A DNA stretch of 64,000 nt from Rhizophlyctis rosea. Lineage: Eukaryota; Chytridiomycota; Chytridiomycetes; Rhizophlyctidales; Rhizophlyctidaceae. Position numbers and translations under genes: made by a program. This document shows positions 1 to 64,000 of this stretch, one piece after another. Position 1 is the first letter of the stretch. Every line of letters starts with the position of its first letter. The stretch is from positions 1-64,000 of the forward strand of contig JADGJC010000133.1 of the NCBI GenBank assembly GCA_027596075.1. The letters are read 5' to 3'. Below the pieces are notes generated by a model, which did not search any database, had not been told where the DNA came from, and saw nothing but the letters and a program-made list of their open reading frames with translations.

Positions 1-3000
1 ACTAAGCTAATAAATCAGTCACATGTTTATCTATCTAACCATTCACGTGACACGTCCGAACTACCAGACGCGTCCTACTTGTCCGCATCCTTGCATTGAC
101 ATAGCATTCAACCCCTTCACAACGTGCCATGCGCATGAGCACACTCTCCTGCGACAGTATCCTTACCTTGTGGAAATAAGGAGGCATGAATGTCTATGGT
201 CATCAATAACTGCCCCGATCTTCATTGATGGTGGATTCAGCATGGCCCTTCAGCGTTGACCTTACAATGAGGCATCCGGAGGGGATCATGCAGGTGCTGA
301 AATGTGCACATGGTGCGGTTGATCTCAACCTATACTTCTTGTGCCATGAGGCCCATTCGTAGATAGAGCACCCTCGATGCTAGTCATTCATCAAATATTC
401 ACCGACATTTTTCACGGACCAGTCCTGTTTCCACACCAGAGCACCTCATTTTCTAGCTACACACCGAGCGGATCATATGTGCTGTGAGCATCAACATGAG
501 TGAAACTATTTTTCTCCATGAGCTCAATCATGAGACAGTACAACTGAGTGCCACTAAAAGGCAGGAAATCAGTTCAACATATGGTACACAAAATATCCCA
601 CCCACCATTTACAAGGAGAATGGGGCGAGCCTTCATCAACTGCATATGCGTCCATCAAGGACCATTGCACCCAGCACATATCCTCCATGTTCTTCAAGGT
701 TTGGGACTTGCAAGACAAAAAAATCAAAATCCACCACCTTCAGGTTCACGAACAATCTATTTGACATATTGACAAAGTTGGTATTCGACACACAACATCA
801 TCGCCTGCTGGCGGGACTCGGCATATTGTCTCTTGCCAATTTTCACCACAAGCATTTTCAAGTTCAAGGGGAGCCTTTGAACATTATGTAATGGGAGAGT
901 TTGTTTATCTACTTGCTTGTATTCTTTCCCTATGGGTCATTTGCTCCCATGGAAGGAGATATTTCTTGATGGACAAGTTTAAGAAGGTCCCATAATAGCG
1001 TGTATTGAAAAATTTTTCATTGTTAAGTGGTTGGGGAATAGTTTGGTTAACAGTCTATAATGAGCAATGTAATAAGTTCAGTGTTTTAAGTCATGCTCAA
1101 ATCAATCCAAACGTGGGCTGGGTTGGGTAGTGGGAAATGTTAAGTTACCGATAACATTAGGACTAAACCCAGTGTTGAGTTTACAAGTGTTATTGGGAAC
1201 ATGTTCCAACTTCTGCAACAGGCTTCACTGAGACCATCAATGTGGCACTATGCCCTGACTAGTCTAGACAAACTGGGGTGTGAGCTAAAGATTTCATTCA
1301 TCCCAAACTGCATTGGTATATCTGCATAGAAAATTGGCAAAAGGTAGTGCATCATTTCATGTATATAAGTGGAATAGACCCACCGATCAGGGTGGCACCA
1401 GTTGCTTTTGGATATGTTTTGAGTTAATGTTTTGGAGTGGCCAACTTTGACCACAGCTTTTCAATGCAGGAGATCGCTGTGTGGGGGGATAGGTTGTGTA
1501 TTGAAAAAGATCTCATTGAACTTGTGTGAGTTTTCAGTGATAACTTCTGAAAATTTCAGTAACAACTACCAAATTGCTGAAAACTCCTGCGATGACTGCA
1601 CGGCGCAGCTTATAGTCACAAAAATGATGGAAGGGGGATTATGAAATCCTCGGAAAGCGATAAGCTTGGCAGGGTGTCACCAAGTTTGCTGTATGTCTGT
1701 CTATCCTCACTTCCAAAGCAGTGTGTGTGCCCCCAAATTTGGTGTGACTGTCCCACGACATGGTCATAAACCATCATGAAGGCCAAAGGAAGAACAACCT
1801 GCCTGATTTGGGAACCTGTGGCTTGGGGTGGTGAGCGGAGAAAACCATATGAATCAGCTTTGTATGACTGTCATAAAGACACAAAAGTCTGACGCCTCAT
1901 TTGGTGTACTTGCCATAAAAGGCACCCAACTTCAAAGCTTAATGCATGAGCAACGCGTCGCGTTGTGCACCTTCTTTTTTTGGCTACATTGCAATGCTCC
2001 GAGACAGCACGGGTCTTGGCTGTATGGCGTCTGATGCATCAATTCCGTGATTAAAGTGTTCAGTTCAATGCCATACAATGCTTTTCACAGACGTTTTTTA
2101 CCATGATATTCTTACGCCCAAACAACGTAGCGACGCAAGACGCATAGATAGTGATTAATAACCGTGGCTCTAGCTTCATTTTTGACTGAGTCAGGCCCCC
2201 TTGACCTTGAACTTTGATCCCGGAATCGATTCATCAGACCGGCCAATGTCCAGTTGTCGATGCCTTTCAGTAATGCAGGAAGGCACTTTTTACTATGGTG
2301 TTTGTAAGCTCAAAGGACAGAGGGGAGAAGAGTGCACAGTTAACACCTAACATCCGATACCGTAGCTGTTTTTTTGACTGAGTACTGGCCATTACAACTT
2401 GTGTCATTTTTGAGCGCGCAATCGGCCAGGTGGAAAGCGTGCTGTCTCGGAGCATTGCAATTTATCCAAAAAAAGAAACCACACGCACACGTCCTGATTG
2501 TCGCGCTCCTCCGGTTGTGATTGAACCAAAACAAGCAAGCGCCACAATGAGGCGTGCCCCAGAATGGAAGGCGCCACCGCGTGCCTCTAGTGTCTCTATA
2601 TTGGTCAAGCTTTGTAGCAGCTTTGCTGCGGAAAAGTGATTGAGAGGTGCCATCCTGCCCAACGATTTGGGCAGCCAGTTATCGCTTTCAGAGTACCATC
2701 AGGCCTTCAAGGGGCCACAGTGAAGGGGTTGCTGTCAAGCAGAACAATTGTTCACAAATCACAATTGACAGGTGTGGCTTTTCTGTGTAATGTTATACAG
2801 GAGCCTAAAAGCTTAACAATCCAGAAAAGAGGTGATCTGTCTGGTCTTGGTTGTTTTGACAGCAATATCTGTAGAGGACTACACACATCATTCACAAAAG
2901 CCTGAAAAACAAACGTCACAATTTTTTCCCTAATCCTAACTTTATCCTTGGGTCCCTTTCGGAATGAACCAACATTATCAAAACATACCCACAAAGTAAT

Positions 3001-3569
3001 TTTCAACATTCTTAGTAGGATCAAAAACGTTGCAGAAATGCACCATTTTTGCCAATCCGTCGGATTCTTTACGGCAATCCTCTCTTTTTCCCTAACTGTA
3101 GGTTTAGACGGAACCATCGACACCCCCCATGGAACATGAGGTTGCAATCAAAGGAAGGACAGGAACGGTGCTGGATGAATTTCGCGTCGTCCGCTGCCCA
3201 GTCCAAACATGAATGATCATCATGTTTGTGCAATGGACTAACAAAATATGTCCAGTATCTGCTCTATAACTCTGTAATGAATCAAGATTACATTTCCAAC
3301 TTTCGAACCTACTGTACGGTCATGAGAGTATACCGGCCGTCTATACTCACAAACATGCCCTGAGCTGCATCTGCACCAACAGCAAAAACAATCAAGTGGA
3401 TACAAGATACAAATCTTTCAAAACTCATTGTTCATTCCGAGATCGGACGCGTTTTGCCCCATACTGTTTGAGAAATTTTCAGTCTGGGCATTGAGTTCAC
3501 TCCAATGACGGGAGCATGAAAGCAGTTCCAAACCAGTGGGAAGTCAAGTCAAGTACCGAAGACACTATA
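1..3569. other. Gene-poor region, no supported gene
   Basis: No open frame in this stretch shows a recognisable domain, a plausible splice structure or coherent protein-like composition. The longest frames (about 130 codons) have scattered composition and overlap each other on both strands. It contains an inverted-repeat element at 1972-2477, a perfect 7-bp hairpin at 1951-1965 next to it, and a second hairpin (9-bp arms, 7-nt loop) at 3204-3228. It ends at the 3' end of PRP18. Confidence 0.6.
1972..2477. repeat. Inverted repeat, 40-bp arms, MITE-like
   Basis: Arms 1972-2011 and 2438-2477 are reverse complements with about two mismatches. Each contains the core TTGCAATGCTCCGAGACAGC on one strand and its complement on the other, with a run of seven T at the outer edge. 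About 426 bp lie between the arms and hold no credible ORF. A perfect short hairpin (CAACGCG-T-CGCGTTG) sits at 1951-1965 just outside the left arm. The structure fits a non-autonomous terminal-inverted-repeat element or a foldback. I could not see a clear target-site duplication, so mobility is inference. Confidence 0.5.
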
Positions 3570-4821
3570 TTAACCCACTCTCTTAGCTCCATCATCTGGC
3601 GGCCATCTCGTCTGCGCAAAGGTCATCATCCTCTTGATTGTTTGAATCCATTTCCGCTGAGCTTCGTCGTTCAGAACATGCGCGACCTGCGATGCAAAAA
3701 TCTTCTCACGGGCACTACGTTCGTGGATACCTAGAAGCAAAATGAGCAATGGGGGACTTTCTCTCAATATATGGTGTGATGATACGAACCAACCATGGTA
3801 ACGCCAATAGGCCAAGGCGCATTCCCAATTGACATCCGCAGATACGCATCATTGGCCTGCAAATATTCCCTCTGCTGCATAAACTGACATATCTCCGCAA
3901 TCCGTGCCACTACATCCTCCGCGATCTGGCCCCTCTTTAATTGCTTGAAGAAAGGTTTCAAATACTCTGCACTCTGCGCCTGTGTGGCTGCCGCCAACTT
4001 CCCCTGCGTAGACCGCTTGACTTCATCCGGTCGCGCAGTGAGCGACCTTTCCCATTCCCGTAAAACCCGTTTGAAGTAGACGGCGATAAGGGATCGAACT
4101 TTTTCAGGATCTTTTTGGAGGAGGTCAAGAGAGATGAGGGTGGTGTCAACTTCGGAGGTAGTGTCCTTTTTGGAGGACTTTTTGGTATATTGATTGTTGT
4201 CGTCGGCGGGAGTGGAGTCGTCACCTTCTTCGCGGGAATGCTTACGGATAAGGTTTTCGAGGGCGAGGCCTTTGTCTGTTGCTTGCATGGCGGCGCGAAA
4301 GTCGTTTCGTTGTCCTTCGGTGCGTTCTTCGGTTGACTCGAGTTTGCGGAGGCGGCGAATACGTTGGCGGTCGGTCTCTCCAAAGAGACGGATGGGTTGG
4401 TCCCGTGCCCGAAAGCGCCGAACGACTTCGTCGTTGGGGATGTTGAACTCGTCTTCATCTTCAATTACGTCATTTGCGCTGCTACTTCCGTCCCCTGTAC
4501 CCCCGCTCTGACCGACCCGAACACCAATCCCGCCCCCCGTCTCTGGTGTGCCTGACCGGCTCAGTCCCGTCTCACGTTCAGCTACTTCTGCAAGACGCTT
4601 TTGGAGCTTTTCCTGACGTTCTCGTTCCAGGCGCTCTTGCTCCTCCCGATATTGCTGTTCACGAGCCTTTTCAAGGTCCCCACGTTTTACGTATTTTTTG
4701 CCAGGGCCTGCAAGTTGCTCCAGCGCCTTCCGTTTTCTCTCCAATTCCTCCTATGAAAGAAGTGTCAGAAGGAGTTCATGAATGGAAGACCAAAGGTCAC
4801 ACATACTTTGAGGAAATCCAT
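3570..4821 (-). CDS. PRP18: Pre-mRNA splicing factor PRP18
   Basis: The product is a second-step spliceosome factor that stabilises U5 snRNP-exon contacts in the nucleus. Exons (minus strand): 4821-4807, 4750-3790, 3730-3570, giving 378 codons. The first coding exon is only five codons (MDFLK), followed by a GTATGT donor. The N-terminal part is charged and coiled and carries KYVKRGDLEKAREQ. The Prp4/Prp18-type short motif follows (PIRLFGETD.. and RIRRLRKLE). The C-terminal Prp18 helical domain runs from LISLDLLQKDPEK to the end and includes NAPWPIGVTMVGIH, which spans the last intron, then VAHVLNDEAQRKW. Length and order match the family. It is head to head with BUD31, another spliceosome gene, across 483 bp. 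The last donor (GTTCGT) is weak, but it restores the conserved motif exactly. Confidence 0.96.
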
Positions 4822-5304
4822 GATGGTGCCTCGGGAGAGTGAGGACTGCTATGTGTGCGTCTAGGATATTATGTTATTGTGGTTGCTGAAGAGAGATAGT
4901 GAAGCTGAGACCCTTGGGGAGTGCGGGTGATTGTTAAAGGTCAAGAACACTTGGTTGTCCTCGAAGTTGAAACTGAACGAGGAATTTGTGAATGCACGCG
5001 CAGCCCCTCCTTGTTGTTCACCATGGAATGGCGCAGGGTATACAAGCCACCTACAGTCATGACACAACACATGCAGCCTCATCCGGAGGGCTGAAAACTG
5101 CGCCATTGTTTGTCCAACATGTCTCCAAGATCCGGGTAATGTCTGCGCAGCTTTGCAATGTGCTCAAATGTGTGCCTTCAAGCCTTGACCCCCCTTCGCT
5201 GCTTTCAAAGTTTCCTGTTCACGACACTCCCCACCCTCCCTAACCTAAATTTGAAACTTTGAATTCTCGTCTAAACACTCACTGCACTTTAGACTTCCTC
5301 TACA
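4822..5304. promoter_or_regulatory. Shared divergent upstream region PRP18/BUD31
   Basis: This is 483 bp between the two start codons, transcribed outward in both directions. No gene is visible inside. It must contain both promoters; I could not pick out a convincing TATA box or named operator, so the role rests on gene arrangement alone. Confidence 0.5.
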
Positions 5305-5956
5305 ATGCCGAAAGTCAAGCGAGGACGCAAACAACCGCCAGAAGGCTGGGACTTGATCGAGCCGACTCTTGAGGAGTTGAATAGAAAGATGCGTGAAGGT
5401 AAGGCCTACACATTATCTTCCACAAGAGGTCGAAATTGTTGACGGCTTGTTTCACCGCCACTGTCTTCGAAACAGCCGAGAACGAGTCACATGAAGGGAA
5501 ACGGAAAGTTGAATCGCTGTGGCCCATATTTCGACTCCATCACCAACGGTCGCGCTACATTTACGACATATTCTACCGCCGAAAAGCCATTTCGCGAGAA
5601 CTCTATGAGTGGTGCTTGAAGGAGGGGTATGCCGACGGCAATTTGATCGCGAAGTGGAAGAAGGTGGGCTTGGGCATATGACCACTTTCTAGCAGGCAAT
5701 ATGGATAAACACTGACATATTTGTGCGTAGCCTGGTTACGAAAAACTCTGCTGTCTGCGCTGCATGCAGCCGCGAGATACGAACTTTGGAACAACATGCA
5801 TTTGCCGCGTGCCAAGGGATAATTTGGAGGAGGGGAAGGTGGTCGAATGCCTTCACTGCGGGTATGTTTGTCTGGGCGTTCAACGGGATCAAAGCCATCC
5901 TTTGATGTGCTGAACGAACCACTTCCAGGTGCCGTGGTTGCGCTTCCGGATCTTGA
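5305..5956 (+). CDS. BUD31: BUD31 (G10) splicing factor
   Basis: The product is a small zinc-binding protein of the activated spliceosome. Exons 5305-5398, 5476-5663, 5731-5861 and 5929-5956 give 146 aa, against about 144-157 in the family. Nearly every residue block matches: start [15 protein letters not shown], then [15 protein letters not shown], then [12 protein letters not shown], then [13 protein letters not shown]. The Cys-rich end has CCLRCMQ, CICRVP and CLHCGCRGC. All three introns are GT-AG (donors GTAAGG, GTGGGC, GTATGT). The gene ends in TGA, which shows that UGA is a normal stop in this genome. Confidence 0.97.
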
Positions 5957-6635
5957 ACATGTCGCTCCTTTCATTCTGCTTATGTCGATGCTTTTACAAA
6001 TCAAAGAATTCATTGTACATATTTCCTCCATTTCAATCAAATACTACCGCACCCTTCGAATGTATCGAATTGTCTTTCTAATCTAGATGGTTGTCAAGAT
6101 GATGGTTGAGTCATGGAAAGGCCTTTGTCCATGGTCGCGCAGAGATCTTCGTGGGGTGCAATGTGCTGGATCAACAGTGTGATTGGGGATCACCCTTTGC
6201 GCACAAACTATTCTGTGAAGAGAGCCCGTGCCGAAATGCAGCAAGGAGGTGATTTCGGATTGCTGGGCTAAATGGCACAGAGCACAATATACATAAATAA
6301 GAGAGCCTGGCAGGTGTGCTTGATATTCCGTTTCCCGTTGTGCTTCCAACGTCTTGAGCATGCCCAACTCTGTAATCAAGTTGCAATATGAGCTAGGGAT
6401 GATTGCTCAATGGTTACAACTAGAACGAACCGCCAACTGGAGATAAAGCGACATATAGCAGCGGAATTAAACACTTCGAATACAAATCTACAACCCATCG
6501 GGTATAACTCCATTACAGTGTGAAACTAAAAAACAACAAGAATGGCAAAGTTCCCTCCATTAGCCCATCTACACATTTGATGTCGTCATCGCTCCCTGCT
6601 CCCCCCCATCCCCCCCCCCCGCTCATCCCGATCCC
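5957..6635. other. Convergent 3' flanks of BUD31 and the REC-RasGEF gene
   Basis: There is no gene here. Near its right end are two C-runs (6601-6607 and 6610-6620), which become G-runs in the minus-strand transcript just past the REC-RasGEF stop codon. Confidence 0.4.
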
Positions 6636-9531
6636 TCAATCCGTTGCCCTCGGCTCACATTCCAAACTCATTTGTGTCAGTTTGTTGATGTTCAGCTCCA
6701 ACGGCGGATTTGTTAGGTATTCCTGCATGTCAGGATCAAAATTCCAAAACTTGTATTCCAAACTCGCCAATGCCGTGATCCCCCGCACACACTCCCCCAT
6801 TAGCCGGAGTTTATCGAAATTGATCATTCCTTGGATTATTGACTCGTTGCCGTCGTTCATGAATGTTAGGTCTTTGATGAATATGGCTAAGCATGGAAAG
6901 GAATTGATTGTCATAAGAAACAGAAACGCAAATGGACAAAGATCGCCAGTCAAACTTACGTAAAAATGGAATCATTGGAGGTTTTGCGTTTTCCAGACGG
7001 TCACGATAGTTTTTGAAGTTTCTGGAGACATCGGTTACTTGCTCCAATTCGGTCATCGTTTTCTTTTTGGCATCTGATAAAGCCTAATGATTTGAAATGA
7101 AAAGATAATGAGTATAGTGGGCACCACGTCAGATCATTGGTTGCACTGCCTCGGAAGGTCCCAGCACATATCATCCTCAAAACGCCAGTATCGAAGTACA
7201 TTGAAGCAGTAAGCTTCCAGTTCCACACGCCAATGAATTTTGCACAATTGGTTTGCTCACCTCCCATGTCTTTTTCAGTCGTTGTACCGGTGTCAAATTG
7301 AAACCGGACATTATTGCAAAAACGCTGAAGAAGTTTTGATACTCTAACGATTGCTGACAATAGCAAAAACCATGAGTTCTTCGCAAAAGAGTGCTCATTG
7401 AAACAGTGCAAACAACTCACCCTCGCTACGCCAATAAACTTCTTGATCATTTGCACCCTTGCTTTTAGATCTTTTCGACTGCATATTTCCGTCGCCACCC
7501 AGTAGCTTTCTTTATCATACCGTTGGATGAAGAATGTCAAGGAAGGACTCGGCTTCTTCCAGATCATATTTAGGAAATCGATGGGCGGGATATGACGAAA
7601 TAGCATGGAGTTGTATAAACAAAGCTGTTGAGCAAGTTTCTCTTCATCAACGTCGGCGGTTAGAAGTGACTCGGTGGGCGTGCGAGGGATCAGATTGGAG
7701 GGATCCATTAAGGTTGCCATTTGATCCTGACGACTTTTATATTTTCGAGACTGGGCAAGGGGAATGTAAGCTTGACAAGTCCACCCAACAGCGGCGGCCA
7801 GACATCCTCCATTATAAACAGGTTAAAAACACAATAAAAGCTCCTACACCTACCACTTTCTCAATAGTGCGCTCCAACTCCGTCGCCTGTTCCACGTAAT
7901 TGGCCCGGCGGATTTGATCTAGGAACTTCTCCAAAGATTCTCGTAGAGTAATATCATCATTGAAATCATTCCATTTAAACTCTATCCACAAATGTAGTAG
8001 GGTTATGACATTCTGCTGGTCCTGACCCCGAGTCATTGCGTATTCGCGAATTTGATCTGGTGTCGGATGTTTGGGCAGTTGACGGTTGAACTTTCCTTGC
8101 AGCCAAGTGAGGAAAGCGGGAGGTTGAAGGAAGGATCGGAAGGTAAGAAGGAACGTTCTTTGAAAAGCAACCCCGCCGCCTGTACATGGAGATAAGTTCT
8201 TCATTCGATTGCTGTCGATTGAATCACCTTATTGTACCTTTCCGGGGATCCAGCACTGCCTCCAATATTTGATCTGAGGTTCCTGCCACCACAGTACCGG
8301 ATCTGCACCCATAACATGCTGTTCATTATTCTACCCATCATTAAATGATACATTTGGCAAATCAAGCTTACCGCAGGACTAAGCATGGTTTTCCATCCTT
8401 CTCAATGACTGTATCTGGCGGAGGGATTGGGCTCGCCAAATCTAACCCTTGGACCGTCGATGCACTGGGAGCACTATTTGACGAATCCTTCCGTGAAGCA
8501 GGAGCAACGGACGCCCTCCTTGCAATCAGCGTATCCTCCACCATTTGTCGATGCTCCTGCGTGGTCAAATACTTTCCAAAGATCGCCTGAATTGTCCCAG
8601 GTGTCAGCGGCTTGGCCAAGACCTCGTTCATGCCCGCGTTTACGTATTTCTCCTTCTGCTCCTGTGATGCGTTATCTGTGATGGCAATGATGGGGACAAG
8701 GCGATTTTCTGCGAGGATACGTGATCCAATGCTCTCAGGTGTGTCATGTCCCCCGTCCCGTTGCAACGTCGGTGTTCGGGATCGTGGTCTTGGGCCGGAA
8801 ATACTGCTGGCGCGACGTCGGCCCATTTGAGGTTGTCGACTTAGTGTGAGGGGTAGGGAGATTAAGGAGTCGTTCACTGGGCCCGTTGACGTGATTGTTC
8901 CATCTGGACTGCCAGGTGTAGGTGACGACTTGCGACCAAGGGTTGATATTGTTGACATGTTACGTGATATGGTGGCCGAGTCTAACGCCAGTTGTGATAG
9001 TAGTGTGTCTTCATCTTTGTATCCACGGATGAGCTTGGTTGCTTCCCAACCGTTTAGGATAGGCATTTCTGCAAATCAATTGGTCAAGTCCCTTTGCAAC
9101 TCCCAATATCATCCGGAGCAACATACGTATATCCATCATGATTATATCGTATCGCTTGACCTCCAACGCGTGCAATAGCGAAAGTCCGTCTCCGTAAATG
9201 TCATCTGGTCATACAAATATTGCAGTCAGTGGCAGACTTCTCCTTCCGTATGGATGGCATGTGCACACCTTCTGTGACATTAACTCCGAAAAATTTCTTC
9301 AGTGATTTCTGTACGGGTCGTCAATACGCAAATCTGACTCCAATGCTCAACACCATGCCTACAGTTGTAATCTTCTGTACGACTTGATTATCATCCTGTT
9401 GAAGGATTCCTTGTTAGCGGACTGCAGGTTGGGCGTGGTGCGGCGAATGACTTGCTCACCACAATCGCTACTCTAAACTCTCGAAAGTCCCCCTGAGTTG
9501 GTGACGTCTCCTTCTTAGCAAATATGCTCAT
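6636..9531 (-). CDS. Receiver domain-RasGEF fusion protein
   Basis: Eleven exons (minus): 9531-9460, 9395-9363, 9308-9269, 9204-9127, 9068-8372, 8302-8238, 8179-7854, 7726-7421, 7353-7261, 7083-6960, 6886-6636; 694 aa, all phases consistent, stop TGA. Residues about 19-235 form a two-component receiver (REC) domain. The acidic pair is in VAIVDDN (D25, D26), the phosphoacceptor D73 is in IIMMDIQMP, the conserved Thr205 is in IAITDNA and Lys227 is in LAKP. All catalytic residues are therefore present. About 100 Ser/Pro/Arg-rich residues (about 96-195) are inserted between the MP-containing loop and the late strands. Residues about 309-437 are a RasGEF N-terminal domain (FQRTFLLTFRSF). Residues about 450-660 are the CDC25-type catalytic domain (SYWVATEI, MSGFNLTPVQRLKKTWE, IPFLPIFIKDLTF, INFDKLR). 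Inference: a phosphorelay controls Ras activation directly. No histidine kinase or HPt gene lies in the window. Confidence 0.9.
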
Positions 9532-10317
9532 GCTCGCAGCGTGTCAGGAAGGCGTTTCAATACTCTCAGAATCGGGGGCAAGACAGCGATGTCGATAAAT
9601 TCAAGTCTGCGGTGTGCGGACCGACATTAAAAATTTGCAGGTGGAAAACCATTCACAGAAATCATCACCTCTGGTCCAGATGTTATGATTCAACCCACGC
9701 TTTGCATCGCCTCCGCCATTCTTTGAGCTCTTGGTTGGTAAGTTTGGAAAGCACCGCGTACTTGGGACAGCAGCAACCGGCATTAGGGGCACACTTTCGG
9801 CGGGAATCAGGGTCGATCAGGGATCATCGGTAATCTGTCTATGTTTGCGCTGGGACGCAACCAAGTCTATAGGAAAGACGGCGCTTCCAAAATGGAAATA
9901 ATGCATGCCTTACGTCAGACTGCGGATCAATTGTTGGCAATGAAAAATATTTGTAATAATAATTTGTGCGGCAGATGGTTGCAAACTGGTGCTGGACCCT
10001 GGCTGACGTAATGCATGCCAAGGGCCCAAGACTCCAGTTCATCCCGCGTCATTTCGTTCCAAGAAATCAAGTACACCAAACAACGATGGCAAGAGCCAGC
10101 CAAGCACTGACTTATTGGGAGCGCCGTCTTTACCGGCATCTATTCCATACTATAGACAACAGAACAATAGACTTGGTTGCGTCCCAGCGCAAACATAGAC
10201 ATTCGGTTTGACCAAGAAGATTACCCCAAGCGACATTTCTTTCATAGATGTAGGATGATCCTGGCACTCTGAACCGTGCTGCCAGCATGCGATACCATAT
10301 GTAGGAAATACAACCAA
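9532..10317. other. Upstream region of the REC-RasGEF gene
   Basis: This lies between the REC-RasGEF start and the 3' end of the pepsin-like gene, both on the minus strand. No ORF is supported. Nearly half of it is the inverted-repeat element described separately. Confidence 0.5.
9836..10201. mobile_element. 366-bp terminal-inverted-repeat element (MITE-like)
   Basis: The ends 9836-9870 and 10167-10201 are perfect 35-bp reverse complements, starting TGTCTATGTTTGCGCTGGGA at the left. Inside are further inverted pairs: AAAGACGGCGCT at 9874-9885 against its complement at 10120-10131, and TTACGTCAG near 9910 against CTGACGTAA near 10003, next to an ATGCATG palindrome on both sides. This looks like a longer foldback partly eroded by indels. 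There is no coding capacity. I see no clean target-site duplication. It lies about 305 bp upstream of the REC-RasGEF start codon. Confidence 0.7.
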
Positions 10318-12070
10318 TTACCCGGAGACATATGCGGGATATGCAGGTGCAAACCCAACTTTCGCGTCTCCGTTATTCGTGGTTACCCATCCAATATTGA
10401 AGGCAGCTGACAAAATCAAAGTTTGATGAGACTCAGGAGTTCACGTCGGCAAGACAACAAAATTACATGCATAGCTTACTGTAATATTTCTTCAGAATTG
10501 GATCTCCAAAGACCCAGAAGGCGTTGATAACGTCATTTCCTTTGAATGCCGAGTAGCAGAATCGGCCGTCGACAGGGTTTGTTAGAATATATTGATCCGA
10601 TGTCAGGACCAAATTGACATTCTTTTCGAGTTTGAAGGTGATGGAGGGCAGTTTGTTTTTCTTTGCACAGTCAACTGTAAAACTCCCATCCACCGCTGTC
10701 GTTCCGCCAAAATTGGAGTGGATGATGTTGATCACGGACGTTGGGCCCTCGATAAAGCTATTGCCGGTGCTGATGACGGCAAATTTGATGGTGTTGTTGA
10801 ACGTGGTGGTGCCGTAAGCGATGCTACCCAGATTGATCTTCCAATACCATGGATCGACAACTTTAACCCATCTGTGGGCAAATCATGAGACTGTTCTATC
10901 TGTGGCAGAAAATGTCCAACAAAAATATGCTTACGCGAGGGAGCCCGAATACTTTGAAGGATTGACGCCGCCGATGCTCAAATCGCCGCCCCATGCATTG
11001 CCAGTCGTCCCAAGATATAAGCCGAAAATGCCAAATTTGAATTTCCCCGCTCGGTAGGCAGCTTCGAACCAATTGTAGTAGCCATATTGCGTAAGTTGGC
11101 TGGCTCTGGAAAAGCCCAATCCGAGAAGACCAGAGACGATTTGGCCATTGAGTATGGCGCCATCATACACAGAGACGAACTCGTTCCGCAGTGAGACATT
11201 CCCAATGGCCACAGTGTCCTGCACTGCATAACCATATGCCGTACCGCCCGAGGTGGATGGATTGACCGCATATGTGAGGTTAACCGCGGTGGAGCCGAAG
11301 ACGTCTGAATATTCAAGGGACCGGCCGTCAGTGAAGAAGTGAGGACCAACGTACGTGATGGAAATGCGCAAGAGATTGCACAGTGGGTACGGTCAGGTTA
11401 CCAGTACCATCATTGAAAGGGATCAGGAATGTTGAGAAACTTACATTTGCCATTTACTCCGCACGTCTCACATTGCGCATTGCCCACCCAGAGGTCGGAA
11501 GATCCGGCTGTAGATCAGAATTGTTATCATCGGAACATATAAGGAGCATAGATGGATGAGAACTCACTATTGATCTGGACTGGGAGTGCTGTCTGGCCGA
11601 TTTTGATATTTGCGGACCACACCGCTTGATACCAGTTGTACACGTCCACGCCGGGAGTTGCAGTGGGGACAGGGCTGACATTGGGCAGACCAGATGTGGG
11701 AGTTGCAGGTTGTCGTTTCTATTCCGTGCCATGCCTCAGCCGTTCAATTTCTTTTCCCTTTGGGACATCAACAACTTCCCGATCATCTCACCTGCAAGCT
11801 CCGCCTTCGTTTCCTGGCCTCTACAACCTCAGTTCCTTCAATTGGATCCACCAAAGTTTGCTTCAGATCCAATTGAAAATCTGCGACGCTCTCCCCACGT
11901 TCCGCCCAAATTTGTCCAGGCAATGTTTGTCCATAATATGTAATGACTTTCGCGGCACCAGCTATTACGTCCTCAATTTGTATATTGGTGGAGATGCCAT
12001 TGATTTTGAGGGTTCTGGCTTCAATGGAGGCGGGGACGAGTAGGGCGCAAAGTGTTAGAAGAGCTTTCAT
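10318..12070 (-). CDS. Secreted pepsin-fold protein lacking both catalytic Asp
   Basis: Exons (minus) 12070-11792, 11718-11568, 11507-11445, 11304-10935, 10871-10480, 10406-10318 give 447 aa. Residues 1-18 are a signal peptide (MKALLTLCALLVPASIEA). A propeptide-like stretch follows and ends in a dibasic KR. The fold is aspartic peptidase A1. The first lobe has INTGSSDLWV, GLLGLGFS and GNAWGGDLSIGG. The second lobe has WYWKINLGSI, VISTGNSFIEGPT and the end KVGFAPAYP. Active A1 enzymes have DTG(S/T) in both lobes; here the first is NTG (codon AAT) and the second is STG (codon AGC). The predicted product therefore cannot be a normal aspartic peptidase. The third intron is odd: no AG occurs on the transcribed strand between the donor and 11306. 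The AG there gives an in-frame product but drops a pepsin-like segment (HFFTDGRSLEYSD). A non-AG acceptor near 11379 would keep it. Confidence 0.85.
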
Positions 12071-13730
12071 TTTCCTGTTGGCAGAACGCTAAATTGACGC
12101 GTTTGTAAAGCGCGTATAGATGTAGCGGGAAGTGCAGGTATCAACGACTTCAATGGGAGAGCTTCCAACCCAATCAACAGGGTTTCGTAAGGAGAATCAT
12201 GGTTAAGTATATCTGGAGGACCCAAAGACGAGGGCGAAGTGGGCAAAGCTGATCTTTGTCAGGTCCACTGAAATTTCTCTGGTACCTAACATACTTCAGA
12301 GCGCGCGCGCTTGAAGGGTTCCTGCAACTGGAATGGCGCACTGTCGGGAAATGTGGGGGGATGGAGTCCAGTTGGAGTCATTTGGTGCCAACAAAATATG
12401 GTCAATTGGGCAACTGCAACTTGAAAAGAGTACCTTCGCGGTTGTGGCGAGGCTTATGTCTACGCCATGGACGCCACACTCACCGTCACTTGCCTTATTG
12501 AGTGCAAACTCGCCAAATTTGGGTACACCGCGGACACAGTTGCTAAGCCACGGAATGGTAACACATTTGCCACTTAATATCCCATTTGACCTCGATTTGG
12601 ATATATCAATGAAGGAAGGATTGAGCTTGGACGGCTGGTCGCAACGAGCGCAAGGAACAGAAGCAGGCTGGTAAATCATCACTAGCTTTTCAGATCGAAG
12701 CGCGTAAGTAATGTCATAATGACCGGAGCTCAGTGAGCTCAGTTGAATCTGCCTCCTTCAGATTCCTTTGTGCACAGGACCTTAGCTGACCTTTTTCCAA
12801 GGCCGATCGACTCATTGCGCACAAGTGCACAGTAAGATAGTAGTACAGTATGCTCATCGCACGATGTCTATTAGGTCGTGTGCAGACAGCCAATCATGGG
12901 TTTTCATTGTAGAGACAAGCAGGACGTATTGTCATCAACCATAACTTGCTCTAATCGTTTGTGAATCAACCGTGGAGTCTTTCCATACAAGCAGCAGAAT
13001 CTTCTGGGCAAAAGGGAACATTGGAACAACTTCGTGTCCATTCTCACTGTGCGCTGGCAACGGATGTAGATTATTATCAGCGGGCTCGGAGTCCGCACAT
13101 GGCCGGAAGTCACGGAGGAATCGAAAGATTCCAAGGCATCCTCCGAGTCTGGAGAACCCCACATGCGTTGAATGTTACACTGCAAGGGGGAATGAGTGTT
13201 TGGTGTTCACTGCGGGTGATGCAAAATCATGCAGTGTGCTGGTGGTCGTCAAGCCTCCTCAGCCATTGCACTGACAAAGTTGCAAGCTACAACAACTTTC
13301 TCTTAAAAACCATAACACCCGACAACCAGTTCGCATTGGATAATTGAACAACAATCTGGTATTGCAGAGTTGGCTGGTCATAAATCCAAAGCAGGGGCAA
13401 CCAGCGGAAGGAACCGAAACTGATATTCTGAAGGAGTCGTTGTTAGTGCAAATTGTCCCATGTTGCCGGCCATAAGGGTGTGGTGTGACTTCTCAAAAGG
13501 TTGTTCACATGGCATTGCGCACATTTGCATACGACGGCATGATGAATTGAAGCAGATAGGACGAAAGACTGTGCTTCCCCCATTCCCCATGGTCAATGAA
13601 TCGATCTTTAGAGTGCCGAACCGTCCGCAACAATATAAAAGGATGAAGGTTGACGCCTTGGATTTGAGGAGTCTTCAGGATCTGACAAACTCATCCTCCA
13701 TCTAAGACACCGTCAAACTTTCCGGACATC
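12071..13730. other. Intergenic, no supported gene
   Basis: Only short frames that overlap on opposite strands are seen, without recognisable domains. A perfect hairpin GAGCTCA-G-TGAGCTC lies at 12726-12740. The right end contains the promoter of the secreted Cys-rich gene. Confidence 0.5.
13634..13640 (+). promoter_or_regulatory. Probable TATA box of the secreted Cys-rich gene
   Basis: TATAAAA lies 91 bp upstream of the start codon at 13731, in the right orientation and at a plausible distance. There is no experimental support. Confidence 0.45.
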
Positions 13731-14281
13731 ATGAAGTTCGTTTCTATCTTGATGATCGGCCTTCTTGGCTGCGTCAATGCAGCGGATATACCTGCTCAAA
13801 CAGCCAATACCATTGGACCTCAACCCACTCTTTTCCCTGCTCCCTGCCCGTCTGACGAACCCGGAACTCCCGGCGGACCATGCGGAGGCTTCATCAACCC
13901 ACCTCTTGCCGCCTGTCCCGCCGGCTATCAATGCGTTGACCGCACCCCCTACGTGCCGGATATTCCTGGCTGTTGTCGTCGTAGAACTCTTCCCACTGCG
14001 ACCATTACAAAGATCCCGGTGACCTTTGTGGTGAGTCTTTTGTCGTTGTGGTCATGTAAATTCGTAGAGGTCATCGCTGAACTATCTTATGTCCATAGCA
14101 ATGCAAATGCCCGACCGACCAGCTGGTTTGCAGGAAGTGTGCTGACGGCACCGCGGTGTGTGACACTTGCGACACTTCCAGCATCGATGATGTTTGTCCG
14201 ATCATCAAAGGCGTCTGCCCCCGCATCCCCGTCACCGCAGCGACTGCCGTGCCCACCCGGGTTGCTGTTGTCGATGCATAG
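13731..14281 (+). CDS. Small secreted cysteine-rich protein
   Basis: Exons 13731-14030 and 14099-14281 give 160 aa. Residues 1-17 form a signal peptide (MKFVSILMIGLLGCVNA). The mature part has 14 Cys. The first group lies in a Gly/Pro-rich segment (GGPCGG, ACPAGYQC, IPGCC). A second group follows the intron (QCKCP, VCRKC, VCDTC, DDVC, GVC). The intron is canonical (GTGAGT...CATAG) and phase 0. An even Cys number and small size fit a disulphide-bonded extracellular protein. I do not recognise a named family; the CPAGYQC segment is reminiscent of small cysteine-knot or carbohydrate-binding folds, but that is speculative. Confidence 0.8.
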
Positions 14282-15487
14282 ACATCGGAATCAGAGACAA
14301 ATCATTCCAATGCTGTCAATAACCATAGTTGTACAACGGAGGGTCTTCAGTACTAGATCACGGCCATGTACCTGCTGTCGGGGGTTGTTCAATATCTTGT
14401 AATCCACACTATATAGTATGTCCCCTAATCATGAAGCTCGATGTTTCATTCAGTATTTAGTCCATCTATGACTCTAAAACTGCATTTAACGATTGAAACC
14501 AGCCCGCATTGGCCACTGTTGAGGACCTTGTGGCTTGAATGAACACCATTCGTTGACCGGGCATAAACTCGAATATATTTTTCAGTAACTCCAATAAAGT
14601 ATCTCCAATCTTTCAATCAATGATCTTTGAGCCGTTTGGCATGCTCACACCAGCTACCTCTGCTAAGCATGTTGGACTTTCATCTTTGGGGCATGTGAGG
14701 CAAGGTAGGCCAGACCTTCCGTACAAACCTTGAAGCTGATCACGATACATCTATCAGTGATTATATCAAAGATAAATTCAAATACTACCTAATGCCAACA
14801 AAACTCCTTTATTGTTCTACAGTAATGATCTTCAGTAGTTGAGTGGGGAATCTGGTATGTTACGCAAAAAGTGTTGCTCTTTGCCTGATCTTTTTGGTGC
14901 GAATGTTATGAATCATGATAAGATAGCCTTCACGCACATGCTAGAGATGCCACCGAGCAATGTTTAAATGATTCTCCAAAAATCGTTACATCGTTTTGTG
15001 TGACGTCGAAACAAATTGCGGTAATACATATACCTTGCGCAACTTACGACTATAGTGAAAAACATTCCTGCGTTCTATTTTCAGCATGGACGATCATAAC
15101 AGCTAATCAAATTGTTTAGCATTTATCTCCGCGAAGCCTCTCGCAAAACCGAATCGGGAAGAATAGCATTCCCAAAATGCTATCGATGACTTACCGACAA
15201 TTTAATGTATTGCTTATACCTACAGGCAAGATAAACTATACCACCTCTTTCAATCTTTTCATGCACCCCGGAACCTTGACGTCGACTTTCCTGCATTGCG
15301 CAGCACGTGAAGTGAGCTGAGCTTGGTTTATTTGGTTTGAGCAATTCAACATATTGAGCTGAGCCTTTTCAGATGAGGAATGTCGATAACTAGTGCCTTA
15401 TTATGTGTCGTCTGCATGAAAATGATATACATTGATGGCAAAAATATGTACGACTAAAAATATATCTTATATTTCTTTGTTGCCAGC
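14282..15487. other. Intergenic AT-rich stretch
   Basis: This lies between the 3' ends of two convergent genes. It is AT-rich, with no frame longer than background and no recognisable RNA or repeat. Confidence 0.5.
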
Positions 15488-17819
15488 TTAAGATGGGGCA
15501 ATCAAATGAACCTCCTTGATCCACCAGAAACGCCGCCTTACGCTCCGCGCGAACTCCGCATATCTCTCGGTATTGACAATCCTATGGTTCCTGCCTCCAG
15601 GCTCGTCCCCAACACTATATCTGAACCCTCCTACCGCACAAACTTCCTTCCTCACATCGCCTCCGACAGTTAGAAGACCAGCAACTGAGAGGTTCAAAGC
15701 CTTTAAATGCGGATGAGCGCTAATGAATGGCGCGATAGATGCTAAGGAAATGTATGTGGGAAGAGCTGACGGACCGAGAAGGTGGAGGGATGTTAGTTGA
15801 GGAAAGGCGCACGTAAGTATGGCGAATGTATCTGGTGGCAAAGTGAAATTTGAAATATGTAGGTGCCGTAGGTGAGGACAGGTTTGAGTTAGCTGTCTCA
15901 GCGTCGAGACCGGCAGGGCAGCGGAGGTACGACACAGGACTTCGATGTGAAGGGATGTGAGGTTCCGTGCGTTGGTAGTGAATATGGGGAGTAGCGAGAG
16001 CAGAGTGGTATGACCTATTGGGGCTAGACCATGGATTTCGAGTGTTCGCAATGAGGGGAGGTCATATGGGGGCGTTGGAGGCGGAAGACCACAAGGTGGA
16101 AAGTTGATTTTCAAGTGTTGGAGGCGTGTCAGATTTATTGGAAGCGGGAGTGTTGGAGGTGACCATATGGACAGAGACGTCAATTTCGGTAAGAAAATAA
16201 CTGAAGACGATGCGGGTTTTGCGCTTATTGTTGTAGGTCGTTCACTGAACGCTGGCTCGTCTGTGTCTCCTGCCCATGGTCTTGCACACCTCACTTCTAA
16301 TCTATTTATTTGGGCGAGCATCTTCCGATCCATATCCATCCACGCATGCAGATTATCAGGCAGTAAACAGTTCCAAGGTGCATCAACTCGTAATACTTCC
16401 AGTCCCGGGAACAACGCACTGTAAGCCTCCAAGTCTCCCAACGTTGGCCGATAATCCCCCGTGTCAAATATCTTGAGACTCTTCAGCAGGTATTTCCATT
16501 GTAGACCCTCGTCCTCCTTGATTTCCAACAACTCCCCTTCAATCCGCAAATTGCAAGCGCTAAACCCAATTGCCTTCAGTCCAGGTAGCTCTTGTGCCCA
16601 GTACTCGATGATGCCGCGCCACCCGTCCGCACAATTACTGACAACAACACACTTTCCAAGTGAAATGCTTTCGAGCTGCTTCAGATGTTGCGCGACGTCC
16701 TCAATCACACCGGGCGGCAGAATTGCATACTTCAACTTCAACCGTTTCAGATTTGGCGATCCAGCTCCCAACGCCCGCACAGCGTCCTCCGGAAGGTGGT
16801 GATAATCTAACTCGAGTTTTAGATTGCTAAGAGCGTGAAGGGTGTCTGTCGAAGAGAAGAAGTCGATCATGTTGCGGAGTGGCCAGGTTGAGATTGTGTT
16901 GATTTTGAGGGTCTGGAGGGCAGGATGGCAATCACTCGCAGTCGATATGGCAGAGGACCGCGTCCAGAAGGAGGGGTCATGAATTTCTAAGTGCTTCAGA
17001 AATGGAGCTTGACGCAGGATAGTAACGAGATTCAAACGAGCACGGGAAGACGCCAAAGATGACCTATCCGATTGGATAGAAGGCAAAAATAGAGGAAGTC
17101 CGTGTGCTGCCGGGGCCAGCTGGGAGGTGGCTGGAATGTTGGGCACAGCGACATCCATATGTTCATCCTCCGTATCCAAAGTACCGTGATGCTCAAAGTG
17201 AACTACCAGACCGTCCCCGCCACCCATGTCTTCATCCTCAAATCCAGCATCTTCTTCGTATCCTTGTCCAAAGGGAACCTTCAGTACTACGAGCTTTGGA
17301 CACTGCAGGGCACCGGGAATGATATGATCGCTTGCACATTCAATGGAACGTAGCGTTGTATGTCCGACAAACTGTCTGGCAAGTGCATGTAGCTGGTGCA
17401 CATGGCTTGTGTATGATATGCCAAGGGTGGTAGAACGATAGCTTGTCGTCGGCGTTGGTGCGGGGGCTAGTATGTGCAGTGAGGTCAAGCGGGGATAATG
17501 CGAGAGGATTGTCGGCAACGTCAAACGAAGGGCGGTCAAATTGGAGAGAATGTTGAGGTGCTGAAAACAGAACATGTAATCAGTCACAATGTTGCTCCTA
17601 CAATTTTCAAGTATTTCATACCCTAATGTCGCCGCTGGCGATCTGAAATGCTTTGCAAACTTGCGGTAGAACTGGAAGTTGGTCTTCGAATGCGAGGAAC
17701 GAGAAAGCGTGCTCGAGAATCTCGAGAGGCAAGTCGGAGATAGTTTTCGACTTGGGAGCTCCATATGAAGGCAGGTCACAAAGGCAGGTAATGGGCACAT
17801 GGTCCATTTCGGTAAGCAT
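15488..17819 (-). CDS. F-box/LRR protein
   Basis: Exons (minus) 17819-17622 and 17560-15488 give 756 aa. Exon 1 encodes an F-box at residues about 28-60 (SDLPLEILEHAFSFL, then VLPQVCKAF), which binds Skp1 in SCF ubiquitin ligases. Exon 2 is a long series of irregular leucine-rich repeats (for example LTALRLTLPTILSHYPRLTS, then SLRTLEIHGL and LRHLHISNFTLP), which would bind substrate. The intron (GTATGA...TTTTCAG) is phase 0. Reading through it stays open and opens a longer 818-codon frame, but that frame loses the F-box in favour of a sequence unlike any protein, so the spliced model is preferred. The substrate is unknown. Confidence 0.88.
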
Positions 17820-18442
17820 GGTTGAAGGAATTCAGGAAAAGGCAGTTCGCTCCATGAATTCTTGAACAGAAGCCTTGAACATGGGTGTAAAATTGCGAAA
17901 GTGAAAGGTTTTGGATTTGCGGGGATGTGATGACGATTTTGCAACCCTCCCCATTGACGTCGATTGGTAGTCCATACCCATCACCCCTTGCTCCATGCCC
18001 TTGACCACCGAAATGTGATTGATAACGATCATGGCTCCTATGTAATACTGTGTAAGACAGATAGTCTTTGTGTTCGTACTGTTCGTGTTGGCTCTAATTG
18101 GGTGCCGCTAAGCTTGCCTGCCAGACACCCTCGCGTCTCTCTCTTGCGGGAAATTGGAAAGAGCGCCACCAACTGCGCCACATATGCATCTAATGAAGGA
18201 TTGAGTGGCACTGCACGGTGGCAAGGGCTAGGCGTAAGCTCTTAGTAAGCGGTAGTTATTTATAAGCAACCAGGGTGGACTTTTCGCCGCTCATTCCGCA
18301 TTTTCTGCTCCACCCCCTACTGTTCAAGCTAACCAGGACCACATTAAAATCTTCAGCAAACACCTGAGCCGTTTCAGTCTGGGATTTGGATCCTTGCTGT
18401 CGAAACCCTTTTCCTCGTTTCCACGCATACACTTACCTCACA
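17820..18442. promoter_or_regulatory. Divergent upstream region
   Basis: This separates the start codons of the F-box/LRR gene (minus) and the barrel-like gene (plus). No gene is visible; the promoter role is inferred from arrangement. Confidence 0.35.
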
Positions 18443-19211
18443 ATGCCCATCACGGAACTGGGATGCTGCACCATAAAATCCGGGCTCGACGTTATGAACG
18501 AGTCGACAAAGGAGGGGCAGCTATTATCCGGAGCCTGGACAGCAGTCAGCAAGGCACCAACCGGCCCTTACAATGTTTATTATGGTGTCGAGGTCGAAAA
18601 TCCATCCGAAGTCTGGGCCTTCTTTGACTTCGACTCTGTGGAGGGTCATACAAATTTTGCCAAGACGTGAGTGTTTGTCCCCCAAAGTTCCATCATGTCC
18701 TCTTTGTTATTCATAAAACTGATATGAATTCAACCTCAGACATGGGGCAGAGGCTGTCAAAGATCTCCCTCAAGTCCTCTCCCACAGCGAATTTGGTTCC
18801 AAGCACGTCGATTTTGCACCATACCCACCTACTGCCCTCCTTGCTCCCGTCACGGAAATACTCCTCGCATATTTCCCATCGGATATCAGCCCCGAAACCA
18901 AAGCTGCAGCCACTGCCAATTGGAAGCAATTTGTGGACAATGCGCTTCACAAATGCAAAGATGTGACTGCAGTAAATTATGGGTGGGGGGTGGAGAATGA
19001 TTTTCCGATACGCGGGGTGGAGGATGGTCAGAAAGGAAGCGTACTAGTAGCTCTCATAGGATGGCCCAGTATCGATGCTCACATGGAGTTCCGAGAAACG
19101 GAAGAGTTCAAGCAAAACATTGGGCTGCTACCCAGCATGGAGGGTGTATTGAAGATGACGATGTTCCATGTCCATTGTCGTCATTTGAAGAATACTGTAA
19201 GGCAATCGTAA
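18443..19211 (+). CDS. Dimeric alpha/beta-barrel (ABM-like) protein
   Basis: Exons 18443-18666 and 18740-19211 give 231 aa (phase 2 junction, GTGAGT...CCTCAG). The protein seems to hold two ferredoxin-like repeats. In each half, a segment of the type YNVYYGVEVENPSEVW or VNYGWGVEN is followed by a WPS-xx-AHMEFRET or FEGHTNF-like helix and then HV. These features resemble fungal relatives of antibiotic-biosynthesis-monooxygenase-like dimeric barrel proteins, which often have no assigned reaction. No signal peptide is seen. The function is unknown; the family assignment rests on motif pattern only. Confidence 0.7.
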
Positions 19212-19492
19212 ATACACAGGGTGTCAACACAACGAAGGAATATTCCAGTCTGTTGCTCATGATATAGGCAGTAGTAGCAAAAGGCCTGAAGCAGTAAACA
19301 CAAATGCTCGAAGTACACGTCCACAAACCCCAATCATAGGGAAATTACAGAGAACATATCACAAAAAAAGGCAACAAAAAAAAACAAAAAGCTAAACACA
19401 ACGAAAGAAAAGGATTTACCCTACCATCTACACAAACGCCCTACAAAAAACTACCATCACTAAACCTAAAATCCTATCTACAACAAACCCTA

Positions 19493-22400
19493 TCAATCAT
19501 CCCCAATAACAAACACAACCCCATCCTTCCTAACCTTTCTAAGCAACCTAGTATCAAGCGACACATTCTCATCACCATCCTCCACCTCTTCATCACAATC
19601 CTCTTCATCTCCAACATGACTTCCCTCTCCATCCGACAACACGTCCTCACCTTCCTCCGGCGGCACACCAGGCGGCACGTCCAAACTCTCCTCTAAAGGC
19701 TTTACACCTCTCGTCTCTCTCACAAACTCCAAAAATTCGTTGGAGGAATCCAGGGTTGAGAATACTAGGTCCCAGTAGTCGGCCGGTTGGGATGAGGAGG
19801 GCGAGTCTTGTGGTGGGGCGGTGGCAGAGAGTGGGCTGGTAATGGGTATATCTGGCTGTGCGTGTGGGATCTCTGCTGATGGTGCGTCCGGTGTGGAGGT
19901 TGAAGATGGACCGTCTGGTTCGGCCTGTGGCTGGTCTGTTGGTATTTCATTGGAGGATACCTCTCCCTCCGCCTTCGCTCCCTCCCCACCCGCACTTGCT
20001 CCACCGCCTCCTGCCTTATCCTCCCCCTGCCCCTTCTTCTTTCCATCCGAAAACGTAACCCTAACCCACCAACTCCAACCCCCAGCATTCCCCACACCCA
20101 ACCCCAACAAATCACCTCCACCACCACTTCTCCCCCTCCCACCCCTTATCCTCCCCACAACCCCATTCTGCACTAACCCACCAACCCCATTCGCACATCC
20201 AAACCTCCAAGTCTTCCACCTCTCACATTTGACAACATCCCCCACCCTCCCAACACCAACCACGCCCGTGAACTCCCCAACAACATCGCTTACAAGGCCC
20301 TTGCCCCCATACCGCTCACTCATCCCCGGTACAACCGAATCAATGCACGCATTGACGGACGGAGAAGCCAGACTCTCCGGTGGAAACAACACCGGAGGCC
20401 ACACATCCAACCGTTCAACAACAAGATAAATATACGTCTTCGTGGCGATGACCGTCACCGGCCGCACCGTCAAATTCGACGTATCCACTGCCGCCCTCGA
20501 CGATGATGACAACGACGACGACGACGCACGAGGTACAATCCATCCCGCCAAAAGGTACGTCCTCACGAAATTGAAGTCCACCTTGGATACCACCACATCG
20601 TCCCCAACCGCCGGATCCTCTTCATCCTCCCCCAGCATATCCATACCCATACCATACCCCCGCACAACCTCCTTCCCCGTCGCCTTCCCTCCCAACAACC
20701 TTCCAATCCACCCTCCCAAGCCGCCTCCCCCGCCCTCCCCAATCGTTCCACCCGCATGATGTCGAGCTTTCGGCCCCTGTCTAACCAAAACTCTATCCCG
20801 AATCGCCCTAACGCACCACTCCACATCCTGGTTAATAATCCTCACCTTCCCGCCTTCGCCCTTAAATCTCGCAAACCTTCCGCCGTCCGCCTCACCCCTC
20901 TCATAAATCACCTCCGTAACACTGTCAATAAACTTCGTCGTCGTCGTCTTATCCCTAATCAACACCACCAAACTGACCACCTCCCCCGCTACTCCCCCCT
21001 CTCCTCCCACCAACCCACCTCCACTGCCACCGCCCTTCCCTTCCTCCCCACCCACTTTCCCAATACCCCCCACAGCCCCCGGATGAATGCCCCCAGCCGC
21101 ACCCTTGACCCCACCACCTCCCACCACCTTCTCCTTCAAAAAATGCACCCCAAGATACTGCCGATGAAACCCAACATCGACTCTCGCCAACATTTCCAAC
21201 CTAACCTTATGTACAAGCCTCAACACCTTCCCCGGATCCTCATCATACCTCACCATGTCCCTAACACCATCATACGCCCCCTCCACACTCAAATACTGAC
21301 CGTCTCCCCTCCCCCTCCCCGACCCACCTCGCGCAGACGTACCCGCCGCGGCACCCGAATACGAGAAGAAATAGATCCCCCAATCCGTCAAAAGCATCCA
21401 AACCATCCTCTCAACCGGCTCCACGCTCCTCAACACACTTCCCACATCCCCCATCCCCCCACCACCAACCTTCCCCGCCCGTCTCGAAAACCATTCCCCA
21501 AACGTCCCCCGTGACGAGCTGATATCCCCAACAAACGCCGGAAGTTGCGGGACATAACTCCCCGCGCACCAACACATGACGCGTTCCTCGTCTTTCAATA
21601 TTCGCGTTTTAAGAAAGAGAAGAAGGTTGTTGGTCATTTCTCTAAAAGGGATCGTCGGTGCACGGGGTACGGGCATCGTCCTTCCACTCCCACCACCAGG
21701 TCGTGAGCTACCAGCCTCACTACTCAGGTTATCCCCATTCATATCCCGGTACCGGAGATACGCTGCGCCTTTTCCTCGGCTCCTATACCCGCTCGCACTA
21801 TACGTCGAATAGCTAACTGTGTAACTCTTGCTCGCGTTGGAACTTCCCTCACCAGCTTCTGAGTTTGTGCGCGAGCGGGTGTAGGATGTGGCGCTGTTGA
21901 CGGGGCGGGAGAGGATGAGGGGTGGCGTGCCTTGTGTCGGTACGGTGGAAGATAGATTGTGGGATGGAGGAGATCCGGGAGCGAAAACTAATGGAGGGAG
22001 AGGGCGTACAATCGTACGTGCGGGTGGTGATATACCAGTGAACTCTTTCGAAGTTCCGCCCGAGACGTCAGGGCCTGATGATGTGCGGCGTTGCAGAGGA
22101 GAAGGGCGGGCGGTCGCATCTTTCGGTTTGGTGTCTGAACTTCCCACTCGAGGCAGTTGGGGCGATGTACCCGACCTACCACCGAGACCGCTCCCAGGCT
22201 TTCGCAGATCTCCCACACTCGAAGACTGAGTTGACTTGATTCCGGTCCTAGACCCGGCGTCCGAGGACGAGGCACGAAACCCATAGTCATAAATGCGGCG
22301 GTATGGACCAATGTGAGTGATGTGCCCCACATTAGGAGGTGCGGGCAATCGACCAGATGTTGTGGGCGCACTGGTGGTACTCAAGGCCGGACTAGCCGGT

Positions 22401-24829
22401 GTATTGGCCGCCGCCGGTGTCACGACTTCCGGTTCGACCGTTTCTCCAATAGTCCCTTCCCCATCCCCTTCCTTCACCTCCTCGGGCGCAGCCTCGCTCT
22501 CGCCCGCCGCCACTCTCCTAATCTGCTCCTCCAACTTCCTCACCTCCTCCCTCTGCCTCCGAGCCTCCTCCTCCTCCTCCTCAGCCTTCCGTTTGGCATA
22601 CTCGACCTCTTTCCTTTTCCGCTCCGCCTCCGCCTCTTTCTCTCGCCGTTCCTGCTCTTGCATTCCAAGATAGACCTTCATCCAATCGCTTCCGGCTTCG
22701 CTCTTTAAAGCCTCAATTTTGCGTCGATACCCATCGCCGGCTGATGAAACAGGGGAGGTTCCCAGCACAGACACGGAGTCAATTGCGGAGCGCGGCCTTT
22801 CCTCGTCCCCATCCCTTATCCGCACACCGCCTGTCTTATCTTTCTTGACCTTCTTACCTTCACCAACCCTAACCCCTTTCCTCCCAACCCGACTTACCAG
22901 CACATCCCCTTCATCCGCACCTCCGCCAATTACGCCCATAGCATTCTCAATCTGGGTGAATCTTCTCACCCTCGGGGGACTCCCAACCCCGCCTCCCGTT
23001 TCCGTGACTGATTGCCTGGGCGTCACATCTACCGATGCCACACCCTCGCCCTGTCCAGCCCGCGCAGATACCAAGCTTGTCTCACTGACTGTCCTAGACG
23101 GGTCACCCTCCGCTGCTGGTTGTTCAACATTCCCTCCACTTTTCACCGACTCCACACTCCCTCCCACTTTCTCCCCCGCCAAAGCCGCCGACGAGCCCTT
23201 GACCGACGATCCCTCCTTCACATCCTCCTCATTCTCCTCTTCCAAAGTTGGGTTAGCCTCACTTCTGGCCTTCTTGCTTCTCTTCACCTTCTTCCCCTTC
23301 TTTCCCCTCTTCCCATCACTCTTCACGCTCCTTCCCGTTACGCTCACACTCATCAAACTCTGCCGATCCGTCTCATCCGCCGCGCTCGAACCCTCATTCC
23401 CAACATTTGACCCGGGACGATGCGTAAGCGGCATAGAGGGCTTCTTCGGCGCGCTCGCAACCGTCAAATTCGACCGGATGGCCTTTTGCTCTGCAGGGTT
23501 CGGCGGCGCGTCGTCGAGTGAGAGGTTAAATGCCCGTTCTTTGAAATACATAAATACGTTGATGCGATAGTGTTCTAGGCGTGTGAGAGGGTTGCCCTTA
23601 ACGCGGATGTCGCTGATGTCCACCAAGGCTGCTAAACGGCCGACTTCAAAGACGTCCCATAATTTGTTATCCCTTACATCCAAAATTCTCAGCGCAGCCA
23701 GCGTTTCCACACCCATCAAGTTTTCTAGTTGGTTTCCCTTCAGTGATAGAATTGTGACGTTCCGGATGCGGTCCTCCGCGCCGGCTAGTGAGGTGATTCT
23801 GTTATTGCTCAGATTTAGGGTCTGAAGCTGAGAGAGGGATGATAAGGAGTCGGGTACTGATGTAAATATATTGTTAGAGAGGTCGAGGTGGATCAAAGAT
23901 GGGACGTGTGCGGTGAATGTTTCAGGAAATGATATGAGGGAGTTGCCGGAGAGGGATAGGTGAGTGATTGTTGGTAAAAGTACGGGGAGGTCGTCGTCTT
24001 CGTCGTTAGATTGCGCGATGCCGACAGCTTCTATGATCTCAATTACATCGACTATCGCGTTTTCACATACAATTGATATTAGGTTGTTTCGGATGTCGTG
24101 CCAATCAGAGACGACTCGAGGATGTACACTGCGAAGTTCCAAACTGACGAGGGATGGAGCGTAAGTGCAGAGCGATAAGGTGGGAGGCTCAGAGGAGGTT
24201 TGTTCGGCAATGCTGTTTTGGGCGACTGGGGCAAGTCGGAGGATGGGTAATCGCTCCAAAAAGCGAAAAAGCAGTAAGATCTCTTCGTCTAGAGGTCGGA
24301 CCAGCGAAGAATCGCTGTTCCTTCCACCCCATAGAAAAGATAGCCCATATCCAGTTGTTGATGCTTGGCCTGTGGAAGAAAATGGGTCGTCGGACGTGAC
24401 ATTGCCTCTTTCCTCGCGTCGTTGGATATATGATTGAACTGACTCTGAGGAAGTGAATAGCTGCTGTAGATACGCTAACTGCTGGGGGTCCAGCGTAAAA
24501 GGGCTCAATGAAGATGGTATCGCAGTCGTAGACGAAGTCGAGGAAACTTCTGCTTTGGAACTGCCTAATCCGAAGAAGGAGGATATTGAAGCGGTGGTCC
24601 CAGTATGGGAAGTTTCATTCTGAGCTGGGTCGGCGAGTGGTCGACCAGCACGCGTTGTCAACTCATCCAACTGTTCCGCTGCGGCCTTTGACGCCGACAG
24701 TATCGCTGCGTGGTGTGTTCTGACATGTTCGGCCAAGCCTCTCACAACTTGCTCGCCTGGCACCGCCTGCATAAGTGGTCGATCTCCTATTGTTACCCTG
24801 CCGGTTATTTCCGGTGATAATAGGACCAT
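19493..24829 (-). CDS. Large LRR protein, STK11IP/nischarin-like
   Basis: A single uninterrupted frame of 1778 aa. A helical N-terminus (residues 1-50) and a low-complexity segment are followed by a leucine-rich repeat array at about residues 270-425 (LSLSGNSLISFPETF, LDLSNNIFTSVPDSL, LNLSNNRITSLAGAE, LSLKGNQLENL, LDVRDNKLWDVF). It closes with VKGNPLTRLEHYRINVFMYF, the cap typical of STK11IP and nischarin. After that comes a Lys/Ser-rich region, an Arg/Glu-rich coiled coil at about 720-770, long disordered Ser/Pro regions and a C-terminal half with folded segments (VMCWCAGSYVPQL; a tail with LDSSNEFLEFVRETRG). STK11IP-type proteins work at endolysosomal membranes; transferring that role here is inference. 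The C-terminal half is very Gly/Val-rich, giving a strong strand skew at about 20.4-21.6 kb. Complete absence of introns in 5.3 kb is unusual for this locus. Confidence 0.75.
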   Translation of the reverse strand: MVLLSPEITGRVTIGDRPLMQAVPGEQVVRGLAEHVRTHHAAILSASKAAAEQLDELTTRAGRPLADPAQNETSHTGTTASISSFFGLGSSKAEVSSTSSTTAIPSSLSPFTLDPQQLAYLQQLFTSSESVQSYIQRREERGNVTSDDPFSSTGQASTTGYGLSFLWGGRNSDSSLVRPLDEEILLLFRFLERLPILRLAPVAQNSIAEQTSSEPPTLSLCTYAPSLVSLELRSVHPRVVSDWHDIRNNLISIVCENAIVDVIEIIEAVGIAQSNDEDDDLPVLLPTITHLSLSGNSLISFPETFTAHVPSLIHLDLSNNIFTSVPDSLSSLSQLQTLNLSNNRITSLAGAEDRIRNVTILSLKGNQLENLMGVETLAALRILDVRDNKLWDVFEVGRLAALVDISDIRVKGNPLTRLEHYRINVFMYFKERAFNLSLDDAPPNPAEQKAIRSNLTVASAPKKPSMPLTHRPGSNVGNEGSSAADETDRQSLMSVSVTGRSVKSDGKRGKKGKKVKRSKKARSEANPTLEEENEEDVKEGSSVKGSSAALAGEKVGGSVESVKSGGNVEQPAAEGDPSRTVSETSLVSARAGQGEGVASVDVTPRQSVTETGGGVGSPPRVRRFTQIENAMGVIGGGADEGDVLVSRVGRKGVRVGEGKKVKKDKTGGVRIRDGDEERPRSAIDSVSVLGTSPVSSAGDGYRRKIEALKSEAGSDWMKVYLGMQEQERREKEAEAERKRKEVEYAKRKAEEEEEEARRQREEVRKLEEQIRRVAAGESEAAPEEVKEGDGEGTIGETVEPEVVTPAAANTPASPALSTTSAPTTSGRLPAPPNVGHITHIGPYRRIYDYGFRASSSDAGSRTGIKSTQSSSVGDLRKPGSGLGGRSGTSPQLPRVGSSDTKPKDATARPSPLQRRTSSGPDVSGGTSKEFTGISPPARTIVRPLPPLVFAPGSPPSHNLSSTVPTQGTPPLILSRPVNSATSYTRSRTNSEAGEGSSNASKSYTVSYSTYSASGYRSRGKGAAYLRYRDMNGDNLSSEAGSSRPGGGSGRTMPVPRAPTIPFREMTNNLLLFLKTRILKDEERVMCWCAGSYVPQLPAFVGDISSSRGTFGEWFSRRAGKVGGGGMGDVGSVLRSVEPVERMVWMLLTDWGIYFFSYSGAAAGTSARGGSGRGRGDGQYLSVEGAYDGVRDMVRYDEDPGKVLRLVHKVRLEMLARVDVGFHRQYLGVHFLKEKVVGGGGVKGAAGGIHPGAVGGIGKVGGEEGKGGGSGGGLVGGEGGVAGEVVSLVVLIRDKTTTTKFIDSVTEVIYERGEADGGRFARFKGEGGKVRIINQDVEWCVRAIRDRVLVRQGPKARHHAGGTIGEGGGGGLGGWIGRLLGGKATGKEVVRGYGMGMDMLGEDEEDPAVGDDVVVSKVDFNFVRTYLLAGWIVPRASSSSLSSSSRAAVDTSNLTVRPVTVIATKTYIYLVVERLDVWPPVLFPPESLASPSVNACIDSVVPGMSERYGGKGLVSDVVGEFTGVVGVGRVGDVVKCERWKTWRFGCANGVGGLVQNGVVGRIRGGRGRSGGGGDLLGLGVGNAGGWSWWVRVTFSDGKKKGQGEDKAGGGGASAGGEGAKAEGEVSSNEIPTDQPQAEPDGPSSTSTPDAPSAEIPHAQPDIPITSPLSATAPPQDSPSSSQPADYWDLVFSTLDSSNEFLEFVRETRGVKPLEESLDVPPGVPPEEGEDVLSDGEGSHVGDEEDCDEEVEDGDENVSLDTRLLRKVRKDGVVFVIGDD

Positions 24830-26031
24830 AATGACTTTCTTGCCTCACCCATGCCCTTATCAGAAGACTTGAAAAGTCCGTGGTAATAGGTGTGTGTGAG
24901 AAAATTCAAAGTGCGCGCCACGCGCGCAACCTATCACGAGGCGATGAGTTTCTGCCACTACCAGGGTGTGAGAGAGTTAGAGTGGTAGTAGTTGTGGGAG
25001 CCTGCCGACGTTGCTGCTTCCGCCCTCACCTGGCTCTCAATATGATATGATGATATGGGCAGTAAGCGCCCCCTCCACGAAAAGGTGGTGCAGCTTCCTC
25101 CAATAATAACGATGTGTGGGAAGGATGCTTACGCGCTTGGGGGTGGAGAAAGACGGGGATTCCTTGTCATGGTTTGCGCCTTTCGCCCTTGCAGACTGCA
25201 GTGCGCGTGCCTTCCGTCAGATGGCTCGTGGCTTGCGTATTACCCAAAGTGGATATTCATTATTGCCTTATCGGGTACAGAAGGAAATCAGGGCCCACAT
25301 GTCACGTGTATCGAAGGGTCCATGACTTCGACATCACAGCATTCTACCCAAACATGTATTCGGTAGGTGGTAAAGAGTGAGAGATTGCAGCGCATATTCA
25401 GCCTAAATGTTCGTGAGCCCTGCTCGGCGCTGCTTGCAAAGGTACGGCACAGCAGGCGAGGTGTAGTGCACTTCCATGCATCCTATGATCAAACAACCAA
25501 CGAGTGACAGCTAAACTTTGGTAAGGCAACTTGATGTCAAATCTACCCAGCAGATTGGCAGTTTCAAGTCTGCTTGACACAAGTTCGTCAGTTCGTCCCT
25601 GCTGCCCCTCTCAAATCCCTGCTTGTGACATGTATCTGGCCAGCCTTGGAAGCGGGTGCTGAAAAATGTCCCCTGGTGGTGGCACTGTCGACTTTGCCGC
25701 TCTTGTGCCACTCTGTGTAATCATTAGAGTCGGGGGCAACAACCCCACAAAATATAAATAAACACTCTCTCTCTGTTGAAGTTCGCAAAATTCACAAAGA
25801 CCCCCGCGCCTCGCGTCTGAATGCATAGGTCAGTTGTCAGGCTGCGGGTCTTGCAGAGAACTGTTGCGTTCAGCATGAGTTATAGCTCGGTGTGTAAGAC
25901 TGGCATCACCGCTAATTGATTATCTTTTGGATAGGCCGCCCACATTGCATTTCAGTATTTCAAAGATTGCCACATATACCCACAATTCGATCAATCTCCT
26001 AAAATCACGCACTGTATATACGCCAGCGAGA
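24830..26031. other. Intergenic, no supported gene
   Basis: This lies between the starts of the LRR gene (minus) and the hemerythrin-like gene (plus). Short frames only. It contains a short CT-repeat near 25766 and a GC-rich patch near 24912. It should hold both promoters. Confidence 0.45.
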
Positions 26032-26553
26032 ATGCCGGACCCTTACGAACAATGGTCGAGCATGCTGAAGCATTTCCATGATTACCATCGAAATGAGCTG
26101 AACGGTTTGATTCAGGTCGGTGGGGGTTGTCTAATGAAGTTGTAGCATTCCACGCTTCTTACGATTTTATATCAGCAGTGCGAAAACGGCAAACCCAAAC
26201 AACTCTCTTCCCTCCTGCGCGAAACCCAACACTTTCTCCACGGCCTTCACATGCACCACACCATTGAGGATAACGTCGTCTTTCCCTTCCTTGCGCAGAA
26301 ATTCGACGTGTCTGGATTCGAGAAGGACCACAAGAAGCTTGATAAACTCATTCGGAAGTTGCAGACCGCGGCTTCCCAAGATGTTCGGGGCAGAGTGGTG
26401 GAGTTTGACAGACAGGCATTCTTGGCAATGTTGGTCGAGATGAAGGAACTGGTGTTCCCTCATATGCAGTTGGAAGAGGATATGACGGCCCCGGAGGCGA
26501 TGAGGGCGGCCTTTAGTGTCAAGGAGATGCAGAAACTTATGTCGAGAGCATGA
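26032..26553 (+). CDS. Hemerythrin-like HHE domain protein
   Basis: Exons 26032-26115 and 26176-26553 give 153 aa. The acceptor can shift by three bases (two CAGs in tandem), adding or removing one Gln. A four-helix HHE cation-binding domain fills the protein. Metal ligands visible are His in LKHFHDYHRNEL, the pair plus Glu in MHHTIEDNVVFP, His in FEKDHKKLDKL and His/Glu in FPHMQLEED, which is the expected pattern for a diiron site. Such proteins bind O2 or iron, or act in redox sensing. No targeting signal is obvious from the chosen Met. Upstream in-frame codons exist but add only non-conserved residues. Confidence 0.9.
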
Positions 26554-27506
26554 TGGAGGAGACAAGGACGCGGGATTGGATCAAGCAGATGGGTTATCGA
26601 AACCTCACGTTGTATTATACTTGTGTTGGCTCCTTTATATAATGAAGAATTCGCGTTTCCCGAGGTCCTAATATGATGGAAAGGCAAAGTATTGGAGTCC
26701 ACCCACAAGATGACGGAGTCTCCAGATACAGCACGGCTGCTTGAAGAGATTGCAATGCATTCCGCGGGAATAGACAGAAGACAAAGGTATCAGACCCTGT
26801 GGGAAAGTCAGTGTCAGTGCACAGTGGTGGCCTAAAGCAATACCGGGAGTCTACTGGTGGGGGGAAAGAGACCTGGCGACCTGGAGGCTGGAGACGATGA
26901 AGTCGATGAAGTGAATGAAGGGCGCGACCCAAAGATGCACATCGAACGCCACAAACCGCACATGCTGCGCCATCTTTGCGCCACATGTGCGAGTGAGAGT
27001 GGGTGGTTGGGGGCAGGGCCCCGACGAGACAGCACCATCAAATCATCCACACCGTCACCTTCAATACCCGTCCTCCACACTACACAATACCTATTTCAAT
27101 CATCAGAAGGTGATTATCATGTTTTGGGAGAAAGGGCGTACTAACTCGTTAACAGGGCACCATATTCGCCGAGGGATGGACGCATGGCGGAAGCGAGGAT
27201 GGTTTGGGATGGATGGATGGATGGGTGGGACGGTCGGGTCGGCAGGTTGGACGCTGGGTGGTGAAGAATCACGCATGCATGTGGCGATGGGATTGATAGT
27301 TCTGTCGACTTTGTATAGTTTGGTGGACAGGCCCGGTGGTAATACGTAGCTGTCGGAAACGAAGGTTTTGGGACAGTGCTGCATCGAACGGTTGTTTTTG
27401 AGAATGAAGCGCATTTGCCTATCGAATGCCTTAAAAGTGAGAATTGTTTGCCACTTGCTGGACTTCAAACTCACCATAGTTTCTCCATTCTTCTGCTAGG
27501 TGAAAA
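26554..27506. other. Intergenic upstream of uL2
   Basis: No supported gene. A short tandem tract of GGAT units lies near 27209-27230. The right end is the promoter and 5' UTR of the ribosomal protein gene. Confidence 0.45.
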
Positions 27507-28508
27507 ATGGGTCGTGTTATTCGTGCGCAACGTAAAGGTGCGGGTGGGATTTTCAAGTCCCACACCAAGCGCAGGAAGGGTGCCGCTAAGCTCCGCACCG
27601 CCGACTTCGCTGAGAGGTGTGTTTGCTCTTTTCAGAACATGATTTCGATTGGCGGGTTCATGGGGGAGGAGCGGGAGAGTGACTTTGATCAATCGTCATG
27701 GTGGAAGCCGTTTGGAGGACTCGAAGCTGATATGTGGGGTTTTGCTTTATAGGCACGGTTACATCCGTGGTCTCGTGAAGGAGATCGTTCACGACCCCGG
27801 ACGTGGTGCTCCTTTGGCCAAGGTCGTTTTCCGTGACCCTTACCGCTACAAGCAACGTGAGGAGACTTTCATCGCCACTGAGGGTCTTTTCACTGGCCAG
27901 TTCATCTACGCCGGAAAGAAGGGTATGCAGTTTTTTGCAATTATGTGCTTTTGTTCTGCAACAGCTTTCTCGACACATTTGGCATTTGATATTTACCGTC
28001 TTGGTTGAATGTTACAGCTGCTCTCACCATCGGCAACGTCCTCCCCCTCTCCTCCATGCCCGAAGGTACCATTATCTGCAACATCGAGTCCAAGGTCGGA
28101 GACCGTGGATCTCTTGCCCGTGTTGCCGGCAACTACGCCACCATCATCGGTCACAACCACGATGAGGGTAAGACCCGCGTCAAGCTCCCCTCTGGCGCAA
28201 AGAAGGTCTTGGACTCTGGCTGCCGTGCTGCCGTCGGTATCGTCGCCGGTGGTGGTATTATCGACAAGCCCTTGTTGAAGGCTGGTCGTGCCTTCCACAA
28301 GTTCCGCGTCAAGCGCAACAGCTGGCCCAAGACTCGTGGTGTTGCTATGAACCCGGTTGATCACCCTCACGGTGGTGGTAACCACCAGCACATTGGTCAC
28401 GCGTCCACCGTCTCTCGCCACGCTCCCCCCGGTCAAAAGGCAGGTCTCATTGCTGCCCGCAGGACTGGTCTTCTCCGTGGTACCAAGAAGCTCGGAGACA
28501 AGGCTTAA
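27507..28508 (+). CDS. RPL2: Cytosolic ribosomal protein uL2 (RPL8/Rpl2)
   Basis: The product is a large-subunit protein near the peptidyl transferase centre. Exons 27507-27616, 27753-27922 and 28018-28508 give 256 aa (family about 254-258). The start [19 protein letters not shown] is canonical. The C-terminal signature [20 protein letters not shown] includes the His that lies at the active centre in the family. The introns follow an AG|G and a G|C junction and are canonical. Codon use in the last exon is visibly biased to C/G-ending codons (GTC, AAG, CGT, ATC), as expected for a highly expressed gene. Confidence 0.98.
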
Positions 28509-29431
28509 GGGGTTTTCGGCTGTGGTGTGGTGGGATGGGGATGGGCGGCGGGGCGGCGGTAGCTGTAGTGTGGAGGGTTGGTACTTTGGTGTACTCGGCG
28601 GGTTTCGGTCACGGATGTCGAGACCCTGGAATAAATATCACGCTTCAAAGTCCGATTTTTTTGTCTGCAATATCTCTCTCTATGAGTTCAGTATTGCTGG
28701 ATGAGTCCAATGTTGGTGAATGTGCAGGGGGATCGGAATGGGGCAGGGTTGCATCATTGGAGACTGGGTTTCGAGGATGAGCTGGCACCGACAAGAATGT
28801 GGAGATCATAAGCACCAATGGCCCCCCTCAGGAAAAATGCTGCAATTCACACGTTCCGGTAATGACTCTCTCAATATTCGCTTTTCCAATACGTGCACAT
28901 GACTTTCAGAACTAGCTAAGGATGCTTGAAATTTGATGGCCACCATATTGGACTTATACGTCCATTGAAATTGTAAGGCTTTCACGATGGAACCACGCAT
29001 CATATCATCTTCGAATTTGCGCTTTCGCAACATCCTGGTGTTGGGATCCCCATCACAACGCTGAAGGAATGCTCTCTGACCGCATTTATGGGTATTGTAT
29101 CATGTCGTCCATAAAAGAAATTCGCTGAAGCTTGGAGTGCTTCAGAATGATGAATCAAACTCCGTGTGAATAGTGTACAAAAGGATCAGCAATGTTGAAA
29201 CGACTACATTTGATCAGTTCAAGTGTAACATCACCACGATTTCTTTTCCGCGATGGTATCAAATGACGAACCGCATATGATTTGACTGTATTCATAAACG
29301 TCCTGGGCGGAATTGCAAATTTTTAGGGAATGCATGTCGGATAATTTGGCTAGATGATACATCCTCTCTTTTGGTTTATTTACAAACAAGGCACACGATT
29401 GTGTCCCTTACAATCACCATCCTATATGGGC
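28509..29431. other. Convergent intergenic region
   Basis: This lies between the 3' ends of uL2 and the BAR-like/SH3 gene. No coding or RNA feature is supported. Confidence 0.45.
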
Positions 29432-31078
29432 TCACACTTCTTTAGCCTGCACAACCGGCACATTCCCCTCTACTAATCCACGCATAGCCTCCGCAATCAC
29501 TTGATACTCCTCTTTCGAGATATCACCAGCATTCATCAACTCCTCCGGTGACCGTTGCCCTGGACTTGGCGGTACAGGCTTGCCCATCTCATCCACTACA
29601 GCCACGACCGCATTAAAGGGGAAGAAGCCTGTCAAACCCGTACGATATGAAAACCCGCATGCCCAGCCATCTTCGAATGTTTCTCTGTGGGCTAGTATGT
29701 TAGCTGATTGGTCCCTGATGGCAAAATCGCACATTGATGCAAATCCGGACGGATATTACTCACGTAGCAGCAATAACATCCCCGACCCCAAGCGCAATCT
29801 CGTCCTCCCTCCCCGGCAAAAACGCAAAACAAACAACAAAAAGCCCCAACCCGGCCGCAATAGGTGTCTTCATATCCACCCTGATTTCCGGTATCTTCAC
29901 AATAGGCTTCTTGTTCAAACTTGCGTGTCGTCCCAATTCCCCCTCATTCAACCTGATCTGGAGCTTATTTGGCTTTGCTTTGACTTTCGGGGAGGGAGGT
30001 GGGGATGGGGAGGGTCTGAATGGTGGTTGTGGGGAAGTGGAGGGACTGGGTGGGGGGAGGATGATGGTGGGTGCGATGTTGGAGGGTGGTTGGATGGATG
30101 GGGCGGCACATGTGTAGGCGGTGCGGAAGTCAGACATGATTTGAGATGTTGTTGGTGCACCTTCGTATTTTGGTAGGGGATCGGAAGATTTGATGTGGGA
30201 GACCAGGGGGATTTGGGTGGTGAGGTGCTTTCCGTATGTTCCAATAACCGACAGCTGCATTGCATAATGTTAGTTTGACAGTATGACAACCAATCAGAAG
30301 TGTGCAGCCTCTCATACCTTATTTGCCGCCTCCAAAATACCATCAAATTGTGCATCCAATCCACTCCTCAAGGCAGCCCTTTTCAAACTTCTCAGTTCCG
30401 CTCCCTTCAACTCAATCTCTGCCTCGGATTGCGCCAACTCCGCACGCGCTGCACCGATTGCATTCATATCGCCATGTTTCTTATGCTGCAGAGCCTCTAA
30501 CCGCTTTTCGATAGCCTCCTGAAATTTGTGCAGCTTGTGGAAGGCATCTTCTGCCTGCTTGATGCTTTTCAGGTGAGAGCGGTACAGGCTGTAATGCTCT
30601 GTGCAAATATAATGAACGATGAGTCCAATTGCTTATATTGATGTAGAAGTCACTCCTACCTGCAAGAATAGACTGCACTTCAGCAAACTTCTCATACATC
30701 TCTTTCATTTTTGATGTAACATCTACCAAGTCTTCATCGCCTTCTTTGGTCCCCCATTTGTGCAGAAAATTTCCGGCTGCGTGCGATTTGTTAGTAAACA
30801 ATAGGCATTTGTTAGTAAACGAACACGACGATCGACCCGGTGGCTCACCTTCGAGCTTCTCCTTGGACAACTCTTGGAATGCAGAGACGACATCCCTTTC
30901 TTCCTGGATCAGTACGCTTAGATTGGGGTTATCCGAATATCGTGCCGAAGATATCACGGTTCTGGAAGAGTATGTTCGCGGTTTTAAATGTGTGAAATGC
31001 TGGATACCGTTTAATCAGTCGAAGATCTTACCTGCGGAGGTCTTGCGCCAAGTGTCTTAGAGAAAGTGTAGTGTCCAT
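29432..31078 (-). CDS. BAR-like coiled-coil and SH3 domain protein
   Basis: Six exons (minus): 31078-31032, 30961-30849, 30776-30660, 30598-30318, 30254-29764, 29684-29432; 433 aa, all phases consistent. Residues about 20-210 are a long helical region with the look of a BAR domain (ERDVVSAFQELSKEKLEG, VTSKMKEMYEKFAEVQSIL, then HLKSIKQAEDAFHKL and EAIEKRLEALQHK). A Pro/Ser-rich linker follows, with poly-Pro at about 255-285. Residues about 335-385 are an SH3 domain (LPGREDEIALGVGDVI, FEDGWACGFSY, GLTGFFPFNAVV). Proteins of this build bend membranes and recruit Pro-rich partners at endocytic or cortical sites. Which BAR subfamily it belongs to is unresolved. Intron 2 carries a 14-bp direct repeat (30786-30799 and 30807-30820). 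Confidence 0.85.
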
Positions 31079-31603
31079 TTCCAGTGTTTTGCTGTGTATG
31101 TAAGTAAACTTAGATGGTAGGATAATGTTTATGGAGAGTTTTGATGAAGACGCAATAGGAGATTTCGAAGGCAGAGTTGGAAAGTTGAAGTGTTGAGGAC
31201 GAAGGAGGTTGACACGTCCAGTTCTGGAAGGCCAGGTGGGAGGATGGGGTGAGGCGGTGCGCAGCGCGTCGATGTGGCAGCCACCGCCAAGGCTTTCGGA
31301 TCACCAGGGTCCTTTCAGTCCCGCTTACTCGGCTTACTTGGCTTCCCAGATTCCCCTATTCCCTTGCCTCCAAGTATATGTACATTTCAACGTTAATGCC
31401 CACTGAATGGTGTTCACTGTGTTTGGTCGCAGTAGCTCACGGAATGGCGTCTACCAACTATCTTTCAAATGATTGTATATCAATTAGGTTGAAAAATTTG
31501 AGGAATCTTCAACTTCTTTGGCCCAAATGATTCTGATGTCCATTGCCATACACCTGCAATGCAATGCCTATAAAACTCCTACAGCAAGCAACAGCCAACA
31601 CCA
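31079..31603. other. Upstream region of the BAR-like/SH3 gene
   Basis: This is 525 bp between two minus-strand genes. No coding feature is supported. Confidence 0.35.
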
Positions 31604-32499
31604 TCAATGCCCGTTCATGACCAACCCCATAAGTCCAACCACCCTCCTGGTCCGATTCTTCCTCCGGGCCCACATGATAAAGACACTATGGTTAGGCAAA
31701 TCGGGATTCCACGTTGCTAAACTGTCCCTCTCCAACCCAGCCTCAACAACTAACCCCACCGCAACCGCTTTGACCCTTTCCTCATATTTGTAACCACCAT
31801 GCATTTGATCACCGTGTCTTTCCAAAGGCCCGTCATCCTTAAAATGCTCGCACTGGGTGATGATCCGGCACCATTCGTGCACTGATGGTGGGAGATTGTC
31901 ATGGATTGTTTGCACGGTCTCCGCTGGGGTTTGATAGGTTGGGAGGTAAGTGTCGAGGGTTGCGAAATGAGTTGAGGGGAGGCATAAGGAAACGTTCGAA
32001 ATGGGAGGCCGATCTCCCGGTTTGCACCTCTCATCACGTAATACTTAGATTCATCACTCAATGAGAATGATGCCTCGTCACCTTCGTTTCGTTCTTTTGC
32101 TGTTGAAACAGCGGCGGACAAGCGTAGCGCTCCATCTTGGCGGAACCAGCACAGAAAGCATCGCTTGGGACGGGACGCCTCACGCTTGGGGTCATAATGG
32201 TCCTCATCCCAGGGATCTGCCCAAGCTGTATGAAAGCGACTTTTGTTTTCGCCCGGCTCATTGAAATCGAAATGAGCTTTCAAGAGGCGGCGCCATAAAA
32301 GCTTTATTAAGGATGGAAACGACAAGCGTCAGTAAAGAGAGGTGATGAGGAGGGGGTTATGTTGATCTTGTACCTGGTTGTCGGGACTTAGGACTGCTCG
32401 CCAGCTTCGACAGGTTTGACTGCAGGCGCGAAGAATGAACCAAGCTGGTCGTTCAAGGGCAAGGAATATGTCGGTTAGGATTTCAGGAGGGAGGAGCAT
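31604..32499 (-). CDS. F-box domain protein
   Basis: Exons (minus) 32499-32374, 32301-32028 and 31923-31604 give 239 aa. The N-terminus is an F-box (MLLPPEILTDIFLALE, then RACSQTCRSWRAVL). The C-terminal part has WTYADP-like aromatic segments, for example HTAWADPWDEDHYDP and VHEWCRIITQCEHF, and ends VFIMWARRKNRT. It resembles no substrate-binding repeat I know. The second intron uses a GTGCAA donor and joins VMR to AETVQTIHD in phase 1; reading through it would change frame. It presumably works as an SCF adaptor. It is one of three F-box genes in the window. Confidence 0.72.
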
Positions 32500-32645
32500 A
32501 TTCTGTGTGAACAACGCGTGATTGTTCGCAGGTTCCGTTTCAGCGAATTCAAGTGTCAGACTGTTTGTAGCACGATTGATGGGTTAAATCATGGAGATCA
32601 TGGATTATAGTGGGGGGTGTTGAAGCGAATGTGAATAGGAAGACT

Positions 32646-34202
32646 TTACCTGGATACCTGGTTCATGCGTTTGAGTTGGTGTGCAGCTTCGACATGTCCC
32701 CCTTTTGCTGCTTTCCCGTAATATTCTGCAGCTGCGCTTTGGTTCTGTTGTACACCGGTGCCAAGCTGATATAAGCCCCCCAACACAAACTGGGCATCAA
32801 CAGAACCTCCCTCCGCGGCCCGCTGGAACAGCTCTACTGCATCCAACAAGCCATCTTTCCTCTGCGCAAGGCCCCTCGCGACAGGATATAATGCAACTGC
32901 ATTCCCTCGTTCGGCCTCTGCCCGACACCACCAAACGGCGATTGGAAGACGTTTGGCATACAACTGTGCTATGAATCTCTGTGCACCGAGGTGATCCTGA
33001 TCCGAGGCTTTTGATAACCAGTCCATCGTGCCATCCTCGTAAGTGTATTCTTTCTCAACCAATTGATACTCCGCAGATTGCTTGCCAAGTAAGAACTGAG
33101 CGTCCACCCAACCTGCGCTTGCGGCTTTCAGAGACCTTTCGCTGTGGCCACGGCGGGGATTGTAACGCCACTCCTTGTTCCCTACAACGCACTGCGCTTC
33201 CGTATGACCGTTGCAGGCGGCAATTCTCAGCCAAAACATGGCGGTATCATCATCTGTCTCATTTTCTCCTGTATTTCCATCACCCACTGAAGTCCACAAT
33301 CCGCGCATATAACCTAAAGCCAGTTCTGTCCGTGCCGCCAATAACTTTTGCTTCACTGCCATGCAAATCCACTCAAAAGCTAATGATAGATCCTTCTCCA
33401 CTCCGTTCCCATCACGGTAGCACAATCCCAATGCCAACTGACTCTCTGCATCGTCTTGCTCCGCTGCCATCCGATATCATTCAAGCGCCTCCCGCCGATC
33501 CTCCTTCACCCCGAGTCCTTCCATATAGCACTGTCCCAACTTATATTGACATTCCACATGTTCCCGTTCCGCACCCTTCCGGTATCACTCCGCCGCCAAG
33601 TCCACATTCTTCTCGACTCCCGTTCCATTGCTGTAGCATAAGCCCAAGAGGTAGAATGCATGTTCCCGCCCTTCCTCAGCCGCTTTCCGATACCATTCCA
33701 GCGCCTTATGCACATCCTGCTCCACCCCATCCCCTTCTTCTAATGAAACCCCTATACTTATTTGAGCCTGGGAACAACCTCGTTCAGCAGCTTCCAGCCA
33801 GTACTTTGCTGCCAGCGTAGCACTTCGTTCGACTCCCTCTCCATCAAAGTAGTGTTGAGCTAACCGGCACGCTGCATGCACAACACCGTGTGCAAGCGCT
33901 CTTTGATACCAAGCAATCGCCACCGTTACGTCTTTTCTAACTCCTTTTCCCTTTGCAATGCATGTTGCGAGTTGGAACTGAGCTTCGCCATCTTCTGCCT
34001 CGGCTGCGATTCGGTATTTTTCAACCTGTACAACAGCGGCTGCTTCAGCTTCCTCCATAGTGTTGGCTGGGGTTGAAAGTTTGTTATCTCCATCGCCGAC
34101 AGATGAGCCAGCAAGATTCTGCTGCGTCGCACTTTCGCTTCGAGAGTTATCGAGTGAGGAAGTTGGCGGCTTTGCTTCGTTGGCAGTGAACTGCTCAAGC
34201 AT
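32646..34202 (-). pseudogene. Sel1-repeat protein gene with two in-frame TGA
   Basis: One frame of 519 codons running from ATG at 34202 to a normal stop at 32646, interrupted by TGA at 33587-33585 (codon 206) and 33479-33477 (codon 242). The product is an array of 36-residue Sel1-like repeats (AQFQLATCIAKGKGV, YLLGLCYSNGTGVEK, LGQCYMEGLGVKEDR, LALGLCYRDGNGVEK, FVLGGLYQLGTGVQQ), which act as protein scaffolds. Both TGA codons sit where the neighbouring repeats have an invariant Trp encoded by TGG (LEWYRKAAEEG, IAWYQRALA), exactly 108 nt apart. Outside these two codons the frame is intact for the whole length. It is called a pseudogene provisionally; recoding, RNA editing or sequence error are alternatives. 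No intron I could build removes both stops in frame. Confidence 0.75.
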
Positions 34203-34735
34203 TGCAAGATCGAACGGAGGCTCAAAAGAAAAGAGGGAGGAGCCGAGGATGAGAAGGAAGTAAAGTAAGCGTGTGTGGGATAGGCTGGTAGGTTATCAGT
34301 GGGAAGGCGACAGCTTGTCACTTTGTGGATTGGGAAGAACAAGTAGGTGGGTCAGGAAAGACGGAATTTTAGGTTTTACGCTTCTGGTGTGGCGCCCCAC
34401 CGTTCGGACGGTCCCTTGATCTGAAGTTCTGAAAGTTGATCAGGCCCAGGGGTCAGGGCCACCACCATGATGGCACCATCACACTCAACACGATCTTGCA
34501 TCTTGTCTCAGTACGTGCTTGGAATATGTCATTCACTGTTCGCAAACATAGCAGAAGGGGAGACTTCAATGGGCTGCTCGTGACGAGCAGCACTTAAGCT
34601 GGTGCTTCCTGGTCCACATACAGCACCTCATCACATAAGATTCTAACGCCATGCACAAACACAAGGGAGGCAAGCCAAATTTGACGGATGATATCGTGGT
34701 TCTGTTGGCATCCTCTGGCTGACCGGAAGCTCTAT
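34203..34735. other. Upstream region of the Sel1-repeat gene
   Basis: This lies between the Sel1 gene start and the MTQ1 3' end, both minus strand. No coding feature is supported. Confidence 0.35.
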
Positions 34736-35895
34736 TTACGTTCGATCAGACAGAATGATTCGATCTATTCCCGCCATATCCTCCTTGGAGACCGCACCCA
34801 CAAATCCCCCATCCTTCATCAATTTAACACCTGCCCCCGCCTGGCCCTCCCCAATTTCCATCACTATCTTTGGTAAATCCTCCTCAACAAACAAGCAGCC
34901 CTCCTTTCGCAGCAAATGCTCCCTAGCGTGACGCACAATGAGCCGATGAAAATTCAGCCCATCATTGTCTGCATAGAGAGCAGCGCGGTCTTCCCATTTG
35001 CTAACACATTCCTCTAATTTAGCGTACTCATCTGGCGGGATGTATGGTGGGTTGGAGACTATTAGGTCGTAGGGTCCGTCTGCAGAAAGTGAGCGCATGA
35101 AATCGTTGTCGGTTATGTCTCCGCTTCGGAAAGTGGTTATTGATGTGGGGATGCATAGGCGGCGCTGATTGATCAGAGAGAGGCGTAGTGCTCGGGGTGA
35201 AAGATCTACTCCCGTAACGTGTGCTCGCGGGGGGATATCTGGGCCATTTGAACGCAATAAGGAATTTAGATGTGCCGCCATTGTCAATGCAATGCAGCCG
35301 GATCCTGTGCAAAGGTCCAACACTCTTAATGGCCTATTTGGTGGATATCGAGCCATCGCTTTGGTGTAATTTTCAACCAGATCCATCACCCACTCTTCGG
35401 TCTCCCATCTGAATGCAGTTTATGCGTGTAAGCGTACGGGTGGCGAGAGGTCGATATATCCTTAACAAGTAATAACCTTGGTATCAGTGTCGGCGGTCTA
35501 ACTTTGAATTCCATGGACCCAAATGGCTGCGTGCCCAGAATGTACTGCAAAGGCTTGTGCTCTTCAACTCTCTGCGAGACCCATTTTTCCAACCGATATA
35601 GTTCGTTTTGAGTAAGAACCCCCAAAGCGCCTTCAACAATATGTTGCCGTTGATCACGCGCGAGCTGTTTTAGCCAATGTTGAGCATTGCCTGCCAGGCC
35701 TGGTTGGGCGGAAAGTTTGGTGATGGGAGGGGAAGAGGTGGGGTTCATATGTGATCGTGGGAAGGGACTTTGAATGCGCCGGGTCAGGATAGTCTCTATC
35801 ATCCACCGCAGTTCATTCTCCGCTAGTCGAGGTTTGTTGTCGCATGCCTTTGTCAGAAAGGCAGTAAGTTGGCGATAAACGTGGTGGGGCCGCAT
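34736..35895 (-). CDS. MTQ1: Release-factor glutamine methyltransferase (PrmC/HemK, Mtq1 type)
   Basis: The enzyme N5-methylates the Gln of the GGQ motif in peptide release factors, using S-adenosylmethionine. Exons (minus) 35895-35477 and 35408-34736 give 363 aa. The N-terminal helical domain ends in LQYILGTQPFGSMEF and TLIPRWETEEWV; that last motif is assembled across the intron. The SAM-binding motif is VLDLCTGSGCIALTMA, and the substrate-Gln motif NPPY is in DLIVSNPPYIPP. The long N-terminus and domain build suggest the mitochondrial paralogue (Mtq1) rather than cytosolic Mtq2, but a clear presequence is not seen. It is head to head with the disrupted F-box/LRR gene, 197 bp apart. Confidence 0.92.
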
Positions 35896-36092
35896 AGGGT
35901 TCAATTTGTGTATGAAATCTTTGTGAAAAATACCCAAATATGCAAAGGAATTTCGCGATTTTTGTGTCTCACTGTCTTTGCTTGGGCTGCCTGGCTTGTG
36001 TCTTTTCAATTCGAACCTCTTGACTTTCAACTCGCCTCTGGCCCTCTGCCCATCTCCCCCAAACTTCCCAACGATCTGCTCAGAAGGTACCA

Positions 36093-37656
36093 TGGCTACA
36101 CCTCAAAGCCTTCAATCTGGTGAACGCGGCGACGTCAGGGCAGACAGCGTTCCTGCGGACATGCTGTTGCACTCCCTCAAACTTTACCATGCTGCTTTCG
36201 CGCACCTGCCGGCTGTCGTCCAAACACGACGCGTCCTGCAGGCTCAGTCCGCCATACAGATGGTCTTGGAGCTGATCGGAGCAGCACCAACCCGTCCATC
36301 ACCTCCAATTCCTCGGACGCGTCGTAGCAATAAACAAAAACGCCTATTCTCAAAAGCCGAAACCCTCCCTAACGAGCTGTTAGATTGCATCTTCTCATAC
36401 CTCTCCACCTCCTCCCTTGCCCGCTGCGCGCGCACGTGTAGATCGTGGTCCACTCCCGCCCGACGTAAGATCTACGCGTCCCCGTCTTTCCAGTACATGA
36501 GGACTTGGAGGAAACCTGCTTCATTAGTGAAGTTGTTCAAATTCTACACCGCGATCTGCCACCCAACCAGTGATGTTCAACGCCTTTCTGCACCCGTGCG
36601 GGAACTACGACTGGCGAATTTTGATATAGCAGAGTATGATGGGGTGCAGGAAGGGGATGTCTTCTCACCATTCTTGAGCAAATTCTGTTGTCCTGTTCGG
36701 ATTTGCAGTGCTTGAGCGTGAGCCGCTGTCATTGGCTGGCTAAGCACTTCACAGCATTAATGAGTACTAGCGTCAAGTCCTTGATACTGCTAAGATTCCG
36801 TTCTCCTCTTGATCTATGACAGGACTTTCACGCTTCAATTACCACAGAAATCCATCCCACCAATCGCATCGTCCGCGGAAGAGATCGCCAGACGATCCAG
36901 CATGTCCAATTTCCTACGAGCGGCCGGTCCTCGATTGCTACGCCTCGACACCTTCACCATCTTCCCACTCCCAACACGCTTGGATAGTATCAGAAATTTG
37001 CGCGTGTTATCCTTACGCCAATCCGCGCTCGGGCCAGAGATGAGGCAAAAGCTGATCCCATCTCTCAATTCGCAACTGAAGGAGCTTGATCTAGGCTTAA
37101 CGACAGCAGACGACAACATCATCATTACGATCTGTGGGAAATTCCCAAATTTGAAGTATCTTTCCATTGACGAATGCGCCGTCACCGCCAGCGGGATTCA
37201 GCATATCGGTATCACCGCCAATGCCTTGACTCGTGTGAGCATGAAAGGAGTAGCAGGAACAGATGATGATTCCGTACGGGCGTTCATCAATGTTGCGGGG
37301 CACCGGTTGACACATCTAGCATTGACAAAAACGCGGGTGTGACAGATGCTTTGATGACGGATTTGGGAAATCGGTGCGGCAATTTATCGGTTTTGAGCAT
37401 TTCTCTGACGTCGGTGACGGAGGAAGGGTTGTTCAGCTTAGTGGAGGGGAACTTGGGGAAGAGCATTCGGTTTCTGAATACGTGGGGAATGCGGGATGTT
37501 ACGAAGAAGGTTGCTCGCAGGTTGTTTAAGGCGTGTCCGCAACTTCAGTGCCTGTCGGTGGAAGAAGTGGGGAATGTTACGCGGACGGGGAAGAGGTGGA
37601 GCTATGATATGCCGTTTACGTTTGGTAGTTGGATGAGCAAGGGTATTTCTGGGTAG
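36093..37656 (+). pseudogene. Disrupted F-box/LRR protein gene
   Basis: The first frame (36093-36715) has an F-box (ETLPNELLDCIFSYLS, then CARTCRSWSTPARRKIY). The LRR region continues in another frame from about 36823 to 37342 (LRVLSLRQSALG, LKELDLGLTT, LKYLSIDECAVTASG), and the end lies in a third frame (37339-37656: LSVLSISLTSVTEEGL, LQCLSVEEVGNV). A canonical intron can be placed at 36718-36822 (GTGAGC...GACAG), but a TGA lies at 36713-36715 just before it. The transition at about 37333-37340 has no intron solution and behaves like a single-base deletion. The encoded blocks are otherwise coherent, so either the gene decayed recently or the assembly has indels here. Confidence 0.65.
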
Positions 37657-37889
37657 CAGTCTGCGGTAGTGAAGCGTACTAGTTAGGTGCTTACGTGCAG
37701 TTTGCATAGTATTGCGTGCAATATGCAGTCCACATTGCGGTTAATCAAGAAGACGGAAGAATCAGTCAGAAGGTGTTGATGTTTGTGGTGATACTTATCG
37801 GTTGGTGGTACTTCAATGACTGAGCTCCTTCAGCGCATTTGAGCGTCGAAAGAGAACGACGCAGAATGCGTAACTTGGATGCGGAACCA

Positions 37890-38868
37890 CTATGAATTGG
37901 TATTATAGTTGATGAGTTTATATGCACAAAACGCAACAAAAGTCAGCCCAATAAACTCTGTGAGAAGCGAAAAGGTTTTTGTGAATATCCACTGCAGCGC
38001 ATAACCCTCATTGAAACCCAAAGCCAAACACCCACGTTGTAAACTCGACCGCGTCCCGTCTCTAATCTGTATCATTCTGTTCGTGAGAGCTTCAATTTCC
38101 TTATCAATCCGCTCCTCCGCCTTCGTAACCATATCCCGTAACGACGCAGCCTCATCTTGGATGCGCGCCTTCTCCAGGTTTATGTCTAATCGGACGCCAC
38201 CGTGTACTCTGCCAACCTCTTCTCTTAGCGTGCCCTTCAGGCGCTCCACCTCGCCTACTATTCGTTCTAGCTCTCCTTTTAGGACTGCGAAATCCTTCTT
38301 TTCAAGGATGTTGATGTCTGTGCGAAGTTGTTTGAATAGACGCTCGGACTCGCGCATTTCTTCGTCTTGTTCGGATTTTGTTGTCATGGATTTGGAGACG
38401 TTGGACATGCTGATGTTTTTGACGCGTGGCATGGTTTGTTTTGAGTACAGGCTGAGCATGGTAGACGTTCTCAGAGGTAATGTCTCACCTTTCTGAAACG
38501 GCTTCCATCACGAGGCTAAGAACAGCTTCTGCCTGGTTGGGGGTGAAGCCCTCCTGTTGCAGCATGTTGGCATATCGAGTTGTATTTAGGTGAGGAGGGT
38601 TGACGGGTGGGGTGTTGGAGGAGTCTGCTTGTGATGAAGGCGGTTGAGGAAGTGAGGATTCGAGAGCGACTGGCGAGGGTATGACTGGCTCGGTGGGTGA
38701 AATGGGTGGTGTCGAGCTGTTCGACCGTCTCAGGAGATCTCGGTAAGGGACCCGAGGTGATGATGAGGGGACCGTTGCGTGACCGGTCGGCATCCCTGAG
38801 CGGTAGCAGTCACGACATATGAACTGTACCAGCCGGCTATGCCGTAGTACTTGCTGGGTGGTGGCCAT
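37890..38868 (-). CDS. MCUR1/CCDC90 family mitochondrial membrane protein
   Basis: Exons (minus) 38868-38489 and 38451-37890 give 313 aa. The Arg/Ser-rich N-terminus fits a mitochondrial presequence. The family core follows: MLQQEGFTPNQAEAVLSLVM, a long coiled coil (DINILEKKDFAVLKGELERI), LDINLEKARIQDE, then RIDKEIEALTNRM. A C-terminal transmembrane segment follows (LLTEFIGLTFVAFCAYKLI). Human MCUR1 and CCDC90B and yeast Fmp32 are inner-membrane proteins linked to calcium uptake, cytochrome oxidase assembly or proline oxidation; which of these applies is open. The intron is only 37 nt (38452-38488). It is head to head with PRP16, 272 bp apart. Confidence 0.88.
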
Positions 38869-39140
38869 CTTCTGGTTATTCAAAAGTGTGAATAGCAGTA
38901 CGGGAGTGTATGGAGGAGTGGAGGAACGGGGAGAGGAAAGGAGGGTGTTGCGGTTGGCTGTTGCACGTTTGGGTTGGACGTGATCATGAGTCACAATGAC
39001 ACACGCTACCCTGATTCTCATGGGATCCCCCTTTGCGCTGGTTTTACAGCTCATGCTATTTTGCATACTTCACCAGCAATTTAACAATTGCGTTAACAAT
39101 ATCTAGCGAACACTTTCGAGACCGCTAGAGAGATACACCC

Positions 39141-42100
39141 ATGGATAAACCATCCCGGTCGGTCCCGGACGGCTTCGTGTCGTCAAAACAGCCTGACAGA
39201 CTCGAAAGCTCAACCCCGCAAAGGGGAGGACTTATCGTGCGAAAAAGCGGCAAGGCCGATGACGACGTAAGGCATTTTGACTGGGAACCGTTTCTATGGG
39301 TGTCACTCTTGAACGAATGCGCTGACCTCACAATTTCACCTCAGCGGGACGTCTTCAAAGCACCACTCCCGAAAACGTCGGTCTTAGGGTTGGACAGACT
39401 AGCAGAGGAGAAGCGGCGTGAGAAACAAGCACGGGAGGAAGAAGAAGGGCGGGATGGGTCTCTGAAACGGCAAAAACTATCCTCTACATCGGATTGGGAT
39501 GATGAATTGCCTGGTTTCAGTAATGCTGGTAAGTAGGGGAAGCAATGTTTCGCACCTGTATGTATGTCTCCAAAGCATTCACTCCAGCTCTTTAGGGCCT
39601 CGACGTCCCTACCGTTCACGCGGTGAAGAAACTCCCTCATTTGGAGGTGGACTATCAACGCCTGCACGTGAACGGATGAACGCATATAAGGATCAGAAGA
39701 GAGGTAAGGGTACCATATTGTGGCGCCCCGCTTCAACGTTTGGCTGATGAAACATTTCACAGCGGGTGGGCTGATGCTAAGGTCAAAACATCACACGGAA
39801 GAAAGCGGTAGGGGTCGGCGGAGCGAGTGGGAATCTACACCGGCGCGGAGTGATATGGGTAATGAGACACCACGTCGGTGGGGTGGTGGCGGAGAAACGC
39901 CGCGGAGAGGTTAGTTCCTCCATCCGCCTTTGTTTTGTGGGTCAAATGCTCATACCCAAACTCGATAAGCAGAAGCACCTACTCCAAGACGTAGACCAGA
40001 GTCGGATTGGGATTTCGAAACGCCCCGGGTGAAGTCAACATCTTACGAGGATGAAGTCAACAGGCCAGGAAATGCAGATGAAGAGCGGTGGGAGGAGGAA
40101 CAGCTTCGGTTGGACCGAGATTGGTACAATTTGGAGGAGTCTGGAGTAAGTCGTTTGTGCTGTCAACACTGCGAGCGTGCTCACTGATTGTCCTGACGTA
40201 GGCAATGGAAGGGGGTGGTGGTGGCGAATATGCAGAATACGAAGCTTATTACAAGAAGAAAGAAGAGGAGCTTGCCAAGCAGCAGATTGTAGGTGACTCG
40301 TTCTATGAGTGGAAAACAGCATTTCTTACATCGAATCCTACAGAAAAAGCTATCTGCCAGACAGGCACAATTCAATCGCGACAACGATCTATGGGAAACA
40401 AACCGTATGCTCACCAGTGGTGTTGTCCAACGTCGTGAAGTCGATCCCGATTTCGAGGATGATCAGGAGGCACGCGTGCACGTTTTGGTCCGAGATTTGA
40501 AACCGCCTTTCCTGGATGGGAAGATGGTCTTCACAAAGCAGTTGGAACCAGTGCAATCAGTAAGGGATCCGACAGCCGACTTGGCCGTGGTGGCGCGGAA
40601 GGGGAGTAGATTGGTGCGGGAGAAGAGAGAGCAACAGGAACGGGCAAAGGTATGAATGTTACGTAATCCCTTACCAATCTTACATAACTCACAGACTGTG
40701 GATTGCAGGCAACGAAGAAATTTGACGTGGCAGGAACGGCGATCGGGAATGTTATGGGTATCAAGGATGAGAAAGGGGAGGCTGCCAAACGTGGGTCCTT
40801 CTTTGTCAGCGTGAATCGCATTCAATTCTAACAGTCACCATGTACAGAGGCGAAAGAACAAGCAGCTCGGGGTGGAGAAGACGAGGCAAACTATAAGGGA
40901 GAATCTCAATTTGCCTCTCACATGAAGGAGAAGTCCGATGCTGTCAGTGCGTTTGCTCGTACGAGGACCATACGTGAGCAGCGAGAATATCTCCCTGCAT
41001 TCGCTGTGCGTGAGGAGCTTCTTCAGGTCATTAGGGACAATCAGAGTACGTGTTGGTAACACCGCAAGCTCTTATGATTTGGATGACTGATCTGCATCCC
41101 CACAGTTGTGATTGTGATTGGAGAAACGGGTTCAGGGAAGACCACTCAGCTGACGCAATTCCTTTTTGAGGATGGGTATGGCAAATTCGGCAAAATAGGA
41201 TGCACTCAGCCTCGTCGTGTTGCCGCCATGTCAGTGGCGAAACGTGTTAGTGAAGAAATGGACGTGAGTAATTGGGTTGTCGCAGTTTACGCATTTTTGA
41301 GATTTGTCGTGACCACTACTTCCGTCAGTGTAAACTTGGTTCAAAAGTTGGCTACGCGATCCGTTTCGAGGATTGTACCACTGAGGAGACTGTCATCAAA
41401 TGTAAGTCAATTTTCATATCACTATCAGGAGTCCAAATCTCTCATATTCTTTCGTCAATGCGCAGATATGACGGATGGTGTTTTGCTTCGAGAATGTTTG
41501 AATACTCCGGATGTTGATCAGTATAGTTGCATCATCATGGACGAAGCTCACGAACGTGCACTGATGACCGATGTGCTGTTAGGGCTGCTCAAGAGAGGTA
41601 TGCAGATTTTACACATCATGATTTGGTTCATGAATGCTTACATGTCAAACATAGTGGTTGCACGGCGGAGAGATCTGAAATTGATCGTAACGTCTGCAAC
41701 CATGAACGCTGAGAAGGTATGGCATCTTATTGAATGCATCCGTTGACAACCTGCGGCTGACCCCTCTTTGCTTGGGCAGTTTTCAAACTTCTTCGGCAAT
41801 GTACCTCAGTTCACAATTCCTGGGAGAACCTTCCCTGTTGATATCATGTTCAGTAAAACTCCTTGCGAAGATTACGTTGATGCTGCGGTGAAGCAAGCGC
41901 TGGCGATCCATCTTTCTCATCCTCCTGGAGATATCCTCATTTTCATGACTGGTCAGGAGGATATTGAGGTTACGTGCGCGGTGATAGCAGGTGCGTTGCT
42001 TTTATCCGAGGGAACCGTCCCGATCAATGCTGACAGGATATGACAGAGCGACTGGAACAACTGGATGAAGCACCACCGCTTGCGATTCTGCCTATTTATT

Positions 42101-43994
42101 CACAACTGCCGGCTGATTTACAGGCGAAGATCTTCGAGCGCTCTGACGGTAATGCTCGGAAAGTGATTGTCGCCACAAATATTGCTGAGACGTCATTGAC
42201 GGGTATGCCGATTGCGATGATGAAAGTGCACTTATGTGGCGTGGTACTAACTCATCGGCACTTCCATAGTCGACGGTATCATGTATGTGGTGGATACCGG
42301 TTACTCAAAACTGAAGGTGTACAACCCGAAAATCGGTATGGACGCGCTTCAGATCACTCCAGTCAGTCAAGCCAACGCAAACCAACGCTCTGGACGAGCT
42401 GGACGTACTGGTGCTGGGTAAGCGGCATCTTCTTGTGAGATCTGTTACAGTACACCGCTGACATGGCTGATTTGCAGTACTTGCTACCGTCTGTACACGG
42501 AAGTCGCATTCCGCAACGAAATGTTCCCCAATAACATTCCGGAAATCCAGCGAACCAATCTTGCCAATGTGGTGTTGTTGCTGAAATCCTTAAGTGTGAA
42601 GAACCTGCTGGAATTCGATTTTATGGACCCGCCGCCTCAGGTATGCATGCGACAAACCATATAAGTGATTGTGGCTACATATCAATCAAATCTCCACACC
42701 AGGACAACATCCTCAATTCCATGTACCAACTCTGGGTGTTGGGCGCACTCGACAACTTAGGCGAACTCACCCCCGTAGGCCGCAAAATGGTCGAATTCCC
42801 ATTAGACCCTTCACTGTCGAAAATGCTCATCACGTCGGAATCGCTGGCGTGTTCGGCGGAAGTGTTGACGATCGTGTCTATGCTTTCCGTGCCGACGGTT
42901 TTTTATCGGCCGAAGGAACGGGCAGAGGAGAGTGATGCGGCGAGGGAGAGGTTCTTTGTGGCGGAGAGTGATCATTTGACGTTGCTTAATGTGTATATGC
43001 AGTGGAAGAGTAATGGGTGGGTATCTTGTGCATGGGCATTCAGTTGGGGAGAAAGCTGGCTTTTGTTGACGATCGTATGCCTTTGCGTGCAGGTACCGTG
43101 ACGAATGGTGCACGGAGCACTTCATCCATCCCAAAGCGATGCGGAAAGCGCGCGAGGTGCGGACTCAGTTGTTGGATATTATGAAGGCTGAGAAGATGGA
43201 GTTAGTGTCTTGTGGACATGATTGGGATCCTGTGCGGTATGTTTCTCTTCGATCTTGCTTCCCTTGCTTTGCCACAAACTCATTCATCTTTCTCATCATC
43301 AAACCAGAAAATGCATCTGTTCCGCCTACTTCCATCAATCGGCGCGCCTAAAAGGTATCGGCGAATACGTCAACATGCGGAACGGGATGCCGTGTCATTT
43401 GCATCCGACCAGTGCGTTGTATGGGAGGGGTTTTACGCCGGATTATATCGTGTACCATGAGTTGGTCATGACGTCCAAGGAGTACATGCAGTGTGTTACG
43501 GCGGTTGATGCTTAGTAAGTTTTGTCCCAGTCTGCGTTTGACATTGAAAGTATGAGACTGACAATTGCCTTGCAGCTGGTTGGCGGAATTGGGACCTATG
43601 TTCTTCAGTATTAAGGAGCAGAATTTTAACCATTTGGTAAATTTCTCCTTCCACTCGCTTGGAAGGCATCAAACTGACAATTGACCTCCATAGGAAAAAC
43701 GCCGACAAGATCGGAAGGATCTCCAAAGCATGGAGGAAGAGCTGCGGATCGCGACGGAACGGAAAAGGGAAGAGGAAGCGAGGGCTGTGACGGATGTGCC
43801 GGTTTCAAGGTTTGTTTAGTTTTCTTGTATCGTGATGCTGCCAGTTTCGATGCTTTTGAGCGAGAGTGTTCAGGATCGCCTAACCAATTGATTTATGCAG
43901 ATCGCAGATAGCGACGCCGGGCCTCACGCCTAGATATACTGGAAGGCGAGAGCCGGGGACGCCGATGCATCGGAGGAGGTTTACAGGGTTGTAA
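39141..43994 (+). CDS. PRP16: DEAH-box splicing helicase PRP16 (DHX38)
   Basis: The product is an RNA-dependent ATPase that remodels the spliceosome after the first step. There are 23 exons: 39141-39266, 39345-39528, 39596-39703, 39763-39909, 39973-40145, 40202-40288, 40344-40649, 40709-40790, 40848-41045, 41106-41263, 41329-41401, 41466-41597, 41655-41716, 41780-41990, 42047-42202, 42270-42417, 42478-42640, 42703-43016, 43093-43236, 43308-43514, 43576-43636, 43694-43809, 43901-43994. That gives 1149 aa with every junction in phase. The N-terminus has the ETPRR / [10 protein letters not shown] repeats of the family. Helicase motifs: GETGSGKT (476-483), DEAH (573-576), SAT (605-607) and [10 protein letters not shown]. 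The helicase-associated and OB-fold domains follow ([16 protein letters not shown]). TAIGNVMG and [11 protein letters not shown] are diagnostic of PRP16 rather than PRP2 or PRP22. All introns are GT-AG. Confidence 0.96.
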
Positions 43995-44330
43995 TAGTGG
44001 GCACTGACTTTGTATGTACTTCTTTCCACACCATGTAAACAAAAATGCAACACTCAACATCACATCGACTGCCCCTCCCGCTTCCCACTGAACAAACGCA
44101 AAAGATCTTGGTTTGTGGCATGAGGCTATACCAGCTTCTAACGAGGCTTCATTATTGTATATGAGTTCGAGAAAGAATAAAAACCGAATCCTATATTATT
44201 GACGCGCAAAAAAAAGAGTACCCAAAACCCCCAAAAAGGCCAATAACGTCGTCACAGATGACGTTTTAGAGGCCCTGATTCATCGTTTCACCAAACCCCC
44301 CGCCCTATCCAGAAGCAGCAGTTCAATCCC
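43995..44330. other. Convergent 3' region PRP16/SEC61
   Basis: This is 336 bp between converging genes, with an A-run near 44209. No further feature is seen. Confidence 0.4.
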
Positions 44331-46239
44331 TTAAAACATTGCCTCGCCTCCCTGCTCGTGTTGCTCCTTCAAGAAGATTTCGAAGTACTGCGAAACACAA
44401 AGCGTGAGATTGTTTACATCGGACGCACCCAAAGCAGCAAAAGAAAACCATCATACCTGGTAAATAATAGTAACAGCCAACAAAATCCCCGTCCCACTCC
44501 CAATAGCCCCCAACAAGTCCGCCGCAACACTCAACGCCCCAATACACAGCCCACCAAACGCCGCAGCAGTCGGGATGATCCTCTTCAACTCCTTGTACAT
44601 GCTCACATCACGGTGGCCGCGCATAACAAGTTGCTGGTCCTTGAGCTGCTTCGCGACGTCGCGCGGGGAGGAGCCGGAGACTTCGATCCAGGTCTTGGAG
44701 AAGAGGGCGCAGGCGGTGAGCATAAAGGCGACGTAGACGACGAAGTGGAGTGGGTCCGTGAGGGCTTTGCTCATGTCGCGGGGTGGGGAAATGTAGTAGG
44801 CGAAACCGGAGGTGGCGAATTCTTGGGGGATGCCTTCGGGGCTCTGGGTTTTTGGGTGAGAGGAGGTGAGTTTCGGCCATTGTTGAATGAGATTCGCCAG
44901 GTGCATGTTGACAGAAATTTGCACAAACACTCGGAAGACACATAAACAAAAGCTGGAATGTTTTGACTCACCTGCCACACGCCAAGAAGCCTGACGAGAA
45001 GGTTCTCAGGCCACCTCTTGTAAAGAAGCTGAGAAATGAAGAAGATATTGGAAACGAGAGCGGATTGGAGCATGATGGGCATGTTGGAGGTGTAGAAGAG
45101 CTTGATGGGGTAAGATCCCTGTTGGCCACGGAAGCGGTTGGACTTGACGGGGATCTCAACACGGAAACCTTGGAGGTAGATGACGATAGCGAAAACGACA
45201 ACGGTAGCCATCAAGTTGGTGATGTTAGGGAGGTTCGTACGGTACATGGCTTCCTTCAGGGCGCGGAACTTGTCGTTCCTGGTGAAAAGGAGGTGGAAGA
45301 GGGCGATGACGGCACCCTCGAACTCAGTGCCTGGTGTATTCTGGTCAGGTTCCCATATGCCCCTAAAAACAGATGTATCGAGAAACTCACCACGGCCAGT
45401 GTTGTAGGTCGTGGGGCTGAACGCCTTCCAGACAATGTTCTCACAGATGTTGGTAGCGATGAAGAGAGAAATACCAGATCCAAGACCGTAGCCCTTCTGA
45501 AGGAGCTCGTCCAAGAGCATGGTGATGACGGCAGCCACGCAAAGTTGGATGATCAAAAGGAGCGCAATACCAGCTCCGATGGACTTGGGGTCACCGTACA
45601 CACCAGACCACACGGAAACAGTAGCCTGACCGACCGCGATAACCATAGCGAACACTGAGCGGGACAAACCGATTGTTCAGCCATTGAGCGCTATCAAAAC
45701 CTGACACGACTGCCTTTGATCACCCACATTTCTGAGCACCCGAGAAAAGCGCCCTGTCCTCCTTCAAAGAGTAGTCCACCTCAATGATGTTGGCACCCGC
45801 CAACAACTGCATAATCATCCCCGATGTAACGATAGGCGTAATACCCATTTCCATCAATGTACCCCGGTTGGACGCAAGGATGGCACGGAGCCAGTACATG
45901 GGATCGGAAGACTCGGAGGACATGATACCGTAGAGAGGGATTTGGGAGCACACCAAGAAGATGAAGAGTGTGATAGCGGTCCATCCTAGTTTCTCACGGA
46001 ATTGAACCTTCATGATAGGGTATTGCCGTTAGTCTCGAGCTGAAGGAATTTGAGTCGGTTATGAAGTGTGAGTGAGCGTACCTTGCGGTCCGGTGATGCG
46101 ACCTCAGGCATCAGCGCGATGAAGGGCCGCAACATATGTAATAGCCGGACTGCCAGAATTCATTTTGTTAGCGCGCTCTAGATCTGGCACCAGATCTCAG
46201 ATTTCTCGCGATACATCCGAGCAAAGACTTACAGGACAT
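44331..46239 (-). CDS. SEC61: Sec61 translocon alpha subunit
   Basis: The product is the protein-conducting channel of the ER membrane. Seven exons (minus): 46239-46233, 46149-46082, 46007-45728, 45654-45391, 45330-44972, 44843-44457, 44387-44331; 473 aa, the usual family length, with ten expected membrane spans. The first coding exon is 7 nt (ATGTCCT); splicing gives [19 protein letters not shown], matching the family start. Other conserved blocks are [81 protein letters not shown] and [20 protein letters not shown]. The cytosolic end is [14 protein letters not shown]. All junctions are in phase. Confidence 0.97.
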
Positions 46240-46656
46240 GGTGGGCAAGCGTTTCCTCTAGGGTGACCGTGAATACGTTGATATGTAGTATGCCTCAGCT
46301 CTGCTCCCTGCTATGCGGGATCAAGTAAACGCAGGACTGTGGGAAAATCAGAAAGTGGAGAGGAAGGTGTTTGGGTTGCCCTCTCTGCCCCTCAGTGCCC
46401 CTCACGTTTCCTTCCGCCATCTGCCACCTCATCTCAGCCACCCGCACCTGGCCAGATTTGGAGGGCCCTCCTTTGCCCCACTTTGGCGGCCCTGGCGTCA
46501 ATCGACCATTGGATCATCACTGCAAAGCCATGGGGCTTGGATATTGCAGCCCCAACAAGCCCAATTACGCAATCGCCTGTCATTATTTTTGGACACCCAA
46601 TTCGCGTCCCTCTTCCTCCTCTTCCCCAACTTGCATTTCCGCCCGCTAATACCCAT
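46240..46656. promoter_or_regulatory. Divergent upstream region SEC61/RPR2
   Basis: This is 417 bp between opposed start codons. The two promoters are inferred from arrangement; no named element is visible. Confidence 0.35.
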
Positions 46657-47632
46657 ATGGACCATACACTACATCCAAGACTTTCCCACCTACTTTCACT
46701 GGCGCATAAAGCATATGCTGTTTCGCCACAGCTCTCCTCCTTTTATCTGCATACTATGCAAAAGATGGCCACAGGCGCGGGAGTGCCCCTTGCTGAGCGG
46801 GTCTCAAGGACCTTCTGTTCGCGGTGCGCGTCCCTTTTTGTTCCCACACTCAACTGCAGCGTATCGTTTGATTCCACTATCAACCAAACGAAGTCAGAGA
46901 AGCGCAAAAAGAGGGGTGAGAGTCCATGGCTCTGCCGCCCGTTTCAGTCAGGCAATTGACTTGTGAGTTTCAGCACGACCAAAAGTGGAGGAAGATGTCT
47001 CAACCGCAGAAGCTCGGTCTTCAAAATGCATACGTACTCAAACTTCAAAAAAGCCTGAAAAGGCATCGGAGAAACGGCCTCAACAACCTAACCCTGCAGA
47101 TTCATCGGAAACACAACGTCAACAACAAACACGTCCCCTGAAAATCTCAAAACTCACGCCAGCAGATTCCCGCTCACCCGCCGACCAACCCCTCAACCAC
47201 ATCAAATACTCCTGCCACATATGCAAAGCCATCACACTCTATTCCGGCCCAACATCCAACCAACGCGCAACATACGACACATCATCCCTCTCTTCACCCT
47301 CCACTCCCCTTCCCACATCAAAAGCTCAACCCCTCCCACCCAAACTCCCAACCCACCAAACACCAAAATCAACCCCAACGCCATCTCCCTTTATCAACTC
47401 TCCACTGCCCTCTAGACTCTCTTCACCCCTTCCAACCACAGCATCAGGCACCGAATCCAGCGCAAGCTCCACAAAAGGCGGTCCCGCCTCTGCCAACAAG
47501 AAGAAAAAGGATAAGCGGAAGAACGACCTGAAAAGCATGATTGCTGCAAAACAGAAGGGTGGAGGTGGAGAGTCGGGAAAGGGTGCGGGAGGAGGGGGAT
47601 TGAATTTGTCGGATTTCTTGTCGTCTCTTTGA
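46657..47632 (+). CDS. RPR2: RNase P/MRP-type subunit Rpr2/Rpp21
   Basis: The product is a zinc-binding protein of nuclear RNase P, which trims tRNA 5' leaders. Exons 46657-46915 and 46974-47632 give 305 aa. The N-terminal helices (RLSHLLSLAHKAYAV) lead into ERVSRTFCSRCASLFVPTLN, holding the first Cys pair of the Rpr2/Rpp21/Snm1 zinc site. The second pair is in YSCHICKA after a variable segment. A basic region (KKKKDKRKNDLKSMIAAKQ) and a short end (LNLSDFLSSL) match the fungal Rpr2 tail. The Ser/Pro/Thr-rich middle makes the protein longer than yeast Rpr2. The intron is GTGAGA...TTTCAG, phase 1. The start at 46657 is the first Met before the conserved helices; upstream in-frame codons look non-coding. 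Confidence 0.85.
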
Positions 47633-47969
47633 CGTGTTTGTGAAAATACCAATGGAGACAGCGGCCATAGCCGCCTATACCCGCATACCCCAATCAATAC
47701 AGTTTTTGGAGCAAGTTGGCCCGGATATAATAAGTATACCTGCTCAGCAATCTCAAAAGCCGAGTTCTGTTCGTTGTTATATGCACAAAAGTATATACAA
47801 GATGCGCGCGAAAAACGAGAGTAAAAGAAAGGGAAAAAAGAAAAACTGCGGCAATAATCACTACCCCGCTTGGGCATGCAGGGATCACGCCATGCTTTCA
47901 GCAGATACCCCGTTTGCACGATTCTGCATTTATCCTGAACGCCCCGCGCAAGGATACCATCTGGGAATA
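47633..47969. other. Convergent 3' region RPR2/APSES gene
   Basis: This is 337 bp between converging genes. No other feature is supported. Confidence 0.4.
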
Positions 47970-49022
47970 TCAAAGGTCAAGCAAAGGTGCCAAACCATCC
48001 CCCACTCCATACTCCCTCGCCAGCTTCTTCGCCCGCTCCAAGGGGATCCTGTCATGAACGCATCAATAACAACTCAATTACCAAAGAAAGCCAAAAAACA
48101 CATACCAAGTCCCCTGATACTTCCCATACCCCCCCTGAATCTTCTCATGCTCCCCATTATGAATCTCCCTCTCCAAAATCTTCGTCCTCCTCCCCTTCTC
48201 AATCCCCGCCACCTTCAAAATATGCGTCGCATTGATCCACGAATCATTCTGCCGCCTCATCACACCAACCCCATTTACATTCAACTCGTACACCGACACA
48301 TTCGAGTACGTCGCTTCGTACAGCCCGACTTTCGGGGTGCCGTTTTTCGTGGTGGATTGTGAGGACGTTGTCGTCGTCGCGGTGTGTGCTGAGGAGGAGG
48401 AGGATGTGCCGTTGTTGGAGTATGGGTGGTGGTTGTGTTGGTGGTGTTGGCTGATGGTTGATGGCGCGGAGAGGTTGGCGCGCTTGGAAGGGGGTGTGTG
48501 ACTTCCACGGTCATATTCGACGGCTTCGGAGGGTTGGCGACGGAGCGGGACGGTCATGAAGTTGGAGGGTTTGTAGACGGGGACCACGGGGGTTTGGTAG
48601 ACATTTTGGTGGTATTGCATGGCGGCTACCGGTGGGGTGTGTGGGTAGACTTGTTGCGGTGAGACTGTGTGTTGGATCTGAGTTGTGAGAGGAGTGGGTA
48701 GTGGGGCTTCGAGGGATTGCGTGGAGTTGGTGGAGGTGGCGGGTGTCCGGTACATTTGGGCTGCTGATTGTTGGGATTGGGTGTATTGGTACATTTGAGA
48801 GGGGTAGGATTGCATGTTCGTTAGAGCGTATCTTGGATCATCCCACGGCTGGTATGGGTTTCCTGTTGGTGGTATGAGAGCGGTGGGGTAGACAGGCCCG
48901 TCGGTTTGAGGTGGTGTGGGTAATAGTAGCTGAGCCGGATCAGCAAGTTTTTCATCTTCGTCGATCAAACTTGCGAGGTAGTTTGGTTCGAACACCGACT
49001 GTTCTTGGTATGACGTGGACAT
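47970..49022 (-). CDS. APSES (KilA-N) DNA-binding protein
   Basis: Exons (minus) 49022-48106 and 48048-47970 give 331 aa. Residues 1-220 are a Gln/Pro/Thr/Tyr-rich activation-type region with no fold. A basic TPPSKRAN stretch follows. The C-terminal APSES domain resembles the Mbp1/Swi4 class: [59 protein letters not shown], completed across the intron by [14 protein letters not shown]. The protein then stops at TGA within about 10 residues, so the ankyrin repeats and Swi6-binding tail of Mbp1/Swi4 are absent, and the DNA-binding domain is C-terminal rather than N-terminal. It is likely a cell-cycle or developmental transcription factor of altered build. An alternative upstream Met at 49088 adds 22 residues. 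Confidence 0.88.
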
Positions 49023-51191
49023 TGTTGGTATTGCAGAACGCTGGCGAGTCTGGTTTATGGAGAAAAGACAAATCGTAAACCTACACATGAGTGCATTTGC
49101 TCTATTTCTCCCTCCCGACGAGCATAAAAGCCTTGCTACACGACCGTACTTACCAATGGCGAAGGTTCTCGTAATCAGCTAGAAAGAGCCAGCAGATTGG
49201 TATTGATCCAAAGCAGACAGCAAACCTCTCCTATGGATATTTGCAGAAGCTGTTGCAAAAAGCAAATTCACAATGCAAGTTTCCCTTATGTCTTCCTGTA
49301 TGGTCGGCAGCAGTGGTAAAGGGGTAAAAGGACGGATTAGAGACAGCACTTCGTGTGGTAACAATTAATGCAAACAGATGTACTGTGACCAATGGCCTCC
49401 CCAGATTGTATCCCCTTCCGTGGGAAAGGGAAAAGGCCATGACAAATAGCCTCCCAGTCACATAATATAACCATTGCAGGGGAATGGCGAAGCCGCAGCA
49501 ACTGGGTGGTAAACGTTGGACGATTAGACGTACCTTGTTATTAGTCGCCGGTCTACTGACTCGCCGGTTCCTTTTCCACTGATCCCCTTAACAGTGAGCG
49601 AATCGACCTGCCCAAGCCCAGCAAAAGCTTCCCGAAACTGTCTTTTCAATTTTGGGAGCAGTTCAAAAGAAGCTGGTCCTGTAATGACTACTTGCGGCCA
49701 GTTCAACAAGCCGCAAACCGTACAGCGTTGGCAACTAGCTAGAGATGCTAGTGAAGAATGTGGATGTAAAGGAAAAGTGTGCTATAATTGTTTGGCCTTT
49801 TGCAGGGAGCACTGCAGCACCCATTCACCCAGTCCCGATCTGCTGGATGTGGATGTGATGGGTGTGGCTTGGGATTCGGCCAAGGGTTGCAGTTTGATTG
49901 CTTGCCTTTCAAAAGTCACTGTGGCCCCAATTGAAGTCGATTCCTCCCCCCCTTCCCTCGTTCATCAAGGATACCCGGAGGGCTGGATTGACATGCAGAC
50001 ACAGCCCATCTGTTTTTTTCATGGGTTGATTTCCGGTATGATCAGATTCATCATGATGAAAATGCAATCGACCCTAATTGCATATTTGGATAGTTTGTAC
50101 CATGCGCAAATCCCTTTTCATTCATGGGTTTGTTGGTAAATGGGAGCACCGTCTGCCATGCTCGGGAAGAATGCCCGACTGTCGCTCATGACGGAACACT
50201 TCTTCTCCAGACATAAAAAGCGCAGTGACGATGCCCATTTTGTCATCGTGTCGACCTTGTCCATCCGGAACCAATGACAGAATACCTCAAAATGAGCTTC
50301 CTCAAACCGTGCGCAGCCTCACTTTCCTTCCTCAGTTCCACATGGCCGGCAACCACGATCATCATCCGGAGGGGGGAGGTCTAGACACTCATAATTACGA
50401 CTTTTCGGTCTTTTTCGAAAGGAAAAGTCGGCGGAACGGTGACTTTGCCGGCACTCTTCTTGGGTTGGGTTTTTACGGCTCCAAATCCTTGACGTCAGCT
50501 CCGGAATGTGGCGCGGATGAAATCAGTTTTGGTGGCGGTGGCGGTGGCGGTGGCGATGGAGAAGGGTCCTGCACATGGTCTGTGAAGGGTCCATGGAAGA
50601 GTCTCACCTCCATTTTGCCTCCCAATCCCCTTCAGAAACATACGACATTTGACGAGATCTCGATACCGAGAAGAGTTGTAAAATCAGAAGATTCGACACA
50701 TGTATTGACTCGTGGTACAGAAGCGCACCGCATACGTGAAAAAAGACCTCGACGTTTACTATGCCATCAGGATGGAATGATAGAAAGGACATCGTCAACA
50801 GTAAATCTCATGCAGGCCAGGAGACCCTGTCAAACCCGCGCGCCTTCCCAAGAATGATCGTGTGAATCCCAACTGTCTATGCAGACCATGTGCGCCAATC
50901 CCTGACATGCTGAAGTATTTGACTTTGACGCGTTATGCTTACAAAGCGATAGGACACCGCTCGAACAGCGGATAACTCGGATTGTCAGTTATAAGCAGGG
51001 AGACACTTTGATCGTCGTTCCGAGTCATGCTCCGCAGTACGGGTCCTCGACCCCATGCCGACCTTCAAACGGTCGATCTTCCTCCACCCAGACCATGACC
51101 AACAACTTTCAGCATCATTAAAATTCTACGAAAAGGAGGCCTTGAAATCCACCTTGCATTGCACATTACACACCAAATTTCAGAAGCAAAC
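49023..51191. other. Long intergenic region, no confident gene
   Basis: Two plus-strand frames are open for some distance (49594-50139, 181 codons; 50225-50857, 210 codons). Neither shows a domain, a signal peptide or a splice structure that lengthens it. The second contains a GGTGGC hexamer tract at about 50531-50557 coding poly-Gly. I leave both unannotated. Confidence 0.4.
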
Positions 51192-51698
51192 ATGGTAAGC
51201 ACGTCGAGCACTACTCCATCTTCAAAGCGTACTGACCTACATCTGGATCATGACCTCCGGGTATCCTGCAGTCTCACAATATGAATTACAACTGGCAGGT
51301 GAGTACGTCCATGCAAGTGCCAAAGCAAAACCCGCCATGCAAACCCCGCCATTTCACACAAACCCTAGGTCCACCTCTTCAACCGCCAACCCTCCACCGA
51401 CGAAATGCCCAACTTCAAACCCCACCCCTACACCCAAGTCACCTTCGCCGACCCCCTCGACCAACCCCTCGAACGCATCACCAAATCGTTTGCCTCGCTC
51501 GACTACAAACCGAACAACACCTCTGAACCCGCAACGCCAACTAGGGACGCATCTGTTGATAAGGTGTCATCGTGGCTGGGAGATGAGGGCTCGGCACAGA
51601 ATCCTGGCACGGCGAATGCGAATGGAGTACCTGCTGGGGAGGAGAGGCAGCGTAGGATTGCGTCAACGGAGGACGTAGCGTTTGCGACGGATCATTGA
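51192..51698 (+). CDS. Small conserved-looking protein, function unknown
   Basis: Exons 51192-51194, 51272-51298 and 51369-51698 give 119 aa. The first coding exon is just the ATG, followed directly by GTAAGC. Exon 2 is nine codons (SHNMNYNWQ). Exon 3 continues VHLFNRQPSTDEMPNFKPHP and includes FADPLDQPLERITKSFASL. Both introns are canonical (CCTGCAG and CCCTAG acceptors) and all phases are 0. That structure, together with the change from dense residue variety to a Ser/Thr/Ala-rich tail, supports a real gene. I do not recognise the family. No signal peptide or membrane segment is seen. Confidence 0.65.
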
Positions 51699-52002
51699 TG
51701 GGCAGCAGTATAAGCAAATATCTTTGCGCAGATTGTATGAATATTTTTGCTGCCTTTCGAAGCAGTCCTCTTCCAGAAAGGAGGGAAGTATGAAAACTTC
51801 GAAAAATGCGAAAACAGTCCTCCAAAAACATATGAAAAAGCCTTCTGCAAAAATAATACTTGGAAACATGTTTGAACAATGCCAGAGAAGCTGATACATA
51901 TATAAAGAAAACAAGGAAGCAAAAAAAAAAAACTACACACTATCTTATGCCACAAAAAGTATCAAACACGACGATCAAACAGCAGGACTTGACAAACAGT
52001 AT
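51699..52002. other. Convergent 3' region
   Basis: This is 304 bp between the small unknown gene and NAP1. It is A-rich, with runs of A near 51920-51931. Confidence 0.35.
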
Positions 52003-53702
52003 TTACTGTTGCTTGCATTCCGGAGGCTTCTCTGTCGAGTCAGCGCCCTAAAATAATGATGCAGTCAGCAAATTCATCTTCTCGCTCCAAAACCGTACAA
52101 ACTCACCTCCGCTCCCTCGTCATCGTCATCGTCGTCGCCCTCTATATACAATTAGGCGTAATGTTCCTCTGAGTTATTCGTCGCCAACACAACCATGAAT
52201 GACCACATCTCACGCCCAAAAAACTCAACATCAAAAACATACCTTCGTCATCATCCTCGTCACCGAACCAGTCACCCATCTCATCCTCATCGTACTCCCC
52301 TTCCTCGTACTCCAACGCCTTCCCGGTGAACCAGTCGATGGCGCGAGGGATGAGCTTCTCCTTGATGATCTCCCCAACCTCGTAATCGGACTCGAGCTTG
52401 GCATCCAACTCGTGGAGCTCCTCCTCGTCGGCCTCGTCCTCGTCCGCTGGGGGCTTGGGGGGCTTGAAGAATTGGAAAAACGTCTCGGCAGGGACGGTTT
52501 TCTTGATTGTTCGGGTTTTGTTGGTGCCACGGTGGCGTTGCTTCTTGATCTCGACGGTGACGGTCAAGTCCTTGCCTTCGGCCCAATGAATGTCGCAGCT
52601 GGAATTCGGGTGTTATTTGATGACTATTTCGTATGGAGCAATTATTATTAGGGGCGCTTACCCTTCGGCGTGGTCATAGACAACATCGCCATATGCCGCA
52701 TCGGGGGAGTTGGATAGGAAATAGGTCTTGGTCAAAACCTTGTCGGTGAAGTACTCGTTGTCATCAAAGAAGAACTCAAGCTTGAAACCCTGTAATTCGC
52801 GATCATCAGCAATGAAGATTTTCTTTTATGGTGTGCAGGAAGCACATGTCGCCATACCGGGTTGTCGGGCAAGTAAGAGACTTTGATGTCAGTCAAGCTC
52901 TTCAAAACCCCTTCATCCTTGTCCGTGACGATCTCAGAAATGGTCGGGTTGTTCTTGAAGATGGTCAACCAGAACTCCGGGATACCCTTGGTGGGTTCCG
53001 TGGGCTCAGCCTTCTTCTCCTCCTTGACCTATTCCTGCCCATCAGGTAACTTCCATCATCATATTGCAATTGCCGTGCTCATACCTCCTCGGCTTCCTCA
53101 TCTTCTTCAGGCTCACGGTGGCTTTCTTCGTCAGAGGGCTCGACCTTGCCAGTAACAATCTCAGCACGCTGTGAGCGAATGTTAGTAGGTAGTTTCGTAA
53201 AATGCTGCTGATCATATGCGAGACAACCTTCTCGTAAAGAGGTTGGTATTCAGTCAAGTATTTCTTCTCCAAAGCCAGAATCTCTTCCCGGAACCGTGCC
53301 TCGATAGAAGTGTGTTTGTCCTACAAAGATCCACGATTCAGACATTCCTATCCAAATTGCACGTGCATCTCGGTAATCACCAACCTGCAAGTTCTTGAGA
53401 GCGTTCAAACGCCTCTTCACATCAGCGGGGAGACTCTCTACATATCCAGATGAACGTCCAATGAGTGAGTTGAGCCGGTTCTATAGTCAGGAAGGGTCAA
53501 TATATACCATTCGACAATTCGTTGCAACGCAGAATGCCCATACCTGAAGAGCACCCAACACAGCAGGGTGTTGAAAAACCTCACCAACTGAAGGAACTGT
53601 TTGAAGATCAACCAAGAAGAGGGTCAGGTTTCTGTCACTGTTGTGATCCACTCCAAGAGACCCTCCCCGAGGCAACGAATACCCACCAGCTTCGTTGCTC
53701 AT
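52003..53702 (-). CDS. NAP1: Nucleosome assembly protein NAP1
   Basis: The product is a histone H2A-H2B chaperone. Ten exons (minus): 53702-53687, 53596-53544, 53480-53385, 53320-53228, 53168-53085, 53028-52858, 52789-52662, 52598-52243, 52141-52107, 52047-52003; 358 aa, all in phase. Conserved blocks: FQHPAVLGALQNRLNSLIG, SLPADVKRRLNALKNLQ, EEILALEKKYLTEYQPLYEK, IPEFWLTIFKNNPTISEIV, GFKLEFFFDDNEYFTDKVLT, VPAETFFQFFKPP, and an acidic tail ending EKPPECKQQ. The first intron stays open if retained, which would insert about 40 residues; a polypyrimidine tract and the family's short N-terminus favour splicing. It is head to head with CEP76 across 411 bp. Confidence 0.95.
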
Positions 53703-54113
53703 CTTTTCGTGTTTCTGTTGAAATGAAGCACGGGAAAGTTGAAGATGGTGTGTGAAAGTTTTGGGGGATACCACGGTGCTATTTTTTGTTTTTGCTCCAA
53801 GGATGAGCTCACCTATTTGCAGGCCTGTGTCACCCTGTGTGGGAAGCGGGCGCCACTTTCGGGCCGGGCTCAGCATCCAAATGAGGCAAGATGGGAACCC
53901 AAATGTTCAGGCACAGTCACCAGAGAGTGGCACAAATGAGGTAAAGCGGCACAGCTTGCAACTGCGCCCAATTCAGCTGTGCCACCCTTGAGTAAACCCC
54001 CCTCATTGCTGAACAAACGCGTCACCCTCCAACCCAACTAAACCAGCACCATCCCTTTCCAATTACTTCAATTCCATCTTAGTGCCTGCCAGCTTTTCCT
54101 CCATCTGGCTGTC
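53703..54113. promoter_or_regulatory. Divergent upstream region NAP1/CEP76
   Basis: This is 411 bp between opposed start codons. Promoter function is inferred from arrangement only. Confidence 0.35.
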
Positions 54114-57100
54114 ATGCCGTCAAGAGCAAAGTTTATTGAGGCAGGTTGACAGTCCGTATGGGCTCTTGCTTATGAATAGCAGGTCTGATGATTACCTCTC
54201 ACTGACAGAATGAACTGTCACGAAGCTCGAAGGAGAAAATTTTGGGACAACCTCAAGAACGGATCTCCAAATTGAGAGATGCGGTCGCCTCAAAGCTGGA
54301 CATTGATGGTAGACACACTTGAAATTGAGGACATCGTAAGAGGCGTACTAAACTTTTAAGCAGACATCATCTCCGCCTTGGGAACGACGGGGTTGGAGCA
54401 ACCAACCGAAGAGCAGGTGCGACTTGGCCATATCCCATATAAATTCACACCATTAAATCAAACCTTCATCAGATCAAGAGCTCCATAGAAGCCAGCGGAG
54501 TGTTAGAGAAGCTTGCCGATGCCCTGGATGTAGATAGTAAGGAAAATAGGTATGCCCTACGGATGATGGCCATTCCAAATCTTCTGTTGGTCAAACCATC
54601 TCGCAGTTTTACCAAAGATAGTTTAGAGAAGGTTGATAAGGTCCTGCGGATGCAAGATCTGAGCGAGGCAGTGAATGTCAAAAACCTTGGCTGTTCGGAT
54701 ACTCTGGAACAACGAAAACAATTGGAAAGTCTAAGATCAAGACAATGTCGTCAATGTCTGGCAATACGGGTGACCAAAGGCAGGGCCTTCCTATCGTCAT
54801 TGGATCCATTGCAAGTGGGTTGACCGATGATCATACGGTGGATTTTGTCTCTCAATAATATATGGCATAGGACGTCTCCTCTGCCATCATCCTGAACATG
54901 CAGTTCGGCAACCAGCGATTCATTTCAGGTGCTACTGTGAACTGCACAGAACCCGAGTTCAACGAGGAATTCCTCATGGATATTGAGGTAGTCATCCATA
55001 TCGGTCACTTGTTCTTTGCTATGTATGCTGACCAATCTAGCAACGTCCAGGTTACAGATTGGCATTCAATTTTGGACATTCGGGACCCTGTTCACATTGT
55101 TGCAGTGGAAAGGAACACCCGACACGAGTATAGTCTGATAGGAACACACTCGTTGGATTGGAGGCAGGCAGGTGAAGACTGATCTCCCTAAGTTTTGTTT
55201 GGCTGATCCCTGACTCCAGCTTCGAGTGCTGCGAACTGGGCGATGTACCACGCTTATTGAACTACATGATATATTGGACCCAAAGTTGGCCGTGGGATTG
55301 GTAGAAATACAACTTGAGGTGCTGCCAAAAGTCCAGTATGGCTTATCTGCGGAGGAGATAGGGTTCCAGGTAGGGCTTCTGCACAGGACGACAATAAGCC
55401 ATACTCTATGTGACTCACAGGACGGATCAGCTAAGGAAAGAGGAACGGGAAGAGAGTGAAAGACGCCGCTTGTTTTTCGTATATGCCAAACAGGTATACA
55501 TCCGACTTTGGACAAGTACTATGTGTATTACCTGACCCGCAATGAATTTGTAAGTGGTGGAACGATTACGTCCAAATCCGACCTAGTCATGCCGATCGCT
55601 TAGTGAAGATATATGCAAATAATGAGAGTGGACAGAAAGAGCCGACGCCGTGTTTTGTTAGGCCGCTTCGAAGTAAGGTCATCATGATCTTTAGACACTT
55701 TGTCAGTTTTCATAACTCATTTCATCATGGGATTCCCTTTCATCGTCCACCTTGCAGGCCGCCTGATCGAAAGTCCTCACCATGCTGCGCGGTTCGTATC
55801 GTTGTTGGGTTACGAGCGGATGAAAGGAGTGGGCGAGGCAAGGTAGGCAAGTTGGGCGGAAACAGTTAGTTATTTATTAGAGACTGATGCCAAGTACTCG
55901 TGAAGGCTTGACATATGGCAAGAGCTTCACACGTTTCTGAGCTTGGGGAACGGCGATAGTCACGATCACGCTTTGTTATTGTGTTCTTTCTTTCTTGGTA
56001 ACATTCAGTGGAAGTGGGTAGAATGCTTCATTGATGCTGACTATGAGTTTAGGTTTTGGTCTGGATGCGTACATTACTGTGGGCACGGACAGAACTAACA
56101 GTGCGCACGTTTGGGTGACAACCATTGACGGAGAAGGTTCGGATTGCAACCGCTTTTACCCTACGAGTTCACCAGCGGGAATGACTGACCCGGACCCTCA
56201 GGCAAGGCAACATTTTGGGAATCTGTCACCGGCGACAAGTATCCATCTGGTGGACGCCATCATTTCCGAACGGTGGGATGTTGCTTCAATTCAGAAACGT
56301 TGTATGCCAACATTCAGGTGAGTGTTACCCGTTGGATGGCTAAGTGGTCTTTGGATACCGAAATAACCGGAACTTCATCCAGGTCTCGGACGCAACCGAT
56401 AAATGCAAATTCGACTTCACAGACCTCAAACAGTGGAAACAGCTGTCAAAGGATGCAATCGCATCCATGCAACGGTAAGCAGTCATCATAGCTGCCGCCA
56501 CTCCTTCACCTTTTGACCTCTCAACCATCCCCATCTCCGTTCGTAGACATACAACACAAACATTCCCTCTCCTTCCCTACAGTTCTACGCTGCAAACAAC
56601 CGAAGCTGACGTCGAGTTTCACATAGCACAAAGCATCAAGGAATTCCGCGCCGACCATGGACTGGGCACATTCTGGGATGAGGAAATGGCGCACTTATTG
56701 GGCCAGTGCATATGGACATATGAGATGCAAAAGTTGGGTGTTGGTCAGGGCGAGATGGAGTTATTTCATCTTGGGTATGGTGTTGGGTTGTGTGTTGAAT
56801 TGGCCCACATGTTGACTGATCTTCGCTTGATGCAGGGTGAAACGGTCAATGCCTGAAGGCCATGTGTTTAAGGTACGGGTCGAGGCCGTCAGCATAATCA
56901 GGTGAATCAAATACAACATTGACGGCAAATGACAGGGATTTCCAATGTCGTTCAACCATCTGCACACCAATCGGATGTTCACAACACTTACGAAAGCGCA
57001 GGCGTGTCGAGATATTCTGCTTGCTCGTGGTGATAAGGTGAGAAACTGACGGGGCTCAAAAGGTTCACATATGATTTTGATTTAATGATATCTGACGAGT

Positions 57101-57208
57101 GCGCGATTTATATAGGTCCGCTTTGCAGTACGGACCAAGATCTTCCCGTACGCAGAATCAGTCTGTGCATGTTGGGTTATGGTAGCGGTGCGCTTCAAGC
57201 CATTGTAA
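54114..57208 (+). CDS. CEP76: Centrosomal protein CEP76
   Basis: The product is a centriolar protein that in animals limits centriole reduplication. There are 18 exons: 54114-54130, 54226-54308, 54364-54416, 54473-54814, 54871-54987, 55051-55167, 55220-55362, 55421-55493, 55555-55672, 55758-55842, 55906-55997, 56053-56136, 56202-56317, 56383-56474, 56583-56774, 56836-56872, 56936-57037, 57116-57208. That gives 651 aa, against about 659 in human. An N-terminal helical region precedes a C2 domain (FISGATVNCTEPEFNEEFL, ILDIRDPVHI). The central stretch has RRRLFFVYAKQWWNDYVQIR and AARFVSLLGYER. A transglutaminase-like (peptidase-like) domain follows (GDSHDHALLLCSFFLGFGLD, AHVWVTTIDG, GCCFNSETLYANIQ). 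The C-terminus is GHVFKGFPMSFNHLHTNRMF and ESVCACWVMVAVRF. The N-terminal junction and the exon 6 donor (GC type) are least certain. Confidence 0.88.
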
Positions 57209-57526
57209 ATGACATCGTGGTGGTAGCCTTGATGGGCGGTGGGCACCACGTCTTCAAGGATTCCAGGTTTTGATGGCGGATGTTGTGGAAGTGCAATATT
57301 TGTAGATACGATGTGCTGTAGCATGTACAAGGAACAAAGTACTGTAAAGTAAAAGAAACATTATTATGGCTATGATATTGCTGATTTGCAGGCATTTGAT
57401 GCCAATGTGGGAACCTGCTTATCATCCAATACCCGTCACACAATCATGAAAAATCAGATGATTTCGGATGTGCTTGTGTTATTAGTTGTATTAGGTGTTT
57501 GTATATACAAATGCATGGGTCATAAT
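57209..57526. other. Convergent 3' region
   Basis: This is 318 bp between CEP76 and the BTB-like hypothetical. No feature is supported. Confidence 0.35.
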
Positions 57527-58399
57527 CTAATCACAGGATGAATCTACCATCTCGCATACCCTTCGTGCCCGGAAATCCAAACCCAACGCTGTAATGTTCT
57601 TCCTCACCCCCTCCGCCACCGCCTGTCCGCCATGCAGCATATACGCCAGTAACCGTTGATCGTCCCCCGTACACATCCATAACAGCACTTCCGGGAAGTG
57701 CATTGGAGATGGAACCGTAAGCGAAAGCATAGGTATCGATGTCGGGTATTGATGTGAGGATATGACATTCGACGGCATCAATCCCGGTGATGTAGGCGAC
57801 GGATAATCCATAGCTGGTGCATCCTTCACTAACGCCTCCCATCTGAACGTCGCAACCCCCCTCACATCCCCATACTCCCCAACATAACATCCCATCCCCA
57901 TCTCCATGCATCCGCTTTCGTCCCCCTCGAATGCCATCAGGAAACACTGCGATTGCGTTACCAGCACGATTTCGTGAATCCAATAGAATTGATCCGAGGA
58001 AGTGAGGTCTGCGTCGGCGGAGGACGCGTACTCAGGGGAGGGGATTCCGTCGGCGGATGGTGCCAGTGATGTGGTTGGGTAGGAAGAGGATGTGACTCGG
58101 AGGATGGCGGAGGCGTTTTGTGGGTTGTTGAAGAGATTGTGACCTAGGCTGTGAATTTTGTCGATCAGGTAGGGTAATGGGATTCCGTCATCGTCGTCGT
58201 CGTCTTCAATGACTTCTGTAGCGTCATCTTGTGGAACGTCAATGCTTTTTGATTCCCAAGTTGGGCAAGGTGATGGGGATCGGGAGGTGTTGGTGGAATT
58301 GCAGAGGGATGGGGATGGAGATTCAACTCGCATCACGTCTATGTTCTCCTCCTCCATTGCAAATGGTACCGCAGCCGGGACGTTCAAAACGCAGGTCAT
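57527..58399 (-). CDS. Hypothetical protein, possible BTB-like fold
   Basis: An intronless frame of 290 aa. The N-terminus is acidic and Ser/Pro-rich, with a run of six Asp. Then come PLPYLIDKIHSLGHNLF and a segment (FYWIHEIVLVTQSQCFLMAF) followed by a C-terminal part with FPEVLLWMCTGDDQRLLAYM and NITALGLDFRARRVCEMV. The order VPSP-xx-FPEVLLWMYTGD then GL-xx resembles the diverged BTB/POZ-like proteins common in zoosporic fungi. That is a pattern judgement, not a firm match. A second Met at 58357 would remove 14 residues. Nothing in the neighbourhood suggests a role. Confidence 0.6.
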   Translation of the reverse strand: MTCVLNVPAAVPFAMEEENIDVMRVESPSPSLCNSTNTSRSPSPCPTWESKSIDVPQDDATEVIEDDDDDDGIPLPYLIDKIHSLGHNLFNNPQNASAILRVTSSSYPTTSLAPSADGIPSPEYASSADADLTSSDQFYWIHEIVLVTQSQCFLMAFEGDESGCMEMGMGCYVGEYGDVRGVATFRWEALVKDAPAMDYPSPTSPGLMPSNVISSHQYPTSIPMLSLTVPSPMHFPEVLLWMCTGDDQRLLAYMLHGGQAVAEGVRKNITALGLDFRARRVCEMVDSSCD

Positions 58400-60318
58400 A
58401 CTTTTTGCGGTGTTGGAAGAGGATGGATGTACCGGTATATTATCGATACGAGGGGATTCGGGTCGACCCGGTCTATTATAACCGGACTTGCTAAGGATGC
58501 GACTCTAAAAGTTTAGCCATATCATCTGGCCGATGAGGTTGCAGGGTCGCGCTTCTGGCCCTTGCAAAACGGTCATTTCTGCTGATGTTTGTCACAGAAG
58601 GCGTCCCGTTAATCGTTACCAAGTGTGATCGGTACTATTGATCTAGTGGTAACACCCTTCTGCAAATGAAGCTCCACGAATTCCCCTGTCGCACGTTCAT
58701 GGTTTTACATCATGCTCAAGCTATCCGACGGATTCACATCGTCATTGACGTAGAATTGTGCCCAGCGAGGCGCAACGGCAGAAGATGAGAAGAAAAATCT
58801 CATAATTTGAGATGAATCCCAACCCTGCAATGCCTGCATTTGGGTTTGGAGGACCCTGCGAATGCGGGGGCGGATAGGCGACTGGACGAAAATTCGACGG
58901 ACTGTGCGACATTTGCCGGATGCTTTGCCATTGGCAATTTGGCAAATGCCTTGGCTCTCTCGGCTGATCGGATTGGGCCGGTAAATGCAGAGCAGGCATC
59001 CGACAACTTTCCGAGTGACCCGACAGACAGCGTTGGGATGTCATGAATCTGGTCGAAGTCCCATTCAACTGCTGCTCAAGCTCCAATCCCCACACTCACG
59101 CGTTGAGAGATGCAGGGGCGCCCAACGGTTACGGATGGGAGGGGCCCGATCAAACGAGAACCGGCATCGTGGAGGGGGAACCAAAAGGGTTGGGAACATT
59201 GGAGCGCAAGCAAGCCCGCGTAATGAAAAATGGTTCAAAAAGGATAATTCGTGAACACTGTTTTCACTTTTCGTCCATTCGGACATAGATGTCATAACAA
59301 GGGCCAGTGACAACTTTTTGCTGTGCAGGTTTGACAAGTTCGCCTTGTCCAAGTTGCTTCAAAAATTGTTAGTGCAACGCGTGGAGTTTGGAACAAAGCG
59401 AACTGTTGGCTCCTCAAGGAGAACAATACTAACGCCCGACTTGGCGGAAGAGGTTTGCAGTGGTCCTCAGAACGACTGGCCGGAAGCTCAAAATCCATCG
59501 ATCGAATAACCGAAAATGCGGCACCCTCCGGGAGGGCAGCAATCCAATTGATGCGGGCTCTCACGACCTTTGAGTTGCATTGCATGTTCCCTCCCACGCG
59601 ATCGTTGCTGCACGGCATTCACCATTCATCATTCAACTCATTCATCATTGACCCTGATTACGTAAGCGAGTGTTGTCTCCCCTTGCAGAATGAGTGCGAA
59701 ACGCTTGGCAAAGTTGGCATCTCCCAGTGACTCCCGTGTCCCGACTCCCAAGTCCCCTGGCAGATGACTTGTTTCAACTTTCAACCATTGCAGTGCGGCA
59801 AGCAGCAAGCTGAATCATTGAAATACCAAATACATTCGCTCTCAATGTCGTCCAGCTTGGCGAGCACTGGACGGTATTGCGAAATGGTATCAGAAAATGC
59901 GCCTCCATCAAATTCATGAAGTGGGACAACGCCGTCGCATCTTTTAATGCCAATGCCAGAGACAACCTAAAAAGGTTGACAAACATAATACGTGCAGGTT
60001 CTGGAAAATTGGTTTACTTCCTGCTGTTTAAAAGTGCCTTTTGAAATTTGGATGTGTTGAAGGCTACAATAAACAAAACCCGTGGCTTGGCTATGAAATT
60101 CTTGATTATGTAATTTGTCATCAGAGAAGTCAAAAACGCGGGCGATTTGAAATACAGTTGGGGTTATAGAAATCAAGAATTTGGTCAGCATTCGAAATGT
60201 TCGGACATTCCATTACACAGGGGTCTGGACAAGGCACTTTTACCAATAAACAAATCCATACGTGAGCCATGAAAATTCTGCTTTCATCCAAACCGTTCAA
60301 GACTTTTTATTATCCAGA
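58400..60318. other. Intergenic, no supported gene
   Basis: This is 1.9 kb between divergent genes, with short frames on both strands and no domain, tRNA or repeat that I can support. The right end carries the promoter of the reductase gene. Confidence 0.45.
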
Positions 60319-61136
60319 ATGAACTCTCTACGATCACCAGTACTCTCAAAAGTGCTTAAAAGCGCTCCATACCTCAACAGACCCCTCCTTTCATCATCAC
60401 ATACATTCATTCGTCCAGTTCTGCCTCACACTTCCACACGCTTGTCATCAACAACTCCCGTGCGATCAACAAAGATGCCGTACACATACACCATCATCTT
60501 CGGTACCGTTCGCGAAAACCGGCTAGGAGACCGCATCGTCAAGTTTCTCAAGGCCGAAGTTGAAAAGCGTGGACACAAGGCGCTGATCGTAGATCCCAAG
60601 GTGTGGGCTGTTGCAACCACTTGATATGCGTCGATCGTCGTACTAAATGCCATCATTCCCTTTTCCGATAGGGCATCCCAATTTTGGAAAAGAAATACGA
60701 CGAATACATCAAGGCGAACGAAGAACCCCCAGCCGGCCTTGAAGCCATCGCTGAAAAGATCCGTGCTGCCGACGGATATATCGTCGTAACGGCAGAATAT
60801 AACGCCACCATGCCCCCCGGTCTCGTCAACATCATGGACTACTTCCTGCCCGAGTACCACCGCAAACCCGCTGCTATCGCCTCCTACTCCTACGGTGCAT
60901 TCGGAGGCGCCCGCGCCTTGACAGCTCTCCGCCCTTTCCTCTCCAACCTCGGCCTTATCACCATCCCGGCCGTCTTCCCCTTCCCTGCTCTGGGCGACGC
61001 CACTATGACTGCGGAAGGAGAGCTTCTTGACAAGAGCTTTGAGCCTCGTCTTAAGCCGTTCCTGGAGGAGTTGGACTGGATGACGGACGCGTTGAAGAGC
61101 AAAAAGGAGAAGGATCTTGAAGTCAAGGGTCGGTAA
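60319..61136 (+). CDS. NADPH-dependent FMN reductase-like protein
   Basis: Exons 60319-60600 and 60672-61136 give 248 aa. The flavodoxin-like fold begins with YTIIFGTVRENRLGDRIVKF, whose loop binds the FMN phosphate. It continues with YIVVTAEYNATMPPGLVNIM, the conserved active-site region of this family, then SYSYGAFGGARALTALRPF. The first 52 residues (MNSLRSPVLSKVLKSAPYLN and a Ser/Thr/Arg stretch) look like a mitochondrial presequence; a second Met at 60475 would give a cytosolic form of 196 aa. Family members reduce FMN, quinones or azo compounds. The intron is GTGTGG...CGATAG, phase 0. Confidence 0.9.
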
Positions 61137-61402
61137 GGGATTGGGGGTGGTTTGGGAGGGGGACGGTTAGAAGACTAGGAGATTACTGCAGTTAGATAGC
61201 TAGATAGGATATATCCCGGCAACATAAGGAGGGGCGTTGCCTTACTGTATCATATAATATCGACAGATTCTGAATCTTTCTATATCTACATCTACAAGCC
61301 ATCCAGTTCTGTACACTGATATTGCACCTTTTGGATACATATATAATCTATTTCTGTGCATTCTATCACCATGTGGTATCAAGCAGAAACGACAAGGGCG
61401 GC

Positions 61403-62567
61403 TCAGTTCTTATATACAAATGCAGGACTCTGAGGTCTTGAGACGGGCACATCTTCCACATTCAACGCAGTAATAGGCGGAGGGGTCGGTGGAGGTATCG
61501 TGGCCGCATATTGTGGTTGTGGGTAGTACGCGACGGGAGACTGCGGATTATATCCGTACGGAGCAGCGGAAGCGACCGGTGGCGGGACCTGCATTGTACT
61601 TGCCCGATTCGCGTTTGAATTCTTCGCTCTTGTCCGGATGTAGAAGACTGCAACTATCCCAACCACAATAACGGCCAGTCCTCCCACTACCCCTCCCACA
61701 ATTGCGCCAATGTTTGTTGAGCTGCCGCCGCCGCTGGATGATTGGTCGCTTACGTTTGTGGAGGGACGAGGACTGGGTATCAAGTTGGTGGTGGGTGAGG
61801 ACGCTGCGGGAGTAGCTATCGTGGGATCCGGTATGACGCCTGCGCCCACAAAGTTTAGGCAGACTGCCCTTATAGTGAGTCCATTTCTCGTTATGCATGT
61901 AGGGTCGTTCGGAATTGTTGTTGTCCCGTTCGCTATACTGCATGACTGATCACTACGGAACACCAACATTGGTCATATTCAGTATGTTGTTTTACACTTG
62001 TGTTCACGTTCCCCGATTGCTATTCCGTGCACCAGATTTGCGTCCCTTACCTGAAGACGGTCACAACGGTGTCGCTTGCCCTGCATTTTGGACGCAACGA
62101 TGAAGCCGAATCGAAGCTACATTGATCTTGCCCGATGATGTCGACGTTGATGGGCTGTCCAGAGTTGCAATCCGCAGTGGAATTATAGGTTTCCAAGACG
62201 AGGTACGGAGTGCCTCCTCCATTGCTTAAGGTCATTCCTTGCATGGGTAGACTGGTGTTGTCGTTGAAGACACCGTTTATGCAATCGACTTTCACCGAAG
62301 AGACACCGGGTTGGAGGATTCCACTTTGACATGGCAGTGACATTGTGGAATTGCATGTTTGGCTGGGAGTGTTGGTAATGAAGGCTTCGGTTATGCCACC
62401 TAACGGTGAAAACTTTCGCGTCAGCATCGGAACAATGTACATGTAACGGGTATCATCATCTTCCTACCTGTGCAGCCCGAGTTCTGGTAGAAGGTTGTCA
62501 CGACATATCCGCGCGCTTGACTCAGGATGGTAGCCAGCACCGTGAAGAAAACCGACTGTGTTTTCAT
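61403..62567 (-). CDS. Single-pass membrane protein with Cys-rich ectodomain
   Basis: Exons (minus) 62567-62468, 62399-62051 and 61952-61403 give 332 aa. Residues 1-20 form a signal peptide (MKTQSVFFTVLATILSQARG). The ectodomain has about ten Cys and many N-glycosylation sequons, then a Ser/Thr/Pro stalk (TNLIPSPRPSTNVSD). One transmembrane helix follows (GAIVGGVVGGLAVIVVGIVA), stopped by RTRAK. The cytosolic tail is Pro/Tyr-rich (YGYNPQSPVAYYPQPQYAA). The layout is that of a cell-surface sensor or wall-associated protein of the WSC/mid2 kind, but no WSC or other named ectodomain is recognisable. The function is unknown. Confidence 0.85.
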
Positions 62568-62954
62568 TATGGAAGTTGATATGAGATAAAGGAGGAAGTG
62601 GGAAAACCACACACCGATTCAAGGAGAAGTGTTCGAGTTTTGGCCGCCTCTGCCATCAGTGGCATGCATGCAACGCGTGTGTTGCACCAACAACTTTGTA
62701 CTCGGATGCTGCCAAAGTGGACGTTGGACTATGTGGCGTAGAAATAAACAAACAGTGTTGCATGGCTGTGCCTTCAAGAGTGGCTTGGTTTGTGCTCCTT
62801 AGGCGCAGCATCGTTTGGGGTTGTGTGCTGTCCGAGTCGTCGGTCTGGTTCTGGTCTTGTTTGCACTGGACCTTTGCAGATTATCCAGCTTGCAACAGGC
62901 CTTAGCTTCATCCACCTTTTCCCACCAAAATCCCTGTTTCCTAATTTCTGAACA
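62568..62954. promoter_or_regulatory. Divergent upstream region
   Basis: This is 387 bp between the starts of the membrane protein gene (minus) and the small presumed mitochondrial gene (plus). Promoters are inferred from arrangement. Confidence 0.3.
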
Positions 62955-63296
62955 ATGCGACAAATACTCCGCTCACTACGTCCCAAACGAGGCTTTAGCT
63001 CCATAACATCGCAACAGTCTCGGCCCTGTCCCGTTCCAAATACCTTCTTCGCTTCTCAATCCAGTGCAAACCCATTCCGCCAACCCACATCCTCCAGCTC
63101 CCAAACTGCCTCCATCGATCATCCCCTACCAATATCCATGCAAGCCGCAAAAGTGAGGATTGCTCAAACTTCACTACCCATCAGTCCCAATCACTTATCA
63201 AAAACAAATCAACAGCCCAAATCCAACACTATCTGCCTTCACCCTTCCTCCACGACACTAGCACTATTTCAGGATTATCTTATCGATGATCTATAA
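62955..63296 (+). CDS. Small protein with mitochondrial-type presequence
   Basis: Exons 62955-63152 and 63216-63296 give 92 aa; retaining the 63-nt intron gives 113 aa in the same frame. The N-terminus MRQILRSLRPKRGFSSITSQ is rich in Arg, Leu and Ser without acidic residues and has RGFSS, a typical processing region, so mitochondrial import is likely. The middle is Ser/Pro/Gln-rich; the C-terminus is LALFQDYLIDDL. The intron has a GTGAGG donor and an AACAG acceptor. I do not recognise the family, and a gene this small rests on the presequence and the splice signals only. Confidence 0.45.
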   Translation: MRQILRSLRPKRGFSSITSQQSRPCPVPNTFFASQSSANPFRQPTSSSSQTASIDHPLPISMQAAKVRIAQTSLPISPNHLSKTNQQPKSNTICLHPSSTTLALFQDYLIDDL

Positions 63297-63464
63297 TTAC
63301 AGCACCTTAAGTATCAGGAGGGTTTCATGACTCTCCTTTCAAAGCGCGGCAAAGAAAAGCACTTGTAAATACAACATTATCATTATTATGCATCTATATC
63401 TATTGGGCGGAAGCCAGTTTGTGCTTCAAAGTGGATGGCAGCCCATAGGACTTTCGGGCCCAGA

Positions 63465-64000
63465 TCATGCCCGAAACAGCCTCCCACTCCCATCATATGA
63501 TCCTGTCGCAATTTCTGGGAAAACAGGGTTGAAGTCGACGGTGGAGACGACATCCTTATGGTTCCCCGGCAGCCGCTCCACAACCAGTGATTTTCGAATG
63601 TCGTAGAGATAAGCATGATTGTCCTTCGAATTGACAAATTGTCGTCAGACCATCATTCTTTGCACATTCCATTTTCATACTCAACCATATGCTCACAGAC
63701 TTACCTCAGACCCCGTAACAACATACCTCCCACAAGGACTCAACGCACACCCCACACTCGCATGCCTATTCACATGCCCATTCAACTGCAACACCGCCCG
63801 ATCCCCAACCCTCAAATCCCAACACCGAATACTATCCATAACCGCACTCGTCGCGAAAACCCAATGGAAAGCCTGTGGAGGATCCTTGTAATCCGCAACA
63901 GCAACACAGTGCACAGCCCTCCCCTGCGCTTCCTTTACACTCCAAACGTCCCGCCCGTGTGCAGCGTCCCAAACTCCAACCCGCTTATCGGATGTTGCAT
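63465..64000 (-). CDS. WD40-repeat protein, WDR27-like (5' end cut off)
   Basis: The 3' part of a gene whose start lies beyond the right edge. Exons (minus) >64000-63705 and 63623-63465; 151 codons are visible. WD40 repeats: DKRVGVWDAAHGRDVWSV, AVMDSIRCWDLRVGDRAV, GCALSPCGRYVVTGSEDNHA (spanning the intron), YLYDIRKSLVVERLPG, and the last blade DVVSTVDFNPVFPEIATGSY. The protein ends RLFRA, so the propeller closes at the C-terminus. The repeat pattern and ending are most like WDR27, but that name is tentative without the N-terminus. Confidence 0.8.

Follow-up and report, generated by a model that had tools for sequence, protein, structure and literature searches.

The locus considered here raises the question of whether a phosphorelay receiver (REC) domain and a Ras exchange factor are encoded in a chytrid as one protein, and what such a protein may do. 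In the textbook picture, the outputs of fungal phosphorelays are MAP-kinase cascades, transcription or kinases, and Ras exchange factors respond to nutrients or receptors. With a receiver built into the exchange factor itself, sensing kinases could control Ras or Rap activity in a single step, and the bacterial-style phosphate relay and Ras switching, two signalling systems that are normally separate, would be linked. The organisms that carry the protein are fungi with motile zoospores; Rhizophlyctis rosea, from which the window (the whole stretch of 64,000 nucleotides that was analysed) is taken, is a soil chytrid.

Gene structure and domain composition

The gene occupies positions 6636..9531 of the minus strand, where eleven exons splice into one open frame of 2109 nt, encoding 702 amino acids and a stop codon. 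All ten introns follow the GT...AG rule and are 54–177 nt in length. The deposited R. rosea protein of this gene (P0001, HDV00_001673) is identical to residues 72–702 of the spliced frame. Since translation of this model starts only at M72, it omits the early part of the receiver, including the acid pair (9531-9204). The splicing of exons 1–4 is backed by relatives, above all by P0002, the REC core of which shows 91% identity across 110 columns.

Exon 1 (9460..9531, residues 1–24) contains the start codon and REC strand β1, and the N-terminus of P0002 is similar. By splicing and inspection of residues, exon 2 (9363..9395, residues 25–35) carries the acid pair D25 and D26, and exon 4 (9127..9204, residues 49–74) the phosphoacceptor D73; exon 3 (9269..9308, residues 36–48), placed by splicing, lies between them. 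Exon 5 (8372..9068, residues 75–306), delimited by splicing and Pfam, starts just past D73, spans the second half of the receiver with T205 and K227, an insert and the linker, and ends with GKPCLVL at the edge of RasGEF_N. The RasGEF_N domain, placed by Pfam and splicing, starts in exon 6 (8238..8302), which continues with RSGTVVAGT, and the remainder lies in exon 7 (7854..8179). The catalytic RasGEF domain starts in exon 8 (7421..7750), continues through exons 9 (7261..7353) and 10 (6960..7083), both placed by splicing and by intron positions common to a paralogue described below, and ends in exon 11 (6636..6886), which by Pfam and splicing also contains the C-terminus and the stop codon. The first-pass annotation had described a single gene with consistent splicing, which agrees with the one frame, the ten regular introns and the like joining of P0001 and of relatives. 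Its exons also stand, with the exception of exon 8, where its start at 7726 dropped eight residues; the correct acceptor, at 7750, adds SRKYKSRQ, which is present in P0001, and relatives align through these residues.

That two neighbouring genes have been wrongly joined is scarcely credible. Nine other database proteins from five genera are joined identically, and the deposited model is joined too. The single exon 5 reaches from just past D73 to the edge of RasGEF_N, and both P0001 and P0002 read through the same joint between exons 5 and 6. A misjoin of two adjoining genes is rejected on these nine proteins together with the joined deposited model.

Two further features of the window are recorded here. 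A stretch of 366 bases at 9836-10201, lying some 300 bases upstream of the gene's start codon, has perfect inverted ends of 35 bases and resembles a small element of transposon type; a search of the R. rosea assembly found no second copy. The block at 20001-22000 has a GC skew of -0.458 at a GC content of 0.569, the most marked strand asymmetry among the 32 blocks of the window.

A Pfam scan, performed with a 694-residue version of the protein without the eight extra residues of exon 8 and up to an E-value of 0.01, gave matches to Response_reg (2.2e-16, best stretch 21–92), RasGEF_N (1.3e-14) and RasGEF (3.3e-58, profile positions 2–181 of 181), and to no family beyond these three. With most of the insert deleted, the receiver gives a single match to profile positions 1–108 of 111 (9e-19). 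The protein therefore belongs to PF00072 by profile match and by carrying all of the active-site residues (acid pair, phosphoacceptor D, S/T and K), and its output is a CDC25-type RasGEF (PF00617) accompanied by RasGEF_N (PF00618), with a complete catalytic domain and the REM domain. It had been claimed from a first reading that the receiver has all of its phosphorylation residues and is joined to RasGEF-N and CDC25-type RasGEF domains; D25, D26, D73, T205 and K227 are each present in the R. rosea protein and conserved in relatives, and the Pfam matches bear out the output domains. Within the same scan (E up to 0.01) neither HisKA nor HATPase was found, which rejects a hybrid histidine kinase; there was no HSF-type DNA-binding match, which rejects Skn7, and PF02196 was absent, which rejects an exchange factor with Ras-binding domains (RBD-RasGEF).

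The insert lies between α3 and β4 of the receiver (residues 91–195; 8707..9021), consists of 105 residues, and carries the sequence RRRASSI. Its limits were placed by alignment of relatives, and the matching stretch 94–171 of the relative P0003 is of low confidence in the structural model. This AlphaFold2 model of P0003, obtained from an input alignment of 11 proteins of which 3 are without REC, is of moderate quality (mean pLDDT 65.7, pTM 0.62). It shows the strands and helices of a receiver, the low-confidence insert and a GEF part that is almost wholly helical; it yields no readable interface between REC and GEF. With this model as the Foldseek query, the best 50 of 824 matches were all chains of SOS, Epac2 or Cdc25.

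Distribution and conservation of the family

With the whole protein as query, 43 matches were obtained, of which 7 contain both REC and RasGEF. A second search, scored on the GEF part, yielded 86 matches, and 10 of these, all from named chytrids, contain both PF00072 and PF00617; since this count includes P0001, the product of the gene described here, nine are further proteins. Two are from R. rosea (P0001 and P0002), one is from Thoreauomyces humboldtii (P0003), four are from Geranomyces variabilis (P0004, P0006, P0007 and P0044), and G. michiganensis (P0005), Fimicolochytrium jonesii (P0045) and Gaertneriomyces sp. JEL0708 (P0049) contribute one each. The NCBI taxonomy places Rhizophlyctis in the Rhizophlyctidales and Geranomyces, Fimicolochytrium and Gaertneriomyces in the Spizellomycetales. 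Because the build recurs in nine other deposited proteins, spread over five genera of chytrids, REC-RasGEF is a small family. It was not found in Spizellomyces punctatus, Powellomyces or Gaertneriomyces semiglobifer among the 86 matches of the GEF-part search. In an alignment-based search P0049 was the only protein with both domains among the best 120 of 158 matches, a list drawn from a capped set of candidates that is without the other known members and says little on absence elsewhere. Stretches are missing, replaced or added in P0006, P0007 and P0044 of G. variabilis and in P0002, relative to P0004 or to the window protein, and are probably errors of the splice models.

The receiver site is preserved throughout. 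Phosphoacceptor D, S/T and K are each present in all ten proteins compared (10/10), namely the window protein and its nine relatives, and the acid pair is kept in 8/8 of the models containing that part, the remaining two of the ten having another N-terminus or none. Members are only 38–41% identical overall to P0049, yet these active-site residues are kept. The residue three before the conserved K, which we take from CheY to be the position of the aromatic switch residue in many bacterial regulators, is V or I in 10/10 members. A Skn7-like REC of the R. rosea genome likewise has I at this position.

A second conserved feature is found in the insert, where R-x-R-[AS]-x-[ST]-[IV] occurs in 10/10 members, with a per-sequence shuffle chance of 0.0024–0.0056 for a motif that was defined after viewing the alignment, in ten sequences that are related and not independent. 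The looser RxRxx[ST] is also present in the insert in 10/10 (shuffle chance 0.086–0.257). The stricter motif resembles what we presume, from the consensus, to be a basophilic-kinase site, and its conservation suggests a second, kinase-driven input to REC-RasGEF.

The first-pass annotation knew of no described fungal protein of this build. No published description of the fusion was found in the open-licence full-text literature, the longer listings being covered in part, nor in the available parts of PMC4758236, PMC2566311, PMC9981736, PMC7332107, PMC10933043, PMC2246266 and PMC6733946, and to that extent the claim stands. The build is not, however, a one-off: proteins with it were already in databases as uncharacterised entries, one UniRef entry being named 'Response regulatory domain-co...'. 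The receiver-RasGEF proteins thus apparently constitute a conserved, undescribed family and a new output type within response regulators.

Origin of the two halves

The GEF half has relatives in the RBD-RasGEF family of chytrids. RBD domains (PF02196) are present in 40/86 matches of the GEF-part search, and RBD and REC occur together in 0/86. In a tree of 52 rows built on RasGEF_N and RasGEF, from which 40 of 92 rows (long-branched, near-identical or from dense groups, including the REC-GEFs P0001, P0007 and P0044) had been omitted, the eight REC-GEFs form a single clade (8/8 rows, support 100/100). Most of the remaining rows are exchange factors of chytrids. The clade sits within an open fork from which four blastocladiomycete rows are separate; P0082, labelled as a blastocladiomycete outgroup, fell inside this fork, and its label is probably wrong. 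A quick tree of all 92 rows also needs one change only, with a support of 91 for the REC-GEF clade; the 70 other near relatives together make up its neighbouring group there. Constraining the REC-GEFs to group with RBD-GEFs from the same two orders carries a cost of 6.13 log units (AU p 0.09).

R. rosea itself contains an RBD-RasGEF on contig C221, on which both of the RBD pieces found lie. Introns 8, 9 and 10 of the REC-RasGEF gene are at the same residue and in the same phase as in this paralogue (3/3 compared), the common positions being VA[KR]| and KTWE|, both of phase 0, and L|P ahead of the KDL block, of phase 1; these splice sites were read by eye, and the comparison covers introns 8–10 of the REC-RasGEF gene. 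The shared introns fit a duplication of the GEF with a swap of its N-terminal end. The direction of change would then be from a duplicate of RBD-RasGEF type to REC-GEF by N-terminal exchange.

Receivers split by a long insert were also seen in stand-alone regulators of R. rosea, on contigs C234 (L058, 2044-3915), C274 (L059) and C174 (L060, two loci). These insert-bearing regulators are apparently a small family in the genome, and in two of the three regulators taken into the tree described next the insert measures 119 and 101 residues. The REC tree has 33 rows, comprising 7 REC-GEFs, three of the four stand-alone loci with an insert (C174 is represented by one of its two), 4 receivers of bacterial hybrid kinases and 19 other pieces from the R. 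rosea genome; the latter were drawn from 42 REC matches, and the tree has no Ssk1 row. The REC-GEFs again form a single clade (7/7 rows, support 99/93), and the group nearest to them (98/94) is that of the three stand-alone regulators from C234, C174 and C274. This grouping indicates that the receiver half was probably derived from the stand-alone family together with its insert. As the REC-GEFs are one clade on both the GEF and the REC tree, one fusion event explains all members, and several independent fusions are not needed.

Predicted function and comparison with known systems

Profile searches of the R. rosea genome at E 0.001 gave at least 42 REC matches (50 of 64 candidates scored), 28 HisKA, 1 HPt, 68 Ras-superfamily and 32 RasGEF matches, all being exon-level counts of which a few are below the family cut-off. 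Separate HSF and REC pieces were seen near each other on contig C96. The sole HPt frame detected, which we take to be Ypd1-like, reads HFLKGSSAALGL and is the likely phosphate donor to REC-RasGEF. With HisKA, HPt and Ras-superfamily pieces, the kinds of partner needed for the mechanism proposed here are present.

In our view REC-RasGEF is probably a response regulator that is fed by a phosphorelay and has as its output a guanine nucleotide exchange factor of the Ras-family type. Hybrid histidine kinases would pass phosphate via the HPt protein to D73. The phosphorylated receiver, located N-terminal to RasGEF_N and the catalytic domain, could then act on the catalytic domain by way of access to it, its placement or its assembly, and thereby raise or lower the rate of GTP loading of a GTPase of Ras or Rap type. 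The layout would be Epac-like, with REC in place of the cyclic-nucleotide-binding input. Counted for this reading are the shared gene model, the intact REC site, the complete RasGEF, the build conserved in five chytrid genera, the trees needing one fusion, and the HisKA, HPt and Ras-superfamily pieces in the same genome. Counted against it are the V/I found at the switch position in all ten members and the model of P0003, which is of only moderate quality and has no readable REC-GEF interface. V/I three before K is a point against classical receiver switching, but I occupies that position in the Skn7-like REC of the genome too.

The rival that comes closest to the preferred reading concerns the target, which has a substantial though somewhat less than even chance of being a Rap/Rsr1-type GTPase rather than Ras proper; the protein would then act in polarity or adhesion, not in a pathway of Ras-cAMP type. 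The top sequence match among solved structures is the catalytic region of Epac2 (8.6e-39), ahead of Cdc25 (1e-32), and 'Rap guanine nucleotide exchange factor' is among the deposited names of relatives (P0044, P0059, P0062), but the best fold matches are to SOS1, with SOS2, Epac2 and Cdc25 also among the best 50 of 824, and further relatives are deposited as 'Son of sevenless homolog' or as 'Ras protein-specific guanine nucleotide-releasing factor'. Neither the sequence and fold matches nor the deposited names decide between Ras and Rap specificity.

Two other rivals concern the receiver. It is unlikely, though conceivable, that REC sets the location or partners of the GEF, by recruitment, dimerisation or stability, while other inputs, for instance phosphorylation of the insert by a kinase, control catalysis; the basophilic-kinase-like motif in the insert of every member would suit such an arrangement, but the retention of the REC active-site residues suggests that phospho-signalling matters, though not for what. 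More doubtful still is a phosphate sink or vestigial receiver attached to a constitutive GEF, for which the absence of the aromatic switch residue could be cited and against which stands the conservation of the active site among members so divergent overall. A phosphorelay coupled to the activation of a Ras-family GTPase is the best, though inferred, reading of REC-RasGEF. The fuller proposal, that a His-Asp phosphorelay directly controls Ras-family GTP loading within one polypeptide, as a phospho-aspartate counterpart of Epac with an additional basophilic-kinase input in the REC insert, and that this eukaryotic regulator class, hitherto undescribed, arose once in an ancestor of the Rhizophlyctidales and Spizellomycetales, we hold to be evenly balanced. 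REC-RasGEF is a compact module, the input of which could be fixed by BeF3 or by a single aspartate change.

Among known systems the closest in sequence are the chytrid RBD-RasGEFs (e.g. SPPG_03749 of Spizellomyces punctatus), in which the RasGEF part is 45–61% identical to the window protein over the aligned region. In these proteins, which have no REC, the GEF is preceded by RBD domains; the window protein has REC and no RBD. In Epac, a cAMP-gated Rap GEF, a cAMP-binding domain lies N-terminal to RasGEF_N and the CDC25 domain. Epac, the best PDB sequence match, thus resembles REC-RasGEF in having its regulatory input N-terminal to these domains, but this input is a cyclic-nucleotide-binding domain and not a phospho-receiver. 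The receivers of Ssk1, Skn7 and Rim15-type regulators similarly contain the acid pair, D, T and K, and are fed by an HPt protein; their outputs are a MAP-kinase cascade, HSF-type DNA binding and a protein kinase, respectively, and we know of no GEF output among them. The match of the REC-RasGEF protein to a PDB chain of Ssk1 is weak (1.2e-4).

A eukaryotic REC fused to cAMP phosphodiesterase is found in Dictyostelium RegA and in RegA-like proteins of Physarum, and the account given there of the Physarum regulators lists leucine-rich repeats and phosphodiesterase as extra domains, with RasGEF mentioned only in proteins of GbpC/GbpD type (PMC4758236). RegA is similar to REC-RasGEF in that a receiver is joined to an enzyme feeding another signalling world, with phosphodiesterase as the output instead. 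A functional parallel is provided by RomR/RomX of Myxococcus, which is however bacterial, consists of two proteins and, to our knowledge, is without a CDC25-type GEF domain. RomR is a receiver-domain protein (PMC6785124), and the complex of RomR and RomX has GEF activity on the Ras-like GTPase MglA (PMC7332107).
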